DNA of 64,000 bases from Acetonema longum DSM 6540. GTDB lineage: Bacteria > Bacillota > Negativicutes > Sporomusales > Acetonemataceae. The position numbers and the translations under genes are program-made. Below the pieces are notes generated by a model. It had not been told where the DNA came from. It searched no databases and saw nothing but the letters and a program-made list of their open reading frames with translations. Below are positions 1-64,000 of the stretch, piece by piece. The DNA lies in contig NZ_AFGF01000081.1 in the NCBI RefSeq assembly GCF_000219125.1, positions 1-64,000 of the forward strand, in the 5' to 3' direction. Numbering within the stretch: position 1 is the first letter of the stretch; each line of letters begins with the position of its first letter.

Positions 1-16
1 CTTGCAATCCATAGCT

Positions 17-1444
17 TTACAAGGGTGCACTGCGCTCTTGCTTTGGCGCTGTTGATGCAGTATCTGCCGGCCGGATACGCAGCGCAAAAATCAGAGCCGC
101 CGATAAAAAAGCGGCGGAACCGAGCAGTGCAAAACGGTAAGCTTCTAAATGCGGTTGTTGTTCCAATCCGGTCCCAGCGGCAGAATGGGTACTGAATGCT
201 GCCAGAAAGCCGGCCAGTGACACTACACCCAAGGCGGCGCCGATTCGATTTTGAACATTGAACAAGGTTGTTGCCCTCCCCATAGAAGCGGAAGTGATAT
301 CATGAAAAGCCAGGAACTGTACGGTGACCCCCACATGGCCTAGAAAAAAGCCGATGCCAAAAAATAAAGTTCTCAAGGTCCAGGGAGTTGTCGCCGGCCC
401 AGTCATGCTGAGCAGTGCAACGGTTAGTATGGCGCCTAGTAATCCGGCCGAAATCACTGGACGCGCGCCTAACCGCTCGTACGACCAGGGCATGACCCGG
501 GATGCAAGCATCATTCCTAATGCTTCAGGAAAAGTGGTAAGTCCGCTTTCTAAAGCCGAAGCCTTCAGTACATTCTGATACATTAACGGAAAGATAAAGA
601 GAAGCCCGGTTAAACCGGCAGCGTTAAGCAATGAGATGACGCTTATCGTCCGATATTGCCGGCCCGATAATAAACGCAAATCGAGCATCGGTGCCTTTAC
701 CCGCAGCTCCACTAAGACCAGAAGACAAACAAGGATCAAGCCACAAAAACCTGTACCCAAAATAACCGGCGAGCGCCACCCCTGCGCCGGACCTTGCATA
801 AGCGCGTACATCAGCAGTGAAAAGCCCGGAACTGACAGCAAGAACCCCGGCAGGTCCAGGCGGCCCGCTGATGTTTCCTTATGTTCATGGAGAAACATCA
901 AACCAAACAACAATGCCAGAATGCCAACAGGGACATTGATATAAAACACCCACCGCCAGGATAACTGTTCTACCAGAAAGCCGCCAATGACCGGACCAAC
1001 AACAGGCGCAATGGCAATGGGCAAGATAAGGGACCGGGAGACTTGCAGCCGTTCTTCCGGCGAGAAGGCTCTAAACAGCATTGCCATTCCCACAGGGGTC
1101 AGCAATCCGCCGCCAGCTCCTTGCAACACCCGAAATAGATTCAGCATCTGAAGATGATCGGCGAATCCGCATAAGGCTGACGCACAGGTAAATACGCCCA
1201 ATGCAATTAAAAAGGTCCGCTTGGTCCCAAACCGGTCCCCAATCCATCCTGCCATGGGAAGGAATACGGCAATACTGACTAAGTATCCCACATTGACGCC
1301 ACTGGCGGCCGGAGGAGGAATGTGAAATTCATGACTGATGGCAGGCAGAGCTACATTGACAATAGTTCCGTCCATTATAGTCATAAACATGGCTGTTATA
1401 TAGACAATAGTAACCGCTGCTTTCGGGTCAAGCCGCAGCCTCAT
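17..1444 (-). CDS. DHA2-family MFS exporter, probable siderophore efflux
   Basis: A 475-residue major facilitator of the 14-helix DHA2 (EmrB/QacA) family. It has the first-helix motif with D and T around [11 protein letters not shown], motif A (GDRFGTKR near residue 70) and motif C (GPVIGG near 155). Such proteins expel small molecules using the proton gradient. It is the last visible gene of the siderophore operon and its ATG overlaps the stop of the MbtH gene by four bases (ATGA), so export of the finished catecholate siderophore is the likely job. The substrate is inferred from position only; multidrug efflux is the alternative. Confidence 0.85.
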
Positions 1445-1653
1445 TGTTCTTTTACCTGCGGCTTTAAACTATTGGGCCGCATATCGGTCCAGCGGGAGTT
1501 GATGTAATCTAAGCATAGTTGATGGCTTTCCTCCCCATATATGACGGTCCAGCCGGAGGGCGCATCCAGAAAGGCAGGCCAGATGGAATGCTGTCCTTCA
1601 CCATTCATCAGCACAGAGTAGACGCCCTTTTCGCTTTCAAACGGATTATTCAT
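1441..1653 (-). CDS. MbtH-like NRPS accessory protein
   Basis: A 70-residue protein with the conserved MbtH pattern: NPFE at the start, the HSIWP segment, GWTVIYG, and the C-terminal WTDMRP-SL block. MbtH proteins bind the adenylation domain of NRPSs and are needed for their folding or activity. It overlaps the NRPS gene upstream by four bases and the exporter gene downstream by four, so it is translationally coupled to both. Length and motifs match the family throughout. Confidence 0.95.
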
Positions 1654-4600
1654 ACCTGATCACCGCCCTCTTTTGATGAAACACCATGTGTCCTTGTTAC
1701 TTCCTGCAATTTTTGGACAAGGATAGACCCGATCTCGGCAAGCGGTTGGGGCTGGCACATATCCTTATGATGGCAGTCAATATTATATTGTTCAATTCGC
1801 CCCCGGATATAAGGCTTCCATGTCTCCGGACAAATGGGTTCGAACCACTCAGGCATGGACGCCGACCGGAAAAACAAGATGTTCCCGGTAAATGGTTCTG
1901 GCCGGTGTTCACTCAAGATGCGGACTGAATTTGCAAACACCGTTTTAAGGTTCAGAACGGTCTCCTCGTCCAGGCTGGCCAGCGCACTGCCGTCGCGACG
2001 GAGTATTTCAAGGACGCTGGCCTGATTCAGCGGTTTATCTCCCAAGCTGGCGGGATCATATCCTCCCAAAACAAGCAGGGCAATAAGCGCCTTTTCCTCG
2101 TCAGGGGCTTTATAAGGCAAGACAGTGCTTGGATAAGCATCAAACAGAACCGCCAGATTTATAGCTTCGCCTTGGTTTTGCAACTGCGCTGCCATTGCCT
2201 GAACAACGTTTCCTCCGAGGGACCAGCCTAGCAGATGATACGGTCCGGTTGGCTGAATGGTACGGATTTGCCTGATATAATCCGCAGCCATTTCATTCAG
2301 TGTCTGCGGCAGTTTTTCACGCCGGGAAATACCGCGCGCCTGTATACCATAGACAGGATAACCGGGCCCCAAGCTTGCCATCAATCCTGCGTAGCACCAA
2401 CTGAGCCCTCCTGCCGGATGGATGCAAAACAGCGGTGAGCTTTCACCCTTTGCCCTGAGCGGCAGCAGCACATCTAAAGCGCTTTGGCCGCTGCCCATCT
2501 CAAGCCGTTCGGCCAGTCCAGCCACTGTAGGCGCTTCAAACAGATTGCCAATACTCATTTGAACCCCGAGCAAATCATGAATTTTACGCATCAACTGCAC
2601 AGCAAGCAAAGAATGGCCGCCCAGGTCAAAGAAACTATCATCAACCCCTACTCGCGGCAAAGCAAGAACTTCCATAAACAAATCACGCAGCACCTCTTCC
2701 TGCGGCGTTCTGGGTCCGCGCCCGACAGCGGCTGCCGCAGAATCAGGCGCCGGCAGCGCTTTCCCGTCAAGCTTGCCGTTTGGCGTCAACGGCAAAGCCG
2801 CAATTTCGACAAAGGCGGATGGGATCATATAATTAGGCAGAAGCTTGGCGGCGTGTCGCCGCAAATCATCTGAATCAAAACCGGTTCGAGCGGAAGGTAC
2901 GACATAAGCTGCCAGACGCTTATCGCCGGGCTGGTCTTCACGGACGATTACCGCAACTTGCGCAACATGGGAATGCATAGCCAGCACAGACTCAATTTCA
3001 CCCAGTTCAATACGAAAACCGCGGATCTTAATCTGATGATCCGCCCGCCCCATATAATCCAGGGAACCATCCTCATGCCAGCGGGCCAAATCACCGGTGC
3101 GGTACATCCGAGTGCCTGCGGGGCCAAACGGATCAGCCACAAAACGGCTGGCCGTCAGGCCGGGGCGGCCTAAATAACCACGCGCCAGCCCTGCCCCTGC
3201 AACGTAAAGTTCCCCGACTACTCCCGGGGGAACAGGCTGCAGGCCGGCATCCAATACGTACACATTAAGATCCGGTATGCCGCAGCCGACAAGACTGTTG
3301 GCTCTTCTGGCAGCAATGCTTCTGTTAAGCTTAAGATAACTGACATGCACGGTGGTTTCCGTAATTCCGTACATGTTGACAAGGGTTGGCGCATTTTCCG
3401 GATGGCGGCTGTACCATTCTTCCAGCCGGCTAAGTTCAAGCGCTTCACCGCCGAAAATTACGAAGCGTAAGGAAAGCTCCCGGCTCAGCGCCGGATTTTC
3501 CCGGTCTGCCTGCATGAATTGATAGAAGGCTGACGGAGTCTGGTTAAGAACGGTTACCTTTTCCCGCCCAAGCAGCTGCAAAAACTCTGCCGGCGACCGG
3601 CTGACGGAATAAGGCACAACAACGAGACGGCCTCCATATAATAGCGGCCCCCAAATCTCCCACACGGAAAAGTCAAAGGCGTAAGAGTGGAACAGTGTCC
3701 ATACATCCTCTGAATTGAAGTGGAACCAAGGCTCAGTCGCGCTAAACAGCCTGACCACATTTTGATGCGGAATCACTACCCCTTTGGGCGTACCGGTTGA
3801 ACCGGAAGTATAAATGACATACGCCGGGCTGGACGGCGATAAAGGCTGAACACGGTCAGCATCCACCGGGTTCGTATCCGGATATTGGTTTAATTCCTCT
3901 ATTGTGCCGATTGCATCAAGAACAATCTGCGCTCCCTTAATTCCAGACAGCTTGGACGCCGCCCCGGAGTTTGTAAGCACACAGGCCGGCCGGGCATCGT
4001 CGAGTATAAACCGAATCCGGTCATTGGGGTATTCCGGATCTACCGGTAAATACGCTGCGCCCGCCTTGAGTACGGCCAGCAGGCCTACGATCATTTCCAG
4101 GGACCTGGGCAGGGCCAGAGCGACAAATTGTTCCGGGCCCGCCCCCCTGGCGACCAGCAAATGCGCCAGTTTATTCGCCCGCAGGTTTAACTCTTGGTAG
4201 GTCAGAGCGGTATTCTCAAACACTACGGCAATATTCTCAGGCGTCCGGACAACTTGCTGCTCAAACAGCGCCGGCAGGCAGGCAGGCGATAAGGTTCGCG
4301 CTGTTGCGTTCCAATGAACCATCAGCCGCTCGCGTTCCTCGGGCAGGAGCAGTTCACTCCTGGCAATGGCCTGGCCCTGTTCGGCAACGGTAAGTTTTTC
4401 AAGCAGCCGGAGAAACCGCTTCTGGTGAAGACGCACATCGCTGTCGCTGTAAATTTCAGAGTTGGCGGCGAAGTCAATTTTTAGTCCGTTCCCGTCAGAC
4501 TTGTCATACACGTTAATGGCCAAGTCATCAACCGGGCCGATCGCCAACTTATGTATGACCCCTTCATTTCCGGCGAAGTCTAATCCATGCTCAAACGGCA

Positions 4601-5657
4601 TAATATTAATTTGCGGACCGGCCATTCGCTGATTTTCGCCAAGCAGCTTAAGGTCACGGCGTAATTCTTCATGCCGGTATCTTTGATGCCGCTGTACGTT
4701 ACCGACTCCTGCCGCGACCTGCCCCAACAGTTCTGTAAAATTCATATTGGGCTGTACCTGTAAACGAAGCGGCAGCAAATTCACAATCATGCAGGGAATA
4801 TTCAGCGAGACTGACCCTAAGCGCCCCATCATCGGCAGGCTGAGGACTACGTCTTGCGTTCCCGTCATCCGATGTATGTATATCGCTGTTGCCGCAATAA
4901 GCAGTTCTGATAAACCGCCGCCAAACTTGCGGGCAGCAGCCCGCAGGGAGCGGCCGGCAGCAGGCGGCAGGCCCGCCGACCGGCGAAGCACCTGTTTAGA
5001 ACGCCCGGGCTTTCTATCAACTAAAGTAACAATGTCCGGTTGATCGGCAAACTGTTGCAGCCAAAACTGCCGGTCGCGGGCAAAATTCGTGGAGGCGCGA
5101 TAGGCCAGGTCCTCTTCCAGAACTAAATGCAGCGGGGCGAAAGAATCCTCCTCGTAACTGCGGTTCTGGATCAATGCAGTGTAAATATCGGCTACCCGTT
5201 GTGAGATAAGCGAAGAACCGAAGCCATCCATCACAATGTGATGAATCCGCTGATACCAAAAATAACGGTCAGGCTCCACTTTAAACAAAGCTTGACGAAA
5301 AAGGGGTTCATGGAGGAGATCGACCGGTCGCGAAAGGTCGTCATTCATCCATTTTTCAGCTGCTTGCTGCGGATTTTTTTCTGCACTGACATCCATAAAA
5401 TGCAGAGGAAAGGCGGAGACAGGCCGGATCACTTGCCATGGGCCCTGTTCATTTACGCCAAACCGAACATGTAAGGCCTCCGCTTCCTTTAGAGCCTGGC
5501 GCAGCGCCAGCTCAAAATTAATCCGGTCGAGCCTTCCCTTAATTTCTATGTATTCGCCGGCATTGTAAATCGGATTTTCCGGTTCAAGCTGTTGCGCAAA
5601 CCAAATGCCAGATTGTGCGCCGGACAAAGTCCAGCGGGCCTCTTGACAATGAGACAT
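1650..5657 (-). CDS. Single-module NRPS (C-A-T-TE), EntF-like, predicted threonine-activating
   Basis: A 1335-residue synthetase. A condensation domain fills about residues 8-440 with an intact HHIVMDG motif. The adenylation domain (about 460-960) has [11 protein letters not shown] and YRTGD. The carrier domain has LGGHS near residue 1005, and a thioesterase with GWSLGG and a late DCHH histidine ends the protein. The ten specificity residues read by eye as D-F-W-N-I-G-M-V-H-K, the classical threonine code, whereas EntF itself uses serine. With the DHB ligase and aryl carrier upstream it should make DHB-Thr and, as EntF does, oligomerise and cyclise it on the thioesterase. ATG 5657 follows a GGGAGG ribosome site. 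The final product is an inference. Confidence 0.93.
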
Positions 5658-5700
5658 TCTCCCTTACCTCCCTCATGGTCGCAGTCTTGGGCAGAGTTTT

Positions 5701-5970
5701 CTATTTGGAAGAAGATAGCAAATTCCACCAATGAGCAATGGTCGGCCTTTTAACCAGCTTCATGAAAGTAACATCAACTCCTATGCCGCGCCATTTCTCA
5801 ACAAGGCTCATCATTCTGACGGAATCCAGGCCTTTGTCAGTTAAGTCTTCATTGTCATCGATATCGGACGGCTCTTCGTCAAGAAGTTCTGCAACCTGTT
5901 GGCGTACAAGCTGCAATGTCAGGCTCTGAGAGCCGGCTGCCGCTTCGTTGTTGGAATGCTGAATAGCCAC
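5701..5970 (-). CDS. Free-standing aryl carrier protein
   Basis: An 89-residue carrier protein with the phosphopantetheine site GLDSVR (Ser50). It resembles the C-terminal carrier half of EntB/DhbB, but the isochorismatase half is absent, as in stand-alone aryl carrier proteins. It would hold the 2,3-dihydroxybenzoyl thioester made by the upstream ligase and pass it to the NRPS condensation domain. The start is GTG 5970 behind AAGGAGTG. The gene lies six bases after the ligase gene and 43 bases before the NRPS gene. Confidence 0.88.
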   Translation of the reverse strand: MAIQHSNNEAAAGSQSLTLQLVRQQVAELLDEEPSDIDDNEDLTDKGLDSVRMMSLVEKWRGIGVDVTFMKLVKRPTIAHWWNLLSSSK

Positions 5971-5976
5971 CGCAGA

Positions 5977-7605
5977 TCACTCCTTTACCTTTTTTTCATT
6001 AACTTTCTCGGCAATCATCTTCCGCAATTCTTTTTTACTGACCTTGCCCAGCGGGGTATAGGGAAAGTCGTCGATAAACTCAATCCGGTCAGGAATTTTA
6101 AAAGTAGCAAGGCCCCGTTCCTTTAAGAACTTTTTGAGATCGCCAGCTCTCGGAACCGGGTTACGGGGTATCACAAACGCGCACGACCGCTCCCCCAGAA
6201 ATGCGTCGGGCATGGAAACAATGGCTGCGTCGAGTACGGCCGGGTGAGCAAGCAGATGATTTTCAACCTCTTCCGCCGCGATCTTCTCCCCGCCGCGGTT
6301 GATTTGATCCTTCGCGCGGCCTTCCACTACGAAATAGCCCGACTCGTTCACGCTTACCAAATCTCCGGTCCGGAAAAAGCCGTCCGGAGTAAACGCCTTT
6401 TTATTATACTCTTCCGCTTTATAATAGCCGCGAATGGTACAAGGTCCCCTGGCCAATAATTGTCCGACAACTCCCGGCTGCACGTCTACATCGTTCTCAT
6501 CCACCACCCGGATTTCATCATATGGCGACGCGGGTTTTCCCTGAGTACTCACAATCACAGCTTCCGGATCATCCAGTCTTGTACAATTCACCAGACCTTC
6601 CGCCATGCCAAAACTTTGCTGTAAAGTGCAGCCAAATGCCGGTTTGACCCGGCGCGCGGCCTCCTCACTGAATTTGGCCCCGCCCACTTGCAGCACCTTA
6701 AGGCTGGACAAGTCGTGACGGCAGGAGGATGCAGCTTCAAGCCATATCAGGGCAAGCGGCGGCACAAGCGAAGTAATAGTGACCCGTTCCTGCTCGATAA
6801 GGGGAAAGGCTTCCTCCGGACTGGGTGCAGCGGCAAGAATAACCCTGCCTCCTGCGTATAGCGTGCCAAATACGCCGGGCGAACTAAGCGGATAATTATG
6901 CGCCACAGGCAGAACCGTAAGGTACACGCTATCCCGGTTCAGCCGGCAAATCTCAGCGTTGACGCGCACGCAGTAGATATAGTCGTCATGGGTTCGGGGA
7001 ATTAACTTGGATAAGCCGGTGCTCCCGCCGGACAATAGAAGAAAAACGACGTCAGAGGGACTCACCGCCGGCAGGTGGACAATTGCATCTGCATACAGCT
7101 CCGTCAAGGCAATAAATTCTCCGGCGTCGCCTGCCACAATTACATGCTGTAAGGCCGGCGCTGCATTTTTAACCTCCCTTGCAAGCGAGCGATAGTCAAA
7201 CTCCATATAAGTATCCGGGATAATATAGGCAACGGCTTCAGTAAACTCGCAAAAATAGCGAATTTCACTGCTGCGGTGCGAGGGAAGAGCAAAGACAGGC
7301 AATGCGCCCAGCCTGAATAAGGCGAAGCAAACATCAAAGAACTCGATAATGTTAGGAAGCTGGACCACCACTCGGTCTCCCTGCTTTATCCCCAGCTTCT
7401 GAAAGCCAGCGGCTAATTGATCAGCCCTATTGTCCAGTTCGGCATAACTGATATTTTTTTCCCCGCTTGTAACGGCAATGCGTTCGCCTTGCCTCTGGGC
7501 ACGTTCACGCAGCATTCCGCCGAAGGTTTCGCCGCGCCAGCAATCCATTTTTCTGTACCAGTCCGCAAACTTTTCCGGGCAAGAAGGGCAACCTGTCAAC
7601 ATCAT
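5977..7605 (-). CDS. dhbE: 2,3-dihydroxybenzoate-AMP ligase (DhbE/EntE family)
   Basis: A 542-residue aryl-acid adenylating enzyme that would activate 2,3-dihydroxybenzoate with ATP and load it onto the aryl carrier. It follows Bacillus DhbE closely. The ATP loop is SGGSTGLSK, the acid pocket is HNYPLSS, and the hinge region [13 protein letters not shown] is intact. By DhbE numbering the pocket has Asn235, Tyr236, Ser240 and Val337, which fits DHB; salicylate enzymes typically carry Cys240 and Leu337. Residue 329, usually Val, is Ser here. The start is supported by AAGGTGGTG. No DHB biosynthesis genes (isochorismate synthase, isochorismatase, dehydrogenase) lie in the window. Confidence 0.93.
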
Positions 7606-7645
7606 TGATACACCACCTTTTTTGTCATAATAATAATACCCCTGT

Positions 7646-9841
7646 TTAGAATTGCATCGTTGCCGACAACTTAACGGTGCGGGGGCTGCCTAACGTGGCA
7701 AGACCCTTGTCGGTGTAACCTGACCAGTAGTGTTTGTCAAACAGGTTTTCAACGCTGAGCCGGTAGGTGACCGGAATTTTATGAATCACGGTCTTGTACC
7801 GTGCGCCGATGTCATAACGCACCCAGCTCGGTATTTCGAAAGTGTTGGCATTGTCGGCGTATTGGGAACTGCTGTATACGGCCCGCAGCGAAAGTGATAA
7901 ATCCTGATTCCAGGGGGTGTCCCACTCGACGCCGGCATTCATCGTCCATTCGGGTACGCCCAGCGGCGTGTTGCCGTTATTGGCGGCAGTATTGGAGCGG
8001 ACCAGTTCGCCATCGGTATAGGCAATGCCGCCCAACAGGCGGAGGTTCTTCGCTATGTCGCCGAAGGTATTCCACTCAATGCCGCGGTTTTTCTGTTCGC
8101 CGTCATAGGAATAGACATTGTCAGCAGTCATATAACTGGGTATTTCGATTTGGAAGAAGGCCAGCGTATTGGCGAAATCTCCCCCGTCCCACTTGACGCC
8201 GATTTCATGCTGTTTGCTTTTATACGGAGCCAGTACTTGGCCCGCGTTGTCGTAACCTGTTCCCACCACAGTTCCAACGGAAAGCGCTTCAATATAATTG
8301 GCGTAGAGAGACACTGATTCTCCCCACGGTTTGACGACAAGGCCGACCATCGGCGTGTTGGCGTCGGAGTCGTAGTAGCTTGTTGATTTCACCCCGCCGG
8401 TGGTATCGGTGTTGTTGTAGCTGTAGCTTGTCTGTTCCACATTTTGATGCCGCATTCCCAACGTTAACTGGACCTTTTCCTCGTTAAAGGAAAGCGTGTC
8501 AGCCAGGAGGAAACTGGAAAGCTCAGTAACGGCGGTCTTGTTGCCTTTTCCCACAGACAGGCTGTTGTAAAGATCGGCAACCGGAGCCGGGTTGTAGATA
8601 TTCGTTGGCATATTCAGGGCGGTACTATTATAAGCATTGGAAAAATCCGTATCCTGGAAATTCGCCCCCAAAACAACCTGATGCTTTATTGCGCCAGTCT
8701 GGTAAGCGCCGCGCAGTCCTATTTCGGAGGCAGTGGTGTCGGTCCAGAACCATTGCTTAAAGATACCTTTGAGAGTAGCCGAGCCATCTGCCTGAAGGTC
8801 TTGCACGTGATTGCCGTTTATGAAGCCGTTGGCCTTGGCGGACAGCTTGCCAATACCGGCATAGGCGGTTAAATTGTCCTGGATATCATATTCGCCTTTA
8901 AACAGAATCCCATTATTTCGCGTGGTGCCCGACACCCCTTTGAACATGTTGGTCGAGCCGTCCGGAGCCTTCACGTAAGCGCTTAAGTCATACATGGAAA
9001 TAAGGCCGCCGTCGTAACGATCTTCGGTGCCATAAGCGTCCAGGGACAGGCGCCATTTGTCCTTGCGGTAATCCACGCCCAGGGCTCCCAGCATCCTTTT
9101 CCTGGACTGGTCGTCGGTTGTGGTGTCGCCGTCGGAGTAGGCGCCGTTAAAACGGATGCCCCACTCCTTGTTTTCGCCGAAACGGCGCCCTATATCGATA
9201 TGACCGCCAAATTGGGACGAGGAGGCATAACTGGTGGTAAAGTTAGTTATATCCTCCTCGCCGGCCCGTTTGGGCACCAGATTGATGGCGCCGCCCACCG
9301 AGGTGCTCACGCCGCCGTAGAGAAAGGAACTGGGCCCTTTGAGCACTTCCACCCGATCCAAAAATTCGACGGGAACACGATAGTGCGGCGCCAAACCCGA
9401 CATGCCGTTAAAATAGAGATGCTGATAATTTACCTCCAGCCCGCGGATTCTGTAGTTTTCGCTGACCTGTCCGCTGGGGGTGGCGACGCGAACAGAGGGA
9501 TCGTTGCTAAGCACGTCAAACAGGGTATGGGCCTGCTGGTCTTCGATAGTCTGCCCGGTATAACTGGTGATGTTGAAGGGCGTGTCCATAAAATCCTTAT
9601 TCCCCAGTACGCCGAGGGTGGCGCTTCGGGCTACCTGGCCGCCGGAGTAGACCGTTTCCCGGTTGGCAGTTACTTCAACCTCTTCCATGCTGGATTCAGA
9701 TTGATCGGCAGTACCAGCTGCTTCTGTTTCTGCTTCCGCCGTATCCTCGGCGTAGGCAATTGCCGGCGTGTACCAGAACAAGCTGCTGCCGATCAGGGCA
9801 TAAAGCAGACGTTTTTTGGCCGGAGACAATTCTTTCTTCAT
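7646..9841 (-). CDS. TonB-dependent siderophore receptor
   Basis: A 731-residue outer-membrane receptor of the FhuE/FpvA type. An N-terminal signal peptide ([15 protein letters not shown], cleaved near AYA) is followed by an acidic linker and a plug domain with [13 protein letters not shown] near residue 165. The rest is a 22-strand barrel ending in an aromatic residue (SATMQF). It would import the ferric siderophore with energy from TonB. It is the first gene of the siderophore operon, 40 bases before the ligase gene, and has a Fur box upstream. A receptor of this kind in an otherwise firmicute gene context is strong evidence for a diderm cell. Confidence 0.95.
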
Positions 9842-9950
9842 GCTGTCAACTCCTCGTATAATAGTATTAAATCCACGGATGGCCTAGTTTCCAGCAAGGA
9901 AGCAGCATTCCGGGGAAATATTCCGATAGAAGTTTTTGAATTTATTTTTT

Positions 9951-9969
9951 GTTAATGATTATCATTATC
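9951..9969 (-). promoter_or_regulatory. Fur box before the siderophore operon
   Basis: On the minus strand the 19 bases match the classical Fur consensus at 18 of 19 positions, counted by hand. The site lies just downstream of a TATACT -10 candidate (9987-9992), so bound Fe-Fur should block transcription of the receptor-to-exporter operon. Confidence 0.85.
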
Positions 9970-10079
9970 ACCACTGACTGTTTTATAGTATAACAAACTG
10001 CATAGCATGAACGAATAGAGATTTTTCCAAATAATCCTTGATTTTTTTCAAATTAACCGAAATGTAACTATAAATAAAA

Positions 10080-10108
10080 TTGAAAATGATTGCCAGCATT
10101 GATAAAAT
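10080..10108 (+). promoter_or_regulatory. Sigma-A promoter of the AraC-type gene
   Basis: The sequence shows TTGAAA at 10080-10085, a 17-base spacer and TAAAAT at 10103-10108. Each hexamer is one base away from consensus. The second Fur-like site abuts the -10 element. Confidence 0.6.
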
Positions 10109-10127
10109 GATTATGATTATTATTATC
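10109..10127 (+). promoter_or_regulatory. Second Fur-like box at the AraC-gene promoter
   Basis: It matches the Fur consensus at 16 of 19 positions by hand count. It begins directly after the -10 element and would cover the transcription start, so the regulator gene is probably iron-repressed as well. Confidence 0.7.
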
Positions 10128-10144
10128 ATTTGTTTTTATAAAAA

Positions 10145-10171
10145 AGGACTCACTTTCCTGAAGTGAGTCCT
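10145..10171 (-). terminator. Hairpin with a T-run on the minus strand
   Basis: A perfect 11-bp stem with a 5-base loop lies in the 5' leader of the AraC-type gene. The T-run follows it only on the minus strand, so it is shaped as a terminator for transcripts running leftward, where no gene is seen. Confidence 0.5.
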
Positions 10172-10238
10172 GACGTATCAAGTCTTTACCAACTCGATAC
10201 AGCCTTTAAAATGATTGTTACTTGGGAGGGTACAGAAA

Positions 10239-11054
10239 ATGGAAGTGGATATCCATGACCTATCCGATTATTTTTCTAAAATAAATTTTAGTGTAGTCGA
10301 CATAAGGCGAGCAATTATCGAACCCGGGACAAAACGTTTCGGTACGGTTACCTCCCCATTTCCAGGTATGATTTTTCCGCTGCGTGGCCGATCAAGGATG
10401 TTTTTCGATGGCGTGCCTTATGACATGGAGCCCGGTAAAATATTTCACGGAGGGCCGAATACGCCATTGGATAAGGAGGTTCTGGGACAATCGAAGTGGG
10501 ATTTTATGGTCGTACATTACCAAGTGTATGGCAATACCCAGGGGCTGGCTCCTTATGCATTGTCACATTATGAACTCAGCCCGGGACATAATTCCCGCAT
10601 AAACGACACATTGTACCGGCTGTATCATATCTACTCAACAGAAGGTAGCCTATCCTGCCTGAGAGCCAAATCCCTGTTTTTTATCATTTTGGATGAGATT
10701 TTCACTTGCGCCAGCTGCCGCTTGCACAACGACAGCCGCGAGCTGGCGGAAAAAGCCGCCGAATATATGAAGAATCACTATATGGAGCCCCTTACCGTGC
10801 CGGAAATAGCCAAGCAATATGATCTTAACAGTAAGCAGTTTGCCTATTTTTTTCATAAACACAAGGGGCTGAGCCCAAATGAGTTTCTCATTAAATACCG
10901 GATGCGGCGGGCGAAAGATCTGCTCTGCACCACAGCCTGCTCTGTCGCGGAAATTTCTTCTTGCGTCGGCTACTCAGATCCCTTTTACTTCAGCAAATTA
11001 TTCAAGAAGCAGACTGGTGTGTCTCCTAAGTTATTCAGAGAAATGAAAAGTTGA
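10239..11054 (+). CDS. AraC-family transcription regulator, probable siderophore-responsive
   Basis: A 271-residue regulator. The N-terminal part resembles a cupin-like ligand-binding region, and the last 100 residues form the AraC double helix-turn-helix (VPEIAKQYDLNSKQFAYFFHK, then VAEISSCVGYSDPFYFSKLFKK and the SPKLFR end). ATG 10239 is chosen over an in-frame TTG at 10215 because GGGAGGG (10224-10230) sits at the right distance before it. Divergence from the siderophore operon and a Fur site at its own promoter suggest a role like Btr, YbtA or PchR, activating uptake when the ferric siderophore is present. The ligand is an inference. Confidence 0.85.
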   Translation: MEVDIHDLSDYFSKINFSVVDIRRAIIEPGTKRFGTVTSPFPGMIFPLRGRSRMFFDGVPYDMEPGKIFHGGPNTPLDKEVLGQSKWDFMVVHYQVYGNTQGLAPYALSHYELSPGHNSRINDTLYRLYHIYSTEGSLSCLRAKSLFFIILDEIFTCASCRLHNDSRELAEKAAEYMKNHYMEPLTVPEIAKQYDLNSKQFAYFFHKHKGLSPNEFLIKYRMRRAKDLLCTTACSVAEISSCVGYSDPFYFSKLFKKQTGVSPKLFREMKS

Positions 11055-11104
11055 TAAGCAATTCATTGAAAAGCATCGAAGTGAATACCTTCCCGTGATC
11101 TTTT

Positions 11105-11133
11105 AACCCCTGCATCTAACGCAGGGGTTTTTC
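11105..11133 (+). terminator. Terminator of the AraC-type gene
   Basis: The hairpin AACCCCTGC / GCAGGGGTT is followed by a T-run, 50 bases after the stop codon. Confidence 0.8.
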
Positions 11134-11144
11134 ATAATAAAAAG

Positions 11145-11164
11145 GGCAGGCCAAATAGCCTGCC
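11145..11164. terminator. Bidirectional terminator hairpin
   Basis: The stem GGCAGGC / GCCTGCC has a 6-base loop with T-rich sequence on both outer sides. It separates the AraC-type gene from the convergent tRNA genes. Confidence 0.6.
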
Positions 11165-11262
11165 TCTTTGTTATTATTATACTTTGCATATTAGAAAAAA
11201 CGCTAACCGCCGGTTGCACTTACCTCAAACAGAAATGTTGTACTTTCCATCTGACTAAAAGA

Positions 11263-11284
11263 GGATCTGTATTGCTACAGATCC
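11263..11284 (-). terminator. Terminator of the tRNA-Arg pair
   Basis: A perfect 9-bp stem with loop TTGC lies 11 bases after the tRNA-Arg(CCT) gene. On the minus strand it is followed by CTCTTTTAG. Confidence 0.6.
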
Positions 11285-11294
11285 TTGGTATCAC

Positions 11295-11371
11295 TGGTGC
11301 GCCCGGGAGGACTCGAACCACCGGCACGCGGTTTAGGAAACCGCTGCTCTATCCACCTGAGCTACGGGCGC
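11295..11371 (-). tRNA. tRNA-Arg (anticodon CCT)
   Basis: The cloverleaf was folded by eye. The acceptor stem is GCGCCCG / CGGGCGC, the anticodon loop is TTCCTAA with CCT, the T arm has GGTTCGAGTCC, and discriminator A with CCA is encoded in the gene. It would read AGG codons. Confidence 0.93.
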
Positions 11372-11403
11372 ATGAAAACAAGTCTTTCGGCCGAGCTGTA
11401 AAG

Positions 11404-11480
11404 TGGCCTGCCCGGGAGGATTCGAACCTCCGGCCTTTTGATTCGTAGTCAAACGCTCTATCCAGCTGAGCTACGGGCAG
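11404..11480 (-). tRNA. tRNA-Arg (anticodon ACG)
   Basis: The acceptor stem is CTGCCCG / CGGGCAG, the anticodon loop is CTACGAA with ACG (inosine expected at the wobble base), the T arm has GGTTCGAATCC, and discriminator G is followed by an encoded CCA. It lies 32 bases upstream of tRNA-Arg(CCT), probably in one transcript. Confidence 0.93.
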
Positions 11481-11606
11481 TCATGAAATAATCGACAAAG
11501 AGCATTGTAACATATTTGCCAGACAAAAGTCAAGCAACCGCTTCGACGTCGGGGAGCACCGCCCATTATCTGGAATTCATGCTGCCTGTTGAAAATGTGA
11601 CTTATT

Positions 11607-11713
11607 TTATCCACAGGTTTCCGGAATCACAGTGCTTAATTTTTGTTAAAAGCACGCTTCCTTCTTTAGTTTATCCACAATTTTATGCGTTTTGGGGATA
11701 ATTCTGTGGATAA
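11607..11713. promoter_or_regulatory. Cluster of DnaA boxes
   Basis: Three perfect TTATCCACA boxes lie within 107 bases: 11607-11615 (+), 11671-11679 (+) and 11705-11713 (-). A one-mismatch copy is at 11693-11701 (-). The surrounding gap (11481-11719) holds no gene. No dnaA or dnaN gene is nearby, so a DnaA-titrating or DnaA-regulated site is likelier than oriC. Confidence 0.6.
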
Positions 11714-11719
11714 TGTCGG

Positions 11720-12034
11720 TTACTGTCCCATTTGGTAACTCAAAGGGCGACTCCAATCCACAAAAACGCCGGTATGCTCCCACAGCCGGGTCAGAGCCAG
11801 TGTGAGATCTTCCAGAGTATCCAAGGGGCACAATTCCCGCGGTACGAAGTTTTGAACGCTTTTACCCGGTACCTGCAGCCGCAGTTTTGTCTTCAAAAAG
11901 GTCTCCACTGCCTCACCTTTAGCCGGATTATGCAGTACGACTTTGGCAGTCTTGCTCGGAAGGTCGTATTCGATATAACCGTAATCCAGGTTGTGGTGTA
12001 TGGCTACCTGAAATGTATTTTTTGTATTCTGCAT
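11720..12034 (-). CDS. Small protein of unknown function
   Basis: A 104-residue soluble protein of mixed charge that I do not recognise. The start chosen is ATG 12034, preceded by GAGGAGGG at good spacing; the longer frame from 12094 adds an unlikely basic leader. It has no signal peptide, membrane segment or cysteine motif. It lies 73 bases downstream of the lactate racemase gene on the same strand and may be co-transcribed with it. The DnaA-box cluster begins just past its stop codon. Confidence 0.65.
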   Translation of the reverse strand: MQNTKNTFQVAIHHNLDYGYIEYDLPSKTAKVVLHNPAKGEAVETFLKTKLRLQVPGKSVQNFVPRELCPLDTLEDLTLALTRLWEHTGVFVDWSRPLSYQMGQ

Positions 12035-12107
12035 GAGTTCCCTCCTCATTCTTTTGCCATGAAACACGCTCTTATCATACAATCGAAACCACAAACTGTA
12101 AAGAACA

Positions 12108-13397
12108 TTATGCGAGCACCGGAACCGTATTGCCGCCGTCCGGCATGAGGATAACGGTATAATCCGGCTTCTTCAGGATATTTTCCGCCATTGCCAGAGC
12201 TTCTTCCAGAGCAGCGGCCGGTAGAAAACCGGCTTTAATCGCAAAATCCCGATTTTCCGGCAGCGTCACCAGGATTTGGGGAACCCGTCTTAAATCATAG
12301 CCGCACTTTAAGGCTACAAAGCCAGGTACGGTAAAATCCTCTCTAAGATGCCTTTCCCTCTCCTGCAGATCAGCATGCCCGAACCAGCCGCTGAAATCAG
12401 GCGGTTCGCCGATATCAACGCACTCTAACAGCAGAATAATAACCCCGTCGTCCTTCACTGCCATCAGGGCATTATCCACTGCCTTGGTCCCCTGATACAG
12501 ATTAGCGTCTTTGGGATAGCCTCCGGCGGAGACAATCACCAGATCGGCTTTTTCCCGCAGCGGCACTCCGTATAGTTCAGCAATCACCCGGCATCCTTCC
12601 TGCCAGGCCTTATCCCAGTGCCCGCCGATAAAGCGGGCGAACTCCCCGTCCGCTGTCGTAATCACATTAAGTAAAAAAGCCGGATCCAAAAAAGCCGCAA
12701 TCTCCATCAGATCTTCATGCATGGGATTGCCGGCCAGGCGGCCGCTTTCCGCTGTGGGGCTGATGCCTTGTCCCACCTCAGGATGCAAACAAAAGCGATG
12801 ATTTTCCTGGATAGTGGAATAGCGGGACACCCCCGGCACAATTCCCTTGCGTCCGCCGCCAAAGCCGGCCATGGAGTGGTAGGCTATTCCTCCTGTCAGG
12901 ATGACCTTGTCGGCCTCGACTACCTGCCGGTTAAGATAAGCCCGGGTGCCCCGGGAGGTTGTTCCCATATAGACGAAATCCGCTTCCTCACGGGCATAAC
13001 TCTCCACAATCCGGACCCGTTCGACCGCTTCTTTCCCATAGGTGTGAAGATGTTCTGCCGGTGTGTGCCGGCGATGAGCTCCCAGCGCCACAACCAAGGT
13101 GATATCCCGGTCAGAGATCCCGTACTCATTCAATTCGTCCAGCAGGCAGGGAAGAAATTTTTCGTAGTGAATCCAGGCGCGGGTAATGTCACTGACAATG
13201 ACGGACACTTTGTCCCCTGTTTTGAGCAATTCCTTAAGAGGCGGCCTGCCGGTCGGCTGCCGCAAAGCGGTCTGAACGCCGCTCCGGATGTCGGCAACAG
13301 GATCGGTCTTTTTCCCTTGAATGATTTGCAGGACTCGTTTTTCGGGAAAAGATGCCTGCAAGGTAGTTTTTCCATAGCGTAATGGTTGCTGTATCAC
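12108..13397 (-). CDS. larA: Nickel-dependent lactate racemase family protein (LarA)
   Basis: A 429-residue LarA-family enzyme. LarA interconverts D- and L-lactate or related 2-hydroxyacids using a nickel-pincer nucleotide bound covalently to a lysine. His108, His174, Lys184 (in GGGRKGIVPG) and His200 fall at the same numbers as the catalytic and cofactor residues of Lactobacillus plantarum LarA. The cofactor-making larB, larC and larE genes are not in the window and would have to be elsewhere. LarA homologues act on several 2-hydroxyacids, so the substrate is open. It is preceded 24 bases upstream by the exported-protein gene. Confidence 0.85.
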   Translation of the reverse strand: MIQQPLRYGKTTLQASFPEKRVLQIIQGKKTDPVADIRSGVQTALRQPTGRPPLKELLKTGDKVSVIVSDITRAWIHYEKFLPCLLDELNEYGISDRDITLVVALGAHRRHTPAEHLHTYGKEAVERVRIVESYAREEADFVYMGTTSRGTRAYLNRQVVEADKVILTGGIAYHSMAGFGGGRKGIVPGVSRYSTIQENHRFCLHPEVGQGISPTAESGRLAGNPMHEDLMEIAAFLDPAFLLNVITTADGEFARFIGGHWDKAWQEGCRVIAELYGVPLREKADLVIVSAGGYPKDANLYQGTKAVDNALMAVKDDGVIILLLECVDIGEPPDFSGWFGHADLQERERHLREDFTVPGFVALKCGYDLRRVPQILVTLPENRDFAIKAGFLPAAALEEALAMAENILKKPDYTVILMPDGGNTVPVLA

Positions 13398-13421
13398 TAA
13401 CGATGTCCTCCTGTATCAGAG

Positions 13422-13835
13422 CTATGCTTTTTCGGGAGAGTGATAATACGATTTTTCGTGCACGGTGATCTCCTGGGAAATGCTATTTTCCTTGTTGTCG
13501 CCGATCATAACCATACTGGCTCCGGCGGTCAGGCCGATCACCTGATAGGTATTTTTGCTCTGGGGGACAACCCGGATCTTTTGCTCATAGCTTATAATTC
13601 TGTAGGGTTCAACCCCACCGCCTACCGTCATGAGAATTGATTCTCCCACGTACAGTTTATCGGCTGACAGCCGGATGGTTAAAGGCTGTGAACGGCTGTC
13701 ATCATACGCCGGTCCGGTACGCCGGCCGCCTTCTTCCTCGGTTGGGTCCTGGGCACCGGCAGCCCAGCCCGGAACCGTGAAAAGACAGATGGCACTCCCT
13801 AGAAGGACCGCTATGCCAAGCGCCTTGATCTGCAT
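13422..13835 (-). CDS. Exported protein of unknown function
   Basis: A 137-residue protein with a clear signal peptide (a hydrophobic run after MQIKALG, cleavage near GWAAG). It continues with a charged linker and a roughly 80-residue beta-rich domain of Ig-like or pilus-chaperone flavour (LTIRLSADKLYVGESILMTV). ATG 13835 is preferred over GTG 13844 because GAGGTG precedes it by six bases. The function is unknown. It lies upstream of larA on the same strand, and no lipobox is seen. Confidence 0.65.
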   Translation of the reverse strand: MQIKALGIAVLLGSAICLFTVPGWAAGAQDPTEEEGGRRTGPAYDDSRSQPLTIRLSADKLYVGESILMTVGGGVEPYRIISYEQKIRVVPQSKNTYQVIGLTAGASMVMIGDNKENSISQEITVHEKSYYHSPEKA

Positions 13836-14368
13836 ACTGCACACCTCACTTTCTTGATGGACAACCCGAAAATCCTGATCAGAGCCGCATAACCTTGCCT
13901 AACCGGCTTCCGGCTTTTTTGCCTGCGGTATCATTCAGTCTTCCGTATAGTTGCCGCCCTTACATGATGGCTATTGGCTTTATTATATACTCAGTATACT
14001 GGGATGGCTAGAAAAAATTTCTAGATACTAGCAACGAACTCAAATGATAGACGTGACTCCCCAGAACCCAAAGACGCACACTACTTTTACGACAATTATG
14101 ACTAAACCACTCTCAATTGTACTATTCTCTCTAATCAAGTCACGATTATTCCTGTTTTTTGGATCACGCGCCGCTAAGACCGGAGCCATGAATCAAAACG
14201 GCTGCCTGTAAGTATGATAAAAGAAAAATGTGGAAAAACCATGTGGAGTTTTTGAACAGCTTGTGAAACCGGGAGAAATAAAAGCCAGAGCAGCATTCCT
14301 GCTGTTCCGGCTCAGGTCACCGCTACATATTTCCGGGAAATAATGAATGCCGCCACAACGGCTTTGGG
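13836..14368. other. Intergenic stretch
   Basis: About 530 bases, AT-richer than the flanks, between ppk and the exported-protein gene. Apart from the ppk terminator at 14276-14315 I see no gene, RNA or clear repeat in it. Confidence 0.5.
14276..14315 (-). terminator. Terminator of the ppk-ppx operon
   Basis: On the minus strand AGCC, CAGCA, GGAA, TGCTG and GGCT form a hairpin followed by TTTTATTT, about 55 bases after the ppk stop codon. Confidence 0.6.
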
Positions 14369-16504
14369 TTACTCCTTTTTACGGTACATGGGTTTCAGCT
14401 GCTTATCCAGCGGCAGGCGGCCGGCTTTGCCGGTTTCCAGGGCCTGGCGGTACAATTGCGCCTGACAGTTGATGGCAGTGCCGGCGCCCTTGCTTCTTTT
14501 GTCAGGCCTGCGGTAGACGCCATCGCTGCGCATGATACGGGCTTTCTGGTTATCCGCCAGCATCAGGTCCAGGATACTCTTAATCCGGGCAATATGCCGC
14601 GGATCATCCACCGGGAAAAATAATTCCACCCGGAAGTCCAGGTTGCGGGGCATCCAGTCAGCGCTGGACAAAAACACCTTTGCATCGCCGCCGTTGGCGA
14701 AATAAAAAACCCGGCTGTGCTCCAAAAACCGTCCGACAATACTGCGCACCGAAATGGTTTCGCTGATCCCTGCCAGCCCGGGCCGCAGCACGCAGATGCC
14801 GCGAACGATCAGATCGATCTTTACCCCTTTGCTGGAAGCCTCGTACAGTTTCATGATGATCTCTTTATCTAAGAGTGAATTCATCTTGCCGATGATATAG
14901 GCCGGCTGACCGGCTTGAGCCCATTCAATCTCCCGCTGGATAAGTTCCAGGATGCCCTGGCGCAGGCCAAGGGGCGCCACCACAAATTTGTTCCAGACGG
15001 GCGGATCAGAGTAACCGGACAGCATATTAAAAAAAGCTGAGGCATCCACGCCGAACTGGTCATTGGCGGTAAACAGGCCAATGTCGGTATACAGCCGGGC
15101 TGTTGAATCATTGTAGTTGCCGGTGCTTAAATGGACGTAACGCTTGATGCCGCCGCTCTCCCGCCGGACAACCAGAGTGATCTTGGCGTGAGTTTTGAGC
15201 CCCACCAGGCCATAGATTACATGACAGCCGGCTTCTTCCAGGCGACGGGCCCAAAGGATATTATTTTCCTCATCAAAGCGGGCTTTCAATTCCACCAGCA
15301 CTGTGACCTGCTTGCCATTTTCCGCCGCCTGGGCCAGGGCGCTCACAATGGGTGAATTGCCGCCGACACGGTACAGGGTTTGCTTGATGGCCAGCACGTC
15401 CGGATCCACTGAGGCTTTAGTGATAAATTCCACCACCGGTTCAAAGCTTTCATAGGGAAGATGTACCAGGATATCCTGTTCCCGGATGACCTCAAACAAG
15501 TGGCCTCCCGCCATAACATCTTCGATGCCGTTTAGGTCCGCCGGCAATTGAGGCGTCAGAGACTGATACCGCAGATGTTCAAATCCGGGTAGATCGGCAA
15601 ATTTCATAAAACAGGTGGCATCAATCGGCCCGGGTATCTCAAAGATCTCTTGGCCACCTACTCTGACGGAATCAATGACAAAATCCCGCAGCATACGGTC
15701 TTTTGCCTTGCCGATTTCCAGTCTCACCGGCTGACCGTGCCGTCTCTGCCGCAGGGATTTCTCCACTTCCGCCAACAGATCCTCGGATTCCTCTTCGTCA
15801 ATGAACAAGTCGGCGTTGCGGGTAATCCGGAACAGCACCGCATCTTTCACGGCATACCCCAAAAACAGGTGTTCACAGTATGTTTGAATAATCTCACCTA
15901 AAAACACAATTTTTTTCTTGCCCCCCGCCTTTCCCGGCAGGGAGACCTCCACCAACCGGGGCAGCACTGCCGGCACCTGGACAACAGCCGTACTGGTATC
16001 ACCCTTCTTATCGGTCAAAAGCACCGCCAGATTGAGGGTGCGATTGGCCAGAAAAGGAAACGGGTGGCTGGCGTCAACCGCCAGCGGCGTAATCACCGGA
16101 TAAATGGTATAGTGAAAATAGTTTTTAACCCATTCTTTTTCTTTAGGGTTGAGCTTCGATACGATGGTGAATTCAATCCCCTGTTCCGACAATTCCTGCA
16201 TGATCTTTTTCAGGGAATGATACTGGTTTTGGACCAGTTCATTGGTCGCGGCATAAATTTCCTGTAATTGCTCCCGGACAGACAGGCCGGCCAAATCAGT
16301 CTTATTGACGCCGCTCTCCAGCTGTTGCTTCAGTCCGGCCACCCGGATCATAAAAAATTCATCCAGATTGGAACTGGTGATAGCAATAAATTTGAGCCGC
16401 TCCAGCAGCGGCTTGTCTTTATCCATAGACTCTTCCAGGACCCGTTCGTTGAACTTCAGCCAACTGATCTCCCGGTTGAGAAAATATTCCTGTGCTGAAA
16501 ACAT
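14369..16504 (-). CDS. ppk: Polyphosphate kinase 1
   Basis: A 711-residue Ppk1 of normal length. It builds polyphosphate from the terminal phosphate of ATP and can run in reverse. The N-terminal domain starts FLNREISWLKFNERVL, and the catalytic core has the His motif HLSTGNYN and the second GLKTHAKITLVVRRE histidine segment; both phospholipase-D-like halves are present. It starts five bases after the stop of the upstream Ppx-like gene, so the two form an operon that couples synthesis with a Ppx-like protein. Confidence 0.97.
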   Translation of the reverse strand: MFSAQEYFLNREISWLKFNERVLEESMDKDKPLLERLKFIAITSSNLDEFFMIRVAGLKQQLESGVNKTDLAGLSVREQLQEIYAATNELVQNQYHSLKKIMQELSEQGIEFTIVSKLNPKEKEWVKNYFHYTIYPVITPLAVDASHPFPFLANRTLNLAVLLTDKKGDTSTAVVQVPAVLPRLVEVSLPGKAGGKKKIVFLGEIIQTYCEHLFLGYAVKDAVLFRITRNADLFIDEEESEDLLAEVEKSLRQRRHGQPVRLEIGKAKDRMLRDFVIDSVRVGGQEIFEIPGPIDATCFMKFADLPGFEHLRYQSLTPQLPADLNGIEDVMAGGHLFEVIREQDILVHLPYESFEPVVEFITKASVDPDVLAIKQTLYRVGGNSPIVSALAQAAENGKQVTVLVELKARFDEENNILWARRLEEAGCHVIYGLVGLKTHAKITLVVRRESGGIKRYVHLSTGNYNDSTARLYTDIGLFTANDQFGVDASAFFNMLSGYSDPPVWNKFVVAPLGLRQGILELIQREIEWAQAGQPAYIIGKMNSLLDKEIIMKLYEASSKGVKIDLIVRGICVLRPGLAGISETISVRSIVGRFLEHSRVFYFANGGDAKVFLSSADWMPRNLDFRVELFFPVDDPRHIARIKSILDLMLADNQKARIMRSDGVYRRPDKRSKGAGTAINCQAQLYRQALETGKAGRLPLDKQLKPMYRKKE

Positions 16505-16509
16505 TTATA

Positions 16510-18072
16510 TCATCGCCTCCGTCTCTGCAGCGTGGCTTTCACACCAAAAACATCTTCAAAAAAATAGGATTTGTCAATAAACGTCCATTCTTCCAGTGAC
16601 ATATCCTCCCCGGAGTCTGCCGTAATCAGGAGTTCGTCTCCCTTGCAGATCAATTCCAGGGTTTCCAGGTCGACTTTCTGACGATGACTGCGGTCAATGG
16701 CATCGGCAAGGCGGATGATCGCCGACAGTTTGGCGGTTATCACTTTTCGTTCCGGACTTAGAACGGCAAAGTGAGCATCTACGGAGGACGGCGTTCCTTT
16801 AGAGTGATAATGAGCCACATTGGCAATAATCGCTTTATCTTCTTCGGAAAATCCTAAAATATCAGAAGAGATGATCAGCCGGTAAGAGTAAAAATAATGC
16901 TGTCTCAGGCTGACGAATTTGCCGATATCATGCAGGATGGCCGCTACTTGCAGCATGAGTCTCTCCTGTCGTCCCAGTCCGTGGACTTTCCCCAGCATAT
17001 CAAACAATAAAAGGGCTATCTTCTCTACCCTATGAGAATGGCGCTGGTCATACTGATACTTTTCGCCAAGAGATATCGCCAGGCTTTCAATCTGCCCTTC
17101 CACCACATCCAGAAACGGATCGGCAGTTTTTTCGGCCACATGCAAAGCAATCAGTCCGTCGCTGAAGTGATCATCAGGAACCACAATCTCCTCGATATTG
17201 GCCAGGGAAAGGATTTGTCCGTATAACACAATCGTCGGCAGCACCATTTCCGCTTTCTGCTCCGTGAGAGAAAACGCCTGTATCAGCTGCGGCAAGTTAA
17301 GGGATTTGACCCGCTCATACAGTTCTTTAAAGTCCGTCGGGTTAATGTAGGCTAACTCTTCTGATTGTTCCCGTCCCAGCATCTTCAAAAGCAGCCGGGT
17401 TTCCGTGCCGGCCAGGATCAGGTACCTGATTTTTTGATGCTTCAAGGCCTGCTCCACCGGTTCGATGATACTATAGATATATTGGGACAAGGCCTCATGA
17501 AAATAGACGGATTCCCGCTGATACTTGGCGAACCGTTCCTTGATGCGCAAGATGCCGACATGGATGTTTTGCTGGTACTTCAATTTATGGTCTTTATATA
17601 AAGTAATGCCTAACCCGCCGGAAGAGATGTCCACAAACAGGAGCGCCTCCCGGGTCTGAGTCAGGCCGTTCCGGTCCATGGCCCGAAATAAGGCAATGTA
17701 TTTATAAAAGATTTCCTGGGGCATATCCACGACCTCTACGTCAAAACCGGTTTTAATCCGGATCTGATCAATAATATACTGCTGATTGGTGGCTTCACGC
17801 AGGGCAGTGGTCGCCAATAACCGGTAATCCTTCACGCCGTATTCGTTCATCATCCGGCGGTATCCTTTCAGCAACTCGCAAATCTCACGGACAGCGGCAA
17901 AACTGATGGTGCCGGTTTTAAAGGTTTCCTCGCCGAGAGCAACGGTATAAGTGGCGCGATCAATCAGCTTCAGATCCTGCAGCGACTGATATTCCACCAG
18001 TTGAATCGTCACCTGCTCTGACCCCACATGAATCGCCGCAAAATAGTTTTTGTCCCTGGTTGGTCTGCGCAT
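16510..18072 (-). CDS. Ppx/GppA-like protein with HD domain, degenerate active site
   Basis: A 520-residue protein in which an ASKHA (Ppx/GppA) domain (about 1-310) is fused to an HD domain (LHDIGKF, HYHSK). Family motifs are altered: the first phosphate loop reads IHVGSEQ where the family has D-x-GSNS, and the second reads DISSGGLG where the family has DLGGGSTE. The LATTALREATN segment is intact. Loss of the first Asp and the glycine loop suggests weak or lost exopolyphosphatase or pppGpp hydrolase activity, perhaps leaving a sensing role. ATG 18072 follows AGGAGGTG; a frame from 18174 would add an implausible leader. It lies directly upstream of ppk. Confidence 0.85.
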   Translation of the reverse strand: MRRPTRDKNYFAAIHVGSEQVTIQLVEYQSLQDLKLIDRATYTVALGEETFKTGTISFAAVREICELLKGYRRMMNEYGVKDYRLLATTALREATNQQYIIDQIRIKTGFDVEVVDMPQEIFYKYIALFRAMDRNGLTQTREALLFVDISSGGLGITLYKDHKLKYQQNIHVGILRIKERFAKYQRESVYFHEALSQYIYSIIEPVEQALKHQKIRYLILAGTETRLLLKMLGREQSEELAYINPTDFKELYERVKSLNLPQLIQAFSLTEQKAEMVLPTIVLYGQILSLANIEEIVVPDDHFSDGLIALHVAEKTADPFLDVVEGQIESLAISLGEKYQYDQRHSHRVEKIALLLFDMLGKVHGLGRQERLMLQVAAILHDIGKFVSLRQHYFYSYRLIISSDILGFSEEDKAIIANVAHYHSKGTPSSVDAHFAVLSPERKVITAKLSAIIRLADAIDRSHRQKVDLETLELICKGDELLITADSGEDMSLEEWTFIDKSYFFEDVFGVKATLQRRRR

Positions 18073-18375
18073 ACGCCGGAAGCACCTCCTGCTCATTTTT
18101 ATTATTTCGACGGACTTTATTGAAAATCCCTCTCGTAGGGCGATACATTTGTTAACATATTGTAAACATTGCAAGATCCTTATTCACAAAAAAGCGCGGC
18201 TGATTCCGGCGGATGAGGGTTAAAATATGAAATAGGAATTTGGACCGTACCTTTCCGAACGCCAGGTACAAGAGTCCCAGCGGCAATCCGGGATAAATTT
18301 CTCAGATTCCTGACGATTGAGAAAGGATTTTGCCAAAAACAGCGGAATATTTTATGGTACGTGAGGAGTGATGAT
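18073..18375. promoter_or_regulatory. Divergent spacer between two Ppx-like genes
   Basis: This should hold the promoters of the ppx-ppk operon (minus) and the second ppx gene (plus). A small inverted repeat with arms GTACCT / AGGTAC sits at 18247-18269. I could not place confident -35 and -10 pairs. Confidence 0.4.
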
Positions 18376-19884
18376 ATGACTCGCCTAGCCATTATCGATT
18401 TAGGCTCCAACTCCGCCCGCCTGATTGTTATGCACATCTATCATAATGGCGCCTATAACTTAGTATACCATCAAAAAGAACCTGTCCGTCTGAGCGAAGG
18501 CATGAGCAAGGAAGGCTGGCTTCAGCCGCCGGCCATGGAGCGGGCCATCGCCACCCTGAAAATATTCGCCCACATGTGCCGGCTATTTGCCGCGGATCAG
18601 ATCCTGGCCGTGGCCACAGCCGCCGTACGCACTGCCGAGAATGGCCGCGATTTTTTAACCAGGGTTCAGGAAGAGACAGGCATCCAGTTTGAAGTAATCA
18701 GCGGCGAAACGGAAGCCCTGCTTGGTTATATTGGCGTCATCAATACCATCGACATTAAAGACGGGCTGTTATTTGACTTAGGCGGCGGCAGCACTGAACT
18801 GACTTTAGTCCGTGACCGCAAACCGGTGCAGGTGATCAGCCTGCCTTTCGGCGCCGTCTTTCTGACCGAACGGTTTAAGACTGAGGACCGGGTCACGGAA
18901 GCTCAGCTCATTCAGCTGCGTCAGTTTGTGCTGCAGCATCTGGATCAGATTCCCTGGATCAGAAAACTAAACCTGCCGCTGGTTGGTGTGGGCGGTACAG
19001 CCCGCAATATTGCGAAAATGGATCAAAAACGCAAAAATTACCCCTTCAACAAGCTCCACAACTATCGCTTGGGACGTCTGTCGTTCGAAGATCTATGGAA
19101 AACCCTGCTGGCAACCACGTTAAATCAGCGGCGAAAACTCCCCGGCCTGAGCGCCGAGCGCGCCGATATCATCGTCGCCGGCTCCACCATTGTCAAATGC
19201 CTGTTTGACATCAGTCAGGGGACCCATTTGATCATCAGCGGCTGCGGTGTACGGGAAGGGCTGTTTTTCCAAAACTATCTGCCCCGCCAGGGCGAGGCGG
19301 AAATCATCGAAGATATCTTGAGTCACAGCACGGAAAATATGCTGTATTTCTATAAAGGTCATATCGATCATGCCCGCCACGTTACCCATCTGGCCACCTG
19401 CCTGTTTGACAGCCTGCAGGCAATTCACGGTCTGGACAGCCGTATGCGCAGTCTGCTCCGGGTTGCCACCCAGCTGCATGATATCGGCATCACGATCAGC
19501 TACTACGATCATCCCCGTCATAGCGCCTATTTGGTGGAGAATGCCCGGGTATTCGGTCTGACCCACCGGGAACAAATGATGGCAGCTGTAGTGGCCGGCT
19601 GGCACAATGGCCTGACAAAATTTGTCCGCAACCGGATTTACGGTGAATTTTTTGATGAAGCCGATTGGCAGGCCGTCCGAAAAATGGCGCTTTTTTTGGC
19701 ACTGGCGGAAAGCCTGGATACTACCCAGATGCAGCTGATCCCGGATATCGCGGTCTATCTGTCCGAACAAAAAGCGACCTTGCATCTTTTGGGCAGCAAC
19801 CCTGCCCCTATCGAGCGTCAATCCGCTGAACGGCATATTCGCTGGTTCCGCAAAGAAATGGGAATGGATATGGTCCTGGAATAG
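18376..19884 (+). CDS. ppx: Exopolyphosphatase / pppGpp phosphohydrolase family protein with HD domain
   Basis: A 502-residue Ppx/GppA protein with canonical motifs. These are IDLGSNSARL at the start, ATAAVRTAEN, the catalytic-Glu segment ISGETEALLGYIG, the DLGGGSTEL loop and GVGGTARN. A C-terminal HD domain follows (QLHDIG, then GWHN). It would release phosphate from polyphosphate or convert pppGpp to ppGpp. ATG 18376 is chosen because GAGGAG lies seven bases before it. It is transcribed away from the ppk operon and is the likely active partner to the degenerate paralogue there. Confidence 0.93.
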   Translation: MTRLAIIDLGSNSARLIVMHIYHNGAYNLVYHQKEPVRLSEGMSKEGWLQPPAMERAIATLKIFAHMCRLFAADQILAVATAAVRTAENGRDFLTRVQEETGIQFEVISGETEALLGYIGVINTIDIKDGLLFDLGGGSTELTLVRDRKPVQVISLPFGAVFLTERFKTEDRVTEAQLIQLRQFVLQHLDQIPWIRKLNLPLVGVGGTARNIAKMDQKRKNYPFNKLHNYRLGRLSFEDLWKTLLATTLNQRRKLPGLSAERADIIVAGSTIVKCLFDISQGTHLIISGCGVREGLFFQNYLPRQGEAEIIEDILSHSTENMLYFYKGHIDHARHVTHLATCLFDSLQAIHGLDSRMRSLLRVATQLHDIGITISYYDHPRHSAYLVENARVFGLTHREQMMAAVVAGWHNGLTKFVRNRIYGEFFDEADWQAVRKMALFLALAESLDTTQMQLIPDIAVYLSEQKATLHLLGSNPAPIERQSAERHIRWFRKEMGMDMVLE

Positions 19885-19912
19885 CGTAAACCAACCGGCT
19901 GACATGTCGGGC

Positions 19913-19935
19913 AGCGCCCTGAAGGGTGCTTTTTT
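19913..19935 (+). terminator. Terminator of the second ppx gene
   Basis: The hairpin AGCGCCC-TGAA-GGGTGCT is followed by a T-run, 29 bases after the stop codon. Confidence 0.75.
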
Positions 19936-20019
19936 ATGCACTTTTTATGGTTTCCTATATTAATTATGCCGCAATATGTGTAAAATATAGGAAGATATGT
20001 ACCGGTGGAGGTTATGAAG

Positions 20020-21078
20020 ATGCAAGAAGTCCAAGCCATGCTAAAAATGATGTTTCCGCTGGTTGGCCGCGCCTTCCCGTGGGTAAAAGAGGATTTGGCC
20101 AAATGGGAGACCTATGCCTGCAAATACGCCTCCTCTCCTTTATCCGATCAGGCTCTGGCCAGCATCCGAGATAAGCGGTTTCACTGTCTGGGGGGCAGTG
20201 TTTACAGTCTGTATCCCGGCGTGAATCCCCGGCAGTTTATTTCCTTTATCGTGGCCTTGCAGACGATCAGTGACTATTTGGATAACCTGTGCGACCGCCT
20301 GCCGGGGGGCGACGAGGCGGCGTTCCGCCAGCTTCATTTGGCCATGACTGATGCGTTGGATCCCGGTACAGCTCTCCATGACTATTACCGCTTTTATCCG
20401 GCAAAAGACGATGGGGCTTATCTGACAGCCCTGGTGGAGCATTGCCGCCGCTTTATCAGCACCCTGCCCTGCTATCATCTGGTGAAAGACCGGATTCTCT
20501 ATTGGGCCGGTTTATATTGTGAACTGCAGACCTATAAGCATCTTTCGCCGCTTATACGGGAAAAGGCCATGATTCGATGGACTGACCGGCATATTGGCGA
20601 ATATCCTTATATTACCCGCTGGGAATGGGCTGCCGCTTCCGGGTCCACTCTGGGCCTGTTCGTCCTGACCGCGGCAGCCGCCGATCCTTCTCTTTCCCGG
20701 CAAGCAGTGAACCGGATCGCCTCGGCCTATTTCCCCTGGATTACCGGCTTTCACATTTTATTGGACTATTTTATTGATCAATCTGAGGATGCAGCCCATG
20801 ACGATCTGAACTTTGTGTCTTATTATCAGGGGGAAGGGGAGACGTGTGTCCGCCTGACCTATTTTATGAACCAAGCCTGCCAGCAGGCGTCTAAGCTGCC
20901 GCATCCCGCCTACACCCTGACTGTGGTGCGGGGCCTGGCGGCTATGTACCTGTCAGATCCTAAAGCCGATTCAGGAACGGAACAGGCGATAAAAAAAAGC
21001 CTCCTGGCCCATGCCGGAGGCTACACAAAGTTTATGTATCAGATGTGCGGGTTGCTAAGACGTCACCATCTGCTTTAG
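20020..21078 (+). CDS. YtpB-like (DUF2600) terpene synthase family protein
   Basis: A 352-residue protein of the YtpB / DUF2600 family. YtpB of Bacillus is tetraprenyl-beta-curcumene synthase, a cyclase that makes C35 terpenes. The Asp-rich segment DYLDNLCDR (near residue 88) and the later DYFIDQSEDAAHDDLNF block, likely metal and diphosphate ligands, are both present. ATG 20020 is preferred because GGTGGAGG lies eight bases before it; ATG 20014 is too close. It appears monocistronic, and its stop lies 31 bases from the convergent peptidase gene. No prenyl transferase gene is adjacent. The exact substrate is unknown. Confidence 0.8.
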   Translation: MQEVQAMLKMMFPLVGRAFPWVKEDLAKWETYACKYASSPLSDQALASIRDKRFHCLGGSVYSLYPGVNPRQFISFIVALQTISDYLDNLCDRLPGGDEAAFRQLHLAMTDALDPGTALHDYYRFYPAKDDGAYLTALVEHCRRFISTLPCYHLVKDRILYWAGLYCELQTYKHLSPLIREKAMIRWTDRHIGEYPYITRWEWAAASGSTLGLFVLTAAAADPSLSRQAVNRIASAYFPWITGFHILLDYFIDQSEDAAHDDLNFVSYYQGEGETCVRLTYFMNQACQQASKLPHPAYTLTVVRGLAAMYLSDPKADSGTEQAIKKSLLAHAGGYTKFMYQMCGLLRRHHLL

Positions 21079-21109
21079 GGCAAGAGTTGAAAAAGGAACC
21101 GAGGGCGAG

Positions 21110-22243
21110 TTATTTTTTTAGTGCGGCAGCTTGTTTAATAAGCTCCAGTACCCATTCGGCGGTGCTGTAGAGGTCGGCTTCTTTGATATATTCATCGGTG
21201 GTATGGACTTTGCTCATGCCTACTGCCAGGACGGCGGTGGGGACGCCGTAAGAATTGAAGAAGTTGGCGTCGCTGCCGCCGCCGGTTCCTTCCATAGTTA
21301 TCGGCAAGCCAACTGCCGAGCCAGCCTGGGCAGCCAGTTTCACCACCGGATCGTTTTCTGACAATACATAGGGACCATAGGCTTTTTTCACGCTGATTTC
21401 GGTTTTACCGCCATTGGCAGCAACCACCTGTTCAAAGGTTTCCACCATGCTCTTGGTCTGGGCCTCCAGTTTGGCCATGTTGCGGCTGCGGGCTTCACAG
21501 ATGATTTCCACCCGGTCGGGAACGATATTGGTCGCGCCGCCGCCTTTAATAATACCTATGTTAGCGGTGGTTTCCTCGTCGATGCGGCCCTCTTTGATGG
21601 CGGCCAGGGCTTTGCCGGCCAACACAATGGCATTGAGGCCTTCTTCCGGCGCTAAGCCGGCATGAGCGGTTTTACCCGTTACCACTACTTCGATCTTGTT
21701 CTGACCCGGCGCCTTGACGATGATTTTGCCGGGAATGCCGCTGGAGTCCAGGGCATAGCCGAAATCCGCCTTCAAGGCTTTAGGGTCCATATTTTTCGAA
21801 CCGTTCAGACCGCCTTCTTCAGCTACAGTAAAGACGATTTGGATATCGCCATGGGGTATCTTTTGCTCATGAGCCACCCGCAGGGCTTCCATAATGGCAA
21901 CCACGCCGGCCTTGTCGTCGCCGCCGAGAACGGTATTGCCGGCGGAGGTGATGATGCCGTCTTTTAAGACCGGTTCCACGCCGCCGCAGGGTTCGACGCA
22001 ATCCATATGGGCGCTGAACATTACCACCGGCGCCGAAGCCACACTGCCTTTGACGTAGGCAATGATGTTGCCGCAGTTGCCGCCGATTTTTTCTCCGGTG
22101 TTGTCTTCTGTAACCGTCACATTGCCACCGTAGCTTTGGAGACGTTTTTTAATCAGATCCGCCACTTCCCGCTCTGCTCTGGTGGAACATTTGATTTTCA
22201 CCATTTCGAAAAATTCGGCCAATAAACGTTGTTGATTAATCAC
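21110..22243 (-). CDS. M20-family metallopeptidase, tripeptidase T-like
   Basis: A 377-residue zinc peptidase of the M20 family, PepT-like subgroup. It has the first metal segment SAHMDCVEP, the bridging Asp in GGDDKAG, the catalytic Glu pair in VFTVAEEGG, and the late metal ligand region GGGSDANFF with KVHTTDE near the end. It would cleave amino acids from short peptides in the cytoplasm. GTG 22243 is chosen because GGAGG lies nine bases before it; longer in-frame starts would place that site inside the gene. It is monocistronic. Confidence 0.88.
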   Translation of the reverse strand: MINQQRLLAEFFEMVKIKCSTRAEREVADLIKKRLQSYGGNVTVTEDNTGEKIGGNCGNIIAYVKGSVASAPVVMFSAHMDCVEPCGGVEPVLKDGIITSAGNTVLGGDDKAGVVAIMEALRVAHEQKIPHGDIQIVFTVAEEGGLNGSKNMDPKALKADFGYALDSSGIPGKIIVKAPGQNKIEVVVTGKTAHAGLAPEEGLNAIVLAGKALAAIKEGRIDEETTANIGIIKGGGATNIVPDRVEIICEARSRNMAKLEAQTKSMVETFEQVVAANGGKTEISVKKAYGPYVLSENDPVVKLAAQAGSAVGLPITMEGTGGGSDANFFNSYGVPTAVLAVGMSKVHTTDEYIKEADLYSTAEWVLELIKQAAALKK

Positions 22244-22397
22244 TTTATTTCCTCCGATCTTGTCGTTCCATCGCTTCACTCTAGTTATTATTGGATTTTA
22301 TCTCGTTTATTCCTGCAGGAATCATTAAAATTTTTCGCATGGACTGTATCCTACGGAAGAATACTATCCTAAACAAACACTGCAAGGAGAAGCGCCT

Positions 22398-22718
22398 ATG
22401 TCCAGGATCATCGCCGTTCAGTCCGATTTGGCCCGCACTGTCACCCTGCTGCAGCAAAAGGGCTATAAGGTCATTGATATGTACGAAGCCCAAAAACCTG
22501 GCGCATCGCCGGCGGCCTGCCTCTATACCAGCTACCACCCGGATAGAAATTCCGGCTATCATAACGGCAGAGACCTCTGGGATATTCAATTAGGCGGCTC
22601 GGGCGCATCACCGGAAGGGTTAGTCTCCGCTATTAGTCTCAACATAACCGGCATGAGCCCGGAAGCGGCGGTGGCGGCCCTGGAGTATCAACTGTGCCTC
22701 CACCGGGGGAGCCGTTGA
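22398..22718 (+). CDS. YkuS-like (UPF0180) small protein
   Basis: A 106-residue protein resembling the YkuS/UPF0180 family of firmicutes: IIAVQSDLARTVTLLQQKGYKVIDM at the start, then a short alpha/beta region with a V-INI-GMSPEEA-like end. The family function is unknown. Its last codons (GGG-AGC-CGT-TGA) lie inside the first copy of the 130-bp palindromic repeat, so the repeat supplies the stop codon and perhaps the last three residues. The start follows CAAGGAGAAG. Confidence 0.65.
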   Translation: MSRIIAVQSDLARTVTLLQQKGYKVIDMYEAQKPGASPAACLYTSYHPDRNSGYHNGRDLWDIQLGGSGASPEGLVSAISLNITGMSPEAAVAALEYQLCLHRGSR

Positions 22719-22835
22719 AAAAGGCCCATCTGCGTCGTTACTCCTGCGGGCGCGCTTGCCGTACCCTCTCAAACGTACTGTCTGCGCGCGCATCCTCGTC
22801 GCGCCTAGCATCTGGACCTTTTTGAACGATCCCAG
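22706..22835. repeat. Palindromic ~130-bp repeat, copy 1
   Basis: Imperfect terminal inverted repeats (CCGTTGAAAAAGG at the left, CCTTTTTGAACG at the right) enclose a GC-rich core with CTCCTGCGGGCG and GTACCCTC. It resembles copy 2 (42509-42638) over its full length at about four in five positions by eye. It sits between the convergent ykuS-like and dinB genes and encodes the ykuS-like stop codon. Confidence 0.85.
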
Positions 22836-22867
22836 ATTCGAAACATAAGATATTTATTAGGCTAAAC

Positions 22868-24019
22868 TTAAGTATGACGTGAATTTCCTCGTCCCACAAT
22901 GGACTCGCCGTATTTCTCCTTTAACTTGTCTACCGCTGTTGCTATCGCCAGGCGTTTGTCAGGTTCGGGTTCGAATAGAGATCCCTGAGCCTGGCCGGTG
23001 GTCAGGCCGGAGAGGGTAACGCCCAGCAGGCGAACGCCTTCTCCCCAGGTTACCTTATCGCAGAGGGCGGTTACGGTGGCGAAGATCACCTCATCGAGAC
23101 AGGTGGGGTCCGGCAAGGTGCGGCTGCGGGTGATAGTTTTAAAGGAGGCGAACCGGATTTTCACTGAAACCGTCCGGCCCATCCGGCCCATCCGCCGGAG
23201 GCGCCATCCCACCTTTTCCGATAGGGCCAGGAGCTGTCGCCGGATGGCTTCCCGACCGGTCAAATCGATTTCAAAAGTCTCTTCATTGCCCACCGACTTG
23301 GACTCCTGGTCCGGCACCACCGGCCGGTCATCCTGGCCTCGGGCCAGACGCTGCAATTCGTAGGCTCCGTTGCCGATCAGCCTCTCCAGTAAAGCCGGTT
23401 CTGCCGCGGCCACTTGCCCAATGGTTTTTATACCGTACTTCTCCAGCACAGCTGCCGTAACCCCGCCTACTCCCCACAGGCGGCCAACTGGCAGCGGCTC
23501 CAGGAAAGACGGCTCTTCCCCCGGTTGAATCAGCAGCAGCCCATTGGGTTTACTCATATCAGAAGCCAGTTTGGCCAAAAACTTATTAGGCGCTACGCCG
23601 GCGGAAGCGATCAGGTTTACTTCCCGGAGGATGTGCTCCTTGACTCTGCAGGCAATCGTCACCGGCTCGGGATACAGCCACTCCATGCCGCTGATATCAA
23701 GAAAGGCTTCATCCAGGGAAAGCGGTTCAATCAGCGGCGAGTATTGCTGCAAGATGTCGTGAATGTCCCGGGATACCCTGGCATATTTATGATGATCACT
23801 GGCAAGAAATACTCCCTGGGGACATCGCCGCCTGGCTTCGACGATGGGCATCGCCGATCTGACTCCGAACTGTCTGGCTTCGTAAGAAGCGGTAGCTACC
23901 ACTCCCCGGTGAGATACGCCGCCGACGATCACCGGACAGCCCCGCAGCTCCGGGTGATCCCGTTGCTCCACTGACGCAAAAAAGGCATCCATGTCAATAT
24001 GTATAATCCAGCGTTGCAC
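22868..24019 (-). CDS. dinB: DNA polymerase IV (Y family)
   Basis: A 383-residue translesion polymerase. Catalytic segments are HIDMDAFFASVEQ at the start and PLSLDEAFLDISG near residue 100. The fingers and palm have GVAPNKFLAKLASD, followed by the thumb helix-hairpin-helix (LWGVGGVTA) and the little finger. It copies past damaged bases and lacks proofreading. A LexA box lies 29 bases upstream of its start, so it should be induced by DNA damage. No clear beta-clamp motif was checked at the end of the protein. Confidence 0.97.
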   Translation of the reverse strand: MQRWIIHIDMDAFFASVEQRDHPELRGCPVIVGGVSHRGVVATASYEARQFGVRSAMPIVEARRRCPQGVFLASDHHKYARVSRDIHDILQQYSPLIEPLSLDEAFLDISGMEWLYPEPVTIACRVKEHILREVNLIASAGVAPNKFLAKLASDMSKPNGLLLIQPGEEPSFLEPLPVGRLWGVGGVTAAVLEKYGIKTIGQVAAAEPALLERLIGNGAYELQRLARGQDDRPVVPDQESKSVGNEETFEIDLTGREAIRRQLLALSEKVGWRLRRMGRMGRTVSVKIRFASFKTITRSRTLPDPTCLDEVIFATVTALCDKVTWGEGVRLLGVTLSGLTTGQAQGSLFEPEPDKRLAIATAVDKLKEKYGESIVGRGNSRHT

Positions 24020-24047
24020 GAATCTCCCTCCTGCCTGTTTCCATCAT

Positions 24048-24061
24048 AGAACAAATGTTCT
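24048..24061 (-). promoter_or_regulatory. LexA (SOS) box of dinB
   Basis: A perfect dyad GAAC-AAAT-GTTC (24049-24060) matches the gram-positive LexA/DinR consensus core. It lies 29 bases upstream of the dinB start codon, inside the probable promoter. Confidence 0.85.
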
Positions 24062-24127
24062 ATTTTGTAAAGCAGTTTAGCAGACAAGAAAAGAGCCTGT
24101 TTTGCAGAGCTTCTTTCTGTTTGAATG

Positions 24128-24165
24128 AAAAATCTCCCCGCACACCGATGCAGGGAGATTTTTTT
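24128..24165. terminator. Bidirectional terminator
   Basis: The stem AAATCTCCC / GGGAGATTT has A- and T-runs on both sides. It serves the ankyrin-protein gene that ends at 24168. Confidence 0.75.
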
Positions 24166-24167
24166 CC

Positions 24168-25441
24168 TTAGAACACCAGAACACGGGTCACTCTGATATC
24201 ATCCGGCAACGCCACAGGCCGAACCCATTTTGTCCTGTCAGGACCGATCGAACCTGTGTCCAGTTCAAAATGCATGGCGATTTCCGGCACATCCGCCGCC
24301 AGATATCCTTCACTGTCATAGCCGATGATCAGATTGGGATAGGCCCGCCGCAATTCTCCCAGACGGGAATTGACTCCAATGCCTTTTTCGGTTTTAAAGC
24401 GCGGATCATAAATAATGATGTTGGCCACGGCGTTACTCACACCCTGAGAGTGGGATAATGCCAATACCGGTTCCACCCGGTCATAAAAAATTGTGGAAAT
24501 GCTATAATTCTGCCGAATGTGGCTAACCGGCAGCTCCCGTGGTATTTTATCCAGGGGCATGCCTACTGAAAAGGGACCGGCCTGACCGACCCGCAATGAA
24601 AAATTCGCCGGCGACAATCCATTCAAGCCAGCTGACTGCAGCTCGTCAAGGAGGGCCTGGTCCTGCTGCCTCTTTTGCTTTTGAACCTCCGGATCCAGTG
24701 CCGCCCTGGCCTCCAGATATCTTTGAATAACGTACTTTTTTTGCGGACGGCAATATCCAGCGCCGTCTCACCGTTTTTATCCTTGATCCGCCAGTCAGCG
24801 CCGGCCGCCAGCAGTCTCTCCGCCATCTGGTCATGTCCTTGGGCAGCGGCTTTCATCAGAGCGGTCTGACCGTCTTTGTCCCGTGCGTTCACATCGGCAC
24901 CACGCTGCAGCAATATTTCCGCAATAGTCCCATTGCCATACTGAGCCGCCACCATCAAAGGTGTGTACTCATCCCCAGTCCGTCTGTCGTCAACCGAAAA
25001 GCCGGCAGCCAGAAACAGGTTCATCACATCCTGATGCCCTTGGCCGATCTGTTGAAAATAACTCTTAACAGTGAACGGGATGCCGCGGGCCTCCAGTTTT
25101 TCTTCGGCGGTTACCGGGTTCCGGCGGGGCAGTACCTTTTCCAGAGCCAGATAGGTGGAGCCGGCAGCAACTGTCCCGATCAGCAACATAATGCCGATGG
25201 TGATGGATAACTTCTTATAAAAATTTTCGGCAATGAAAGCAGACGGCTGAAGCAGGCCGTCCGACTCATCATGCCATTTGGTCTGTTCACGCTGCAACCG
25301 GATTTTCTCTTTAATTTGACGAATAAACTCGTTGTCCGTTTCCTGAGCAGCTCCGGCGACATCCGCCGCAGCTGCTGCCGCCTCCGCCACCGGTGATTCT
25401 ATCTCTTGACGCTCTTTTTCTAGTTTTTGTTCATCAGTCAT
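24168..25441 (-). pseudogene. Ankyrin-repeat membrane protein, split by a frameshift
   Basis: The 5' frame (25441 to 24623) encodes an Ala/Glu-rich cytoplasmic start, one membrane helix near residues 75-100 (ITIGIMLLIGTVAAGS) and three ankyrin repeats (TPLMVAAQYGN, TALMKAAAQGH, TALDIAV). At a run of seven A residues on the coding strand (24737-24743) the frame runs off into an unrelated tail. One extra base there restores a natural continuation, KYVIQRYLEARAALDPEV, running into the 152-codon frame that ends at 24168. The intact protein would be about 424 residues. The cause may be a sequencing error, a mutation, or slippage on the A-run. Function: probably membrane-anchored protein binding. 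Confidence 0.75.
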
Positions 25442-25597
25442 TCTTTCACCGCCCTATCGCGTATTGCTCTGCCGACCAAACCTATCAAAATTCCTGAAAA
25501 TTCCTATAGGTTTCCTGTATAGATTGATTCAGCAAGGGCAATCGGATATCCTTCCAGGATAGTTTGGCGAAGACTGATTTGAGTCGAAAAGCCTATG

Positions 25598-25954
25598 TCA
25601 TGGCAATACTTCTTCCTGCAGCACCTCAGCCACATGGCCGGCGCCGGCTGCCACTCCCCGGGAAAAGGCGTCACCGGCCTCCCTGGCTTCCTGGCTGCCG
25701 CTCTGAGCCGCATTCCCCAGGGAGGATACAATTTTCTCCAGTTTGCTGTCATCCCCGGTCAGAGAATCCAATTCCGACTCAATGAGTTCCACGGCATGGC
25801 TCATGCCTTCTACCAAACCGGCATCAAAGGGCTGACCGCTCATCACGGCTTCCAGGTGCATCTCGCCGGCCCGGTTTCCCAGAGCCGTCACCACTTCGAC
25901 CAATTTATGCCTGTTGTGTTCCCCTGTGGCGTTAGAATCAGTCATATCACTCAC
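25598..25954 (-). CDS. Small acidic helical protein of unknown function
   Basis: A 118-residue protein rich in Ala, Glu and Gly, probably helical, with no signal peptide and no cysteine motif. The start chosen is GTG 25954 with GGAGGG six bases before it. The 156-base gap to the ankyrin gene holds nothing recognisable. The gene lies 53 bases downstream of the metal ATPase gene on the same strand. It could be the last gene of the cad operon, but nothing in its sequence points to metal binding (no His or Cys clusters). I do not recognise the family. Confidence 0.55.
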   Translation of the reverse strand: MSDMTDSNATGEHNRHKLVEVVTALGNRAGEMHLEAVMSGQPFDAGLVEGMSHAVELIESELDSLTGDDSKLEKIVSSLGNAAQSGSQEAREAGDAFSRGVAAGAGHVAEVLQEEVLP

Positions 25955-26007
25955 TATTTTCCCTCCCTGCTTTTACTTGATTTTAGTATAAGCAGTTTGG
26001 GAAAAAT

Positions 26008-28149
26008 TCATGAAGCCGTTTGAGTTTCCATCGCGCGCATGGCGTTTAATATCGCGATCACCGCAACGCCTACGTCGCCGAAAACCGCTTCCCACATAGT
26101 CGCGATGCCCATCGCTCCCAAAGCCAGGATGACCGCTTTTACGCCGAGAGCGAATACGATATTCTGCCAAACGATACGGCGGGTTTTTTGGGCGATGCGG
26201 ATCGCCGCAACCAGTTTGGATGGCTCATCGGTCATCAGCACCACGTCAGCCGCTTCAATCGCCGCATCGGAACCAACGCCCCCCATGGCGACGCCGATGT
26301 CGCTCCGGGCCAGCACCGGCGCGTCGTTGATGCCGTCGCCGACAAAAACCAGTTTTCCTTTTGTCGTTTTTTCCTGTTCAATGGCTTCCAGCTTCTCTAC
26401 CTTCTGATGGGGCAGCAATTCCGCGAATACCGTGTCCAAACCGATTTCACGGGCAATGCTTTCGCCGACTGCCCGGCTGTCGCCGGTCAGCATAACAATA
26501 CGCTTGACGCCGATGTCTCTTAGCCGTTGAATGGCTTGCTTACTATCGGGTTTTACTTCATCGGCAATGACGATATAGCCGGCAAAGGCCCCGTCAACCG
26601 CCAGGTACACAATGGTCCCGGGGACCTCTTCCTGAGGATAGGCAATGCCATGGGCAGCAAGCAGGCTGCCGTTTCCGGCCAAAACGGTTTTCCCGTCCAC
26701 TTGGGCAAGAATGCCCTGCCCTGCAATTTCTTCATATTCCCCGATCCGGACCGGATCTACTGCCTGACCGAACGCTTTTCTCACCGATGCCGCAATGGGG
26801 TGGTTGGAATTGCTCTCGGCATAAGCCGCAACTGCCAGAAGCCCATCTGCCGTCCAGCCGTTGGCAGGTTCAACACGAGACACTTTGAAAACTCCCTTGG
26901 TCAATGTTCCCGTTTTGTCGAAGACAACGGTATCCACGTTGTTTAAGGCTTCCAGATAATTGCTTCCTTTAACCAGGATTCCGTTCCTTGAAGCACCGCC
27001 GATGCCGCCGAAGAATCCAAGGGGGATGGAGATAACCAGGGCGCAGGGGCAGGATACCACCAGGAAGACCAGGGCGCGACTGATCCAGTCGGCAAAATTC
27101 GCCCCCGGCACAAACAGAGGAGGTATAACAGCCAAAGCTAACGCTGCAAAAACCACAACCGGGGTATAGTATCTGGCGAACTTGGTAATGAAATTTTCCA
27201 TGGGAGACTTTTTGCTGCCGGCGTTCTGCACCAGGTCGAGGATCTTGGCTACGGTGGATTCCTCGAAGGCTTTTGTCACTTCGATTGTCAGCAGGCCGTT
27301 TTTGTTGATGGAGCCGGAAAGAATGGCACTGCCCGGCTCTACATCCCGCGGCAGGGACTCGCCGGTTAGGGCGGAGGTATCAACGGCGGAATTGCCTTCT
27401 ACAACGAATCCGTCCAGAGGCACCTTTTCCCCCGGTTTGACGACGATCTTGTCGCCGGGCCGCACTTCCTCCGGCGATACCCGCCGGACTTCATTTTCCA
27501 GCTTCAGGTTGGCAAAGTCAGGCCGGATATCCATCAGTGCGGCGATCGACTTGCGGGAGCGATTGACCGCCATCCGCTGAAAGGCTTCGCCGATCTGATA
27601 GAATAGCATGACCGCCACCCCTTCCGGGTATTCGCCGATGGCAAAGGCACCTATAGTAGCGACACTCATCAAAAAGTTCTCGTCAAACACCTGGCCGCGC
27701 GAGATGTTTTTCAGGGCGCGCCAGACCACCTCGCCGCCCACCAGCAGATAACTGATCAAAAACAGCGCCAATTTGACCGGCCCGGCGAATTCAAAGGCCA
27801 TTCCCGCCGCAAAGAGAACTGCACCGGCAAGAATCATCAGGCGTTCTACCCGTTCTTTCCGTTCGGCGGCGGCATCCGCCTCAGGTTTCTGTTGTTTCAT
27901 AGCCTTGAATTCCGACATGACAATTTCCGGCTCATAATGCCGGGCAATTTGATCCGCCTGGGTTACAATATCCGTCAGTCGGCTGTCGTCGTTGATCTCC
28001 AGCGAAAGTTTTTGTGACGGGAAATCAACGATGGCGCCGGCGACTCCGTCCAGTTTGCGGATATGATTTTGGATTTTTTCGGCGCATACAGGGCAGCAAA
28101 GGTTTTCCAGGAAATATTCCTTCTTCAGAACAGCGGCTTCCATTGTCAT
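26008..28149 (-). CDS. cadA: Heavy-metal P1B-type ATPase (Zn/Cd/Pb efflux)
   Basis: A 713-residue metal pump. An N-terminal heavy-metal-associated domain carries CCPVC at residues 18-22. The membrane core has the CPC metal motif (VSCPCALVIS), followed by the actuator TGES, phosphorylation site DKTGT and GDGINDAP. CPC with a CadC-type regulator next door points to divalent Zn, Cd or Pb export. It starts 62 bases after the regulator gene; that spacer holds an inverted repeat that may be a second operator. The start follows GGAGG. Confidence 0.93.
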   Translation of the reverse strand: MTMEAAVLKKEYFLENLCCPVCAEKIQNHIRKLDGVAGAIVDFPSQKLSLEINDDSRLTDIVTQADQIARHYEPEIVMSEFKAMKQQKPEADAAAERKERVERLMILAGAVLFAAGMAFEFAGPVKLALFLISYLLVGGEVVWRALKNISRGQVFDENFLMSVATIGAFAIGEYPEGVAVMLFYQIGEAFQRMAVNRSRKSIAALMDIRPDFANLKLENEVRRVSPEEVRPGDKIVVKPGEKVPLDGFVVEGNSAVDTSALTGESLPRDVEPGSAILSGSINKNGLLTIEVTKAFEESTVAKILDLVQNAGSKKSPMENFITKFARYYTPVVVFAALALAVIPPLFVPGANFADWISRALVFLVVSCPCALVISIPLGFFGGIGGASRNGILVKGSNYLEALNNVDTVVFDKTGTLTKGVFKVSRVEPANGWTADGLLAVAAYAESNSNHPIAASVRKAFGQAVDPVRIGEYEEIAGQGILAQVDGKTVLAGNGSLLAAHGIAYPQEEVPGTIVYLAVDGAFAGYIVIADEVKPDSKQAIQRLRDIGVKRIVMLTGDSRAVGESIAREIGLDTVFAELLPHQKVEKLEAIEQEKTTKGKLVFVGDGINDAPVLARSDIGVAMGGVGSDAAIEAADVVLMTDEPSKLVAAIRIAQKTRRIVWQNIVFALGVKAVILALGAMGIATMWEAVFGDVGVAVIAILNAMRAMETQTAS

Positions 28150-28174
28150 ATGCCTCCTTCAAATTATAATTGCT

Positions 28175-28196
28175 TAGTTGCTCACCTGCTCAACTA
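28175..28196 (-). promoter_or_regulatory. Possible second CadC operator
   Basis: An inverted repeat TAGTTG-N10-CAACTA lies in the cadC-cadA spacer. On the minus strand it shares ATAGTTGA with the operator at the cadC promoter. Confidence 0.4.
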
Positions 28197-28211
28197 TCAA
28201 GAGAAAATTTT

Positions 28212-28568
28212 TTATTCTCGAATATGCTCGAACCCCTTGTCCAGAATATCCTTCACATGGGAGTCCGCAAGGGAATAGTACACAATCTGCCCTTCCTTGC
28301 GAAACCGCACCAGATTGGACAGACGAAGGGATTTCAATTGATGGGATATGGCCGATTTGGTCATATTCAAAAGCGAGGCTAAATCGCAGACGCACAGTTC
28401 ATTCAGTTCCAGCGCGTAAAGGATTTTGACCCTGGTGGGGTCCGCAAACATTTTATAAAGGGTTGCCATCCGGTTGAATTCTTCTCTTGGCGCGAATCGC
28501 TCCCGCACACTGTTGACCACATCTTCATGAATAACGTCACAATCGCACAGCATCTGTTTGTCTGTCAT
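28212..28568 (-). CDS. cadC: ArsR/SmtB-family metal sensor, CadC-like
   Basis: A 118-residue winged-helix repressor. Cys8 and Cys10 near the N-terminus and ELCVCDLA (Cys59, Cys61) match the four-cysteine Cd/Pb/Zn site of staphylococcal CadC almost residue for residue. The DNA-reading helix is MTKSAISHQLKSLR. Metal binding should release it from the operator at 28587-28610. ATG 28568 is chosen for its spacing to GGTGGTG; a longer frame starts at 28598 inside the operator. It is the first gene of the cad operon. Confidence 0.9.
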   Translation of the reverse strand: MTDKQMLCDCDVIHEDVVNSVRERFAPREEFNRMATLYKMFADPTRVKILYALELNELCVCDLASLLNMTKSAISHQLKSLRLSNLVRFRKEGQIVYYSLADSHVKDILDKGFEHIRE

Positions 28569-28586
28569 ATGCATCACCACCCCGCA

Positions 28587-28610
28587 ATAATTGAGCAATC
28601 ATTCAACTAT
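28587..28610 (-). promoter_or_regulatory. CadC operator
   Basis: The inverted repeat ATAGTTGA-N8-TCAATTAT has 7 of 8 arm positions paired. It directly follows the -10 element of the cadC promoter, so repressor binding would block the start site. Confidence 0.65.
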
Positions 28611-28639
28611 ATAATATCTGCCGGCAATCATTTTGTCAA
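28611..28639 (-). promoter_or_regulatory. Promoter of cadC-cadA
   Basis: On the minus strand TTGACA (28634-28639), a 17-base spacer and TATTAT (28611-28616) form a near-consensus sigma-A promoter. Confidence 0.8.
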
Positions 28640-28654
28640 GAGCCTTTAATTTCA

Positions 28655-28731
28655 CAAGGCAAGTCATCTCCTGCCTCTAATCCTTCCTTGACCGCGACAG
28701 CGACAACCTCGGCAGGAGATGACTTGCCTTG
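28655..28731. repeat. 77-bp element with perfect 21-bp inverted repeats
   Basis: The arms 28655-28675 and 28711-28731 are perfect reverse complements around a 35-base loop. A T-run follows on the plus strand only. It lies between the sirtuin gene and the cadC promoter, both on the minus strand, and serves neither as an obvious terminator. It may be a small miniature element. Confidence 0.7.
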
Positions 28732-28772
28732 AATTTTTTGACATGATAAAATAAATTGTTAGTAATTCCGCA

Positions 28773-29492
28773 CTATAAAGAAACCATTCCCAGTACCTCG
28801 CCGACACTGCCCTGAATCAGCAGGTCCGCCTTGCCGTCGGCAGAAGTTGGTGCCCGGTTGATCAGAACTAGTTTATTTCCCCGGTAATAGTCAATCAGCC
28901 CGGCGGCGGGATAGACCACCAGGGAAGTGCCTGCGACAATCAGGACGTCGGCGTTGGCGATAAAGGCAGTTGCTTGCTGCATGATGCCCATATCCAGTCC
29001 TTCTTCATACAAAACCACATCCGGTTTCACCGTGCCGCCGCAGGAACAGGTCGGAACGCCGCTGGCCCGGATAATAAACTGTTCGTCATAGAAAGCTTTG
29101 CAGCGGCTGCAGTAATTGCGTTTAACCGATCCATGCAGTTCCAGTACGGTTTTGCTGCCTGCCGCCTGGTGCAAGCCGTCGATATTCTGGGTGATGACCG
29201 CTTTCACTTTGCCGGTTCGCTCCCATTCCGCCAGTCTGATATGAGCCTTATTCGGTTTTGCCCCGGGGGCAAGCAGCTTTGCTTTGTAAAAGGCATAGAA
29301 TTCATCCGTATGGGAGACATAGAAACTATGGCTGAGCATGACTTCCGGCGGATAGGCATATTGTTGGCTGTACAAGCCGTCAACGCTGCGAAAGTCGGGA
29401 ATGCCGCTTTCCGTCGATACGCCGGCGCCGCCGAAAAATACAATATTATCGCTGCCGGCCAGCATCGCCTGCAGCTTTGCCGCTTGGTCCAT
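28773..29492 (-). CDS. cobB: NAD-dependent protein deacylase (sirtuin, CobB type)
   Basis: A 239-residue Sir2-family enzyme. It removes acyl groups from lysine using NAD. NAD motifs are GAGVSTESGIPDFRS and TQNIDGLHQAAG; the catalytic His is in LELHGS; and the zinc site has two Cys pairs (YCSRCKAFY and CSCGG, the latter spaced C-x-C rather than the usual C-x-x-C). ATG 29492 follows GAGGGAG; the frame from 29513 adds seven residues across that site. It is monocistronic as far as can be seen. Confidence 0.93.
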   Translation of the reverse strand: MDQAAKLQAMLAGSDNIVFFGGAGVSTESGIPDFRSVDGLYSQQYAYPPEVMLSHSFYVSHTDEFYAFYKAKLLAPGAKPNKAHIRLAEWERTGKVKAVITQNIDGLHQAAGSKTVLELHGSVKRNYCSRCKAFYDEQFIIRASGVPTCSCGGTVKPDVVLYEEGLDMGIMQQATAFIANADVLIVAGTSLVVYPAAGLIDYYRGNKLVLINRAPTSADGKADLLIQGSVGEVLGMVSL

Positions 29493-29729
29493 CGCTACTC
29501 CCTCTTTCTTCACTGTTTTCTGATCTTTTATCTTCTATGTTATTGCTTTTTATCCAAAATCCTCTTTTTTTATGTACAGCCCATTTTTACCGATGCTTCA
29601 TCGGGTTACTTTCAAAAAGATTGGGAAACACTTTATCCAGCAAACTGATATACTCATCATTCCGGGCAAGCCCAGTGCAACTTCTCATTGCTGTTTACCG
29701 ATATATTACAAGTAAAGGGGTTCTCGTAA

Positions 29730-32012
29730 TTGCATGTACCTGCACTAATCTCTGATCTGGCATTAATGCTTTTGGTCGCAGGAGCCATGACGCTTCTGTT
29801 CAAAAAACTCCGTCAGCCTCTGGTTTTAGGCTATATCATTGCCGGCTTCATCGTCGGCCCTTATTCCGGCTGGTTTCCCGCCGTAACCGATACGGTGAAC
29901 ATCCACACCTGGAGCGAAATCGGCATCATTATCCTTATGTTTTCCCTGGGTCTGGAGTTTAATCTGCATAAGCTGGCCTCGGTTGGCGGCACGGCCATCA
30001 TCACAGCGATTACCGAAGTGGTCTCTATGCTTGCGGTGGGCTACGGCTGTGGTCAGCTCATGGGCTGGAACAAAATGGACAGTATTTTTCTCGGCGGCAT
30101 GCTGTCCATGTCCTCCACAACCATTATCATCAAGGCATTCGAAGATTTTAACATGAAGGGGAAAAAATTTACCGAGCTGGTCTTCGGCACCCTGGTCATT
30201 GAGGATATTGCCGGTATTTTTATGATGGTCATACTGTCGACAATTGCCGTCAGTCAGGGAATTTCCGGCGGTGAGCTGGCCGCCAGCCTGGTCAAAATGG
30301 TCTTTTACCTGGCCCTCTGGCTGCTTCTGGGCATCTATTGGCTGCCGACGCTGCTGCAGAAAACCCAAAACCTGATGAATGATGAGACCCTGCTGGTTGT
30401 TTCTTTGGGCCTATGCTTCGGCATGGTTCTGCTGGCCACTCATCTGGGATTCTCCTCCGCTTTGGGCGCGTTCCTGGCAGGGTCCCTGCTGGCGGGGACC
30501 ATTCACATGGAGGAGATTGAGCATGTCAGCAAGCCCGTCAAAGACCTGTTCGGGGCCGTTTTTTTCATCTCGGTGGGGATGATGGTCAATCCGGCCCTGA
30601 TCATGGAATACGCCGGTCCGATTGTGATCATTACCATCACTACGATTGTCGGCAAAGCGATTTTTTCCACCCTGGGGGTTCTGGGTTCCGGACAGCCTTT
30701 ACAAACATCGATCCTTTGCGGCTTCTCCCTGGCTCAAATCGGGGAGTTCTCCTTTATCATCGCTTCCCTGGGCATATCCCTGGGGGTGATCAGCGAGTAT
30801 ATCTACCCGATTGTGGTTTCGGTTTCCGTCATTACCACCTTTACCACGCCGTTCGTCATCCGGTCGGCGGAAGGGGCCTATGCCTTTGTTAATAAGCACC
30901 TGCCGGCCAAATTCTCGGATTACCTCAACCGCCATACTTCAGAAGACCGGTCCGAAGCGGAAAAGGACAGCGATTGGAACGCTTTTGTCAAAAAATTTTT
31001 TTCCCGTCTGACGCTTTATGCCGTCATCATGCTGGGAATTATTCTGGGCGGAACTTCGTTTGTCCGGCCTTTCCTGAACGCTTATATGGATTCGACCATT
31101 GCCGCCATTCTCACCGTGCTGGCCATTCTGATTGTGATGGCGCCATTTCTGCGACAGGGCTTATTTCAAAAGAATGAATTCTTTATTCCCCTTTGGTTTA
31201 AAAACAGAACCAACCGGCTGCCCTTGCTCGTATTGCTTAGCCTGCGGTTTGCCATCATGGTTTTCCTTGTGGCGCTGCCAATTCGCATCCTATTCCATTT
31301 CGCCGCCTTCTACATTTTGCTGGCTGCAGCGGCTATGATCTTTTTTATCGCCCGTTCCGAATGGCTGATTACCCCTTATTTGCAAATTGAAGCAAGATTT
31401 CTTACGAATTTCAACGAAAGGAAACTGAACGAAAGAAAAGACGCCGGTCTGGAGCACAACTGGCTGGATGAACGGATCTATGTAAGCAGCGTTACCTTGA
31501 ATCGCGAATCTTCCGTCATAAATAAGCGTTTGCTTGATCTGTCAATCACCAAGCGTTTCGACATGAAAATCATCAAAATCATCCGCAACGATAAGCATAT
31601 TAATATTCCCGCCGGAACCGAAAAGCTCTTGCCAGGGGACATTATTTTCATTGCCGGAACCCTTGACGGATTAAACAATACGGATGTTGTTTCTGATTTT
31701 GATTTGACAAAAAAAGCTGCCGGCGAATTTGCCACCCTGCACGATTTTATCAACCATCAGGAACACTACGCCGAAGCTGACCAACTGCTTTCTTTCGCCA
31801 TAACGGTGGAAAAAGGCTCCGCACTGGCAGGCGTCCGCATCAAAGATTCCAAAATAAAAAGCGAATGGGGCAGTCTCCTCCTCGGCCTGGAAAGAGACCT
31901 TTACCCCATTATTTTCCCCAATATCAATATGCGCCTCCAGGAAAACGACTTGCTCTGGATTCTGGGTTCGCAAAAAATGGCCGGTAAACTGGCTAAAATG
32001 GATTTACTGTAA
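29730..32012 (+). CDS. CPA2-family cation:proton antiporter with two TrkA-C domains
   Basis: A 760-residue protein. Residues 1-390 are a 12-13 helix Na/H exchanger domain of the KefB/CPA2 type, with GYIIAGFIVGP and ISVGMMVNP segments. Further membrane segments lie at about 430-550. The C-terminus carries two RCK-C (TrkA-C) ligand domains (about 590-650 and 680-760), with no NAD-binding RCK-N domain between them. RCK-C domains in firmicute transporters often bind c-di-AMP, so control by that nucleotide is possible. The start is TTG 29730, ten bases after AAAGGGG; no upstream ATG fits. Confidence 0.85.
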   Translation: MHVPALISDLALMLLVAGAMTLLFKKLRQPLVLGYIIAGFIVGPYSGWFPAVTDTVNIHTWSEIGIIILMFSLGLEFNLHKLASVGGTAIITAITEVVSMLAVGYGCGQLMGWNKMDSIFLGGMLSMSSTTIIIKAFEDFNMKGKKFTELVFGTLVIEDIAGIFMMVILSTIAVSQGISGGELAASLVKMVFYLALWLLLGIYWLPTLLQKTQNLMNDETLLVVSLGLCFGMVLLATHLGFSSALGAFLAGSLLAGTIHMEEIEHVSKPVKDLFGAVFFISVGMMVNPALIMEYAGPIVIITITTIVGKAIFSTLGVLGSGQPLQTSILCGFSLAQIGEFSFIIASLGISLGVISEYIYPIVVSVSVITTFTTPFVIRSAEGAYAFVNKHLPAKFSDYLNRHTSEDRSEAEKDSDWNAFVKKFFSRLTLYAVIMLGIILGGTSFVRPFLNAYMDSTIAAILTVLAILIVMAPFLRQGLFQKNEFFIPLWFKNRTNRLPLLVLLSLRFAIMVFLVALPIRILFHFAAFYILLAAAAMIFFIARSEWLITPYLQIEARFLTNFNERKLNERKDAGLEHNWLDERIYVSSVTLNRESSVINKRLLDLSITKRFDMKIIKIIRNDKHINIPAGTEKLLPGDIIFIAGTLDGLNNTDVVSDFDLTKKAAGEFATLHDFINHQEHYAEADQLLSFAITVEKGSALAGVRIKDSKIKSEWGSLLLGLERDLYPIIFPNINMRLQENDLLWILGSQKMAGKLAKMDLL

Positions 32013-32105
32013 TAGTCGATATACGGCCCCTACGCAAGATAGGCTACGGCTTCCATGCCCCAAGTGACCTGGCGGTTGCCGGAAGCTGGCTCCCTTCAAT
32101 ACAAA

Positions 32106-32140
32106 ACGGCCTATTCCCGCAAGGGAATAGGCCGTGCTTT
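32106..32140. terminator. Bidirectional terminator
   Basis: A perfect 13-bp stem with loop GCAA lies between the antiporter gene and the convergent tRNA-Ser genes. It is followed by GCTTTCTT on plus and TTTTG on minus. Confidence 0.75.
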
Positions 32141-32149
32141 CTTAATGTG

Positions 32150-32240
32150 TGGCGGAGTGGCAGGGATTTGAACCCTGGCGGGGCTTGCACCCCCTAACGA
32201 TTTAGCAAACCGTCCTCTTCAGCCGCTTGAGTACCACTCC
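32150..32240 (-). tRNA. tRNA-Ser (anticodon GCT)
   Basis: Acceptor GGAGTGG / CCACTCC, anticodon loop TTGCTAA, a long variable arm typical of serine tRNA, discriminator G and an encoded CCA. It reads AGC and AGT codons. Confidence 0.94.
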
Positions 32241-32282
32241 GTAGATGAATGCTGTGTATCTTAAATTGCCAATGATTAAACG

Positions 32283-32371
32283 TGGCGGAGGGGGTGGGAT
32301 TCGAACCCACGGTCCCTTGCGGGATCACTGGTTTTCAAGACCAGCTCCATAAACCGCTCGGACACCCCTCC
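32283..32371 (-). tRNA. tRNA-Ser (anticodon TGA)
   Basis: Acceptor GGAGGGG / CCCCTCC, anticodon loop CTTGAAA, a long variable arm (GATCCCGCAAGGGACC), discriminator G and an encoded CCA. It lies 42 bases upstream of tRNA-Ser(GCT), probably in one transcript. Confidence 0.94.
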
Positions 32372-32494
32372 GTGTCCGACACATAAAATATTATATCAAA
32401 TTCAACAATCGAATGTCAAATAATTATTTTCCGAAATCAGCGGGTGAATCCAGAGTCAGGCCACCGCACTGGGGCCATTGGTTTATTTCCTCTC

Positions 32495-32523
32495 TTGACT
32501 TCGCCGAATAGAAGAAGTATATT
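32495..32523 (+). promoter_or_regulatory. Promoter before the leader ORF and corA
   Basis: TTGACT (32495-32500), a 17-base spacer and TATATT (32518-32523), each hexamer one base off consensus. The start site should be near 32530. Confidence 0.65.
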
Positions 32524-32575
32524 TTAATTGCGGCACAAATGCAAGCCGTAATAATTAGGCAAAGAGGTGAGAAAA

Positions 32576-32704
32576 ATGGATGCAGACCGACCTAGTCCAC
32601 ATTATCGTCAAAATTCATACAATTTCAAATGGAATACTCCATTTTTCTTGCTCAGAATAGACAGAGGCCTGTGCAATAAGTTCTTGTTCCTTTTTATGCC
32701 TTGA
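32576..32704 (+). CDS. Possible 42-residue leader peptide or small protein before corA
   Basis: A 42-codon frame beginning ATG-GAT-GCA, preceded by AAAGAGGTGAGAAAA, a strong ribosome site. A near-consensus promoter lies 80 bases upstream and corA begins 67 bases after its stop. The peptide starts polar (MDADRPSPHYRQ) and ends hydrophobic (FLFLFMP). I recognise no family. It may be a regulatory leader for the magnesium channel, like the short ORFs before mgtA/mgtC in enterobacteria, or a real small protein, or chance. Confidence 0.35.
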   Translation: MDADRPSPHYRQNSYNFKWNTPFFLLRIDRGLCNKFLFLFMP

Positions 32705-32771
32705 CGGAACCCCGCGCGCTCTCTCTGTGGCAAAAAAAATGGTGTATTCCCCTAAAAAGGAGGACCGCACC

Positions 32772-33725
32772 ATGCTGCAACTATTTAAAAGCAGCTATGA
32801 AGCGCTGCGTGAATTACCGCTGAGCGTCCCGGAAAAAGGCGCCTGGCTGAATCTGATCAATCCAAAAATAGAGGAACTCAATGCCGCTGCCGTCATTACC
32901 GGCGCACCTTTGGACTTCTTGCGGGCGGCGTTGGACGAAGAGGAACGTTCCCGCACCGAGATCGAAGAAAACTGTCTGCTGGTCATTACCAACATTCCAG
33001 TGATGCGCGGCGTGGACAGCTATGATACCTTGCCGCTTTCCATCATCCTGACACCGGATTATATTGTCACCGTTTGTCTGGAGAATAACCGGGTCTTGTC
33101 GGATTTTTGCCCGACCAACGCCAAATATTTCAGCACTTTTAAGCGCACCCGTTTTTTGTTTCAGCTTCTTTACAAATCGGCAACCTATTATCTGACCTAC
33201 CTGAAACAAATCAACAAACGTACTGACGAAATCGAACGCCAGCTGCGCAAATCTATGCAAAACCGGGAATTATTCCAGCTGATGGAACTGCAGAAAGGCT
33301 ATACTTTCTTTTCGGCATCCCTGCGATCCAATGGCATTGTACTGGAAAAACTGCTGCGTCTGCGGCTCAACAATCAGCTGCAGCACCTGATCAAAGTCTA
33401 TGAAGAAGACGAAGACCTCCTGGAAGACGTTATCATCGAAAACAAGCAGGCCATTGAAATGGTGGAAATGTACAATCACATTTTAAACGGCATGATGGAT
33501 ACCTTTGCTTCGGTTATCTCGAATAACTTGAACATGGTTATGAAATTCCTGGCGTCTATGACCATCATCCTCTCAATCCCTACCATGGTCGCCAGTTTTT
33601 TCGGCATGAATGTGCCGCTTCCCTTCGGACTGGAACAGTCTTTCGGATTCGGCTATATCCTGGTCCTTTCGGTAACCGGCGCCAGCGTGGCGGCGTTCGC
33701 CCTGTGGCGCAAGGATATGTTCTAA
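32772..33725 (+). CDS. corA: CorA-family divalent metal ion channel
   Basis: A 317-residue CorA/MIT protein. A long cytoplasmic alpha/beta and helical domain is followed by two C-terminal helices (about 258-280 and 290-310) with the signature GMN in SFFGMNVP between them. It would carry Mg2+ (or Co2+, Ni2+) inward. ATG 32772 is chosen because AAAGGAGG stands nine bases before it; a GTG frame from 32727 would read through that site. Its terminator is at 33768. Confidence 0.92.
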   Translation: MLQLFKSSYEALRELPLSVPEKGAWLNLINPKIEELNAAAVITGAPLDFLRAALDEEERSRTEIEENCLLVITNIPVMRGVDSYDTLPLSIILTPDYIVTVCLENNRVLSDFCPTNAKYFSTFKRTRFLFQLLYKSATYYLTYLKQINKRTDEIERQLRKSMQNRELFQLMELQKGYTFFSASLRSNGIVLEKLLRLRLNNQLQHLIKVYEEDEDLLEDVIIENKQAIEMVEMYNHILNGMMDTFASVISNNLNMVMKFLASMTIILSIPTMVASFFGMNVPLPFGLEQSFGFGYILVLSVTGASVAAFALWRKDMF

Positions 33726-33767
33726 GCAGATCATTGTAAGAGATCAGCAGTCTGCCCGTTCTTATGA

Positions 33768-33799
33768 GGTTTGCATTTTGGCAAGCCTTTTTTCTTTTC
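33768..33799 (+). terminator. Terminator of corA
   Basis: The hairpin AGGTTTGC-ATTTTG-GCAAGCCT is followed by TTTTTCTTTT, 42 bases after the stop codon. Confidence 0.85.
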
Positions 33800-34033
33800 A
33801 GTTCTCATGGAAATTCAGACCGGCATTGTAAAAGGCAGCAATAACGATACATAGATGGAAGTAAAATACGGCTATACCGGAAGGGGAAACCGAGCAGCGT
33901 GCCAATTTATTACAATTTTGATCAAATAGAAAATCCAGGAAGGATTTGGACCAGATTTAACAGAATCTAACGATATAATTTTCCGCAATGCCTTTACAAA
34001 ATTGCCCCTATGATTATGAAAGGAGATCCGCTC

Positions 34034-34948
34034 ATGAATGGAAAAAAGAATCTGCTCCTTGTGGTTACCCTTGCTTTTACCCTGATTTTTCTGCCTGGCT
34101 CTTTCACGGCAACCGGTGAAGCTGCCCAAAAGAAAATCGGGATCACCAAGTTTGACGGCACTTCGGTCGCATCTTCCTGGGATTATGAATACGACGTTGG
34201 TGCGGGGGCAGCCGATATGCTGACCAACGAACTGGTGAAAAACAAAAACTATATGGTCTTCGAACGGCAGCAATTAGCCGAAGTTCTTTCAGAGCAGCGC
34301 CTTGGCGCCAGCGGTGTGGTGGATGACGCTACCGCTGCCCGAATCGGCAAGGTCGTTGGACTGGACTATATCGTATACGGTAAAATCGTATCCGCCGGCG
34401 CTGAGAAGACAGGCGGCGGAGCCGCTATTGGTCCATGGGCCGTGGCTAATGAACATCTGACAGTCAGAGTGGTGGTAGCGGTAAGAATGATCGATGCCAC
34501 TACCGGCGCCGTGGTCATGTCCCATACCGCCACCGGTGAGGTTAAAAAGAGCGGCGGCGGCCTGGCCGGCGCAGTCGGAGGCAGAGGGTTCGCCACCGGT
34601 TCCAAAACGAAAGTAACTGTTGAGGTGTACGACCAGGCGGCCATTTTGGCAATTAAAGAAATCGCCGGCAAAATCAACGCGTTAAATCCTCTGGAAGGAG
34701 CCATCGTAGAAGTTGACCGCAAAACCATCTACTTAGACCTGGGGGCCGAACAGGGTGTGGAAGCCGGCAACCGCTTCCAAATCTACCGGGAAGGCAAACC
34801 CATCATCAATGCCAGGGGCCAGATTATCGGCATGACCCGGATCGATATCGCCACCGTCAAAGTCGTCAGTGTGGATAGCCTAATGTCGGTCTGCAAGTTG
34901 GAAGGCAGCGGCAAAGTCATGCTGGGAGACAAAGCCCGCTTGCTGTGA
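34034..34948 (+). CDS. Exported CsgG-like protein with FlgT-C-like end (cluster gene 1)
   Basis: A 304-residue protein with a signal peptide (hydrophobic run at 6-24, cleavage near GEAAQ) and no lipobox Cys. Residues 30-215 form a CsgG/TolB-N-like domain: KIGITKFDG, ADMLTNELVKNKNYMVFERQ, GLDYIVYGKI. Residues 225-304 look like the FlgT C-terminal domain (LGAEQGVEAGNRFQIY). CsgG forms the curli secretion pore in E. coli, but without the lipid anchor the analogy is loose. ATG 34034 follows AAAGGAGAT. It is the first of four related exported genes; the next starts 48 bases on. Confidence 0.8.
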   Translation: MNGKKNLLLVVTLAFTLIFLPGSFTATGEAAQKKIGITKFDGTSVASSWDYEYDVGAGAADMLTNELVKNKNYMVFERQQLAEVLSEQRLGASGVVDDATAARIGKVVGLDYIVYGKIVSAGAEKTGGGAAIGPWAVANEHLTVRVVVAVRMIDATTGAVVMSHTATGEVKKSGGGLAGAVGGRGFATGSKTKVTVEVYDQAAILAIKEIAGKINALNPLEGAIVEVDRKTIYLDLGAEQGVEAGNRFQIYREGKPIINARGQIIGMTRIDIATVKVVSVDSLMSVCKLEGSGKVMLGDKARLL

Positions 34949-34996
34949 TCTGCCGATACTCAAAACCGGTGAGTTTCACGAAAGAAGGGAGACCTC

Positions 34997-36115
34997 ATGA
35001 AACGATCCCTGATTCTTCTGATGGCGTTTATCTCCACTCTGCTGCTCAGCGGTGCGCCGGCGCTGGCCCATCCGAACGATGCGACGCCGGCCAGGGAAAT
35101 CGTAGTCAAGGGCTACGGCCCATCGAAGGATGACGCTCTGCGGGACGCCATGCGCAATGCGGTGGAAAAGGCTGTGGGATCCTTTGTGGAGGCTCAAACC
35201 CTGGTGGAAAACGCCAGTATCGTCACTGACGAGATTTACACCAAAGCCCAAGGATTCGTTCAGGATTACCGAATCCTGCGGGAAGGAAAACAAGGCGACC
35301 AGGTAGTCCTCACAGTCCGGATCAAGGTCAATACCCAGCCCAATGCAGCCCTTATGACCTCCTTGCAAAGGCTCAAGCTGATTGAAGCCGGACTGCAAGA
35401 CCCCCGCATCGGCGTCATCATCGTCAACAGCGATCAAACACCCAATCAGGCCGGCCAGATTTCCGTCATCCGCAAACTGCGGGAGCTGGGCTTCAAGCGG
35501 GTAATTGATCCCCAACAGGCAAAAAACCTCTACTCCGATGCCTTTATCAGTTCCATGGAAGAGGACGATTCTACCGCCCAAACCATTGCCGCTTCCTATC
35601 AGCTGGATTATGTAATCCTGGGCAGCGCCCTGGACAGTTCGGCCGGTGAAGTCATAGCAGGCGCCGGTATGTACTCAGCCCGGGCCAGCATTGAGGCGAA
35701 GCTTTTAAAGACGGACACCGGCGAAATCATTGCAGCCGGCAGATTCGAGTCCGGCGGTGCGGATATCAGCCAGGAAGTGGCGGGGCAAAAAGCCCTGACC
35801 AAAGCTGGTGAAACACTGGCTGAGGATATCGCCAAGCAGTTTCTGGACTACGCCAGTGATACCGAAAAAACCTTCAAGATCGTCGCCCAGCAGGTGACCG
35901 CCTTCAGCCAGGTGAATGCCCTGCAGAAAGAACTCAAGGATGTCCCCGGCGTAAAAGCGGTATATCTGCGCAGCTATGCCAACGGAGCGGCTGAATTTGA
36001 CGTGAACTTTATCGGTACGTCCCAGAGACTGGCTGACCGCCTGGAACAATGCAGCAGCGTTACCTTGATTATTCTGGAAATCGCCAATAGCCTCATTCAG
36101 GTTGAAATGTTTTGA
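34997..36115 (+). CDS. Exported FlgT-like protein, N and M domains (cluster gene 2)
   Basis: A 372-residue protein with a signal peptide cleaved near ALAH. Residues 30-115 match the LPP20/FlgT N-terminal fold: EIVVKGYGPSKDDALRDAMRNAVEKAVGSFV, then a beta region ending TVRIKV. Residues 125-280 resemble the FlgT middle (CsgG/TolB-N-like) domain, with YQLDYVILGSALDSS. The last 85 residues (QVTAFSQVNALQKEL onward) form another small alpha/beta unit. FlgT makes the H-ring of Vibrio flagella, but no flagellar genes are near. The start follows GAAGGGAG. It lies 48 bases after gene 1. Confidence 0.75.
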   Translation: MKRSLILLMAFISTLLLSGAPALAHPNDATPAREIVVKGYGPSKDDALRDAMRNAVEKAVGSFVEAQTLVENASIVTDEIYTKAQGFVQDYRILREGKQGDQVVLTVRIKVNTQPNAALMTSLQRLKLIEAGLQDPRIGVIIVNSDQTPNQAGQISVIRKLRELGFKRVIDPQQAKNLYSDAFISSMEEDDSTAQTIAASYQLDYVILGSALDSSAGEVIAGAGMYSARASIEAKLLKTDTGEIIAAGRFESGGADISQEVAGQKALTKAGETLAEDIAKQFLDYASDTEKTFKIVAQQVTAFSQVNALQKELKDVPGVKAVYLRSYANGAAEFDVNFIGTSQRLADRLEQCSSVTLIILEIANSLIQVEMF

Positions 36116-36126
36116 TCCTACAGCTT

Positions 36127-36163
36127 AGAATGCATCGTTCCCAGCTTGGGGATGATGCATTCT
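36127..36163 (+). terminator. Hairpin between cluster genes 2 and 3
   Basis: The stem AGAATGCATC / GATGCATTCT has inner CCC-GGG pairing and lies 12 bases after the gene-2 stop. The following sequence is T-rich but interrupted, so it may be a leaky terminator or an mRNA-stabilising hairpin. Confidence 0.45.
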
Positions 36164-36306
36164 TCCCTTCACTTTTTATTTTTTCCGCTGGCAGAAAATG
36201 CGGTCTTTTGTCATCCGCCGTCCCAAATCCGGTCTTTTGGCAGGAAAATAGTAGGCGACAGCGAAATAGTATTTACCAGCAGACAGTAATTTACGGAGGA
36301 ACGACC

Positions 36307-37176
36307 ATGGATCGACGCCGCGCCCGCGCTGCTCTATTTATCTTATTCTTTATCGCAATTTTATTCATATCTATATCTGTCCCGGTTGCCCAGGCCGCCG
36401 ACCAAAAGCCCATTGGCATACTGGAGTTTGAAGCGGCGCCTCAGGTCCAAAACACCGGCCTGACGAAACGAATCACCGGCCTCCTGACCGAATCCCTGAT
36501 TACCAACCGGTCCTATCAGGTGATCGGTCCTGAACGGACAGCCGCCATACTGGCCGAGCAAAACATCTCTGTCAGCGGCTTTTTTGAAGGCAGCATGACG
36601 CAGGATGTAAAGCAGATACATGGATTGGACTATCTGGTCACCGGTAAAATCATCCGGGCAGAGAGTCAGGATGTGGAACTGGACGGATTTCGGCAAAAGC
36701 GTGTCAAAGTGGTCTTGGCCATGCGGCTGATCAATGCAAGAAGCGGCGAAATCATCTTTGCCCAGACCGCGGTGGGTGAAACCAGGAAAACCTTTCTGGC
36801 CGACACCGACAGTTGGAAATTGGCTGATCCTCAGTCCGGCTATCAGGAAGCCCTGCAACAGGCACTCGCCCAACTGACGGACAAAATCCAGGCCTTGAAT
36901 CCTCTCTCCGGCTTGGTCATTGAGGTACATCCTGAGGACAACAGTGTTGTGATTGACCTGGGGTCCGAACAGGGCGCCAGTGTGGGGCAGCAATACTTGA
37001 TTTATCAGGAAGGCACCGTGGTGGTTCACCCTGTCAACCGGCAGGGACTGGGCAAAAAGACAAAAAGTCTGGCCGTCATTAAAATCTTTCAGGTACAAAA
37101 TCAACATTCGACCGGACAAGTTGTCTCAGGAAAGTGGGAAGATATTAAACCGCTGCAGCCGGTCAGCAAATTATAG
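36307..37176 (+). CDS. Exported CsgG-like protein with FlgT-C-like end (cluster gene 3)
   Basis: A 289-residue paralogue of cluster gene 1. It has a signal peptide (hydrophobic 9-27, cleavage near AQAAD). The CsgG-like domain has PIGILEFEAAP, GLLTESLITNRSYQVIGPER and GLDYLVTGKI. The C-terminal FlgT-C-like domain has IQALNPLSGLVIEV, matching INALNPLEGAIVEV of gene 1, and LGSEQGASVGQQYLIY. ATG 36307 follows ACGGAGG; the longer frame from 36112 is not supported. A 191-base spacer precedes it and may hold its own promoter. Confidence 0.78.
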   Translation: MDRRRARAALFILFFIAILFISISVPVAQAADQKPIGILEFEAAPQVQNTGLTKRITGLLTESLITNRSYQVIGPERTAAILAEQNISVSGFFEGSMTQDVKQIHGLDYLVTGKIIRAESQDVELDGFRQKRVKVVLAMRLINARSGEIIFAQTAVGETRKTFLADTDSWKLADPQSGYQEALQQALAQLTDKIQALNPLSGLVIEVHPEDNSVVIDLGSEQGASVGQQYLIYQEGTVVVHPVNRQGLGKKTKSLAVIKIFQVQNQHSTGQVVSGKWEDIKPLQPVSKL

Positions 37177-37238
37177 CCTGCCGTCTCAGTCTTTCTATAG
37201 ATTTTCGTATCGTAAATAAATCAGGGAGGTAAGAAATC

Positions 37239-38165
37239 ATGTCCCGAAAAGCATGGATATGTCTGGTACTCAGTTTGTTGCTTCTGGTTCTTCCTCTGGT
37301 AACCTACGCCAATAACGCTCAGTTCCTGTACAACAACAATGATCCCTATGCCAGCCAGCCTGTGGCTGACGGCAACGGCCTTGTCAACTGGGAAACCGAT
37401 TCGGTGGAAGCAATAGGGTTCGGCGTTCCTCCGGCCAACGCTTTCAGTTCGGCTCAGGCCCGGAACATGGCTCGCCGTGCTGCCATCGCCGACGCTCAGA
37501 GAAATCTGCTGGAATCCGTCCAGGGAGTGCAGGTGGACTCGGAAACGACGGTGGAGAACCTGGCTGTCTCCAGCGACGTTATCAATACCAGGATGTCCGG
37601 CATGCTCAAGGGCTACAAAATTGTCAATGAACAGCAAATGCCGGATGGTTCCTATCAAGTTGTCATCTCCGTCAGAATGTATGGTCAGAACAGTCTGGCC
37701 AACGCCATTTCCGGTCAAAGACAGCCCCAGCGGCCTTTCCCTCCGGCAGTTCAACCCTATCCGCAGCAGCAACCCAATCAGCCGCATCAGGGATATCAAC
37801 CGACTCAGCCGGCCGTTCGTCAATACACAGGCCTGGTAATTGACGCCAGAAGACTGGGCCTGGAACGGACCATGACGCCCATGATTTATGACGAAACCGG
37901 CAAGGTCATCTACGGTAACATGTATGTAGACCAAAATTATGTGGTGCAAAACGGCCTGGTGGATTATGCCGCTTCTCCCGGCGCCATTGAACTGATCGGC
38001 ATGGGCCAGTCCCGGGCCGGCGCCGACTATATTGAGGTCAAGGCCATCAAGCTCCGGGACCGCAACCGCAACATCGTCATCAGCGCCGCTGACGGCGACA
38101 GGATTCTCAACGCCAACGGCCCCACCGGTTTTTTGCTGAAGTGCAACGTTGTTATCAAGCACTAA
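37239..38165 (+). CDS. Exported LPP20-like protein with proline/glutamine linker (cluster gene 4)
   Basis: A 308-residue protein with a signal peptide cleaved near TYANN. Residues 45-150 are an LPP20/FlgT-N-like domain (AIGFGVPPANAFSSAQARNMARRAAIADAQRNL, then YQVVISVRMYG). Residues 160-195 are a Pro/Gln-rich linker. Residues 200-308 (TGLVIDARRLGL to the end) form a separate beta-rich domain often found after LPP20 domains. No lipobox Cys is visible, unlike Helicobacter LPP20. It starts 62 bases after gene 3 behind GGGAGG, and the cluster terminator follows it. Confidence 0.78.
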   Translation: MSRKAWICLVLSLLLLVLPLVTYANNAQFLYNNNDPYASQPVADGNGLVNWETDSVEAIGFGVPPANAFSSAQARNMARRAAIADAQRNLLESVQGVQVDSETTVENLAVSSDVINTRMSGMLKGYKIVNEQQMPDGSYQVVISVRMYGQNSLANAISGQRQPQRPFPPAVQPYPQQQPNQPHQGYQPTQPAVRQYTGLVIDARRLGLERTMTPMIYDETGKVIYGNMYVDQNYVVQNGLVDYAASPGAIELIGMGQSRAGADYIEVKAIKLRDRNRNIVISAADGDRILNANGPTGFLLKCNVVIKH

Positions 38166-38178
38166 ATCTATTAGAGAA

Positions 38179-38216
38179 AGACCCAGTCAGAAATGTTCTG
38201 ACCGGGTCTTTTTTTA
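38179..38216 (+). terminator. Terminator of the CsgG/FlgT-like cluster
   Basis: The hairpin AGACCC-A-GTCAGAA / TTCTGAC-CGGGTCT is followed by a seven-base T-run, directly after cluster gene 4. Confidence 0.88.
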
Positions 38217-38240
38217 TTCACTTAGACAAATTAGTCAGCA

Positions 38241-38302
38241 AAGCAGATTCTTTCTTGTCCAGACAGAAAAAAACTCTGCCAAAAGCAGATTTTTTTCTTG
38301 TC
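38241..38302. repeat. Short direct repeat
   Basis: Two near-identical 19-20 base copies of AAGCAGATT-CTTTCTTGTC lie at 38241-38259 and 38283-38302, between the cluster terminator and the end of the PNPOx-like gene. The significance is unknown. Confidence 0.4.
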
Positions 38303-38771
38303 ATTCCTGCTTTAACCGGAAAGGGGCGCCCGGGATCAGTCTGATGCCGTCCATGGTTTCAATCTTTCCCGCCTCATCCTGCTGGTAAAAAGTCTTCCCG
38401 TCCCTGACGGTATAATATACGGAATGGACCCGTAAGCGATACAGTGTCGCCGACAGATCTGCATCCATGGCATGTTTCGGGAGCGTCGACTCTGCTTCCG
38501 TCCATTGAGACATTGACCCGGAAGAAAATGGCATCGGTTCCAGAAAACCGTTGATCTGCAATAAATCCCCTTCGTCTCCCATAGCGCACAACTGGGCCTG
38601 GTCATTGTTTGTCAAGGTAACCCGTTCCTTCAAGACAAGAGACAACAGCCATAAGCCGCCGTTCGGGCCAATAAAGCCCAGCATAGGTCTGACCCTGGGC
38701 CGGACTCCCTCCACCGTTCCCACGAAAACAGCCTTTTCCTGCAACAGATTCACCACTGCCTGCTCGTGCAT
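38301..38771 (-). CDS. PNPOx-like flavin-binding split-barrel protein
   Basis: A 156-residue protein of the pyridoxamine-phosphate-oxidase-like fold: AVFVGTVEGVRPRVRPMLGF at the start is the typical first hairpin, and YRLRVHSVYYTVRDGK is a typical late strand. Such proteins usually bind FMN or F420 and reduce small molecules; true PNP oxidase activity is unlikely at this length. ATG 38771 is preferred over TTG 38795 because GAGGTG lies six bases before it. The gene is convergent with the exported-protein cluster and no partner is adjacent. Confidence 0.7.
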   Translation of the reverse strand: MHEQAVVNLLQEKAVFVGTVEGVRPRVRPMLGFIGPNGGLWLLSLVLKERVTLTNNDQAQLCAMGDEGDLLQINGFLEPMPFSSGSMSQWTEAESTLPKHAMDADLSATLYRLRVHSVYYTVRDGKTFYQQDEAGKIETMDGIRLIPGAPFRLKQE

Positions 38772-39068
38772 CCACGCCACCTCTTTGACAGTCAAAGTGG
38801 AATCTGTTAAATCTTATTAGTGGCGACAGTATTTCAGAACAGTATTTGCCTTTATCTGCTCCGCTGCGACAAAGTCCATTATAGATATACATAAATTGGA
38901 TTATTTGGGTAAATCTTATTTTATAAGCAGTTATCGGCAGGATATGCGGCATGGAATACATAATATATAAATACGCTATTCTTAGGCCTTCTTCTTGATA
39001 CACGCTGCAACATTGCGAAAAGATCGTATTGCAAGCTTCCCAATTTCAGTCAGAAAGGCGGTGATACT

Positions 39069-40499
39069 ATGGATCAGCTAAACTGGCCGCTGCAAAGTTC
39101 AATCTCTGCACCGGTTACAGTCACTTCCTTCGATGATTTGTCAGCATTTGAATCGGCGCCCCATGACATTTTAGTAATGACCGACGGCTGGCGGCCCGGA
39201 TCCAAGGCGGCCATCCTGCGCGGCGGCATGAACGCCAAGGCTGTTCTGGACGTCCTGGCCCGTTCGGATGTTGCCGCATTAAAAATCTTCCACATTGAAG
39301 AGAAGATCCCGCAATTGGAAGACATCTTTGTCGGCACAATTGTCCCGGAAGCCAATCGGTTATTTGACCAGGTAAATATTTTCTGGCGCCACGACCAGTC
39401 TATTTATGATCTGATTGAATCCATCGCCGGCGAGTATGACATGCTGCTATTTGGCGCTCCTTTAGCCAAGTCGGAGGTTCTGCCTTTTTACCGGCGGATC
39501 AAGGATATCTATCCCGGCAGCGTTACTATTGTGCGCTCTGCGGCAACCGACGATGAGGAGTTTGACGCCGGTGACCCGATTTTTAAATGGGTCAGGGAAC
39601 GCACCTATGATGCCCATGATTTCTCGTTTCCTTCAGCATTGCGGAATTATAAACGCAAGCTGGGAAAAAAAGTATCGGTCATCCTGCCGGCTCTCAATGA
39701 AGAGAAGACTGTGGGCAAGGTCATCGAAACCGCTTTGGAAGTAAAGTCCAGCGGCATCATTGATGAAGTCATCCTCATCGACTCGGATTCAACTGATGAT
39801 ACCGCAGCCATCGGCAAATCCTACGGTATCCCGGTCTACAGTCATTCCCAGATCTGCTCCGATCTGGGGACCTATCGCGGCAAAGGAGAAGCCATGTTTA
39901 AGAGCGCCTTTGTGACTGACGCCGATATCCTGGCCTGGGTGGATACCGATATCGAAAACATCGTCCCCAGCTTTTTTTACGGTCTGCTGGGGCCGATTCT
40001 GACCTATCCGCAGATTGAGTTTGTCAAGGGTTATTTTGCCCGGCCTGTCAGGGTGGAATCCAGCGGAATTGAACTGGGAGGCGGCAGGGTGACAGAAATC
40101 TTCGCCCGCCCTTATATCAATCTGTACCTGCCGGAACTGTCAGGCTACATTCAGCCTCTTGCCGGTACGGTGGCTATTTATCGCCACCTGCTGGAAAAAA
40201 TGTACCTGCCCACCAACTATGGCATTGAAATCGCCATGCTGGCTCAGGCGGTAAAACAGGTTGGTCTATGGGCAACCTGCCAGGTAAATCTGGGAGAAGT
40301 CATCCATAAATCCAAGGACGTGATCGGTTTAAGCGAAATGGCTTTCCAAATCCTGCAGGTCCTGCACGATATGAATATGAGTCAAAAAGGCGGCGCCGGA
40401 AAACCCTGCCAGCCTATGCTGCGGCGGGTATTCTCCACCCGGGGGCACTTTGAAATCAGCATTAAACGATTCAATATCTTTTGGCGTCAATTTAAATAG
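39069..40499 (+). CDS. gpgS: Glucosyl-3-phosphoglycerate synthase with N-terminal extension
   Basis: A 476-residue protein. From about residue 198 it is a retaining family-81-type glycosyltransferase of the GpgS group: VSVILPALNEEKT, the DTD metal motif in AWVDTDIEN, GGGRVTEIFARP, PLAGTVAIYR and NYGIEIAMLAQ all match mycobacterial GpgS. GpgS joins glucose from NDP-glucose to 3-phosphoglycerate, the first step to glucosylglycerate, a compatible solute. The first ~195 residues are extra, with alpha/beta character like a nucleotide-binding or universal-stress-type domain. No phosphatase partner (GpgP) is adjacent. The start follows AGGCGGTG. Confidence 0.85.
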   Translation: MDQLNWPLQSSISAPVTVTSFDDLSAFESAPHDILVMTDGWRPGSKAAILRGGMNAKAVLDVLARSDVAALKIFHIEEKIPQLEDIFVGTIVPEANRLFDQVNIFWRHDQSIYDLIESIAGEYDMLLFGAPLAKSEVLPFYRRIKDIYPGSVTIVRSAATDDEEFDAGDPIFKWVRERTYDAHDFSFPSALRNYKRKLGKKVSVILPALNEEKTVGKVIETALEVKSSGIIDEVILIDSDSTDDTAAIGKSYGIPVYSHSQICSDLGTYRGKGEAMFKSAFVTDADILAWVDTDIENIVPSFFYGLLGPILTYPQIEFVKGYFARPVRVESSGIELGGGRVTEIFARPYINLYLPELSGYIQPLAGTVAIYRHLLEKMYLPTNYGIEIAMLAQAVKQVGLWATCQVNLGEVIHKSKDVIGLSEMAFQILQVLHDMNMSQKGGAGKPCQPMLRRVFSTRGHFEISIKRFNIFWRQFK

Positions 40500-40527
40500 C
40501 AGGGGTAGAAACTTCTACCTGCTTTGC
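40498..40527 (+). terminator. Weak terminator after gpgS
   Basis: The hairpin AGCAGG-GGTAGA / TCTACCTGCT is followed by only a short TTT. It overlaps the gpgS stop codon. Confidence 0.4.
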
Positions 40528-40550
40528 ATCAGGTTCAGAAACCTCGCCTG

Positions 40551-41099
40551 TCATCCGGTCTGGGGGCTGCCGGTTGTTCCGGCAGCCCTCTCAGGCGTCT
40601 CTAAGGGTGACGGCTCTTCTGATTTTGGGCCTTCTGCCAGCCCTGTCCCTGGTTGTATGCCGCTCGCAGCATCCTGCCACGCAGCCCAGCGCATCGCCTC
40701 CCGCTGGGCAAATATACTTTCCTCGGTCTCCTGCTGTTTTTGACGCAATCGCAAAAATGAATGCAGCAGCAAGCCAAACAGTATCAATAGCAGCACTTCT
40801 CCCAGGATTAACAGGCGAGCCGTAAATTCCAGGCTGGTAATGTCATCCCGCAGCAGGTTGATCTCGTTATTCAGGAGTTCTTCCCGGCGCGCAATCGGGT
40901 CCAGGGGACTGATGCCGGCCCTGCCAAGTCTGATTGCCTCCACTGCCAACCGGTAACGTTCCTCCTGCTCATCGGCTATCTCCGGATTTTCGCCGCCGGC
41001 GGCCATGGCGGGTGAAAACTGGCTGCAAAGCAATAACAAGACATAAACTCCGATGAAACATAGCAGCATACGCTGACCGCATCGTTTTCCTGTCATCAT
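40551..41099 (-). CDS. Exported protein with one internal membrane helix, unknown function
   Basis: A 182-residue protein. It has a signal peptide (cleavage near AMAAG), an acidic region, a short helical segment (RREELLNNEINLLRDDI), one strong membrane helix (about 107-127, LLILGEVLLLILFGLLLHSF), a basic stop and a Glu/Gln then Gly/Pro-rich tail. It is probably anchored in the cytoplasmic membrane with the tail inside. I recognise no family. ATG 41099 is chosen because GGAGTG lies five bases before it. It stands alone. Confidence 0.6.
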   Translation of the reverse strand: MMTGKRCGQRMLLCFIGVYVLLLLCSQFSPAMAAGGENPEIADEQEERYRLAVEAIRLGRAGISPLDPIARREELLNNEINLLRDDITSLEFTARLLILGEVLLLILFGLLLHSFLRLRQKQQETEESIFAQREAMRWAAWQDAASGIQPGTGLAEGPKSEEPSPLETPERAAGTTGSPQTG

Positions 41100-41279
41100 G
41101 GTAACACTCCATTTATAATATATATTAAAGATCCGTGCCAATCCATTCTCACCTGTCTATTCGACGTCAATTGCCAGATTCCCTTATTTTTTACTGCTTT
41201 TTACCATGTTTATAGGAAAATTTCCAAAAAAAAATAATCATCTCAACGAGGCTGAGATGATTAGATTGATCAGGGATGA

Positions 41280-41937
41280 TCATAAAAAATTCTCCAGCGG
41301 AATATCCTCCACCGGGTACATTGTCCAGTCAGCATCGTCAAAATGCCACCATTCGCTGCCCAGAGAGCGAAAGCCGGCTTGTTCCATAACTTCGGCCAAA
41401 TAGGCTGCGTTGCTCTGGGCAAAAGGAGAAATACCGGGATAGTCGCGCTGGGCCCGGTAGGAAAAGTCGTCAAACTCCGAAGGCATGATCAGTTCACGGC
41501 CTTGCTCATCAACCAGTGTCACATCCACGGCGGTTCCCCGGTTATGCCGGGAAGCATTTCCCTGAGGATTGGCCACATAACGCCGATCCGGCACCAGCTT
41601 CCAAAAAATTTTTTGTACGGATAAAGGGCGGTATGCATCCCATATCTTAAGCCGGAACCCCCGTTTGGCAAATTCGGCATTGGCCCGGGCCAGCTTTTCG
41701 GCTGTCCCCCGGCGCAGGACACAAACGTTCGCGGTATAAACCTGTCTGCCGGTAAAATTGTGGATTCCGGCATAACGCATATCAATATAGATCGCAGGAT
41801 CAATATTCTGTATCTTGACCAGGTCCTGCTGGGACCCTGCCGCTAACGAATAGACCGGCGGCAATAACAATAAGGCGGCCGCCGTCATCATCACTTTCAG
41901 GCATTGCTGACCACTGAACCACTGCAATAAGGACCCT
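41280..41937 (-). CDS. Exported D-Ala-D-Ala dipeptidase, VanX/DdpX family
   Basis: A 218-residue peptidase with a signal peptide (hydrophobic 14-26, cleavage near SLAAG). Zinc ligands are in SRHNRGTAVDVTL (His and Asp) and in EWWHF (catalytic Glu and third His). VanX-type enzymes split D-Ala-D-Ala. An exported form like this more likely scavenges or trims wall dipeptides than confers vancomycin resistance, and no vanH or vanA gene is near. TTG 41937 is chosen because GGGAGGG stands six bases before it; the longer frame from 42014 has no ribosome site and runs through a hairpin. Confidence 0.85.
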
Positions 41938-41981
41938 CCCCGGATTAAAGGTAATAACTTAAGTATACCATAAATGAAACG

Positions 41982-42009
41982 TTGGGCGCTCCGTTGCCGG
42001 AGCGCCCAA
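41982..42009 (-). terminator. Hairpin between the XRE regulator and dipeptidase genes
   Basis: A perfect 12-bp stem TTGGGCGCTCCG / CGGAGCGCCCAA with loop TTGC lies ten bases after the regulator stop. The T-run after it is short (CGTTTC), so termination may be partial. Confidence 0.5.
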
Positions 42010-42018
42010 ATCATTCTT

Positions 42019-42318
42019 TTATTGCATGATGCCGGATTGCTTAATCGTGCCGTAAACTTTTACACTATTGTTGCCCAGAGATTCCAGCAGGACCAAGTCG
42101 CCGGTTTCCGGGTCGTGGTAAAGCGAACAATGCTTAACAATATCTGTAATCAAGACGCCAAAATGGTTCGCCATTTTTACCAGTACCGGCATGCCGGGGC
42201 GCCATGTATTCGACTCGTAATACTGCACTGCAACAGCGGATATCCCTACAGCCGCAGCCAACTCTTCCTGCGTCATACCGCGCTCGTCACGCAACGAGCG
42301 GATGGTATCACCAATCAT
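42019..42318 (-). CDS. XRE-family transcription regulator
   Basis: A 99-residue protein with an N-terminal Cro/C1 helix-turn-helix (MTQEELAAAVGISAVAVQYYESNTWRP) and a short beta C-terminal part. The start follows AGGAGTG. An imperfect palindrome TGATACGATACCATCTTATCA just upstream (about 42346-42366) could be its own operator. It lies upstream of the dipeptidase gene on the same strand, separated by a hairpin. The target genes are unknown. Confidence 0.82.
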   Translation of the reverse strand: MIGDTIRSLRDERGMTQEELAAAVGISAVAVQYYESNTWRPGMPVLVKMANHFGVLITDIVKHCSLYHDPETGDLVLLESLGNNSVKVYGTIKQSGIMQ

Positions 42319-42675
42319 TCCATCACTCCTAATAAAGCGCTGATTTGATACGATACCATCTTATCATCAGGCACAAGAATCCACAAAGGCCGCAAAATGT
42401 GGTGGATTATCGTTTTCCCCTGTAAAAGCGGTCTTTTAGGATTTATGACCTGCTACTACAAGAGTCCTAAGTCCTGCTCCCAAAATCGCCCTCCCCCAAA
42501 GGTCCTAAGGGGACCGTTGAATAAAGGCTCATCTGCGTCGTTGCTCCTGCGGGCGGGCGTTCGACGTACCCTCCGAACGTACAGTCTCACGCCCGTCCTC
42601 ATCGCGCCTAGCATCTGAACCTTTTTGAACGGCCCCAGTTTCGAGGCTGCAGATAAATCCGATAAACCTTTTGGG
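42319..42675. other. Intergenic stretch with repeat copy 2
   Basis: About 357 bases between addA and the XRE gene. It contains the second copy of the 130-bp repeat and the possible XRE operator; no gene is seen. Confidence 0.6.
42509..42638. repeat. Palindromic ~130-bp repeat, copy 2
   Basis: Same length and layout as copy 1 at 22706. It starts GGGGACCGTTGAATAAAGG, shares the ATCTGCGTCGTTGCTCCTGC block, and ends CGCGCCTAGCATCTGAACC before TTTTTGAACGGCCCC. It lies 37 bases past the addA stop codon. Confidence 0.87.
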
Positions 42676-45600
42676 TTACACCCGTATGGCTTGCTGCAAG
42701 TGGAAGGAGTAGAGGTATTTCTCCTTCACCGGCTGCTTGAGGATTTGTTCCAGGGCTTCGGCGTAAATGGTGATTTGAGCTGAATATTTTTCTGTGAGGG
42801 CTTGGGCATTTTCTATCGCGTCGGTTTTATAATCCACCAGCACCATGGTATCATCCTCCTCGGCAAAGAGACAGTCTACAACGCCCTGAATAAAGATCTC
42901 ATCGGAGCTGCCGGCCAGTTCGCTGTAGAAGCGGCCAGCCGGAGTCATCACGCTGAAGGGCAGCTCCCGTCTGACCCATTTCGCCCGGCGCAGCCGCTGA
43001 CCGATGGGACTGGCCAGAAAATCGACGATAGACTGAGGGGATATGGTTTCTTCTTCTTCCAACAGCAGGATCTCCTGTTCCACCATCTGTTCCAATTGGC
43101 GCCTGACAGCTGGAAGAGTCGCCACCTGGTTCAGATCCAGGTGCTGGACCGCTGTGTGCAGGATAGTCCCCAGCTCGGCCTGGCTGAACCGGCCGCTTAG
43201 CTGGACGAATCTGGGTTTGGCATAGGTTTTGGCGCTGTATCTCTGCTGCCCGTCGTCAGGCTGGGCGAAGCGGCGTTTAATCTCGGTGACGGTCAGTTTG
43301 GCAGGCTTGCCTGCCGCCGCCTGCTGTTGATACTGCCAGGACAGACGATCTCTGACCCAGCTTTCCTCACTGCCGGCCGGTATCGGTTCCAGGCAGCGGA
43401 CTTGCTCCCAGAAGACGGGCAGATCGACCGCTGGCTGGACATCGTCTCCTTTGACCGCAGCCGGATGAATCGTCACTTGCCAGCAGGACGGGTCTTTGAT
43501 CAGGCTAGAGGCAGAATCGGCCAAGCCGGCTAGTTTCCTCAAGGGAAGCCCCTCCGGGTGGCGGCTGACTGCCGGTCCGAGCCAATCGAGATAATGGGCC
43601 GCACCGGCAATAATAGAATCCGGCAGGGCCAGGAGCGGACGATCCAGGGTCTGGCTCCAGACCGAACATTTTTCCGCCAATTTGGCCACCGAACCGGTCA
43701 TGATCAGTTTTTCCCTGGCCCGGGTCATTGCCACGTAAAGCACCCGCAGTTCCTCGGCTTTTGCCTGCCGGATCATGGTCTCAATCATGCCGTACCGGGC
43801 TAGAGTCGGATAGCGGAAGCGTTCCTGGGGCAAGGTGACATAGGGACCGATGCCTAAGTCCTGGTGGCAGAGAATGGGCTGCCGGGTGTCGCTTAGATTC
43901 ATACCCTTGCCCAGATCAGCCAGGAATACCACCGGAAATTCCAGCCCTTTGCTTTTATGAATGCTCATGATCCGGACCACATTCTCGTTTTCACCCAGGG
44001 CCCTGGCTGTGGATAAGTCAGAGCCTTTTTGCCGCATCCGGTCAATAAACCGCAGGAAACGGAACAGCCCCCGGTAATTAGTGGTCTCGTACTGGCGGGC
44101 CCGGTCATACAAGGCCCGCAGATTAGCCTGACGAAACACGCCGCCCGGCATTCCTCCCACATAATCATAATAGCCGGTCTCCCGGTAAATCTGCCAGATG
44201 AGTTCCGGCACACTGCGGGTCCGGGCTAATTCCCGCCAATCCCTGATTTTGGCGATGGCCGCAGCCACCTTGGCGGCTAATAACTGATTAACCGAATTGT
44301 CAGAGACAGTCTCCAGGTCGTCCCAGAGATCGGCAGGCGGATTTCGTCCGGCCATTGGTCCCTGTCCTTCTAAACGAATGACCGCCAGGTCCTCGCTGGC
44401 AAAGCCAAACAGGGGCGAGCGCAGCACGGCGGCCAGCTGGATATCCTGCCGGGGGTTATCCAGTATCTGCAGCAGCGACATAATGACCTGGACTTCGCCC
44501 TCCTGGAAGTAGCCGGCTTTCAGTTCGGCATAGGCCGGAATGCCAGCCTGACGCAGCGTGTCCAGCAGATAGGCAGCCTTGCCTTCCACCGCCCGCAGCA
44601 GGATGACGATGTCCCGCCACTCCAGCTGTCGATATTGTTTTTGCCCTTTATCAAATATCATGCTGCCGGATTCGATCAGAGTCAGAAGGCGTTGACTGAT
44701 ATAAGCGGCTTCCTGTTCAAACCCCGCCAGGGGCTCAGCCGCTTCCCCGGCTGTCGGCGTATTGGAATCTTCCTGGTCCGCTTCCGGGTCCGGATCGTCT
44801 CTCTCCTCTGCCTGGGCCTCCGTTGCCGGACCTGTCCGGGGACGTTCAAAAATATGCAGCTCCACACCGGTCAGAGAGGTCCCGGGACAATCAGGATAGT
44901 CCGGTCCGGGGTTAAGCCGCTCAGCCTCACCATAGTCCATTTCAGCCGCCTGTTCGGTCATCAGCTGAGCGAAGAGAAAATTGACGGCAGACAATATTTC
45001 CGGCCGGCTGCGAAAGTTTTGCGACAGGTCGATGCGGCGGGTGTCCCCCTCCGGTCCCGTCCCGTAGCTGCGGTATTTAGCCAGAAACAAGCCCGGCTCG
45101 GCCAGGCGGAAGCGGTAGATGCTCTGCTTCACATCGCCGACCATAAACCGATTCGGACAACGGGAGGCAATCAGGCTCAGGATGGTCTCCTGAACGCCGT
45201 TGGTATCCTGATATTCATCCACCATGACTTCCAGATACTTGGCCGCCAGCTCCTCCGCCACAGTTGAAGGTTTTGCGCAGCCCGGCGCTGCATCGGACGC
45301 CAGCAGGATTTCCAGGCAATAATGCTCCAAGTCATTAAAATCCACCAGGTTTTTATCCTGTTTGGCCTGACTATATTCCCGGCCGTAAGCCAGCGCCACA
45401 TTCGCCAAGGCCGCCACTACCGGCCTGACCGAGCGCATATCCGCCAGGAGCAGGTCCTGGGAGCGGGAAAAATATTTTTCTTTTAGATCATTCACCGTTT
45501 TTTTGATTCGTCCGTCCCGCTGTTTATCCTTAAAATATTCTTTCCACTCCGGATCGGCGGTTTTGGCAAGGGTGGGGATCTTGGCAAACTGCAGGGTGAG

Positions 45601-46419
45601 CATGACGGCTTCCAGCGCCGTCCAAGACTGTCGCGCCGCCTGCAGCAATTGTTCCACCAGAGCCTTATCCTGGCGAAAAGCGTCGGCATAGGGCTCAAAG
45701 CCGTCCGTTCGCAAAGCTTCGCCGATCAACGCCTCCAACCGGTAGAGGATCTTCTCCAGCTTAAGAGCAATACCGTCCCGAATTAAACCGGACCAGACAG
45801 TCTCATCCAGCGTGGCCTCCTCCGCCAGGTCAAATCGTTCCACGGCCTGCTGCAGCCAGTATTGGGGCCAGGGATGGCTGCGGGAGAAGTCGTACAGCCG
45901 GCGGATATAGGATGCCAGAGCCTCGTCTCCGTCCATATCACCGTAATGTTCCACCAGCAGCATAAAATCAGGATCCTGGGCCTCATACAACCGGACCAGC
46001 AGGGACTCGGCCGTATCCTGGCCCAGGAGTTCCAGTTCTGTGGGATTGCCAATTTTAAAGCCGGGGTCCAGGTCCACCAGGTAAAAATACTGCCTGACAA
46101 TGGACTGGCAAAAAGAGTGCAGGGTAGTAATCGACGCCGATGGCAGCAGGGTTAATTGCCGCTGCAGGTGGCGGGTCGGCTGTTTCTGTGCCAGATCGGC
46201 CAGGGCCCCGGCCACCCGCTGACGCATTTCAGCAGCCGCCGCATTGGTGAAGGTAACCACCAGCAGCCTGTCCACATCCGCCGGATCAGCCGGATCGCTG
46301 ATGCGCCGGAGGATCCGTTCCACCAGCACCGAGGTTTTGCCAGAGCCGGCAGCGGCAGCCACCAGAATATTTTGCCCCCGGGCCGTGATTGCCTGTTCTT
46401 GTTCCGGTGACCAAGCCAT
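42676..46419 (-). CDS. addA: ATP-dependent helicase/nuclease subunit A
   Basis: A 1247-residue UvrD-like helicase fused to a RecB-type nuclease, the normal AddA length. Visible motifs are AAAGSGKT (Walker A, near 20), DEYQDTN near 400, VGDVKQSIYRFR, and the nuclease motif LVDYKTD near 1205. With AddB it resects double-strand breaks and loads RecA. Its ATG overlaps the addB stop codon by one base, so the pair is translationally coupled. Residues 525-570 form an acidic low-complexity insert (EERDDPDPEADQEDSN). Confidence 0.97.
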   Translation of the reverse strand: MAWSPEQEQAITARGQNILVAAAAGSGKTSVLVERILRRISDPADPADVDRLLVVTFTNAAAAEMRQRVAGALADLAQKQPTRHLQRQLTLLPSASITTLHSFCQSIVRQYFYLVDLDPGFKIGNPTELELLGQDTAESLLVRLYEAQDPDFMLLVEHYGDMDGDEALASYIRRLYDFSRSHPWPQYWLQQAVERFDLAEEATLDETVWSGLIRDGIALKLEKILYRLEALIGEALRTDGFEPYADAFRQDKALVEQLLQAARQSWTALEAVMLTLQFAKIPTLAKTADPEWKEYFKDKQRDGRIKKTVNDLKEKYFSRSQDLLLADMRSVRPVVAALANVALAYGREYSQAKQDKNLVDFNDLEHYCLEILLASDAAPGCAKPSTVAEELAAKYLEVMVDEYQDTNGVQETILSLIASRCPNRFMVGDVKQSIYRFRLAEPGLFLAKYRSYGTGPEGDTRRIDLSQNFRSRPEILSAVNFLFAQLMTEQAAEMDYGEAERLNPGPDYPDCPGTSLTGVELHIFERPRTGPATEAQAEERDDPDPEADQEDSNTPTAGEAAEPLAGFEQEAAYISQRLLTLIESGSMIFDKGQKQYRQLEWRDIVILLRAVEGKAAYLLDTLRQAGIPAYAELKAGYFQEGEVQVIMSLLQILDNPRQDIQLAAVLRSPLFGFASEDLAVIRLEGQGPMAGRNPPADLWDDLETVSDNSVNQLLAAKVAAAIAKIRDWRELARTRSVPELIWQIYRETGYYDYVGGMPGGVFRQANLRALYDRARQYETTNYRGLFRFLRFIDRMRQKGSDLSTARALGENENVVRIMSIHKSKGLEFPVVFLADLGKGMNLSDTRQPILCHQDLGIGPYVTLPQERFRYPTLARYGMIETMIRQAKAEELRVLYVAMTRAREKLIMTGSVAKLAEKCSVWSQTLDRPLLALPDSIIAGAAHYLDWLGPAVSRHPEGLPLRKLAGLADSASSLIKDPSCWQVTIHPAAVKGDDVQPAVDLPVFWEQVRCLEPIPAGSEESWVRDRLSWQYQQQAAAGKPAKLTVTEIKRRFAQPDDGQQRYSAKTYAKPRFVQLSGRFSQAELGTILHTAVQHLDLNQVATLPAVRRQLEQMVEQEILLLEEEETISPQSIVDFLASPIGQRLRRAKWVRRELPFSVMTPAGRFYSELAGSSDEIFIQGVVDCLFAEEDDTMVLVDYKTDAIENAQALTEKYSAQITIYAEALEQILKQPVKEKYLYSFHLQQAIRV

Positions 46420-49400
46420 CAGGGTTTCCTCCTTTCATTCAACAGCTTCATAATCGCAGTGTCGTCCAGGCTGGCTAGCTGCTGAAACTGGTTTTCCGGC
46501 AGCAGCCGGTCAAATTGGCACACCGGCCGGTAACGGCAGTAGCGGCAGGCTGTCTGCTGCTCTATTTTATAGGGCCTGATGGCGATATCGCCGTCCAGGA
46601 TCTGTCCGGCGGTTTGTACGCATTGATCCCCTACGTGCCGCAGCAGAAGTTCAAACTCTTCCATGGATTTGACGCTGCCGGCAGCAGCCTTGAGGATTTC
46701 ATCATTTTTGGTCAGACCGACTTTGGTAAATTTGGACCAGGTTTGAATTTCCTGATCAAGGGACCGGATTATCCGAGGATCAGCCAGGACCCAGCCCGGC
46801 ATTTTCAGCTGTCCGTTCAACTCCTGAATCATCTTTTCCGGCAGGATATACTGGTCCTTGGACAATTTAGGATTCATCAAGTAGCAGTACAGCACTCCCG
46901 CCGGCAAGGCGTCATCCCCTACCAGCTGCCTGGCCCCCTGCCGGGCGGCCAGGAGATAGGTCAACAATTGCAATCTCAGTCCATAATAAACTTCAGGTAA
47001 CCGTAAGGTGGCATGGCCCGACTTATAGTCAATGATCAGGAGATAGTTCCGGCCCTCATGCTCGGCGCAGTCGATCCGGTCGATCTGGCCGGCCAGCTCC
47101 AGTTTCGTCCCGCCGTCCAGATCAAATACCAGCGCCGGCAGCCCGCCCTCACGACCGAAGGATTGTTCCAGGGCAATGGGTTTAAAGCGGCTGACCCGGT
47201 CAAACTCCGCCAATCGGCCAATGACCCGCCGGACCGTGCGGCGCAGCCGCTTTTCCCAATGCCTGAACTGGGCTGAACTGAACAGAATCTCATGCTGCAG
47301 CTTGGGGGCCAGTTCATCCACGCAAACTTCACACAGAGCACTGACCGCTTCATCCGTAAGGTCGCCCCAATGCCGGTCCGGCTCCCTTTCCCGCACCAGC
47401 TCGTCGAACCGCCGCATCACAGCGTGAAGCAGCATCCCAATGCCGGGAGCCTCCAGCCGAAAGACCGGCCGTTCTTTCAGATTCAGGCCATAGCGGGCGA
47501 AGTGCTGAAAGGGACAGGCCCGATAGGTTTCAAAGGCAGTCACGCTCCCGCGCAAAACCGTATCTTTCGTATATAGGCGGCCAGCGGTATAGACGGCAAG
47601 AGGCCGGACCTGGTTGACGTGAAACAGGCCGGCCAGGGAGCGGGCCAAATAAGTTTTCCATTGAGGCTCCGCCAGACAGAATCGGTAAATCTCCCGCCAC
47701 AGTGGGTCAATATCCGTTTGGCCGCAGGTAAGACAGCGGCGTAAAGCAGCTGTCAGCAAGGAGACGCTTTGCCGGGGATGAGCCAGATAGTCCTTCTCAG
47801 TGCCGGCTGCCGGTTCCAGACCGAAGGATTCAACGCCGCAGTCCGGCGCCAGTTCCTTCAGCCGTCGAACCGCCATCGATGGCTGCAACCCGGTCCCTTC
47901 GGCATCGGCCAGGGGATAGCTGACCCAAAGCATGTCACTGGCCCGGGTCATAGCCGTATACATCAGATAATTGGCGGCAAAAGCCGATGACGTGCCGGCC
48001 GGCGGCAGCTTCCACTCCAGGGCTGCCAATTCCTCCCGGTCGGCGGCTGTCAACAGCCCTTCCTCCCGGACCCGGGGCGGCAGGACACCGTCATTGACTC
48101 CCGGCAGATACACCGCCTTGGCCCGCAGCAGGCGAACCCGTTCCAGGGGTGTAACCAGCACATGATCCAGTCCGGCCGGAATCAAGCCCAAAGTCAGGCC
48201 GTCCAATCCTTCGTTCAGGATGTCCCGATACTCCCGCAGGCTGATAGGATCATCGCCACAGCTGGCGACGATTTCGTCAAACAGCTCTACCACCGAGTTC
48301 CATACCTGGCGATGCTCGTCAGCCTGAGCCAAGCGGCCGGCCTGTTCGGCTGAAGCCGACCACCGGACCAGAGTGTCCGGAATGGCTAATTCCAGGGCCA
48401 GTTCATACACTCGTCCGGTATATTCCCGGGCTGTCCCCCGACGCGGCAGAGAGCGGGCAAAGGCGACCAGCGGACCAGCGGAAGCCCGGCGTATAGCCTG
48501 AATCCGGTCCAGCTTGTCCTGCTGCTTTTCTTTGATTTCTTCGTCTTCTTCCATACTGTAGCGCCTGACGAAATCCCAGGGCATTTCGTCAGTCCAGTGT
48601 TTGCCCCGGATGCCGAACTCCAGAACATAGTTTTCCAGCAGGTCAATGTCTTCCGCCGGCAGGTCAATAAAGCCGGTCTTCAGTGCCCGGAAAACCGGCT
48701 CATAATCAAACTGCTCCAGGATAACGTCCAGAGCCGAACGCAAAAATTCTGCCAGAGGGTGATATCCGGCCGGCCGCGGCCTGTCCACAAAACAGGGAAT
48801 GTCATGATCGGCAAAGGTAATCTCCAAAATTTCCATATAAGAAGCCGGATTAGCCACCAGCACGGCAATATCTTTCCAGCGGTACTTCTTCTCCCGGCAG
48901 AGACGGATCATATCCCGGGCAATCGCCTCGACCTCCACCCGGCAGTTGGCGGCTTCGGCAATGATCAGGCTCCCGTCGGCCGCCGGTCCGGGCGCGGTCT
49001 GATAAGCCGCCCAGCACCGCTCGATATGGCCCAGGAGAGGCGCCCGATAGCGGCCGGGAGACTCTACCGGGACTTCCCGCCAATCCCAGCCGTTTTGATT
49101 GGCGAACTGTTTGAGGGCCTCATAGGTCTGCCACTGGCGGTGATATAAAGACTCTTCCCGGCGGTGCTCCGGATTGGCCGGATCATCCAGGCAGAGGGTG
49201 ATGGTCATTTGAGCGGCGGTTTGCCCCAGGGCCGTCAATACCCGGTACTCCTCTCCCGTAAACCAGTCAAAGCCGTCCAGCCATATCCTGGCGCTTTGAA
49301 TCAAGTGGGAGCGGCTGATCCGTTCGGCCATCAGGGAAAGATAGTCCGACGGATCCGTATAGCGACCAGCCATGTGTGCCTCATATTCGCCATAGACCAA

Positions 49401-49889
49401 TGCCAGGTCGGCCAGTTTGGCCGCCAGAGCCGGCTTGACCAGCAGCCGTCCGTCCCCCTGACCGACGCTGATCCCGGCCAGATCCTGGGGTTTGAGACCA
49501 TAGGCCTTGCATTCGTCCAATAATGTCAGCAGGGTCTGGGAAAATGTTCTCTGCCTGGCTGCCTGTTTTAACAGGCCTAACTGGGAGCCATACTCGGCCA
49601 GGATCTTACGGACGATCATCCGTCTGGCCAGGTCGCTGGCGGCAGGCCGGGCGGCGCCGCCGGTCTCGCTCAGCACCATCTGGGCCAGCCGGCGAAACCC
49701 CAGCACACGGGCGGCGATAAAGCCGCCGCTGGCGGCCAGCTCCCGTTCAGCCTGAAAAGTTGCCTGTTCGGGGGTTAACAAAATAAGCGGGCTGCCCAAT
49801 TGCTGCCTGCCCGCCTGTTCCCGGACCTCATCCAGGCAGGCGCAGGTTTTGCCTGCCCCGGCCCGGCCATATAATAATCGAATATCCAT
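46419..49889 (-). CDS. addB: ATP-dependent helicase/nuclease subunit B
   Basis: A 1156-residue AddB. The N-terminal Walker A is GRAGAGKT. The C-terminal nuclease has IIDYKSG, and iron-sulfur cysteines lie at YRACPFQHF and in CRYCRYRPVC near the end, the usual four-Cys pattern. It binds AddA, recognises Chi-like sites and cuts one strand. Its start codon overlaps the stop of the GGDEF/HD-GYP gene upstream, so the three genes probably share one transcript. Length and motifs fit a working copy. Confidence 0.96.
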   Translation of the reverse strand: MDIRLLYGRAGAGKTCACLDEVREQAGRQQLGSPLILLTPEQATFQAERELAASGGFIAARVLGFRRLAQMVLSETGGAARPAASDLARRMIVRKILAEYGSQLGLLKQAARQRTFSQTLLTLLDECKAYGLKPQDLAGISVGQGDGRLLVKPALAAKLADLALVYGEYEAHMAGRYTDPSDYLSLMAERISRSHLIQSARIWLDGFDWFTGEEYRVLTALGQTAAQMTITLCLDDPANPEHRREESLYHRQWQTYEALKQFANQNGWDWREVPVESPGRYRAPLLGHIERCWAAYQTAPGPAADGSLIIAEAANCRVEVEAIARDMIRLCREKKYRWKDIAVLVANPASYMEILEITFADHDIPCFVDRPRPAGYHPLAEFLRSALDVILEQFDYEPVFRALKTGFIDLPAEDIDLLENYVLEFGIRGKHWTDEMPWDFVRRYSMEEDEEIKEKQQDKLDRIQAIRRASAGPLVAFARSLPRRGTAREYTGRVYELALELAIPDTLVRWSASAEQAGRLAQADEHRQVWNSVVELFDEIVASCGDDPISLREYRDILNEGLDGLTLGLIPAGLDHVLVTPLERVRLLRAKAVYLPGVNDGVLPPRVREEGLLTAADREELAALEWKLPPAGTSSAFAANYLMYTAMTRASDMLWVSYPLADAEGTGLQPSMAVRRLKELAPDCGVESFGLEPAAGTEKDYLAHPRQSVSLLTAALRRCLTCGQTDIDPLWREIYRFCLAEPQWKTYLARSLAGLFHVNQVRPLAVYTAGRLYTKDTVLRGSVTAFETYRACPFQHFARYGLNLKERPVFRLEAPGIGMLLHAVMRRFDELVREREPDRHWGDLTDEAVSALCEVCVDELAPKLQHEILFSSAQFRHWEKRLRRTVRRVIGRLAEFDRVSRFKPIALEQSFGREGGLPALVFDLDGGTKLELAGQIDRIDCAEHEGRNYLLIIDYKSGHATLRLPEVYYGLRLQLLTYLLAARQGARQLVGDDALPAGVLYCYLMNPKLSKDQYILPEKMIQELNGQLKMPGWVLADPRIIRSLDQEIQTWSKFTKVGLTKNDEILKAAAGSVKSMEEFELLLRHVGDQCVQTAGQILDGDIAIRPYKIEQQTACRYCRYRPVCQFDRLLPENQFQQLASLDDTAIMKLLNERRKP

Positions 49890-51460
49890 TATTTGCCTCC
49901 TTGTGGATCGATCTCCTCAACCATCGCCACAAATACTTCCACCAATTTGGGATCAAACTGGATGCCGGCCTGAGCCTTTAATTCGGCTATAGCCTGCTGT
50001 TTCGTCAGAGCCTGGCGGTAAGGACGGTCGGCCGTCATCACTTCATAAGCGTCAGCCACAGCCAGAATCCGGCTCTCCAGCGGTATTGCCTCTCCCTTCA
50101 GACCGAGAGGATAGCCTGACCCATTCCAAAATTCGTGATGCTTGAGCACCCAGTCGGCGATCCCCGCCAGTTCCGGGATAAACCGGGTAATGCGATAACC
50201 GATCTCGCAATGCCGGCATATTTCCTGAAATTCCTCCGTCGTAAGCGGCGCCGATTTATAAATAATCTCAGTCGCAATCCCGACCTTGCCGATATCATGA
50301 AACTGGGCTAATAGATTTAAATTCCTCCGCTGGCTTTTGCGCAGCTGCAACCGTTCCCCGATCATGCCGATAAACAATTGCAGGCGATGGGCATGATCAT
50401 AATCAAAAAAGTCGCATCTCTCCAGAGCCTGCAGCATTCCCTTCACCATAGCGGTCCTGGTGTCCCGTCCGTCCATCAGTTTATGCCGGTACATGGCGTT
50501 ATCGGCTTGCTGGAACAGGTTATTCATATCCACAGCATCCACGTCACTGATGGCGTACCCCACCGACAGTCCCAGCGGAATGCTCGGGTTTAGCTTGTTG
50601 TAGACAGCCTCTCTGTCCTGTATGCGGCGGCAGATTCTCTCCAGGACCGAAGAACTGATCCGGGGCAGCAGAATGGCAAATTCATCGCCGCCAATCCTGG
50701 CCACCACGTCGCTGTCGCGAAAGCATTCCGTTAAGATGCGGGCTACCGCAATAATCAACGTATCGCCATGTTCATGCCCCAGAGTGTCGTTAATCAATTT
50801 GAGCCCGTCCACATCACAGACAACGATTCCCACCGGCAGCTGCCGGCCACCGGCCAGCCGCCGCATTTCCTGCTGAAAATAAGCCCGGTTATAGAGCCCG
50901 GTCAGGGAATCATGCAAGCTGAGATAGTGAAACTGATCTTCTATTTTCTTGCGTTCCGTCACGTCCCTCACAATGGCCAGGATTTCATCCTCCGCCGAAG
51001 CCACCAGTCTGGCCTCGCAGTCAGAAACCGTTGCTCCGGTCTTCAGCCGGTACTCAAAAATCTGAGGATGACCACTGTCCCGCAAGGCCTGGATGCCCTG
51101 CCGGTAGAGCTGAGCAATGTCCGGCGGATAGATCTCTTCAACGGACAGCCCGTGTAATTCCTTCGCCGGGGCGGCCATGACTTCCAAACAATCTCCCTCA
51201 GAGCTAAACCGGACAATCTGGTCCGGAATCGCCGCAAGGATACCCCTCAATTTGATCTCTTCCTGCTGCCGGAGTTGGTCCGTTTTTTTGCCATCGGTCA
51301 AATCCTGACCGATTTGAACCGCCTGCCGCCGCTTGCTATGGATCAGCAGTACAATGATCAGCAAGGTTGTCAGGGCTATTCCGCATATCAGACTTTCAAC
51401 TAAAGAAGATTGGGCCATATAAGCACTCTGCATTGTCTGAAATTGTTCTATTGCCAACAT
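49889..51460 (-). CDS. PAS-GGDEF-HD-GYP cyclic-di-GMP protein
   Basis: A 523-residue protein. One N-terminal membrane helix (about 20-42) is followed by a PAS domain (70-185), a diguanylate cyclase domain with intact IGGDEF and an HD-GYP phosphodiesterase domain (HDIGK, HHEFWNGSGYP). Both c-di-GMP synthesis and breakdown sites look functional, so output would depend on the PAS signal. The RxxD inhibitory site was not identified with certainty. ATG 51460 follows AGAGGTG. It overlaps addB, an unusual neighbour for a second-messenger enzyme. Confidence 0.93.
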   Translation of the reverse strand: MLAIEQFQTMQSAYMAQSSLVESLICGIALTTLLIIVLLIHSKRRQAVQIGQDLTDGKKTDQLRQQEEIKLRGILAAIPDQIVRFSSEGDCLEVMAAPAKELHGLSVEEIYPPDIAQLYRQGIQALRDSGHPQIFEYRLKTGATVSDCEARLVASAEDEILAIVRDVTERKKIEDQFHYLSLHDSLTGLYNRAYFQQEMRRLAGGRQLPVGIVVCDVDGLKLINDTLGHEHGDTLIIAVARILTECFRDSDVVARIGGDEFAILLPRISSSVLERICRRIQDREAVYNKLNPSIPLGLSVGYAISDVDAVDMNNLFQQADNAMYRHKLMDGRDTRTAMVKGMLQALERCDFFDYDHAHRLQLFIGMIGERLQLRKSQRRNLNLLAQFHDIGKVGIATEIIYKSAPLTTEEFQEICRHCEIGYRITRFIPELAGIADWVLKHHEFWNGSGYPLGLKGEAIPLESRILAVADAYEVMTADRPYRQALTKQQAIAELKAQAGIQFDPKLVEVFVAMVEEIDPQGGK

Positions 51461-51710
51461 TTTAGCACCTCTTGCCCGCTATGGCCACTCATAATTCTAT
51501 GGTGGTAATTCGCCGGTAAATTCCTACTTCCTCCCAGATCATACTCTTTATGCAAAAATAAATAGGCCTTTTTTCCTATACCCTGACCAGGAGCAAAAAA
51601 ACATATACGGCTGTATCACCATACATAGTTTACATAACGCCGAGAATTCTCTTGCGTTTGCCGGATTATGGACCTTGTCTTGCAGAGCGATTTACTGTAT
51701 CATCTAAAAT

Positions 51711-51820
51711 GTGCCGAATTTCCACAGGAATACGGAGGAACCAATTTATTGGGGTGAATCCTGCGCCCGGCGCAGGTAGGGATCCCTGTCCCGAACCCGT
51801 CAGCTAACTCCGGAGGCATG
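51711..51820 (+). ncRNA. ydaO-type c-di-AMP riboswitch
   Basis: The conserved blocks of this riboswitch appear in order: ACGGAGGAACC, GGGGTGAATCC, a variable GC hairpin, TAGGGAT, CTGTCCCGAACCCGTCAGCTAAC, and the closing CTCCGGAGGCA, which pairs with TGCCG at 51712. It lies directly before the 3D-domain gene. In known cases c-di-AMP binding switches wall-enzyme and potassium-transport genes off. Confidence 0.93.
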
Positions 51821-51833
51821 GGGACTGTTGAAA

Positions 51834-51872
51834 ATCACTTTGGCAGCAACCCCATAGAAAGGGTGATTTCTC
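51834..51872 (+). promoter_or_regulatory. Probable riboswitch expression platform
   Basis: AATCACTTT after the aptamer can pair with AAAGGGTGATT just before the ATG, which would bury the ribosome site of the 3D-domain gene. No T-run follows, so control of translation is likelier than termination. Confidence 0.5.
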
Positions 51873-52280
51873 ATGATCAAAACGAGCAGGATCTTCAATT
51901 TTTATAGCTGGCTGGCTGCCGCCATGCTGGCAATGACCCTGTTGCCGCCGGTGACGACAGCAGCACCGGCAAACTATACGAAAGTGCTGAACGTAAAGGC
52001 TACCGCTTATGCGCCGGGTCCTCACGATAACGGCAAATGGGGCAACCTGACCCATATCGGCACCCAGGTTCGCCCGGGAATCATTGCTGTAGACCCGAAG
52101 ATCATTCCGCTGCGCACCCGGGTATATATCGAATTTGCCGATGGCAGCGGAACCTATGCAGTGGCCGAGGATACCGGCGGCGCAATTAAAGGCAGCCGAA
52201 TCGACATCGCCAAACAGACTGTGCAGGAAGCCTACAAATTCGGTATACAACAGGTAAAAGTCTATGTCCTGGGAAATTAG
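51873..52280 (+). CDS. Exported 3D-domain protein, probable wall-active enzyme
   Basis: A 135-residue protein with a signal peptide (hydrophobic 12-27, cleavage near TTAAP). A 3D domain follows (YAPGPHDNGKWG, AVDPKIIPLRTRVYIEF, DTGGAIKGSRIDI) with the three Asp residues the domain is named for. The fold is related to the catalytic domain of lytic transglycosylase MltA, so peptidoglycan cleavage is likely. It is the regulated gene of the c-di-AMP riboswitch. No LysM or SH3 wall-binding domain is present, unlike YocH-type proteins. Confidence 0.9.
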   Translation: MIKTSRIFNFYSWLAAAMLAMTLLPPVTTAAPANYTKVLNVKATAYAPGPHDNGKWGNLTHIGTQVRPGIIAVDPKIIPLRTRVYIEFADGSGTYAVAEDTGGAIKGSRIDIAKQTVQEAYKFGIQQVKVYVLGN

Positions 52281-52300
52281 AAGGCTCCAAGCAATGTGTG

Positions 52301-52338
52301 GCCCGCTGTTACTTCATTGAGTACAGCGGGCTTCTTTT
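52301..52338 (+). terminator. Terminator of the 3D-domain gene
   Basis: The stem GCCCGCTGT / ACAGCGGGC with a 13-base loop is followed by TTCTTTT. Confidence 0.75.
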
Positions 52339-52385
52339 GAATATATTGTAGTAAACGATTCATGGATAAACGTGAGGAGGTAAAA

Positions 52386-52943
52386 ATGGCTACGATCTGC
52401 ATTGACCCCGGCCATTCCGGCCTGCCCGATCCCGGCGCAGTCGGCCCCGGCGGAACCAAGGAATCCGATATAACCTGGGCTGTCGCCCAAAAACTCCGGG
52501 ATATTCTCAGAACTGAGGGATATCAGTGCCTGCTGACCCGCTGCGGTGATGATCCCCAGAGCGATGATCTGGCTTACCGGGTCAGGCTGGCCAACGACGC
52601 GGCTGCCGACGTTTTTGTCTCTATTCACTGCAATGCCGCCGCCAGCTCTCAGGCCCACGGCACTGAAACCTGGCATTGCGCCGGCTGTACAGCATCGCGC
52701 CAACTGGCGAAGCTGATTCAGGCGGAACTGGCAGCTGCCCTGGAACTTACCGACCGGGGTATCAAAACCGGTCAGTCCTTATACGTGCTGCTCCATACGC
52801 TGATGCCGGCAGTTTTGGTAGAGCTGGCGTTTATCAGCAATCCCGCCGAAGAGGAGCTGCTGCGGCAGGAATCCTTTCAACATCAGGCAGCCTGCGCTAT
52901 TGCCGCCGGACTGGGAAAATGGCTTGCTGCCGAAGCGGAATAA
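52386..52943 (+). CDS. N-acetylmuramoyl-L-alanine amidase without signal peptide
   Basis: A 185-residue Amidase_3 enzyme. Zinc ligands and the catalytic Glu are visible: DPGHSG, KESDI, SIHCNA and VELAFISN. It would cut the bond between MurNAc and the stem peptide. It begins directly with the catalytic domain (MATICIDPGHSG) and has no signal peptide or wall-binding repeat. That recalls CwlC, made in the mother cell of Bacillus and used for lysis at the end of sporulation, or a phage-type enzyme. ATG 52386 follows GAGGAGGT. Confidence 0.88.
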   Translation: MATICIDPGHSGLPDPGAVGPGGTKESDITWAVAQKLRDILRTEGYQCLLTRCGDDPQSDDLAYRVRLANDAAADVFVSIHCNAAASSQAHGTETWHCAGCTASRQLAKLIQAELAAALELTDRGIKTGQSLYVLLHTLMPAVLVELAFISNPAEEELLRQESFQHQAACAIAAGLGKWLAAEAE

Positions 52944-52970
52944 GCCCACCGGCGGAAATACCAATTTACC

Positions 52971-52999
52971 TTGACAGGAGTCGCAGCAAAATGTATAAT
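52971..52999 (+). promoter_or_regulatory. Consensus sigma-A promoter of the MarR gene
   Basis: TTGACA (52971-52976), 17 bases, TATAAT (52994-52999): a perfect match to consensus. Confidence 0.92.
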
Positions 53000-53053
53000 T
53001 AATTCTGATAATTTGTACGCCAAATAACTAATTGCATATATATGAGGTGCCGT

Positions 53054-53479
53054 ATGTTAGAAATTTTTGATAACCTATGCATCCTGCTCTCTAAAGCCGA
53101 ACAGAAGCATTATCAACACACCAAGCGGCTGCTGGAGAAAAATGACCTTGGCATTACGCCCGGCCAGCTGGCTGTTCTATACACTTTGTATAAAGGCGAC
53201 GGTATTCTGATCTCGGAATTAAGCAAGAAAATCTATCTGGATAATTCCACTCTCACCGGCCTGATCGACCGTATGGAAAAAAATGAGCTGGTGGTCCGCT
53301 GTGATGTTCCTTCCGACCGGCGCAGCTATAATATCTCCCTTACAGCCAAGGGGCGGTCTCTGGAACCCGCGATCAGGGAAATATCCGCTCAGGTACAATC
53401 TACCATGCTGCAAAATTGCTCCCCGGAAGAAATCACTGCATTCCGGAAAGTACTGCTGCAAATTTTTGAATCCCTGTAA
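53054..53479 (+). CDS. MarR-family transcription regulator
   Basis: A 141-residue winged-helix protein of usual MarR length: TPGQLAVLYTLYKGDGILISELSKKIYLDNSTLTGLIDRMEKNELV is the DNA-binding core, and RCDVPSDRRSYNISLTAKG is the wing with the typical D-R-R. ATG 53054 is used because GAGGTG stands four bases before it. It is driven by a perfect sigma-A promoter and ended by its own terminator, so it is monocistronic; no efflux gene is beside it. Ligand and targets are unknown. Confidence 0.9.
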   Translation: MLEIFDNLCILLSKAEQKHYQHTKRLLEKNDLGITPGQLAVLYTLYKGDGILISELSKKIYLDNSTLTGLIDRMEKNELVVRCDVPSDRRSYNISLTAKGRSLEPAIREISAQVQSTMLQNCSPEEITAFRKVLLQIFESL

Positions 53480-53508
53480 CCTTCGGCCCGCCTAAAGATA
53501 GGGATCGA

Positions 53509-53546
53509 ATACCCGGCGAATTTTATCCGCCGGGTATATATTTTTT
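53509..53546 (+). terminator. Terminator of the MarR gene
   Basis: The perfect 10-bp stem ATACCCGGCG / CGCCGGGTAT is followed by ATATTTTTT. Confidence 0.88.
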
Positions 53547-53680
53547 ACTTTTATTATTTTAATGCATTGATATAGTAGTTTTTTCCCTGAAAACTATGGT
53601 AATATAGGTCCGAAAGCAAATTTAATTTTATACATTCGCATAATTCCGGTTTAAAATGGCGCAAGAGTGGAGAGATGCAA

Positions 53681-54748
53681 ATGGCCGTGAAAACTGTCCC
53701 CATTAGTGAAGTACAACCAGGTATGATTTTGGGTGAACATATCATGTCAAGCCGGCGCAGAATTCTCTTAGCCGCCGGCACTGTCCTCACGCCGTCCATG
53801 ATTACCTCGCTGAATACTTGGGATATTCTAAACGTCATGATCCAGGACGCTTCGCAAGAGACAGCAGCGGCAGTGGAGGTACCGGCTGTGACTCCCGATC
53901 CAGCTCCGACCCCGTTTGCCGCTAAATACAAACGGCTCAGCGATACGGTCTCCGACTTGTTTGATGCCTATAGAAATACCCGCAAGGTACTGTTTCTGGA
54001 TTTCCGGGAAGCATCCTATGCAGTGTATTCACTGGTAACGACCGGCGGCACTATGAGTTATCTGCTGTTGGAGAGCCAGTCGCCGAAAGCAGATTACCTG
54101 GGGCAGCACGCCGTAACGGTGAGCGCTATCGCCGGCAGCATTGCCCGCTGGATGGACTGGGAACCGGAGGATATCAAGCATTTGTGTCTGGCTGCCCTGA
54201 TGCACGATATCGGCAAGGTAAGCCTGCCCTTATCCCTGATCAGCGGCCTGAACCTTCAAACCGATACGGAAAAAGCGATCTACCGCCTGCACCCGGAGGA
54301 GGGGATGAAAATTCTCAGCCCGCTGCGAGGCGTTTCCGCCGATATTTTGGCTGCCGTCGCCCAGCATCATGAGTTCATGGACGGCAGCGGATTTCCCCGC
54401 AAACTTCGGGACGGCGAAATCCATCCCTTTGCCCGCATTATCACTTTGGCCGATACCTTCCATACCTTATCCCAACAGACAGACCAGCCCAATCCCTTTT
54501 ATCTGGCCGAAAGCATGCTTCATGACATGGTCGGCAAACTGGACATTGCCGTTGTTGATACCTTTACCCGCCGTATCCGGGATTATCTGTTAAGCCATAG
54601 GATTCTCCTCAGCGACGGCCGCAAAGCCGAAGTGGTTTACCTGCAGCAGAATGAATCCCGCTATCCGGTGATCAAAACCGAGGATGACGAATATATCGAT
54701 TTGCGCAAAAACCGGGAGATTAAGATTTCCGGAATAGTAAAAAGGTAG
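53681..54748 (+). CDS. HD-GYP-like phosphohydrolase
   Basis: A 355-residue protein. The first 65 residues resemble the N-terminal part of HD-GYP proteins (VSEVQPGMILGEHI-like, here ISEVQPGMILGEHIMSS). An HD domain follows from about 130 (LMHDIGKVSLP, HPEEG, QHHEFMDGSGFP). The GYP signature reads GFP, a change seen in several family members. It probably breaks down c-di-GMP. ATG 53681 has better spacing to GGAGAG than ATG 53675. No membrane segment or receiver domain is present, so its input is unknown. Confidence 0.87.
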   Translation: MAVKTVPISEVQPGMILGEHIMSSRRRILLAAGTVLTPSMITSLNTWDILNVMIQDASQETAAAVEVPAVTPDPAPTPFAAKYKRLSDTVSDLFDAYRNTRKVLFLDFREASYAVYSLVTTGGTMSYLLLESQSPKADYLGQHAVTVSAIAGSIARWMDWEPEDIKHLCLAALMHDIGKVSLPLSLISGLNLQTDTEKAIYRLHPEEGMKILSPLRGVSADILAAVAQHHEFMDGSGFPRKLRDGEIHPFARIITLADTFHTLSQQTDQPNPFYLAESMLHDMVGKLDIAVVDTFTRRIRDYLLSHRILLSDGRKAEVVYLQQNESRYPVIKTEDDEYIDLRKNREIKISGIVKR

Positions 54749-54761
54749 TAAACCAGCTAAA

Positions 54762-54796
54762 AAATGCCGTGTTCCTGTCAGGATTCGGCGTTTTTT
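54762..54796. terminator. Bidirectional terminator
   Basis: The outer stem AATGCCG / CGGCGTT has an inner CCTG / CAGG pairing, with A- and T-runs at the ends. It lies between the convergent HD-GYP-like and pyrD genes. Confidence 0.8.
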
Positions 54797-54823
54797 ATTG
54801 TTATTGCAGCCTTATTGCCTGTA

Positions 54824-55738
54824 TTAAACTTGCGCCACCCCGATGAGATCGGCCAGGCATATTTCCTGACGGTCGGCATATTCCGCCAGTTCATCTATCA
54901 GCCGGGGAAGGATCAGAGGATCCGTAAAGGCGGCGGTGCCGACCTGAACAGCGCTGGCACCGGCCATCATGTACTCGAGTACGTCTTCCATGGTGGCGAT
55001 CCCCCCCACTCCAATAAGGGGGATTTTAACCCGGGAATAGGTCTGATACACCATGCGCAAAATCACCGGTTTAACTGCCGGCCCGGACATGCCGCCCACA
55101 ATATTGGCCAGAACAGGACGGCGCCTGTGGATATCGATTTTCATGCCCAAAAGAGTATTGGCCAGGCATAAACAGTCTCCTCCCGCATGTTCCGCCGCCG
55201 CGGCCATTTCAGTGATATCCCCCACATTGGGGGATAACTTAATGATCAGGTATTTATGAGTTACCCGGCGAATAGCCGCCACCACAGCCTCCACCTGAAC
55301 CGGATCCGCCGCGAAAACCCGTCCGCCGCAGGCTACGTTGGGGCAGGAAACATTGACTTCAAGTGCCGCAATCTGTCTCAGCGGGTCCAAGGCCTGAGCC
55401 ATCAGAGCAAAATCCGCTATGGAATGACCGGCAATGCTGATAATCACCGGCGGCTCCACTTCCGTCAGTTTCGGCGCTTCCAGGCGCAGAAAGGCTTCCA
55501 GACCCGGATTTTGCAGTCCGACGCTGTTCAGCATGCCGCCGTACACTTCAGCCGCACGGGGCGTCTCATTGCCCCTGCGCTCTAAGGGTGTAATGGTTTT
55601 GGCCACAATAGCGCCCAATTTGTTGATATCGTAAAATTCCCGGGCTGTATCCACACTAAAGGTCCCGGCTGCCGGCATCAGGGGATTCTTTAGAGACATC
55701 CGGCCTAACCGGACAGCCAGGGCTGCATGCTTTTCCAT
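54824..55738 (-). CDS. pyrD: Dihydroorotate dehydrogenase B, catalytic subunit
   Basis: A 304-residue PyrD of class 1B. FMN and substrate segments are PLMPAAGTFS, AKTITPLERRGN, NSVGLQNPG and VNVSCPNV, which carries the catalytic Cys typical of class 1; GVGGI and AVQVGTA bind the FMN phosphate. It oxidises dihydroorotate to orotate in pyrimidine synthesis. Class 1B enzymes normally work with PyrK, an iron-sulfur/FAD partner that passes electrons to NAD; pyrK is not adjacent here. The start follows GGGAGGT. Confidence 0.92.
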   Translation of the reverse strand: MEKHAALAVRLGRMSLKNPLMPAAGTFSVDTAREFYDINKLGAIVAKTITPLERRGNETPRAAEVYGGMLNSVGLQNPGLEAFLRLEAPKLTEVEPPVIISIAGHSIADFALMAQALDPLRQIAALEVNVSCPNVACGGRVFAADPVQVEAVVAAIRRVTHKYLIIKLSPNVGDITEMAAAAEHAGGDCLCLANTLLGMKIDIHRRRPVLANIVGGMSGPAVKPVILRMVYQTYSRVKIPLIGVGGIATMEDVLEYMMAGASAVQVGTAAFTDPLILPRLIDELAEYADRQEICLADLIGVAQV

Positions 55739-55829
55739 ACTTACACAGACTACCTCCCGTCTATTTTTTATGTCGTTTCATCATAGCTCATTTTTTAACG
55801 GAACACAAGGGAGTGAGCCGTCATTTCGC

Positions 55830-55870
55830 AAAAAAACAAGGCCTCCCCTGATAATCAGGAGAGACCTTTT
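55830..55870 (-). terminator. Terminator of the zinc-ribbon gene
   Basis: On the minus strand AAGGTCTC-TCCTGA pairs with TCAGGGGAGGCCTT, followed by a seven-base T-run. Confidence 0.8.
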
Positions 55871-55885
55871 GCTGTTTAGATGATC

Positions 55886-56173
55886 TTACCGCTGAGAGCT
55901 GAAGCAATCGCGGCAATAAACCGGACGGTCACCGGTAGGACGGAAAGGAACCTGGGTGGTTACGCCGCAAGCGCTGCAAACAGCTTCATGCATTTCGCGC
56001 TGGGGACGGCCACCAGTGCGGCCGCCGGCATTTTGTTTGCGGGCTGCACGGCAGGAAGGGCAACGGCCCGGTTCATTGGTGAATCCTTTGGAAGCATAGA
56101 ATTCTTGTTCGGAAGCGGAGAACACGAATTCAGCGCCGCAGTCGCGGCAAGTTAGGGTTTTGTCTTCAGTCAT
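55886..56173 (-). CDS. Double zinc-ribbon protein
   Basis: A 95-residue protein with four CxxC pairs: CRDCG and CPSCR form the first ribbon (residues 9-42), while CSACG and CRDCF form the second (70-90). A Gly/Arg/Gln-rich linker joins them. The first half matches the probable zinc-ribbon domain zf-trcl (TCRDCGAEFVFSASEQEFYASKGF). Proteins of this kind are common in firmicutes and of unknown function; RNA or DNA binding is plausible. It has its own terminator. The gap 56174-56517 upstream is AT-rich with no other gene. Confidence 0.8.
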   Translation of the reverse strand: MTEDKTLTCRDCGAEFVFSASEQEFYASKGFTNEPGRCPSCRAARKQNAGGRTGGRPQREMHEAVCSACGVTTQVPFRPTGDRPVYCRDCFSSQR

Positions 56174-56517
56174 TATTTGGAATCCTCCTCAAATTGTTTT
56201 GCGCCCTGACTGGTTTAGTAAAAATCCTAGCATATACTCTTTCACCAAACTACAAAACAGCTTGAGAAGGAGAACTGACATGCGTACCTAGACCTATTTT
56301 CATCGGGCTATTTTAATATACCTTGAAATATGAGAATTGTAAAGTATTTTTTTGAAATTTTTATAGAGATTTGACAGGTTGGTAGATTAGTCCCAGTTAG
56401 CCACCAAGTCACTGATTCTATGTTAATAATAAAATAGGATCCCCTGCCGTCCCGATTCATAATCATCGCTGTCACGGAAACACTATGAATAGAAAAATTG
56501 TTAGGAAGCGGCATTTC

Positions 56518-56766
56518 ATGGACGAACAAAGGCCCCCCGGGGATCTGACGCAACAAAGTCAAAACTATTTCAGCAGCCCAGGAACAAGAACAGAAGATTA
56601 TGCAACCCAGGCCGGTTCCAACGCCGATGGGTTCCTGTACACTCTGCCTTACGGCGAAGTTCCGGAGATGTCCCTGTCGGCTCTGAGAGCCGAAGATTAT
56701 AAAAAGCTGACCGGCGTTGACAAACCTGAGAGTATGGCCGGACAAAATCAACCGAACCTTTCATAA
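56518..56766 (+). CDS. Small hydrophilic protein of unknown function
   Basis: An 82-residue polar protein, probably disordered in its first half (Gln-, Ser-, Gly-rich). A conserved-looking end, LPYGEVPEMSLSALRAEDYKKLTG, resembles a short linear motif region. The start is taken as ATG 56518, with only a weak AGGAAG before it; the frame also runs from 56485. The strong plus-strand terminator right after it supports a real transcript. I do not recognise a family. Confidence 0.5.
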   Translation: MDEQRPPGDLTQQSQNYFSSPGTRTEDYATQAGSNADGFLYTLPYGEVPEMSLSALRAEDYKKLTGVDKPESMAGQNQPNLS

Positions 56767-56810
56767 TCGGAACCGGCGGCCGTTGAAACGACCGGCCAAA
56801 AATCAAGCAG

Positions 56811-56832
56811 GGCAGCCAATGGCTGCCTTTTT
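56811..56832 (+). terminator. Terminator after the small hydrophilic protein gene
   Basis: The perfect stem GGCAGCC-AAT-GGCTGCC is followed by TTTTT. Confidence 0.85.
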
Positions 56833-56839
56833 AGCATTT

Positions 56840-57172
56840 CTAAAACATATCGGGTTCCTCTGACTGGCGCTGATCCTGTTGGGCGCATTTTTGCCACAGC
56901 CAATAGTACCGGTTCAGGAGCTCATCCAGTTCCCGGCTGGCTTCCCTCACATCCGGATCCAGCCGGCCCCTTTGTTCCGTCAGCTCATCCAGGCGCCGCC
57001 GCAGGGCTTCCGCTTCCCGCTTGATTTCCTCCAAATCGGCGCTGGTCTGGGTAGTAGCCCCTCTGCCGGCAAAAATCATATCCTCGCAGATCCCGTCCCG
57101 CTCCTGAAGCAATCGTTCCAGCCGGCGGTGCAGCGCATCGATCTGCTGCTGAATGACTAATATATCCTCCAT
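56840..57172 (-). CDS. Coiled-coil protein with a Spo0E-like C-terminus
   Basis: A 110-residue helical protein. The second half (EIKREAEALRRRLDELTEQRGRL, then ASRELDELLNRYY) follows the pattern of Spo0E-family aspartyl-phosphate phosphatases, whose signature is S-x-E-L-D-x-L-I-x-x-Y. Those proteins dephosphorylate Spo0A and delay sporulation. The first half is an additional coiled coil absent from the ~50-85 residue classical members. It starts at 57172, behind AGGGGG, 124 bases past the end of the half repeat copy. Assignment rests on the short motif only; a generic coiled-coil protein is the alternative. Confidence 0.5.
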   Translation of the reverse strand: MEDILVIQQQIDALHRRLERLLQERDGICEDMIFAGRGATTQTSADLEEIKREAEALRRRLDELTEQRGRLDPDVREASRELDELLNRYYWLWQKCAQQDQRQSEEPDMF

Positions 57173-57296
57173 AATCCCCCTGCCTCCGCAAAATAATCTA
57201 AAGGTATCTTATGCGGCAAGCTGGGATTTGATAGCTGGAACTATCAGGGATATAAATCTATTGCCTATGAATCCGAAAAGAGACGCTTTCTGAATA

Positions 57297-57346
57297 AGCC
57301 CGCCCGCAGGAGCAACCACGCAGATGAGCCTTTTTCAACGGTTCCC
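57297..57346. repeat. Palindromic repeat, half copy (copy 3)
   Basis: On the minus strand it reads GGGAACCGTTGAAAAAGG and then the ATCTGCGTGGTTGCTCCTGC block, ending at the GC core; the other half of the element is missing. It supplies the stop codon (CGT-TGA) of the molybdenum-subunit gene. Confidence 0.85.
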
Positions 57347-59614
57347 TAGCCCACGGAAGACTTTTTCCGGCGTAATCGGCAGGCTGGTGATACTTACCCC
57401 TACTGCGTTATAAACTGCATGGGCAATCGCCGGCGATGGGGTATTGATGACCACTTCCCCCAGGGATTTGGCCCCAAAGGGTCCGGTAGGCTCATAGCTT
57501 TCTTCAAACTGCACCCGGACTTGCCCGATATCCTGACGGCAGGGAATCTTATACTGCATAAAGGAGTCGGTGGCCATCCTGCCTTTATCGTCATAACGAA
57601 CGTCTTCATAAAGGGCCATGCCGATACCCTGGACCAGGCCGCCTTCCGCCTGAATCCGGGCCAAATTGGCATTCATCACTGTGCCGCAGTCCACCACTGC
57701 CACATAATCAATCAGCTCCACCTTGCCGGTTTCCCAGTCTACTTCCACTTCGGCAAAACCGGCAATAAAAGGCGGCGGTGATATATTGCTGCCGTGGGTG
57801 GCATAAGCTGTCAGCTGGGATTTGCCGATGCCGAGAACCAAGAGTTCGGCCAGTTTTTCCAGGCTGATCTCCCGGTCTCCCGCCAGGGTGCGGAGGGTCT
57901 GGCCGTCGAATGCCACTTCTTCCGGCGGGGTTTCCAGAAAAGCAGCCGCCTTTGCGATAATCTGCTGTTTTAAGTCAGTGGCGGCTTTGACCACCGCCAT
58001 GCCGGTCACATAGGTGGTGCTGGAGGCGTAGGACCCCGGATCATAGGGCGATATATCGGTGTCAGCCGCATGAACAATAATCCGGTCCAGAGATGTGTCC
58101 AGCACTTCGGCTGCCATCTGGGCTAAAATGGTGTCACTGCCGGTTCCCATATCGGTGGAGCCGGTCAGCAGGGTATAGTTGCCGTCATCGTTCAGGCGGA
58201 TTTCAATGGAAGCCGTATCCACCCCGGCAACGCCTGACCCTTGCATGGTCACTGCCATGCCGATGCCTCTGACTTTACTCTGGCCCATTTCCCGGCGGGG
58301 ATACTTTTCGTCCCAGCCGATCAGTTTCTTGCCTTGGGCAATGCACCGGTCCAGACTGGAGCTGCCCAGGAGCTTGCCGCCATAGGTCAGGCAGGTTTCC
58401 CCGGCCCGGATGATATTTTTCAGACGAAGTTCGGCCGGGTCCATATGCAGTTCTGCCGCCAGCTTATTTACCGCCGATTCCAGGGCAAAGGCTCCCTGGG
58501 TGGCGCCATAGCCCCGTAAAGCGCCGGCCGGCATTTTATTGGTATAGACCACCCGGCCTGTGAACCGGACAGCTTTGGTTTTGTTGTACAGGGGCAGGGT
58601 CTTCTCTCCCACCACCCCGAACACAGTAGAGGCATGATCGCCATAAGCGCCGGTATCGGACAGTCCCTGAATATCCACCGCCCGGATATAGCCCTGCCGG
58701 TCAGCTCCCAGCCGGACCTTCAGCCGCATAGCATGCCGGCTGCTGGTACAGGTGAAGGTCTCCTGACGCTCATAGATCAGTTTGGCCGGCTTACCGGTTT
58801 TTAAGGTAACAATAGCCGGAAAGATCTCGGCAGCAGCCGTCTGTTTACCGCCGAAGCCACCGCCAATCCGGGGCTTGATGACCCGGATTTTGCCGGCGGG
58901 GATCTCCAGGGCCCGGGAGAGTTTCCGCCGGACGTGAAACGGAATCTGGGTGGAAGTGATCACCACCAGCCGGCCGGTGTGATCCAGATAGCTGAAAGCC
59001 CGGTAGGTTTCCATCATGGCATGGGCCTGGGCCTGGGTATAATAGGTGTCTTCCACTACCACTTCACATCGGGCCAGTTCGGCTTCCACGTCACCTTTTT
59101 CTATATTTTGCGAAGCAACGATATTGTTTAGCTGGTCCATGCCGATATCAAAGTGGCAATAGAGATCAGACTCCGGATGGACTGTCGAAGGATGCTCATG
59201 GGCTGTCTCAAAATCCAGCACCGGCGCCAGGACTTCATATTCCACCTTGATCAATTCCATAGCCCGCAAGGCGGTTTTTTCATCCACGGCGGCAATAATG
59301 GCGACTTCATCGCCAACATACCGCACCAAATCCTCCAGTATCAACCGGTCATACGGCGAAGGTTCGGGGTAAGACTGACCGGCCTGGGTAAAGCGGACCC
59401 CCGGCACATCCCGGTAGGTAAGGATGCATTCCACACCGGCCAGCTTCGCGGCAGCGATTGTGTCGATGGCTTTAATGCGGGCAAAAGCGTGAGGGCTGCG
59501 CAGCAGTTTGATCACCAGGGTGTTGGGGACGCTTAAGTCATCGGTATATACCGGGCGGCCGGTGGCAATAGCCAGGGCGTCGGTTTTGGCGATAGGTTTA
59601 CCGACCCATTTCAT
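57335..59614 (-). CDS. Molybdenum hydroxylase, molybdopterin-binding large subunit
   Basis: A 759-residue large subunit of the xanthine dehydrogenase family. Segments include VGKPIAKTDALAIATGRPVYTDDL, GGGFGGKQ, GALRGYGATQGAFALES and the catalytic Glu in GPFGAKSLGE. With the two upstream subunits it would hydroxylate a purine or other N-heterocycle, passing electrons through 2Fe-2S centres to FAD. The CO dehydrogenase active-site signature is not seen. The substrate is unknown. Its start lies one base after the iron-sulfur gene. Its last three codons and stop (GGG-AAC-CGT-TGA) fall in the half repeat copy. Confidence 0.9.
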   Translation of the reverse strand: MKWVGKPIAKTDALAIATGRPVYTDDLSVPNTLVIKLLRSPHAFARIKAIDTIAAAKLAGVECILTYRDVPGVRFTQAGQSYPEPSPYDRLILEDLVRYVGDEVAIIAAVDEKTALRAMELIKVEYEVLAPVLDFETAHEHPSTVHPESDLYCHFDIGMDQLNNIVASQNIEKGDVEAELARCEVVVEDTYYTQAQAHAMMETYRAFSYLDHTGRLVVITSTQIPFHVRRKLSRALEIPAGKIRVIKPRIGGGFGGKQTAAAEIFPAIVTLKTGKPAKLIYERQETFTCTSSRHAMRLKVRLGADRQGYIRAVDIQGLSDTGAYGDHASTVFGVVGEKTLPLYNKTKAVRFTGRVVYTNKMPAGALRGYGATQGAFALESAVNKLAAELHMDPAELRLKNIIRAGETCLTYGGKLLGSSSLDRCIAQGKKLIGWDEKYPRREMGQSKVRGIGMAVTMQGSGVAGVDTASIEIRLNDDGNYTLLTGSTDMGTGSDTILAQMAAEVLDTSLDRIIVHAADTDISPYDPGSYASSTTYVTGMAVVKAATDLKQQIIAKAAAFLETPPEEVAFDGQTLRTLAGDREISLEKLAELLVLGIGKSQLTAYATHGSNISPPPFIAGFAEVEVDWETGKVELIDYVAVVDCGTVMNANLARIQAEGGLVQGIGMALYEDVRYDDKGRMATDSFMQYKIPCRQDIGQVRVQFEESYEPTGPFGAKSLGEVVINTPSPAIAHAVYNAVGVSITSLPITPEKVFRGLGNR

Positions 59615-59615
59615 C

Positions 59616-60065
59616 TCATGCCACCCCCAGATATTTCTTTATGGCCCGCATTTGGCCCAGATAACCGGTGCAGCGGCAAAGGTTGCCGGTGAGATAATGA
59701 ATGATATCAGCCTCGCTGGGATTGCTGATCTCCTGTTTCAGCGCCAGTACGGTCATGATGAAACCGGGACTGCAGTAGCCGCACTGTTCGGCCCCTTCCG
59801 CCGCCAGAATGCGGGCAAATTCCTCGGCCTGAGGCTGCAGGCCTTCAATGGTGGTAATCTGCCGTCCCTGGGCTCGAAAGGAAAGCACGGTGCAGGACAG
59901 GACCGGCTTGCCGTCCAGCCAGACGGTGCAAAGGCCGCAACAGGACGTATCGCAGCCTTTGCGGACGCTTAAAAAGCCGTGAGTCCGCAGAGTCTCGGCC
60001 AGCATCGCATCATTGTCCACCTCCCAGACAGCCGGTTTTCCATTCACAGTAACTTCTATCTGCAT
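59616..60065 (-). CDS. Molybdenum hydroxylase, 2Fe-2S subunit
   Basis: A 149-residue iron-sulfur subunit. The plant-ferredoxin-like cluster has GCDTSCCGLCTVWLDGKPVLSC, and the second cluster domain has QCGYCSPGF and CRCTGY: eight cluster cysteines in the normal pattern. It links the molybdenum centre to the FAD subunit. The gene lies between those two, 12 bases after the FAD-subunit stop; its GAGGAGG ribosome site stands right beside the end of the tandem repeat. Length is standard. Confidence 0.95.
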   Translation of the reverse strand: MQIEVTVNGKPAVWEVDNDAMLAETLRTHGFLSVRKGCDTSCCGLCTVWLDGKPVLSCTVLSFRAQGRQITTIEGLQPQAEEFARILAAEGAEQCGYCSPGFIMTVLALKQEISNPSEADIIHYLTGNLCRCTGYLGQMRAIKKYLGVA

Positions 60066-60077
60066 GCTGCCGCCTCC

Positions 60078-61073
60078 TCAAAATTTAGGACTTTTCGGAA
60101 GAACAGATACTTGCCGCTGACTTCCTGACAAGCCGAAAAGTCCCTTAAATTTTTCGCGGTCCCAAGATGCTTCGCATCTCTCTATTTCCTCAAATTCAGG
60201 ACTTTTCGGAAGAATAGATACTTGCTGCTGACTTCCTGACAACCCGAAAAATCCCTTAAATTTTTCGCGGTCCCGAGATGCTTCGCATCTCTCTGTCTCT
60301 TCAATTGCCCGTTTTACCAGTACCCGGCACATAGCCTGCCGGTATTCGGCCGTACCCCGCAGATTGGCCCCGAAGGACAGCTCAGCCGCTGCTGTTTCCG
60401 CTGCCTGAGCGATAGTGTCCTCATTCACGCCCCGTGATAAAATCGCGACGGCACCGGCGGCTTCCATCGCCCGCTGGGGTCTGGCGCCGACCACTACCCG
60501 CCAGTCTTTGTCTAACACCGAGGCGGCAGCCGTCAGTATCGGGTAATCGGAGGCTGAATTGCGGAGACTTTGATAAGCGGCTTTCCGGCCGTTTTTATGA
60601 ATATAAATACGCACCAGAATATCCTGCTGCAGGGGCTGTTCCAAAAATGCCGCCAGAGGCATCCGTCCACCCTTAAACAGTTCCACTTCGGTATCTAGAA
60701 CCAACAACGCTGTAATTAAATCCGAGAAGCCATATTTAGAAAACACCGTGGCCCCCACTGTCGCCACATTGCGAAACTGCACACCAATGATCTGGCTGAC
60801 CGCCTTGACCAAAGCGCCGTTAAAATGGTTCGCAGCCGCCGGATGAACCTCCAGATCCCGCAGAGTCGTCATGGCACCGATTTCGATCCTGTCAGCCGTA
60901 TCCTTGATATACTGCAGGTCCAATCGGGATAAATCAATACCGGTGGGAATCTTGCGGGGCGATAGCCGCAAAAAGGCGCAGCCGCCCAGGACAGCATTGC
61001 TCCGGTTGGATGTTAATGCCTGATAAGCCTCTTCCAGTGTAGCCGGCTGCACCAAGTTCAGTACAGTAAGCAT
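60078..61073 (-). CDS. Molybdenum hydroxylase, FAD subunit with repeat-derived tail
   Basis: A 331-residue protein. Residues 1-258 are a normal CoxM/XdhB-type FAD-binding subunit (NAVLGGCAFLRL, IEIGAMTTLRDLE, ATVGATVF, and a C-terminal cluster ending RVLVKRAIEE). The usual length is near 280-290; here the last ~73 residues are two copies of a 37-residue unit (ERCEAS-DREKFKG-FGLSGSQ) encoded by the 111-bp tandem repeat. The tail has no counterpart in the family as I know it. The second copy ends with a one-base shift that gives the stop codon. The start follows GGGAAGAG; it is the first gene of the operon. Confidence 0.9.
   Translation of the reverse strand: MLTVLNLVQPATLEEAYQALTSNRSNAVLGGCAFLRLSPRKIPTGIDLSRLDLQYIKDTADRIEIGAMTTLRDLEVHPAAANHFNGALVKAVSQIIGVQFRNVATVGATVFSKYGFSDLITALLVLDTEVELFKGGRMPLAAFLEQPLQQDILVRIYIHKNGRKAAYQSLRNSASDYPILTAAASVLDKDWRVVVGARPQRAMEAAGAVAILSRGVNEDTIAQAAETAAAELSFGANLRGTAEYRQAMCRVLVKRAIEETERCEASRDREKFKGFFGLSGSQQQVSILPKSPEFEEIERCEASWDREKFKGLFGLSGSQRQVSVLPKSPKF
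60080..60301. repeat. Two tandem 111-bp repeat units inside the FAD-subunit gene
   Basis: Two copies with period 111 (for example GGACTTTTCGG at 60088 and 60199). Each unit has inverted arms GGACTTTTCGG / CCGAAAAGTCC (exact in the first copy) and a small hairpin AGATGC-TTC-GCATCT. The palindromes suggest an intergenic-type element now read as protein. Confidence 0.85.
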
Positions 61074-61407
61074 CTTTTTTCTCTTCCCCTTCCTGATTGC
61101 TACGGAAGCACGAATAAATATTTGAAATACCCGGCTTATGTTCGTATGGATATTATCCGGAAAATACTTGATAAACTATACTCAAACCGGCTTTTCAGTC
61201 TGTAACACAACTAACATAATAACAAAAAAGTTCGGATACCGCCACCCATAAAAATATTCGCATAATCGAAACCGCCGGCAGGCGAAAAAAGCAATGCCCG
61301 GACAAGATCGTCCAGGCATTGCTTTTGCGGGTGGTCTGCAGGTTGCGTCTCAACAGCGCGGTCTGCCCGATTCATTCTATATTCGGTGACAGGCCGACCC
61401 GCTTTCC
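61074..61407. other. Intergenic stretch
   Basis: About 330 bases between the molybdenum hydroxylase operon and the chemoreceptor gene. It should carry the operon promoter and holds the chemoreceptor terminator; nothing else is recognised. Confidence 0.5.
61285..61326 (-). terminator. Terminator of the chemoreceptor gene
   Basis: On the minus strand AGCAATGCC-T-GGAC pairs with GTCC-G-GGCATTGCT, followed by a six-base T-run. Confidence 0.82.
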
Positions 61408-63375
61408 TTACAGCCGGAAATCAACGACTGTACTTTGCAGATTGGCAGCCATTCTCGCCAGTTCGGCAGTGGCGGCTCCGATTTCCTCCACCGCCGCATT
61501 TTGTTCCTGACTGGCGGCAGCCACATGCTGGGCGCTGGACGCGTTGGTCTGGGCCGCGTCGACAATGCCGTCCACCGCATCTTCCATAGCGCGGATGCTC
61601 CGCTCCTGATCTTCCGTCAGGGCTACGATTTGCGCCACCTGAACCCCCATATGGTTCACTGCTTCGTAAATTTCCCGGAAGGCGGCGCCCGACGCCTCCA
61701 CCGCCTCCACTCCGGCGCCAACCTCGCGGCTGCCTTTTTCCATGGCCACCACCGCTTCGCTGGTCTCGTTCTGGATGGCGCTTACGATAGCGGCAATCTC
61801 CTTGGCCGCCGCCTCCGATTGTTCGGCCAGCTTGCGCACTTCCACCGCCACCACGGCGAAGCCCCGGCCCTGTTCACCGGCCCGGGCCGCTTCAATGGCC
61901 GCATTCAGCGCCAGCAGATTAGTCTGGCCGGTCAAGCCGGTTATAACATCAATAATCTGGCCGATCTGATGCGATTTTTTCCCCAGGGAATTAATGCTCT
62001 CCGCTGCCTGCCCCACATTTTCCCGGATCCGGTTCATGACATTCGTTGCCTGAGAAATATGGACGGCTCCGTTCTTAGCCGCCTGCTCGCTTTGCTCTGA
62101 CACCCCCGCCACCGTATGGGCCGCCGTCGCCGTCTGATTGCTGGCCCTCACCGCCTGGGCAATCAGTTCCCCTGACTTGTGGGCGAGGTCTACTTGTGAC
62201 GCCGCGCCTGCCGCTACCATCTGAATATTCCCAGCCACCTGCTGAGAGGCCTTGCCCACCTCCGACGCCGATGCCGACAGTTCCTCGGCTGTGGCCGATA
62301 CCGATTGGGTCGCCGTCATGGTCTGGCCAATAATACTGCGCAACGACTCCGTCATAGTCTGGAAAGCCGCCGCCAGCTCATTAACTTCTCGCACACCGCG
62401 GACATCTGCCCTCTGGGACAGATCGCCCTGGGCAATACGGCCGGCCACCTCCACCAGCCGCTCCAACGGTTTACTGATATTCCCCGCCATCAGGAATCCG
62501 ATCCATACCGCCAGCAGCACTGCCAGCAACGTGACTGCCACGACGCTATAAGTCACTTGATACAGGGTGCTGAAAACCTCGTCCACCGGCTCATAAGCAA
62601 TGACGCCCCACTTGTACTTATCCACCGGCGTATACACCACCAGCGCCTGTTCGCCGCGGCTCGATTCTGCTTCAACAAAACCATTCTCATTAGCGGCGGT
62701 TTGCACCAAATGCGCCGGAACCGGGACAGTCTCTTTTTTCAGCACCCGTTCCTTCACCGGATGAGCGATCAGGGTCCCTTGGTTATCCACCACGTCCACA
62801 TAACCGCTCTGGCCCAGGCGCACCTTATCCGCAATCTCCCAAACCGCCTTCAGGGAAATATCAGCCGCCAACACGCCCACATTCGCTCCCGCCGCATCTT
62901 TTATCGGTACCGACACCGTAAGGCAGGGCGCGTTGGTAAACGCTGAAATATATACATCCGTGAAAAAGACCTTGCCCTGAATAGCCTCCTGAAAATAGGG
63001 ACGATCACCCCGATAGGCCACGTTGCCCGACGTCCTGGCAATCTGCATCCCGGTGGCGTCCATCGCAAAAATCAGCTCGAACTGAGGATTTTTCTGCTGT
63101 GCCGCCACGATCATCTCCCGAATCGCCGCTCTGTCCAGCGTCCGCGCCGCCGGAACCGCTGCCAGCGCCTCCACCAGTCCCCGGGAGTTATCCACCATTT
63201 GCCTGATCTGCTCCCCAATCTGGCGGCTCACAATCTTATTATCATGGATCGTCGTCTCCCGGGTTGAGTGGAAATTCAGATACCAGGTGACGCCTCCTCC
63301 CGCAGCAGCCGGTAGTAAAGCAAACAAAAGGAACAAGGTAATCAATCTCGCCTGCAGACTCATTCTTTTCAACAT
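61408..63375 (-). CDS. Methyl-accepting chemotaxis protein with a Cache sensor
   Basis: A 655-residue chemoreceptor. Membrane helices at about 8-30 and 275-297 flank a periplasmic double-Cache sensor (about 35-270, with [22 protein letters not shown] typical of dCache). A HAMP domain (300-355) and a signalling domain follow, whose tip reads [43 protein letters not shown] 63375 is chosen because GGAAGGGGG stands eight bases before it; the longer frame from 63432 adds an unsupported leader. No che genes are adjacent. The ligand is unknown. Confidence 0.93.
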
Positions 63376-63664
63376 TGCTTTTAACCCCCTTCCGATCTTC
63401 ATTATCAATGTAATTTTCGACAATAATCCCAAAAATTCCTATAATAATTTGTAAAAAAATTAATTATTATGGGAAAATAGAAAAAGGAGTTTTAGAATGT
63501 GAATCATCTCATGCCTAAGCGCATACTCGCGCATAAACGACTATCATTGCACCCCTTGCTGCCTATTATCTGTTAGCCGCCGTTAACGGCCATTGCCGCC
63601 ATGCTGTCTTTATGATAAGATAAATTTTGTCGACACAAAGTGAATGAATGTCTGGAGTAAACGT

Positions 63665-63857
63665 GACTCAAATATGTCCAACCTACATTAGACAATCGGG
63701 AGTCAAACACTGCACAGCTGTCGGGCCGTCACCGAACGGATGGCAAAAATGCAGCTAAGGCGCCCACCTGTGAGAGCGCAGGTTTGGACATATACGAGAA
63801 CGTATTTCGGACAATCAGGTTTACGATAAAGGGCTTGCCGCGAGGCAGGTCCTTTTC
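63665..63857 (+). ncRNA. Possible structured RNA ending in a terminator
   Basis: Long-range arms ATATGTCCA-ACCT (63672-63684) and AGGTTTGGACATAT (63780-63793) enclose smaller stems (CTGCA / TGCAG, GCGC / GCGC). An ATACG-AGAA-CGTAT hairpin follows, then an 11-bp stem (63829-63854) with TTTT. I match it to no known riboswitch. It could be a small RNA or a leader for a gene beyond the window. Confidence 0.3.
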
Positions 63858-63880
63858 GCTGTCAAGAAATATCCGTTATA

Positions 63881-63918
63881 GCAACAAGACCTGGACCATG
63901 CAATCCAGGTCTTGTTGC
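63881..63918. repeat. Perfect 15-bp hairpin
   Basis: GCAACAAGACCTGGA and its exact reverse complement are separated by eight bases. There is no T-run on either side, so it is not a standard terminator. Confidence 0.6.
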
Positions 63919-64000
63919 AAAATATGGAGTTAATCTCTTTCATCATTCTTTGATTTGTCCCTAAAAGGCTTTGTCGCTGCCGGTTGAAGGTTATATTTGG

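Follow-up and report, generated by a model that had tools for sequence, protein, structure and literature searches.

What might a bacterium do with exported proteins assembled from the modules of a flagellar ring when the genes lie apart from any flagellar gene? The question is raised by four plus-strand genes of Acetonema longum DSM 6540 located in a 64,000-nucleotide stretch of contig NZ_AFGF01000081.1, hereafter the window. The answer favored here, to which about an even chance is given, is that their products constitute a flagellum-independent, outer-membrane-associated oligomeric scaffold positioned beside the peptidoglycan. The open reading frames were confirmed at 34034-34948 (gene 1), 34997-36115 (gene 2), 36307-37176 (gene 3) and 37239-38165 (gene 4), with the start of gene 3 probably at 36307, just 3' of a GGAGG motif. 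As a first-pass annotation had noted, all four products carry signal peptides without a lipobox cysteine; read from the sequence, each peptide is N-terminal and ends in an AxA-like site for type I cleavage. The nearest genes encode an Na/H exchanger, two tRNA-Ser, CorA, an M15 dipeptidase, an HTH protein and a glycosyltransferase, and none of them is a flagellar or curli gene. The cluster is preceded by a terminator after corA (33766-33799, + strand; 9-pair stem and T run) and followed by an intrinsic terminator (38173-38214, + strand; -24.3 kcal/mol, z -6.7, T run). Since a further strong hairpin and possible terminator (36126-36170, + strand; -27.5 kcal/mol, z -5.6, with a T-rich stretch downstream) separates gene 2 from gene 3, the four genes may represent two transcription units rather than one operon. 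Elsewhere in the window, Rfam models identify a c-di-AMP riboswitch (51702-51832) and a 6S RNA (63646-63817).

Domain composition of the four proteins

FlgT, FlgO and FlgP in Vibrio and FlgP in Campylobacter form accessory rings or discs of the flagellum, and both FlgT and TsaP encircle channels or rods of the envelope as rings. Modules of these proteins recur throughout the cluster. Gene 1 encodes a CsgG-like domain (approximately 34130-34681) followed by a FlgT_C/SH3-like domain (approximately 34721-34909), both above the Pfam cut-off (CsgG, 2.8e-26; FlgT_C, 2.2e-7), and gene 3 repeats this arrangement, with CsgG above (7.4e-10) and FlgT_C below (1.7e-4) the cut-off; the CsgG scores (PF03783) are 92.6 bits for gene 1 and 38.9 bits for gene 3 against a curated cut-off of 20.8. 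When compared with known structures, the profile of the gene 1/gene 3 family matches TsaP (3jc8, 5.8e-12), with which it shares the FlgT_C-type domain while lacking LysM, followed by CsgG (1.3e-6) and FlgT (3w1e, 7.6e-6). Gene 3, an extra gene of the window, is a diverged paralog of gene 1 (28% identity) with a long branch in the protein tree of the two, and not a recent duplicate.

The CsgG-type domain, present in genes 1 and 3 and, by fold, in gene 2, is also that of CsgG and PelC, and it is conceivable that gene 1 or gene 3 provides the channel of a curli-like secretion pore, with the additional exported proteins of some expanded clusters (see below) as possible substrates. However, the curlin repeat was found in none of 150 Negativicutes genomes, the window's own included, by a search that does find it in the E. 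coli control, and the positions at which the CsgG membrane hairpins would lie appear to be gap-rich among relatives. Further, the proteins lack the lipobox and have a FlgT_C extension that is not known from CsgG. A curli-like pore is thus very improbable, and the export device that the first-pass annotation had offered beside a ring finds no footing here.

Gene 2 is composed of a FlgT_N/LPP20-like domain (approximately 35129-35329), a FlgT-M/CsgG-like domain (approximately 35348-35857) and a C-terminal alpha/beta domain (approximately 35858-36112). In Pfam, FlgT_N is matched below the cut-off (3.9e-4) and FlgT-M is invisible, the latter being recognized by fold instead. An AlphaFold2 model built from the relatives' alignment (mean pLDDT 80) retrieved FlgT (3w1e, E 3.5e-11) as its best Foldseek match in the PDB, followed by CsgG and PelC, and domain-wise structural comparison ranked PelC (Z 12.9), the TolB N-domain (Z 11.4) and FlgT (Z 11.3). 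The C-terminal domain is not recognized as FlgT_C and yields a weak match to heavy-metal-binding proteins (E 0.05). Gene 2 residues 43-348 also match most of the model for the Leptospira protein LipL46 (NF033164; 7.1e-16), at 57.9 bits and therefore far below the curated cut-off of 400 bits. The LipL46 model is also matched by 14 of 24 gene 2 relatives, and the gene 2 product differs from LipL46 in not being a lipoprotein.

Gene 4 joins an LPP20/FlgP-like domain (approximately 37395-37688) by a Pro/Gln linker (approximately 37689-37826) to a second domain (approximately 37827-38162), which resembles domain D2 of Tp0624 from Treponema pallidum. LPP20 (PF02169) is matched at 1.6e-7, with 32.1 bits against a cut-off of 25.9, and by 44 of 50 gene 4 relatives at 0.001, while no Pfam model matched the second domain. 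The family profile finds C. jejuni basal-disc FlgP (9hmf, 2.3e-24) over the first domain and Tp0624 D2 (5jir, 1.7e-14) over the second. In the AlphaFold2 model (relatives' alignment; mean pLDDT 83), the sole clear Foldseek matches in the PDB were Tp0624 (E 1.7e-10, 282 columns) and FlgP (2.8e-4), and a second aligner superimposed residues 45-308 onto Tp0624 67-317 (Z 16.9, 4.3 A over 221 residues), Lpp20 (Z 7.1) and FlgT (Z 6.5) being matched by the first domain only. The Foldseek and VIA lists hold no family for the second domain besides Tp0624, although others may exist. The published boundaries of Tp0624 are 64-177 for D1 and 198-317 for D2, fused to an OmpA-like D3 (PMC5104382), which gene 4 lacks. 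The passages of that paper that were consulted compare D1 with trigger factor, give D2 as having no structural analog, describe both domains as repurposed and uncharacterized, and mention no ring (PMC5104382); in a later study, PA1624 proved to contain a domain resembling one of those of Tp0624 (PMC7716261). The predicted structure indicates that gene 4 in its entirety corresponds to Tp0624 D1-D2, the two units agreeing in fold and in domain order, a relationship that is new here.

The domain shared with FlgP extends to an insert that follows the SHS2 helix and precedes the next strand; in FlgP and FlgT, this insert correlates with ring formation (PMC12222027). The profile alignment of gene 4 to 9hmf is ungapped at this place, the FlgP ring-forming hairpin insert falling at residues 94-126 (37518-37616, + strand), and conservation within the stretch is 0.44 as against 0.33 across the entire protein. 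When gene 4 is modeled as a monomer, the insert has low pLDDT, which would fit a segment that becomes ordered only in an oligomer. Gene 4 departs from FlgP in its additional D2 domain, in its lack of a lipobox and in not being confined to flagellated genomes. Relatives of the LPP20, FlgP and CsgG kinds are, as a rule, lipoproteins.

Compared with FlgT of the Vibrio H-ring (3w1e, 8z5n), in which the N, M and C modules lie in one chain, the cluster distributes them over four genes, with N in genes 2 and 4, M in genes 1, 2 and 3, and C in genes 1 and 3. Pfam and fold evidence thus bear out the module assignments of the first-pass annotation, including its claim that every FlgT module type is present but split over separate genes, and the model folds of genes 2 and 4 are related to the FlgT, CsgG and FlgP types.

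Several further proteins carry parts of gene 4. In six genomes (G210, G248, G282, G311, G359 and G383), only the Tp0624-D2-like part is matched, in proteins of approximately 260-380 aa, and this part therefore appears to be an independent module. A second LPP20-like protein of the same genome (G000, contig C53; L061:8644-9120, - strand) matches gene 4 residues 53-145 and lies between genes for a SpoIID protein and a cyclophilin; no Pfam family is assigned to it. Two exported proteins near gene 4 homologs (L053:13656-14921 and L044:8516-9421) have a FlgT_N-like region, which in the former runs into TPR repeats.

Conservation and co-inheritance in the Negativicutes

Among the 150 class genomes, at a threshold of E 0.001, gene 4 or its LPP20 part occurs in 51 (one of which, G061, is counted solely because its gene 2 has an LPP20-like part), gene 2 in 36, and a full-length, high-scoring gene 1 in 19. 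Every genome with gene 2 also carries gene 4 (36/36; p 5e-23, uncorrected for kinship), as do, together with gene 2, 18 of the 19 carriers of full-length gene 1, and gene 4 often occurs alone, without genes 1 and 2. The usual order, gene 1-gene 2-gene 4, defines a conserved core, and the cluster is conserved far beyond one strain. The window shares corA upstream and addAB downstream with several Sporomusa-type genomes; no other conserved neighbors were found, and this synteny leaves the function of the cluster unexplained. In Selenomonadaceae and Phascolarctobacterium, enlarged clusters include further exported proteins. Three loci from Selenomonadaceae and relatives (L052:5581-15989, L054:4260-18243 and L055:6200-16367) have about ten exported genes, several of them CsgG-like, gene 2-like or of unnamed families. 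A large exported protein (680-885 aa), possibly a partner or substrate, directly adjoins the cluster in three genomes (L041:3606-6263, L039:12264-14918 and L055:6200-8245), and the two of these tested had no Pfam match. Our literature search found no paper tying CsgG, FlgT and LPP20 together in Negativicutes, nor one linking LipL46 to CsgG or Tp0624 to LPP20/FlgP, and domains of these types go unnamed in the main text on the V. parvula outer-membrane proteome.

Association with the outer membrane and with flagella

Across 299 genomes sampled more widely from the phylum, gene 4 (E 1e-10) was found in 28 genomes of at least nine families, all 28 of which possess Omp85, as opposed to none of the 223 genomes without Omp85 (uncorrected for kinship). 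The outer-membrane link proposed earlier is thereby supported; the ring proposed with it is putative, from homology to ring formers. Secretin, which in type IV pili is encircled by a TsaP ring, is present in 144 of the 150 class genomes and is so nearly universal that its co-occurrence with the set is uninformative.

A flagellar role must be weighed at this point. Of the 150 class genomes, 88 have FliF or FlgH, and gene 4 is found in 43 of these 88 and in 8 of the remaining 62 (uncorrected for kinship). Flagellated genomes thus carry the set more often. As it also consists of FlgT- and FlgP-type domains and the window's own genome has both FliF and FlgH, its products might surround the P/L rings of the Negativicutes flagellum as an H-ring or basal disc, secondarily kept in some lineages after loss of the flagellum. 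However, 45 flagellated genomes lack gene 4, and the eight carriers without FliF and FlgH, at 92% completeness or more, retain it, three of them with the entire gene 1-gene 2-gene 4 set. Further, no flagellar genes were recognized beside the mapped clusters, and FliF and FlgH of the window's genome lie on other contigs. In being unlinked to flagellar genes and present without flagella, the cluster is unlike FlgT, and a flagellar accessory role is considered unlikely; persistence without flagella is compatible with the scaffold reading.

Relatives beyond the Firmicutes and a model of the complex

A collection scan built on a closer set of 13 gene 4 proteins found relatives in Desulfobacterales, Syntrophales, Mariprofundus, Saganbacteria, Armatimonadetes, Bacteroidetes, Sumerlaeota and others. 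At Desulfobacterales-type loci, gene 4 is followed by a TPR lipoprotein and then, in some, by a gene 2 relative or a FecR protein, and one bacterium has all parts, with gene 4, the lipoprotein, gene 2 and gene 1 in succession (L129). Bacteroidetes have gene 4-gene 2 pairs in which the D2 part is matched only partly. Because gene 4-gene 2 and even gene 4-gene 2-gene 1 clusters occur in Desulfobacterota and other phyla, the suggestion that the device is special to diderm Firmicutes does not hold. Peptidoglycan-type modules accompany gene 4 in several settings: SLH domains in 9 of 10 TPR lipoproteins near gene 4 at Desulfobacterota-type loci, an OmpA/caspase-domain protein adjoining gene 4 in Mariprofundus, and the OmpA-like D3 fused in Tp0624 (PMC5104382).

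Such modules could also be expected of separate LpoB-, TolB- and Tp0624-like adaptors that tether the outer membrane to peptidoglycan, or regulate either, rings not being required. The adjoining SLH/TPR lipoproteins, the OmpA-like domain of Tp0624, an LpoB match in gene 1 (4.2e-5) and the resemblance of gene 2 to the TolB N-domain are all in keeping with this scenario. However, a FlgP-type insert and a FlgT/TsaP domain characterize proteins that form rings, and Pfam shows no peptidoglycan-binding domain in the four proteins themselves, so that independent adaptors are judged improbable, to about the same degree as a flagellar accessory.

The oligomeric scaffold is preferred because the parts, their co-inheritance, their restriction to genomes with an outer membrane and the recurrent peptidoglycan-type modules all fit it. 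This model proposes that the exported products of genes 1-4 would cooperate in the periplasm beneath the outer membrane, flagella not being needed, and that the FlgP-type domain of gene 4 would polymerize into rings via its insert, as in FlgP. Together, the domains may build a disc, or one or several rings, on the inward-facing side of the outer membrane, possibly bracing this membrane, or a structure within it, against the peptidoglycan. Ring assembly is suggested by homology to known ring formers, and the interactions, location and bracing function are likewise proposed. The absent lipobox, the enrichment in flagellated genomes, the frequent solitary gene 4, the hairpin between genes 2 and 3 and the absence of a ring from the Tp0624 passages cited above count against the model.

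Flagellar motors and secretion channels are the main places in which rings of CsgG-, FlgT- and FlgP-type domains have been described. The persistence of a conserved set in bacteria that lack flagella, and its occurrence in step with the outer membrane, point to a general envelope machine. The comparison also gives Tp0624 a family, its D1 being FlgP/LPP20-like and its D2 recurring in many phyla with no matching Pfam model. More tentatively, and with somewhat less than an even chance, the set may be a widespread relative of the H-ring and basal disc that has no need of a flagellum, built of FlgP/FlgT/CsgG-type domains under the outer membrane of diverse diderms, to which the orphan Tp0624 of the agent of syphilis would also belong. 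Sets of the gene 1-gene 2-gene 4 type would then be a possible source from which flagellar accessory rings were perhaps recruited.
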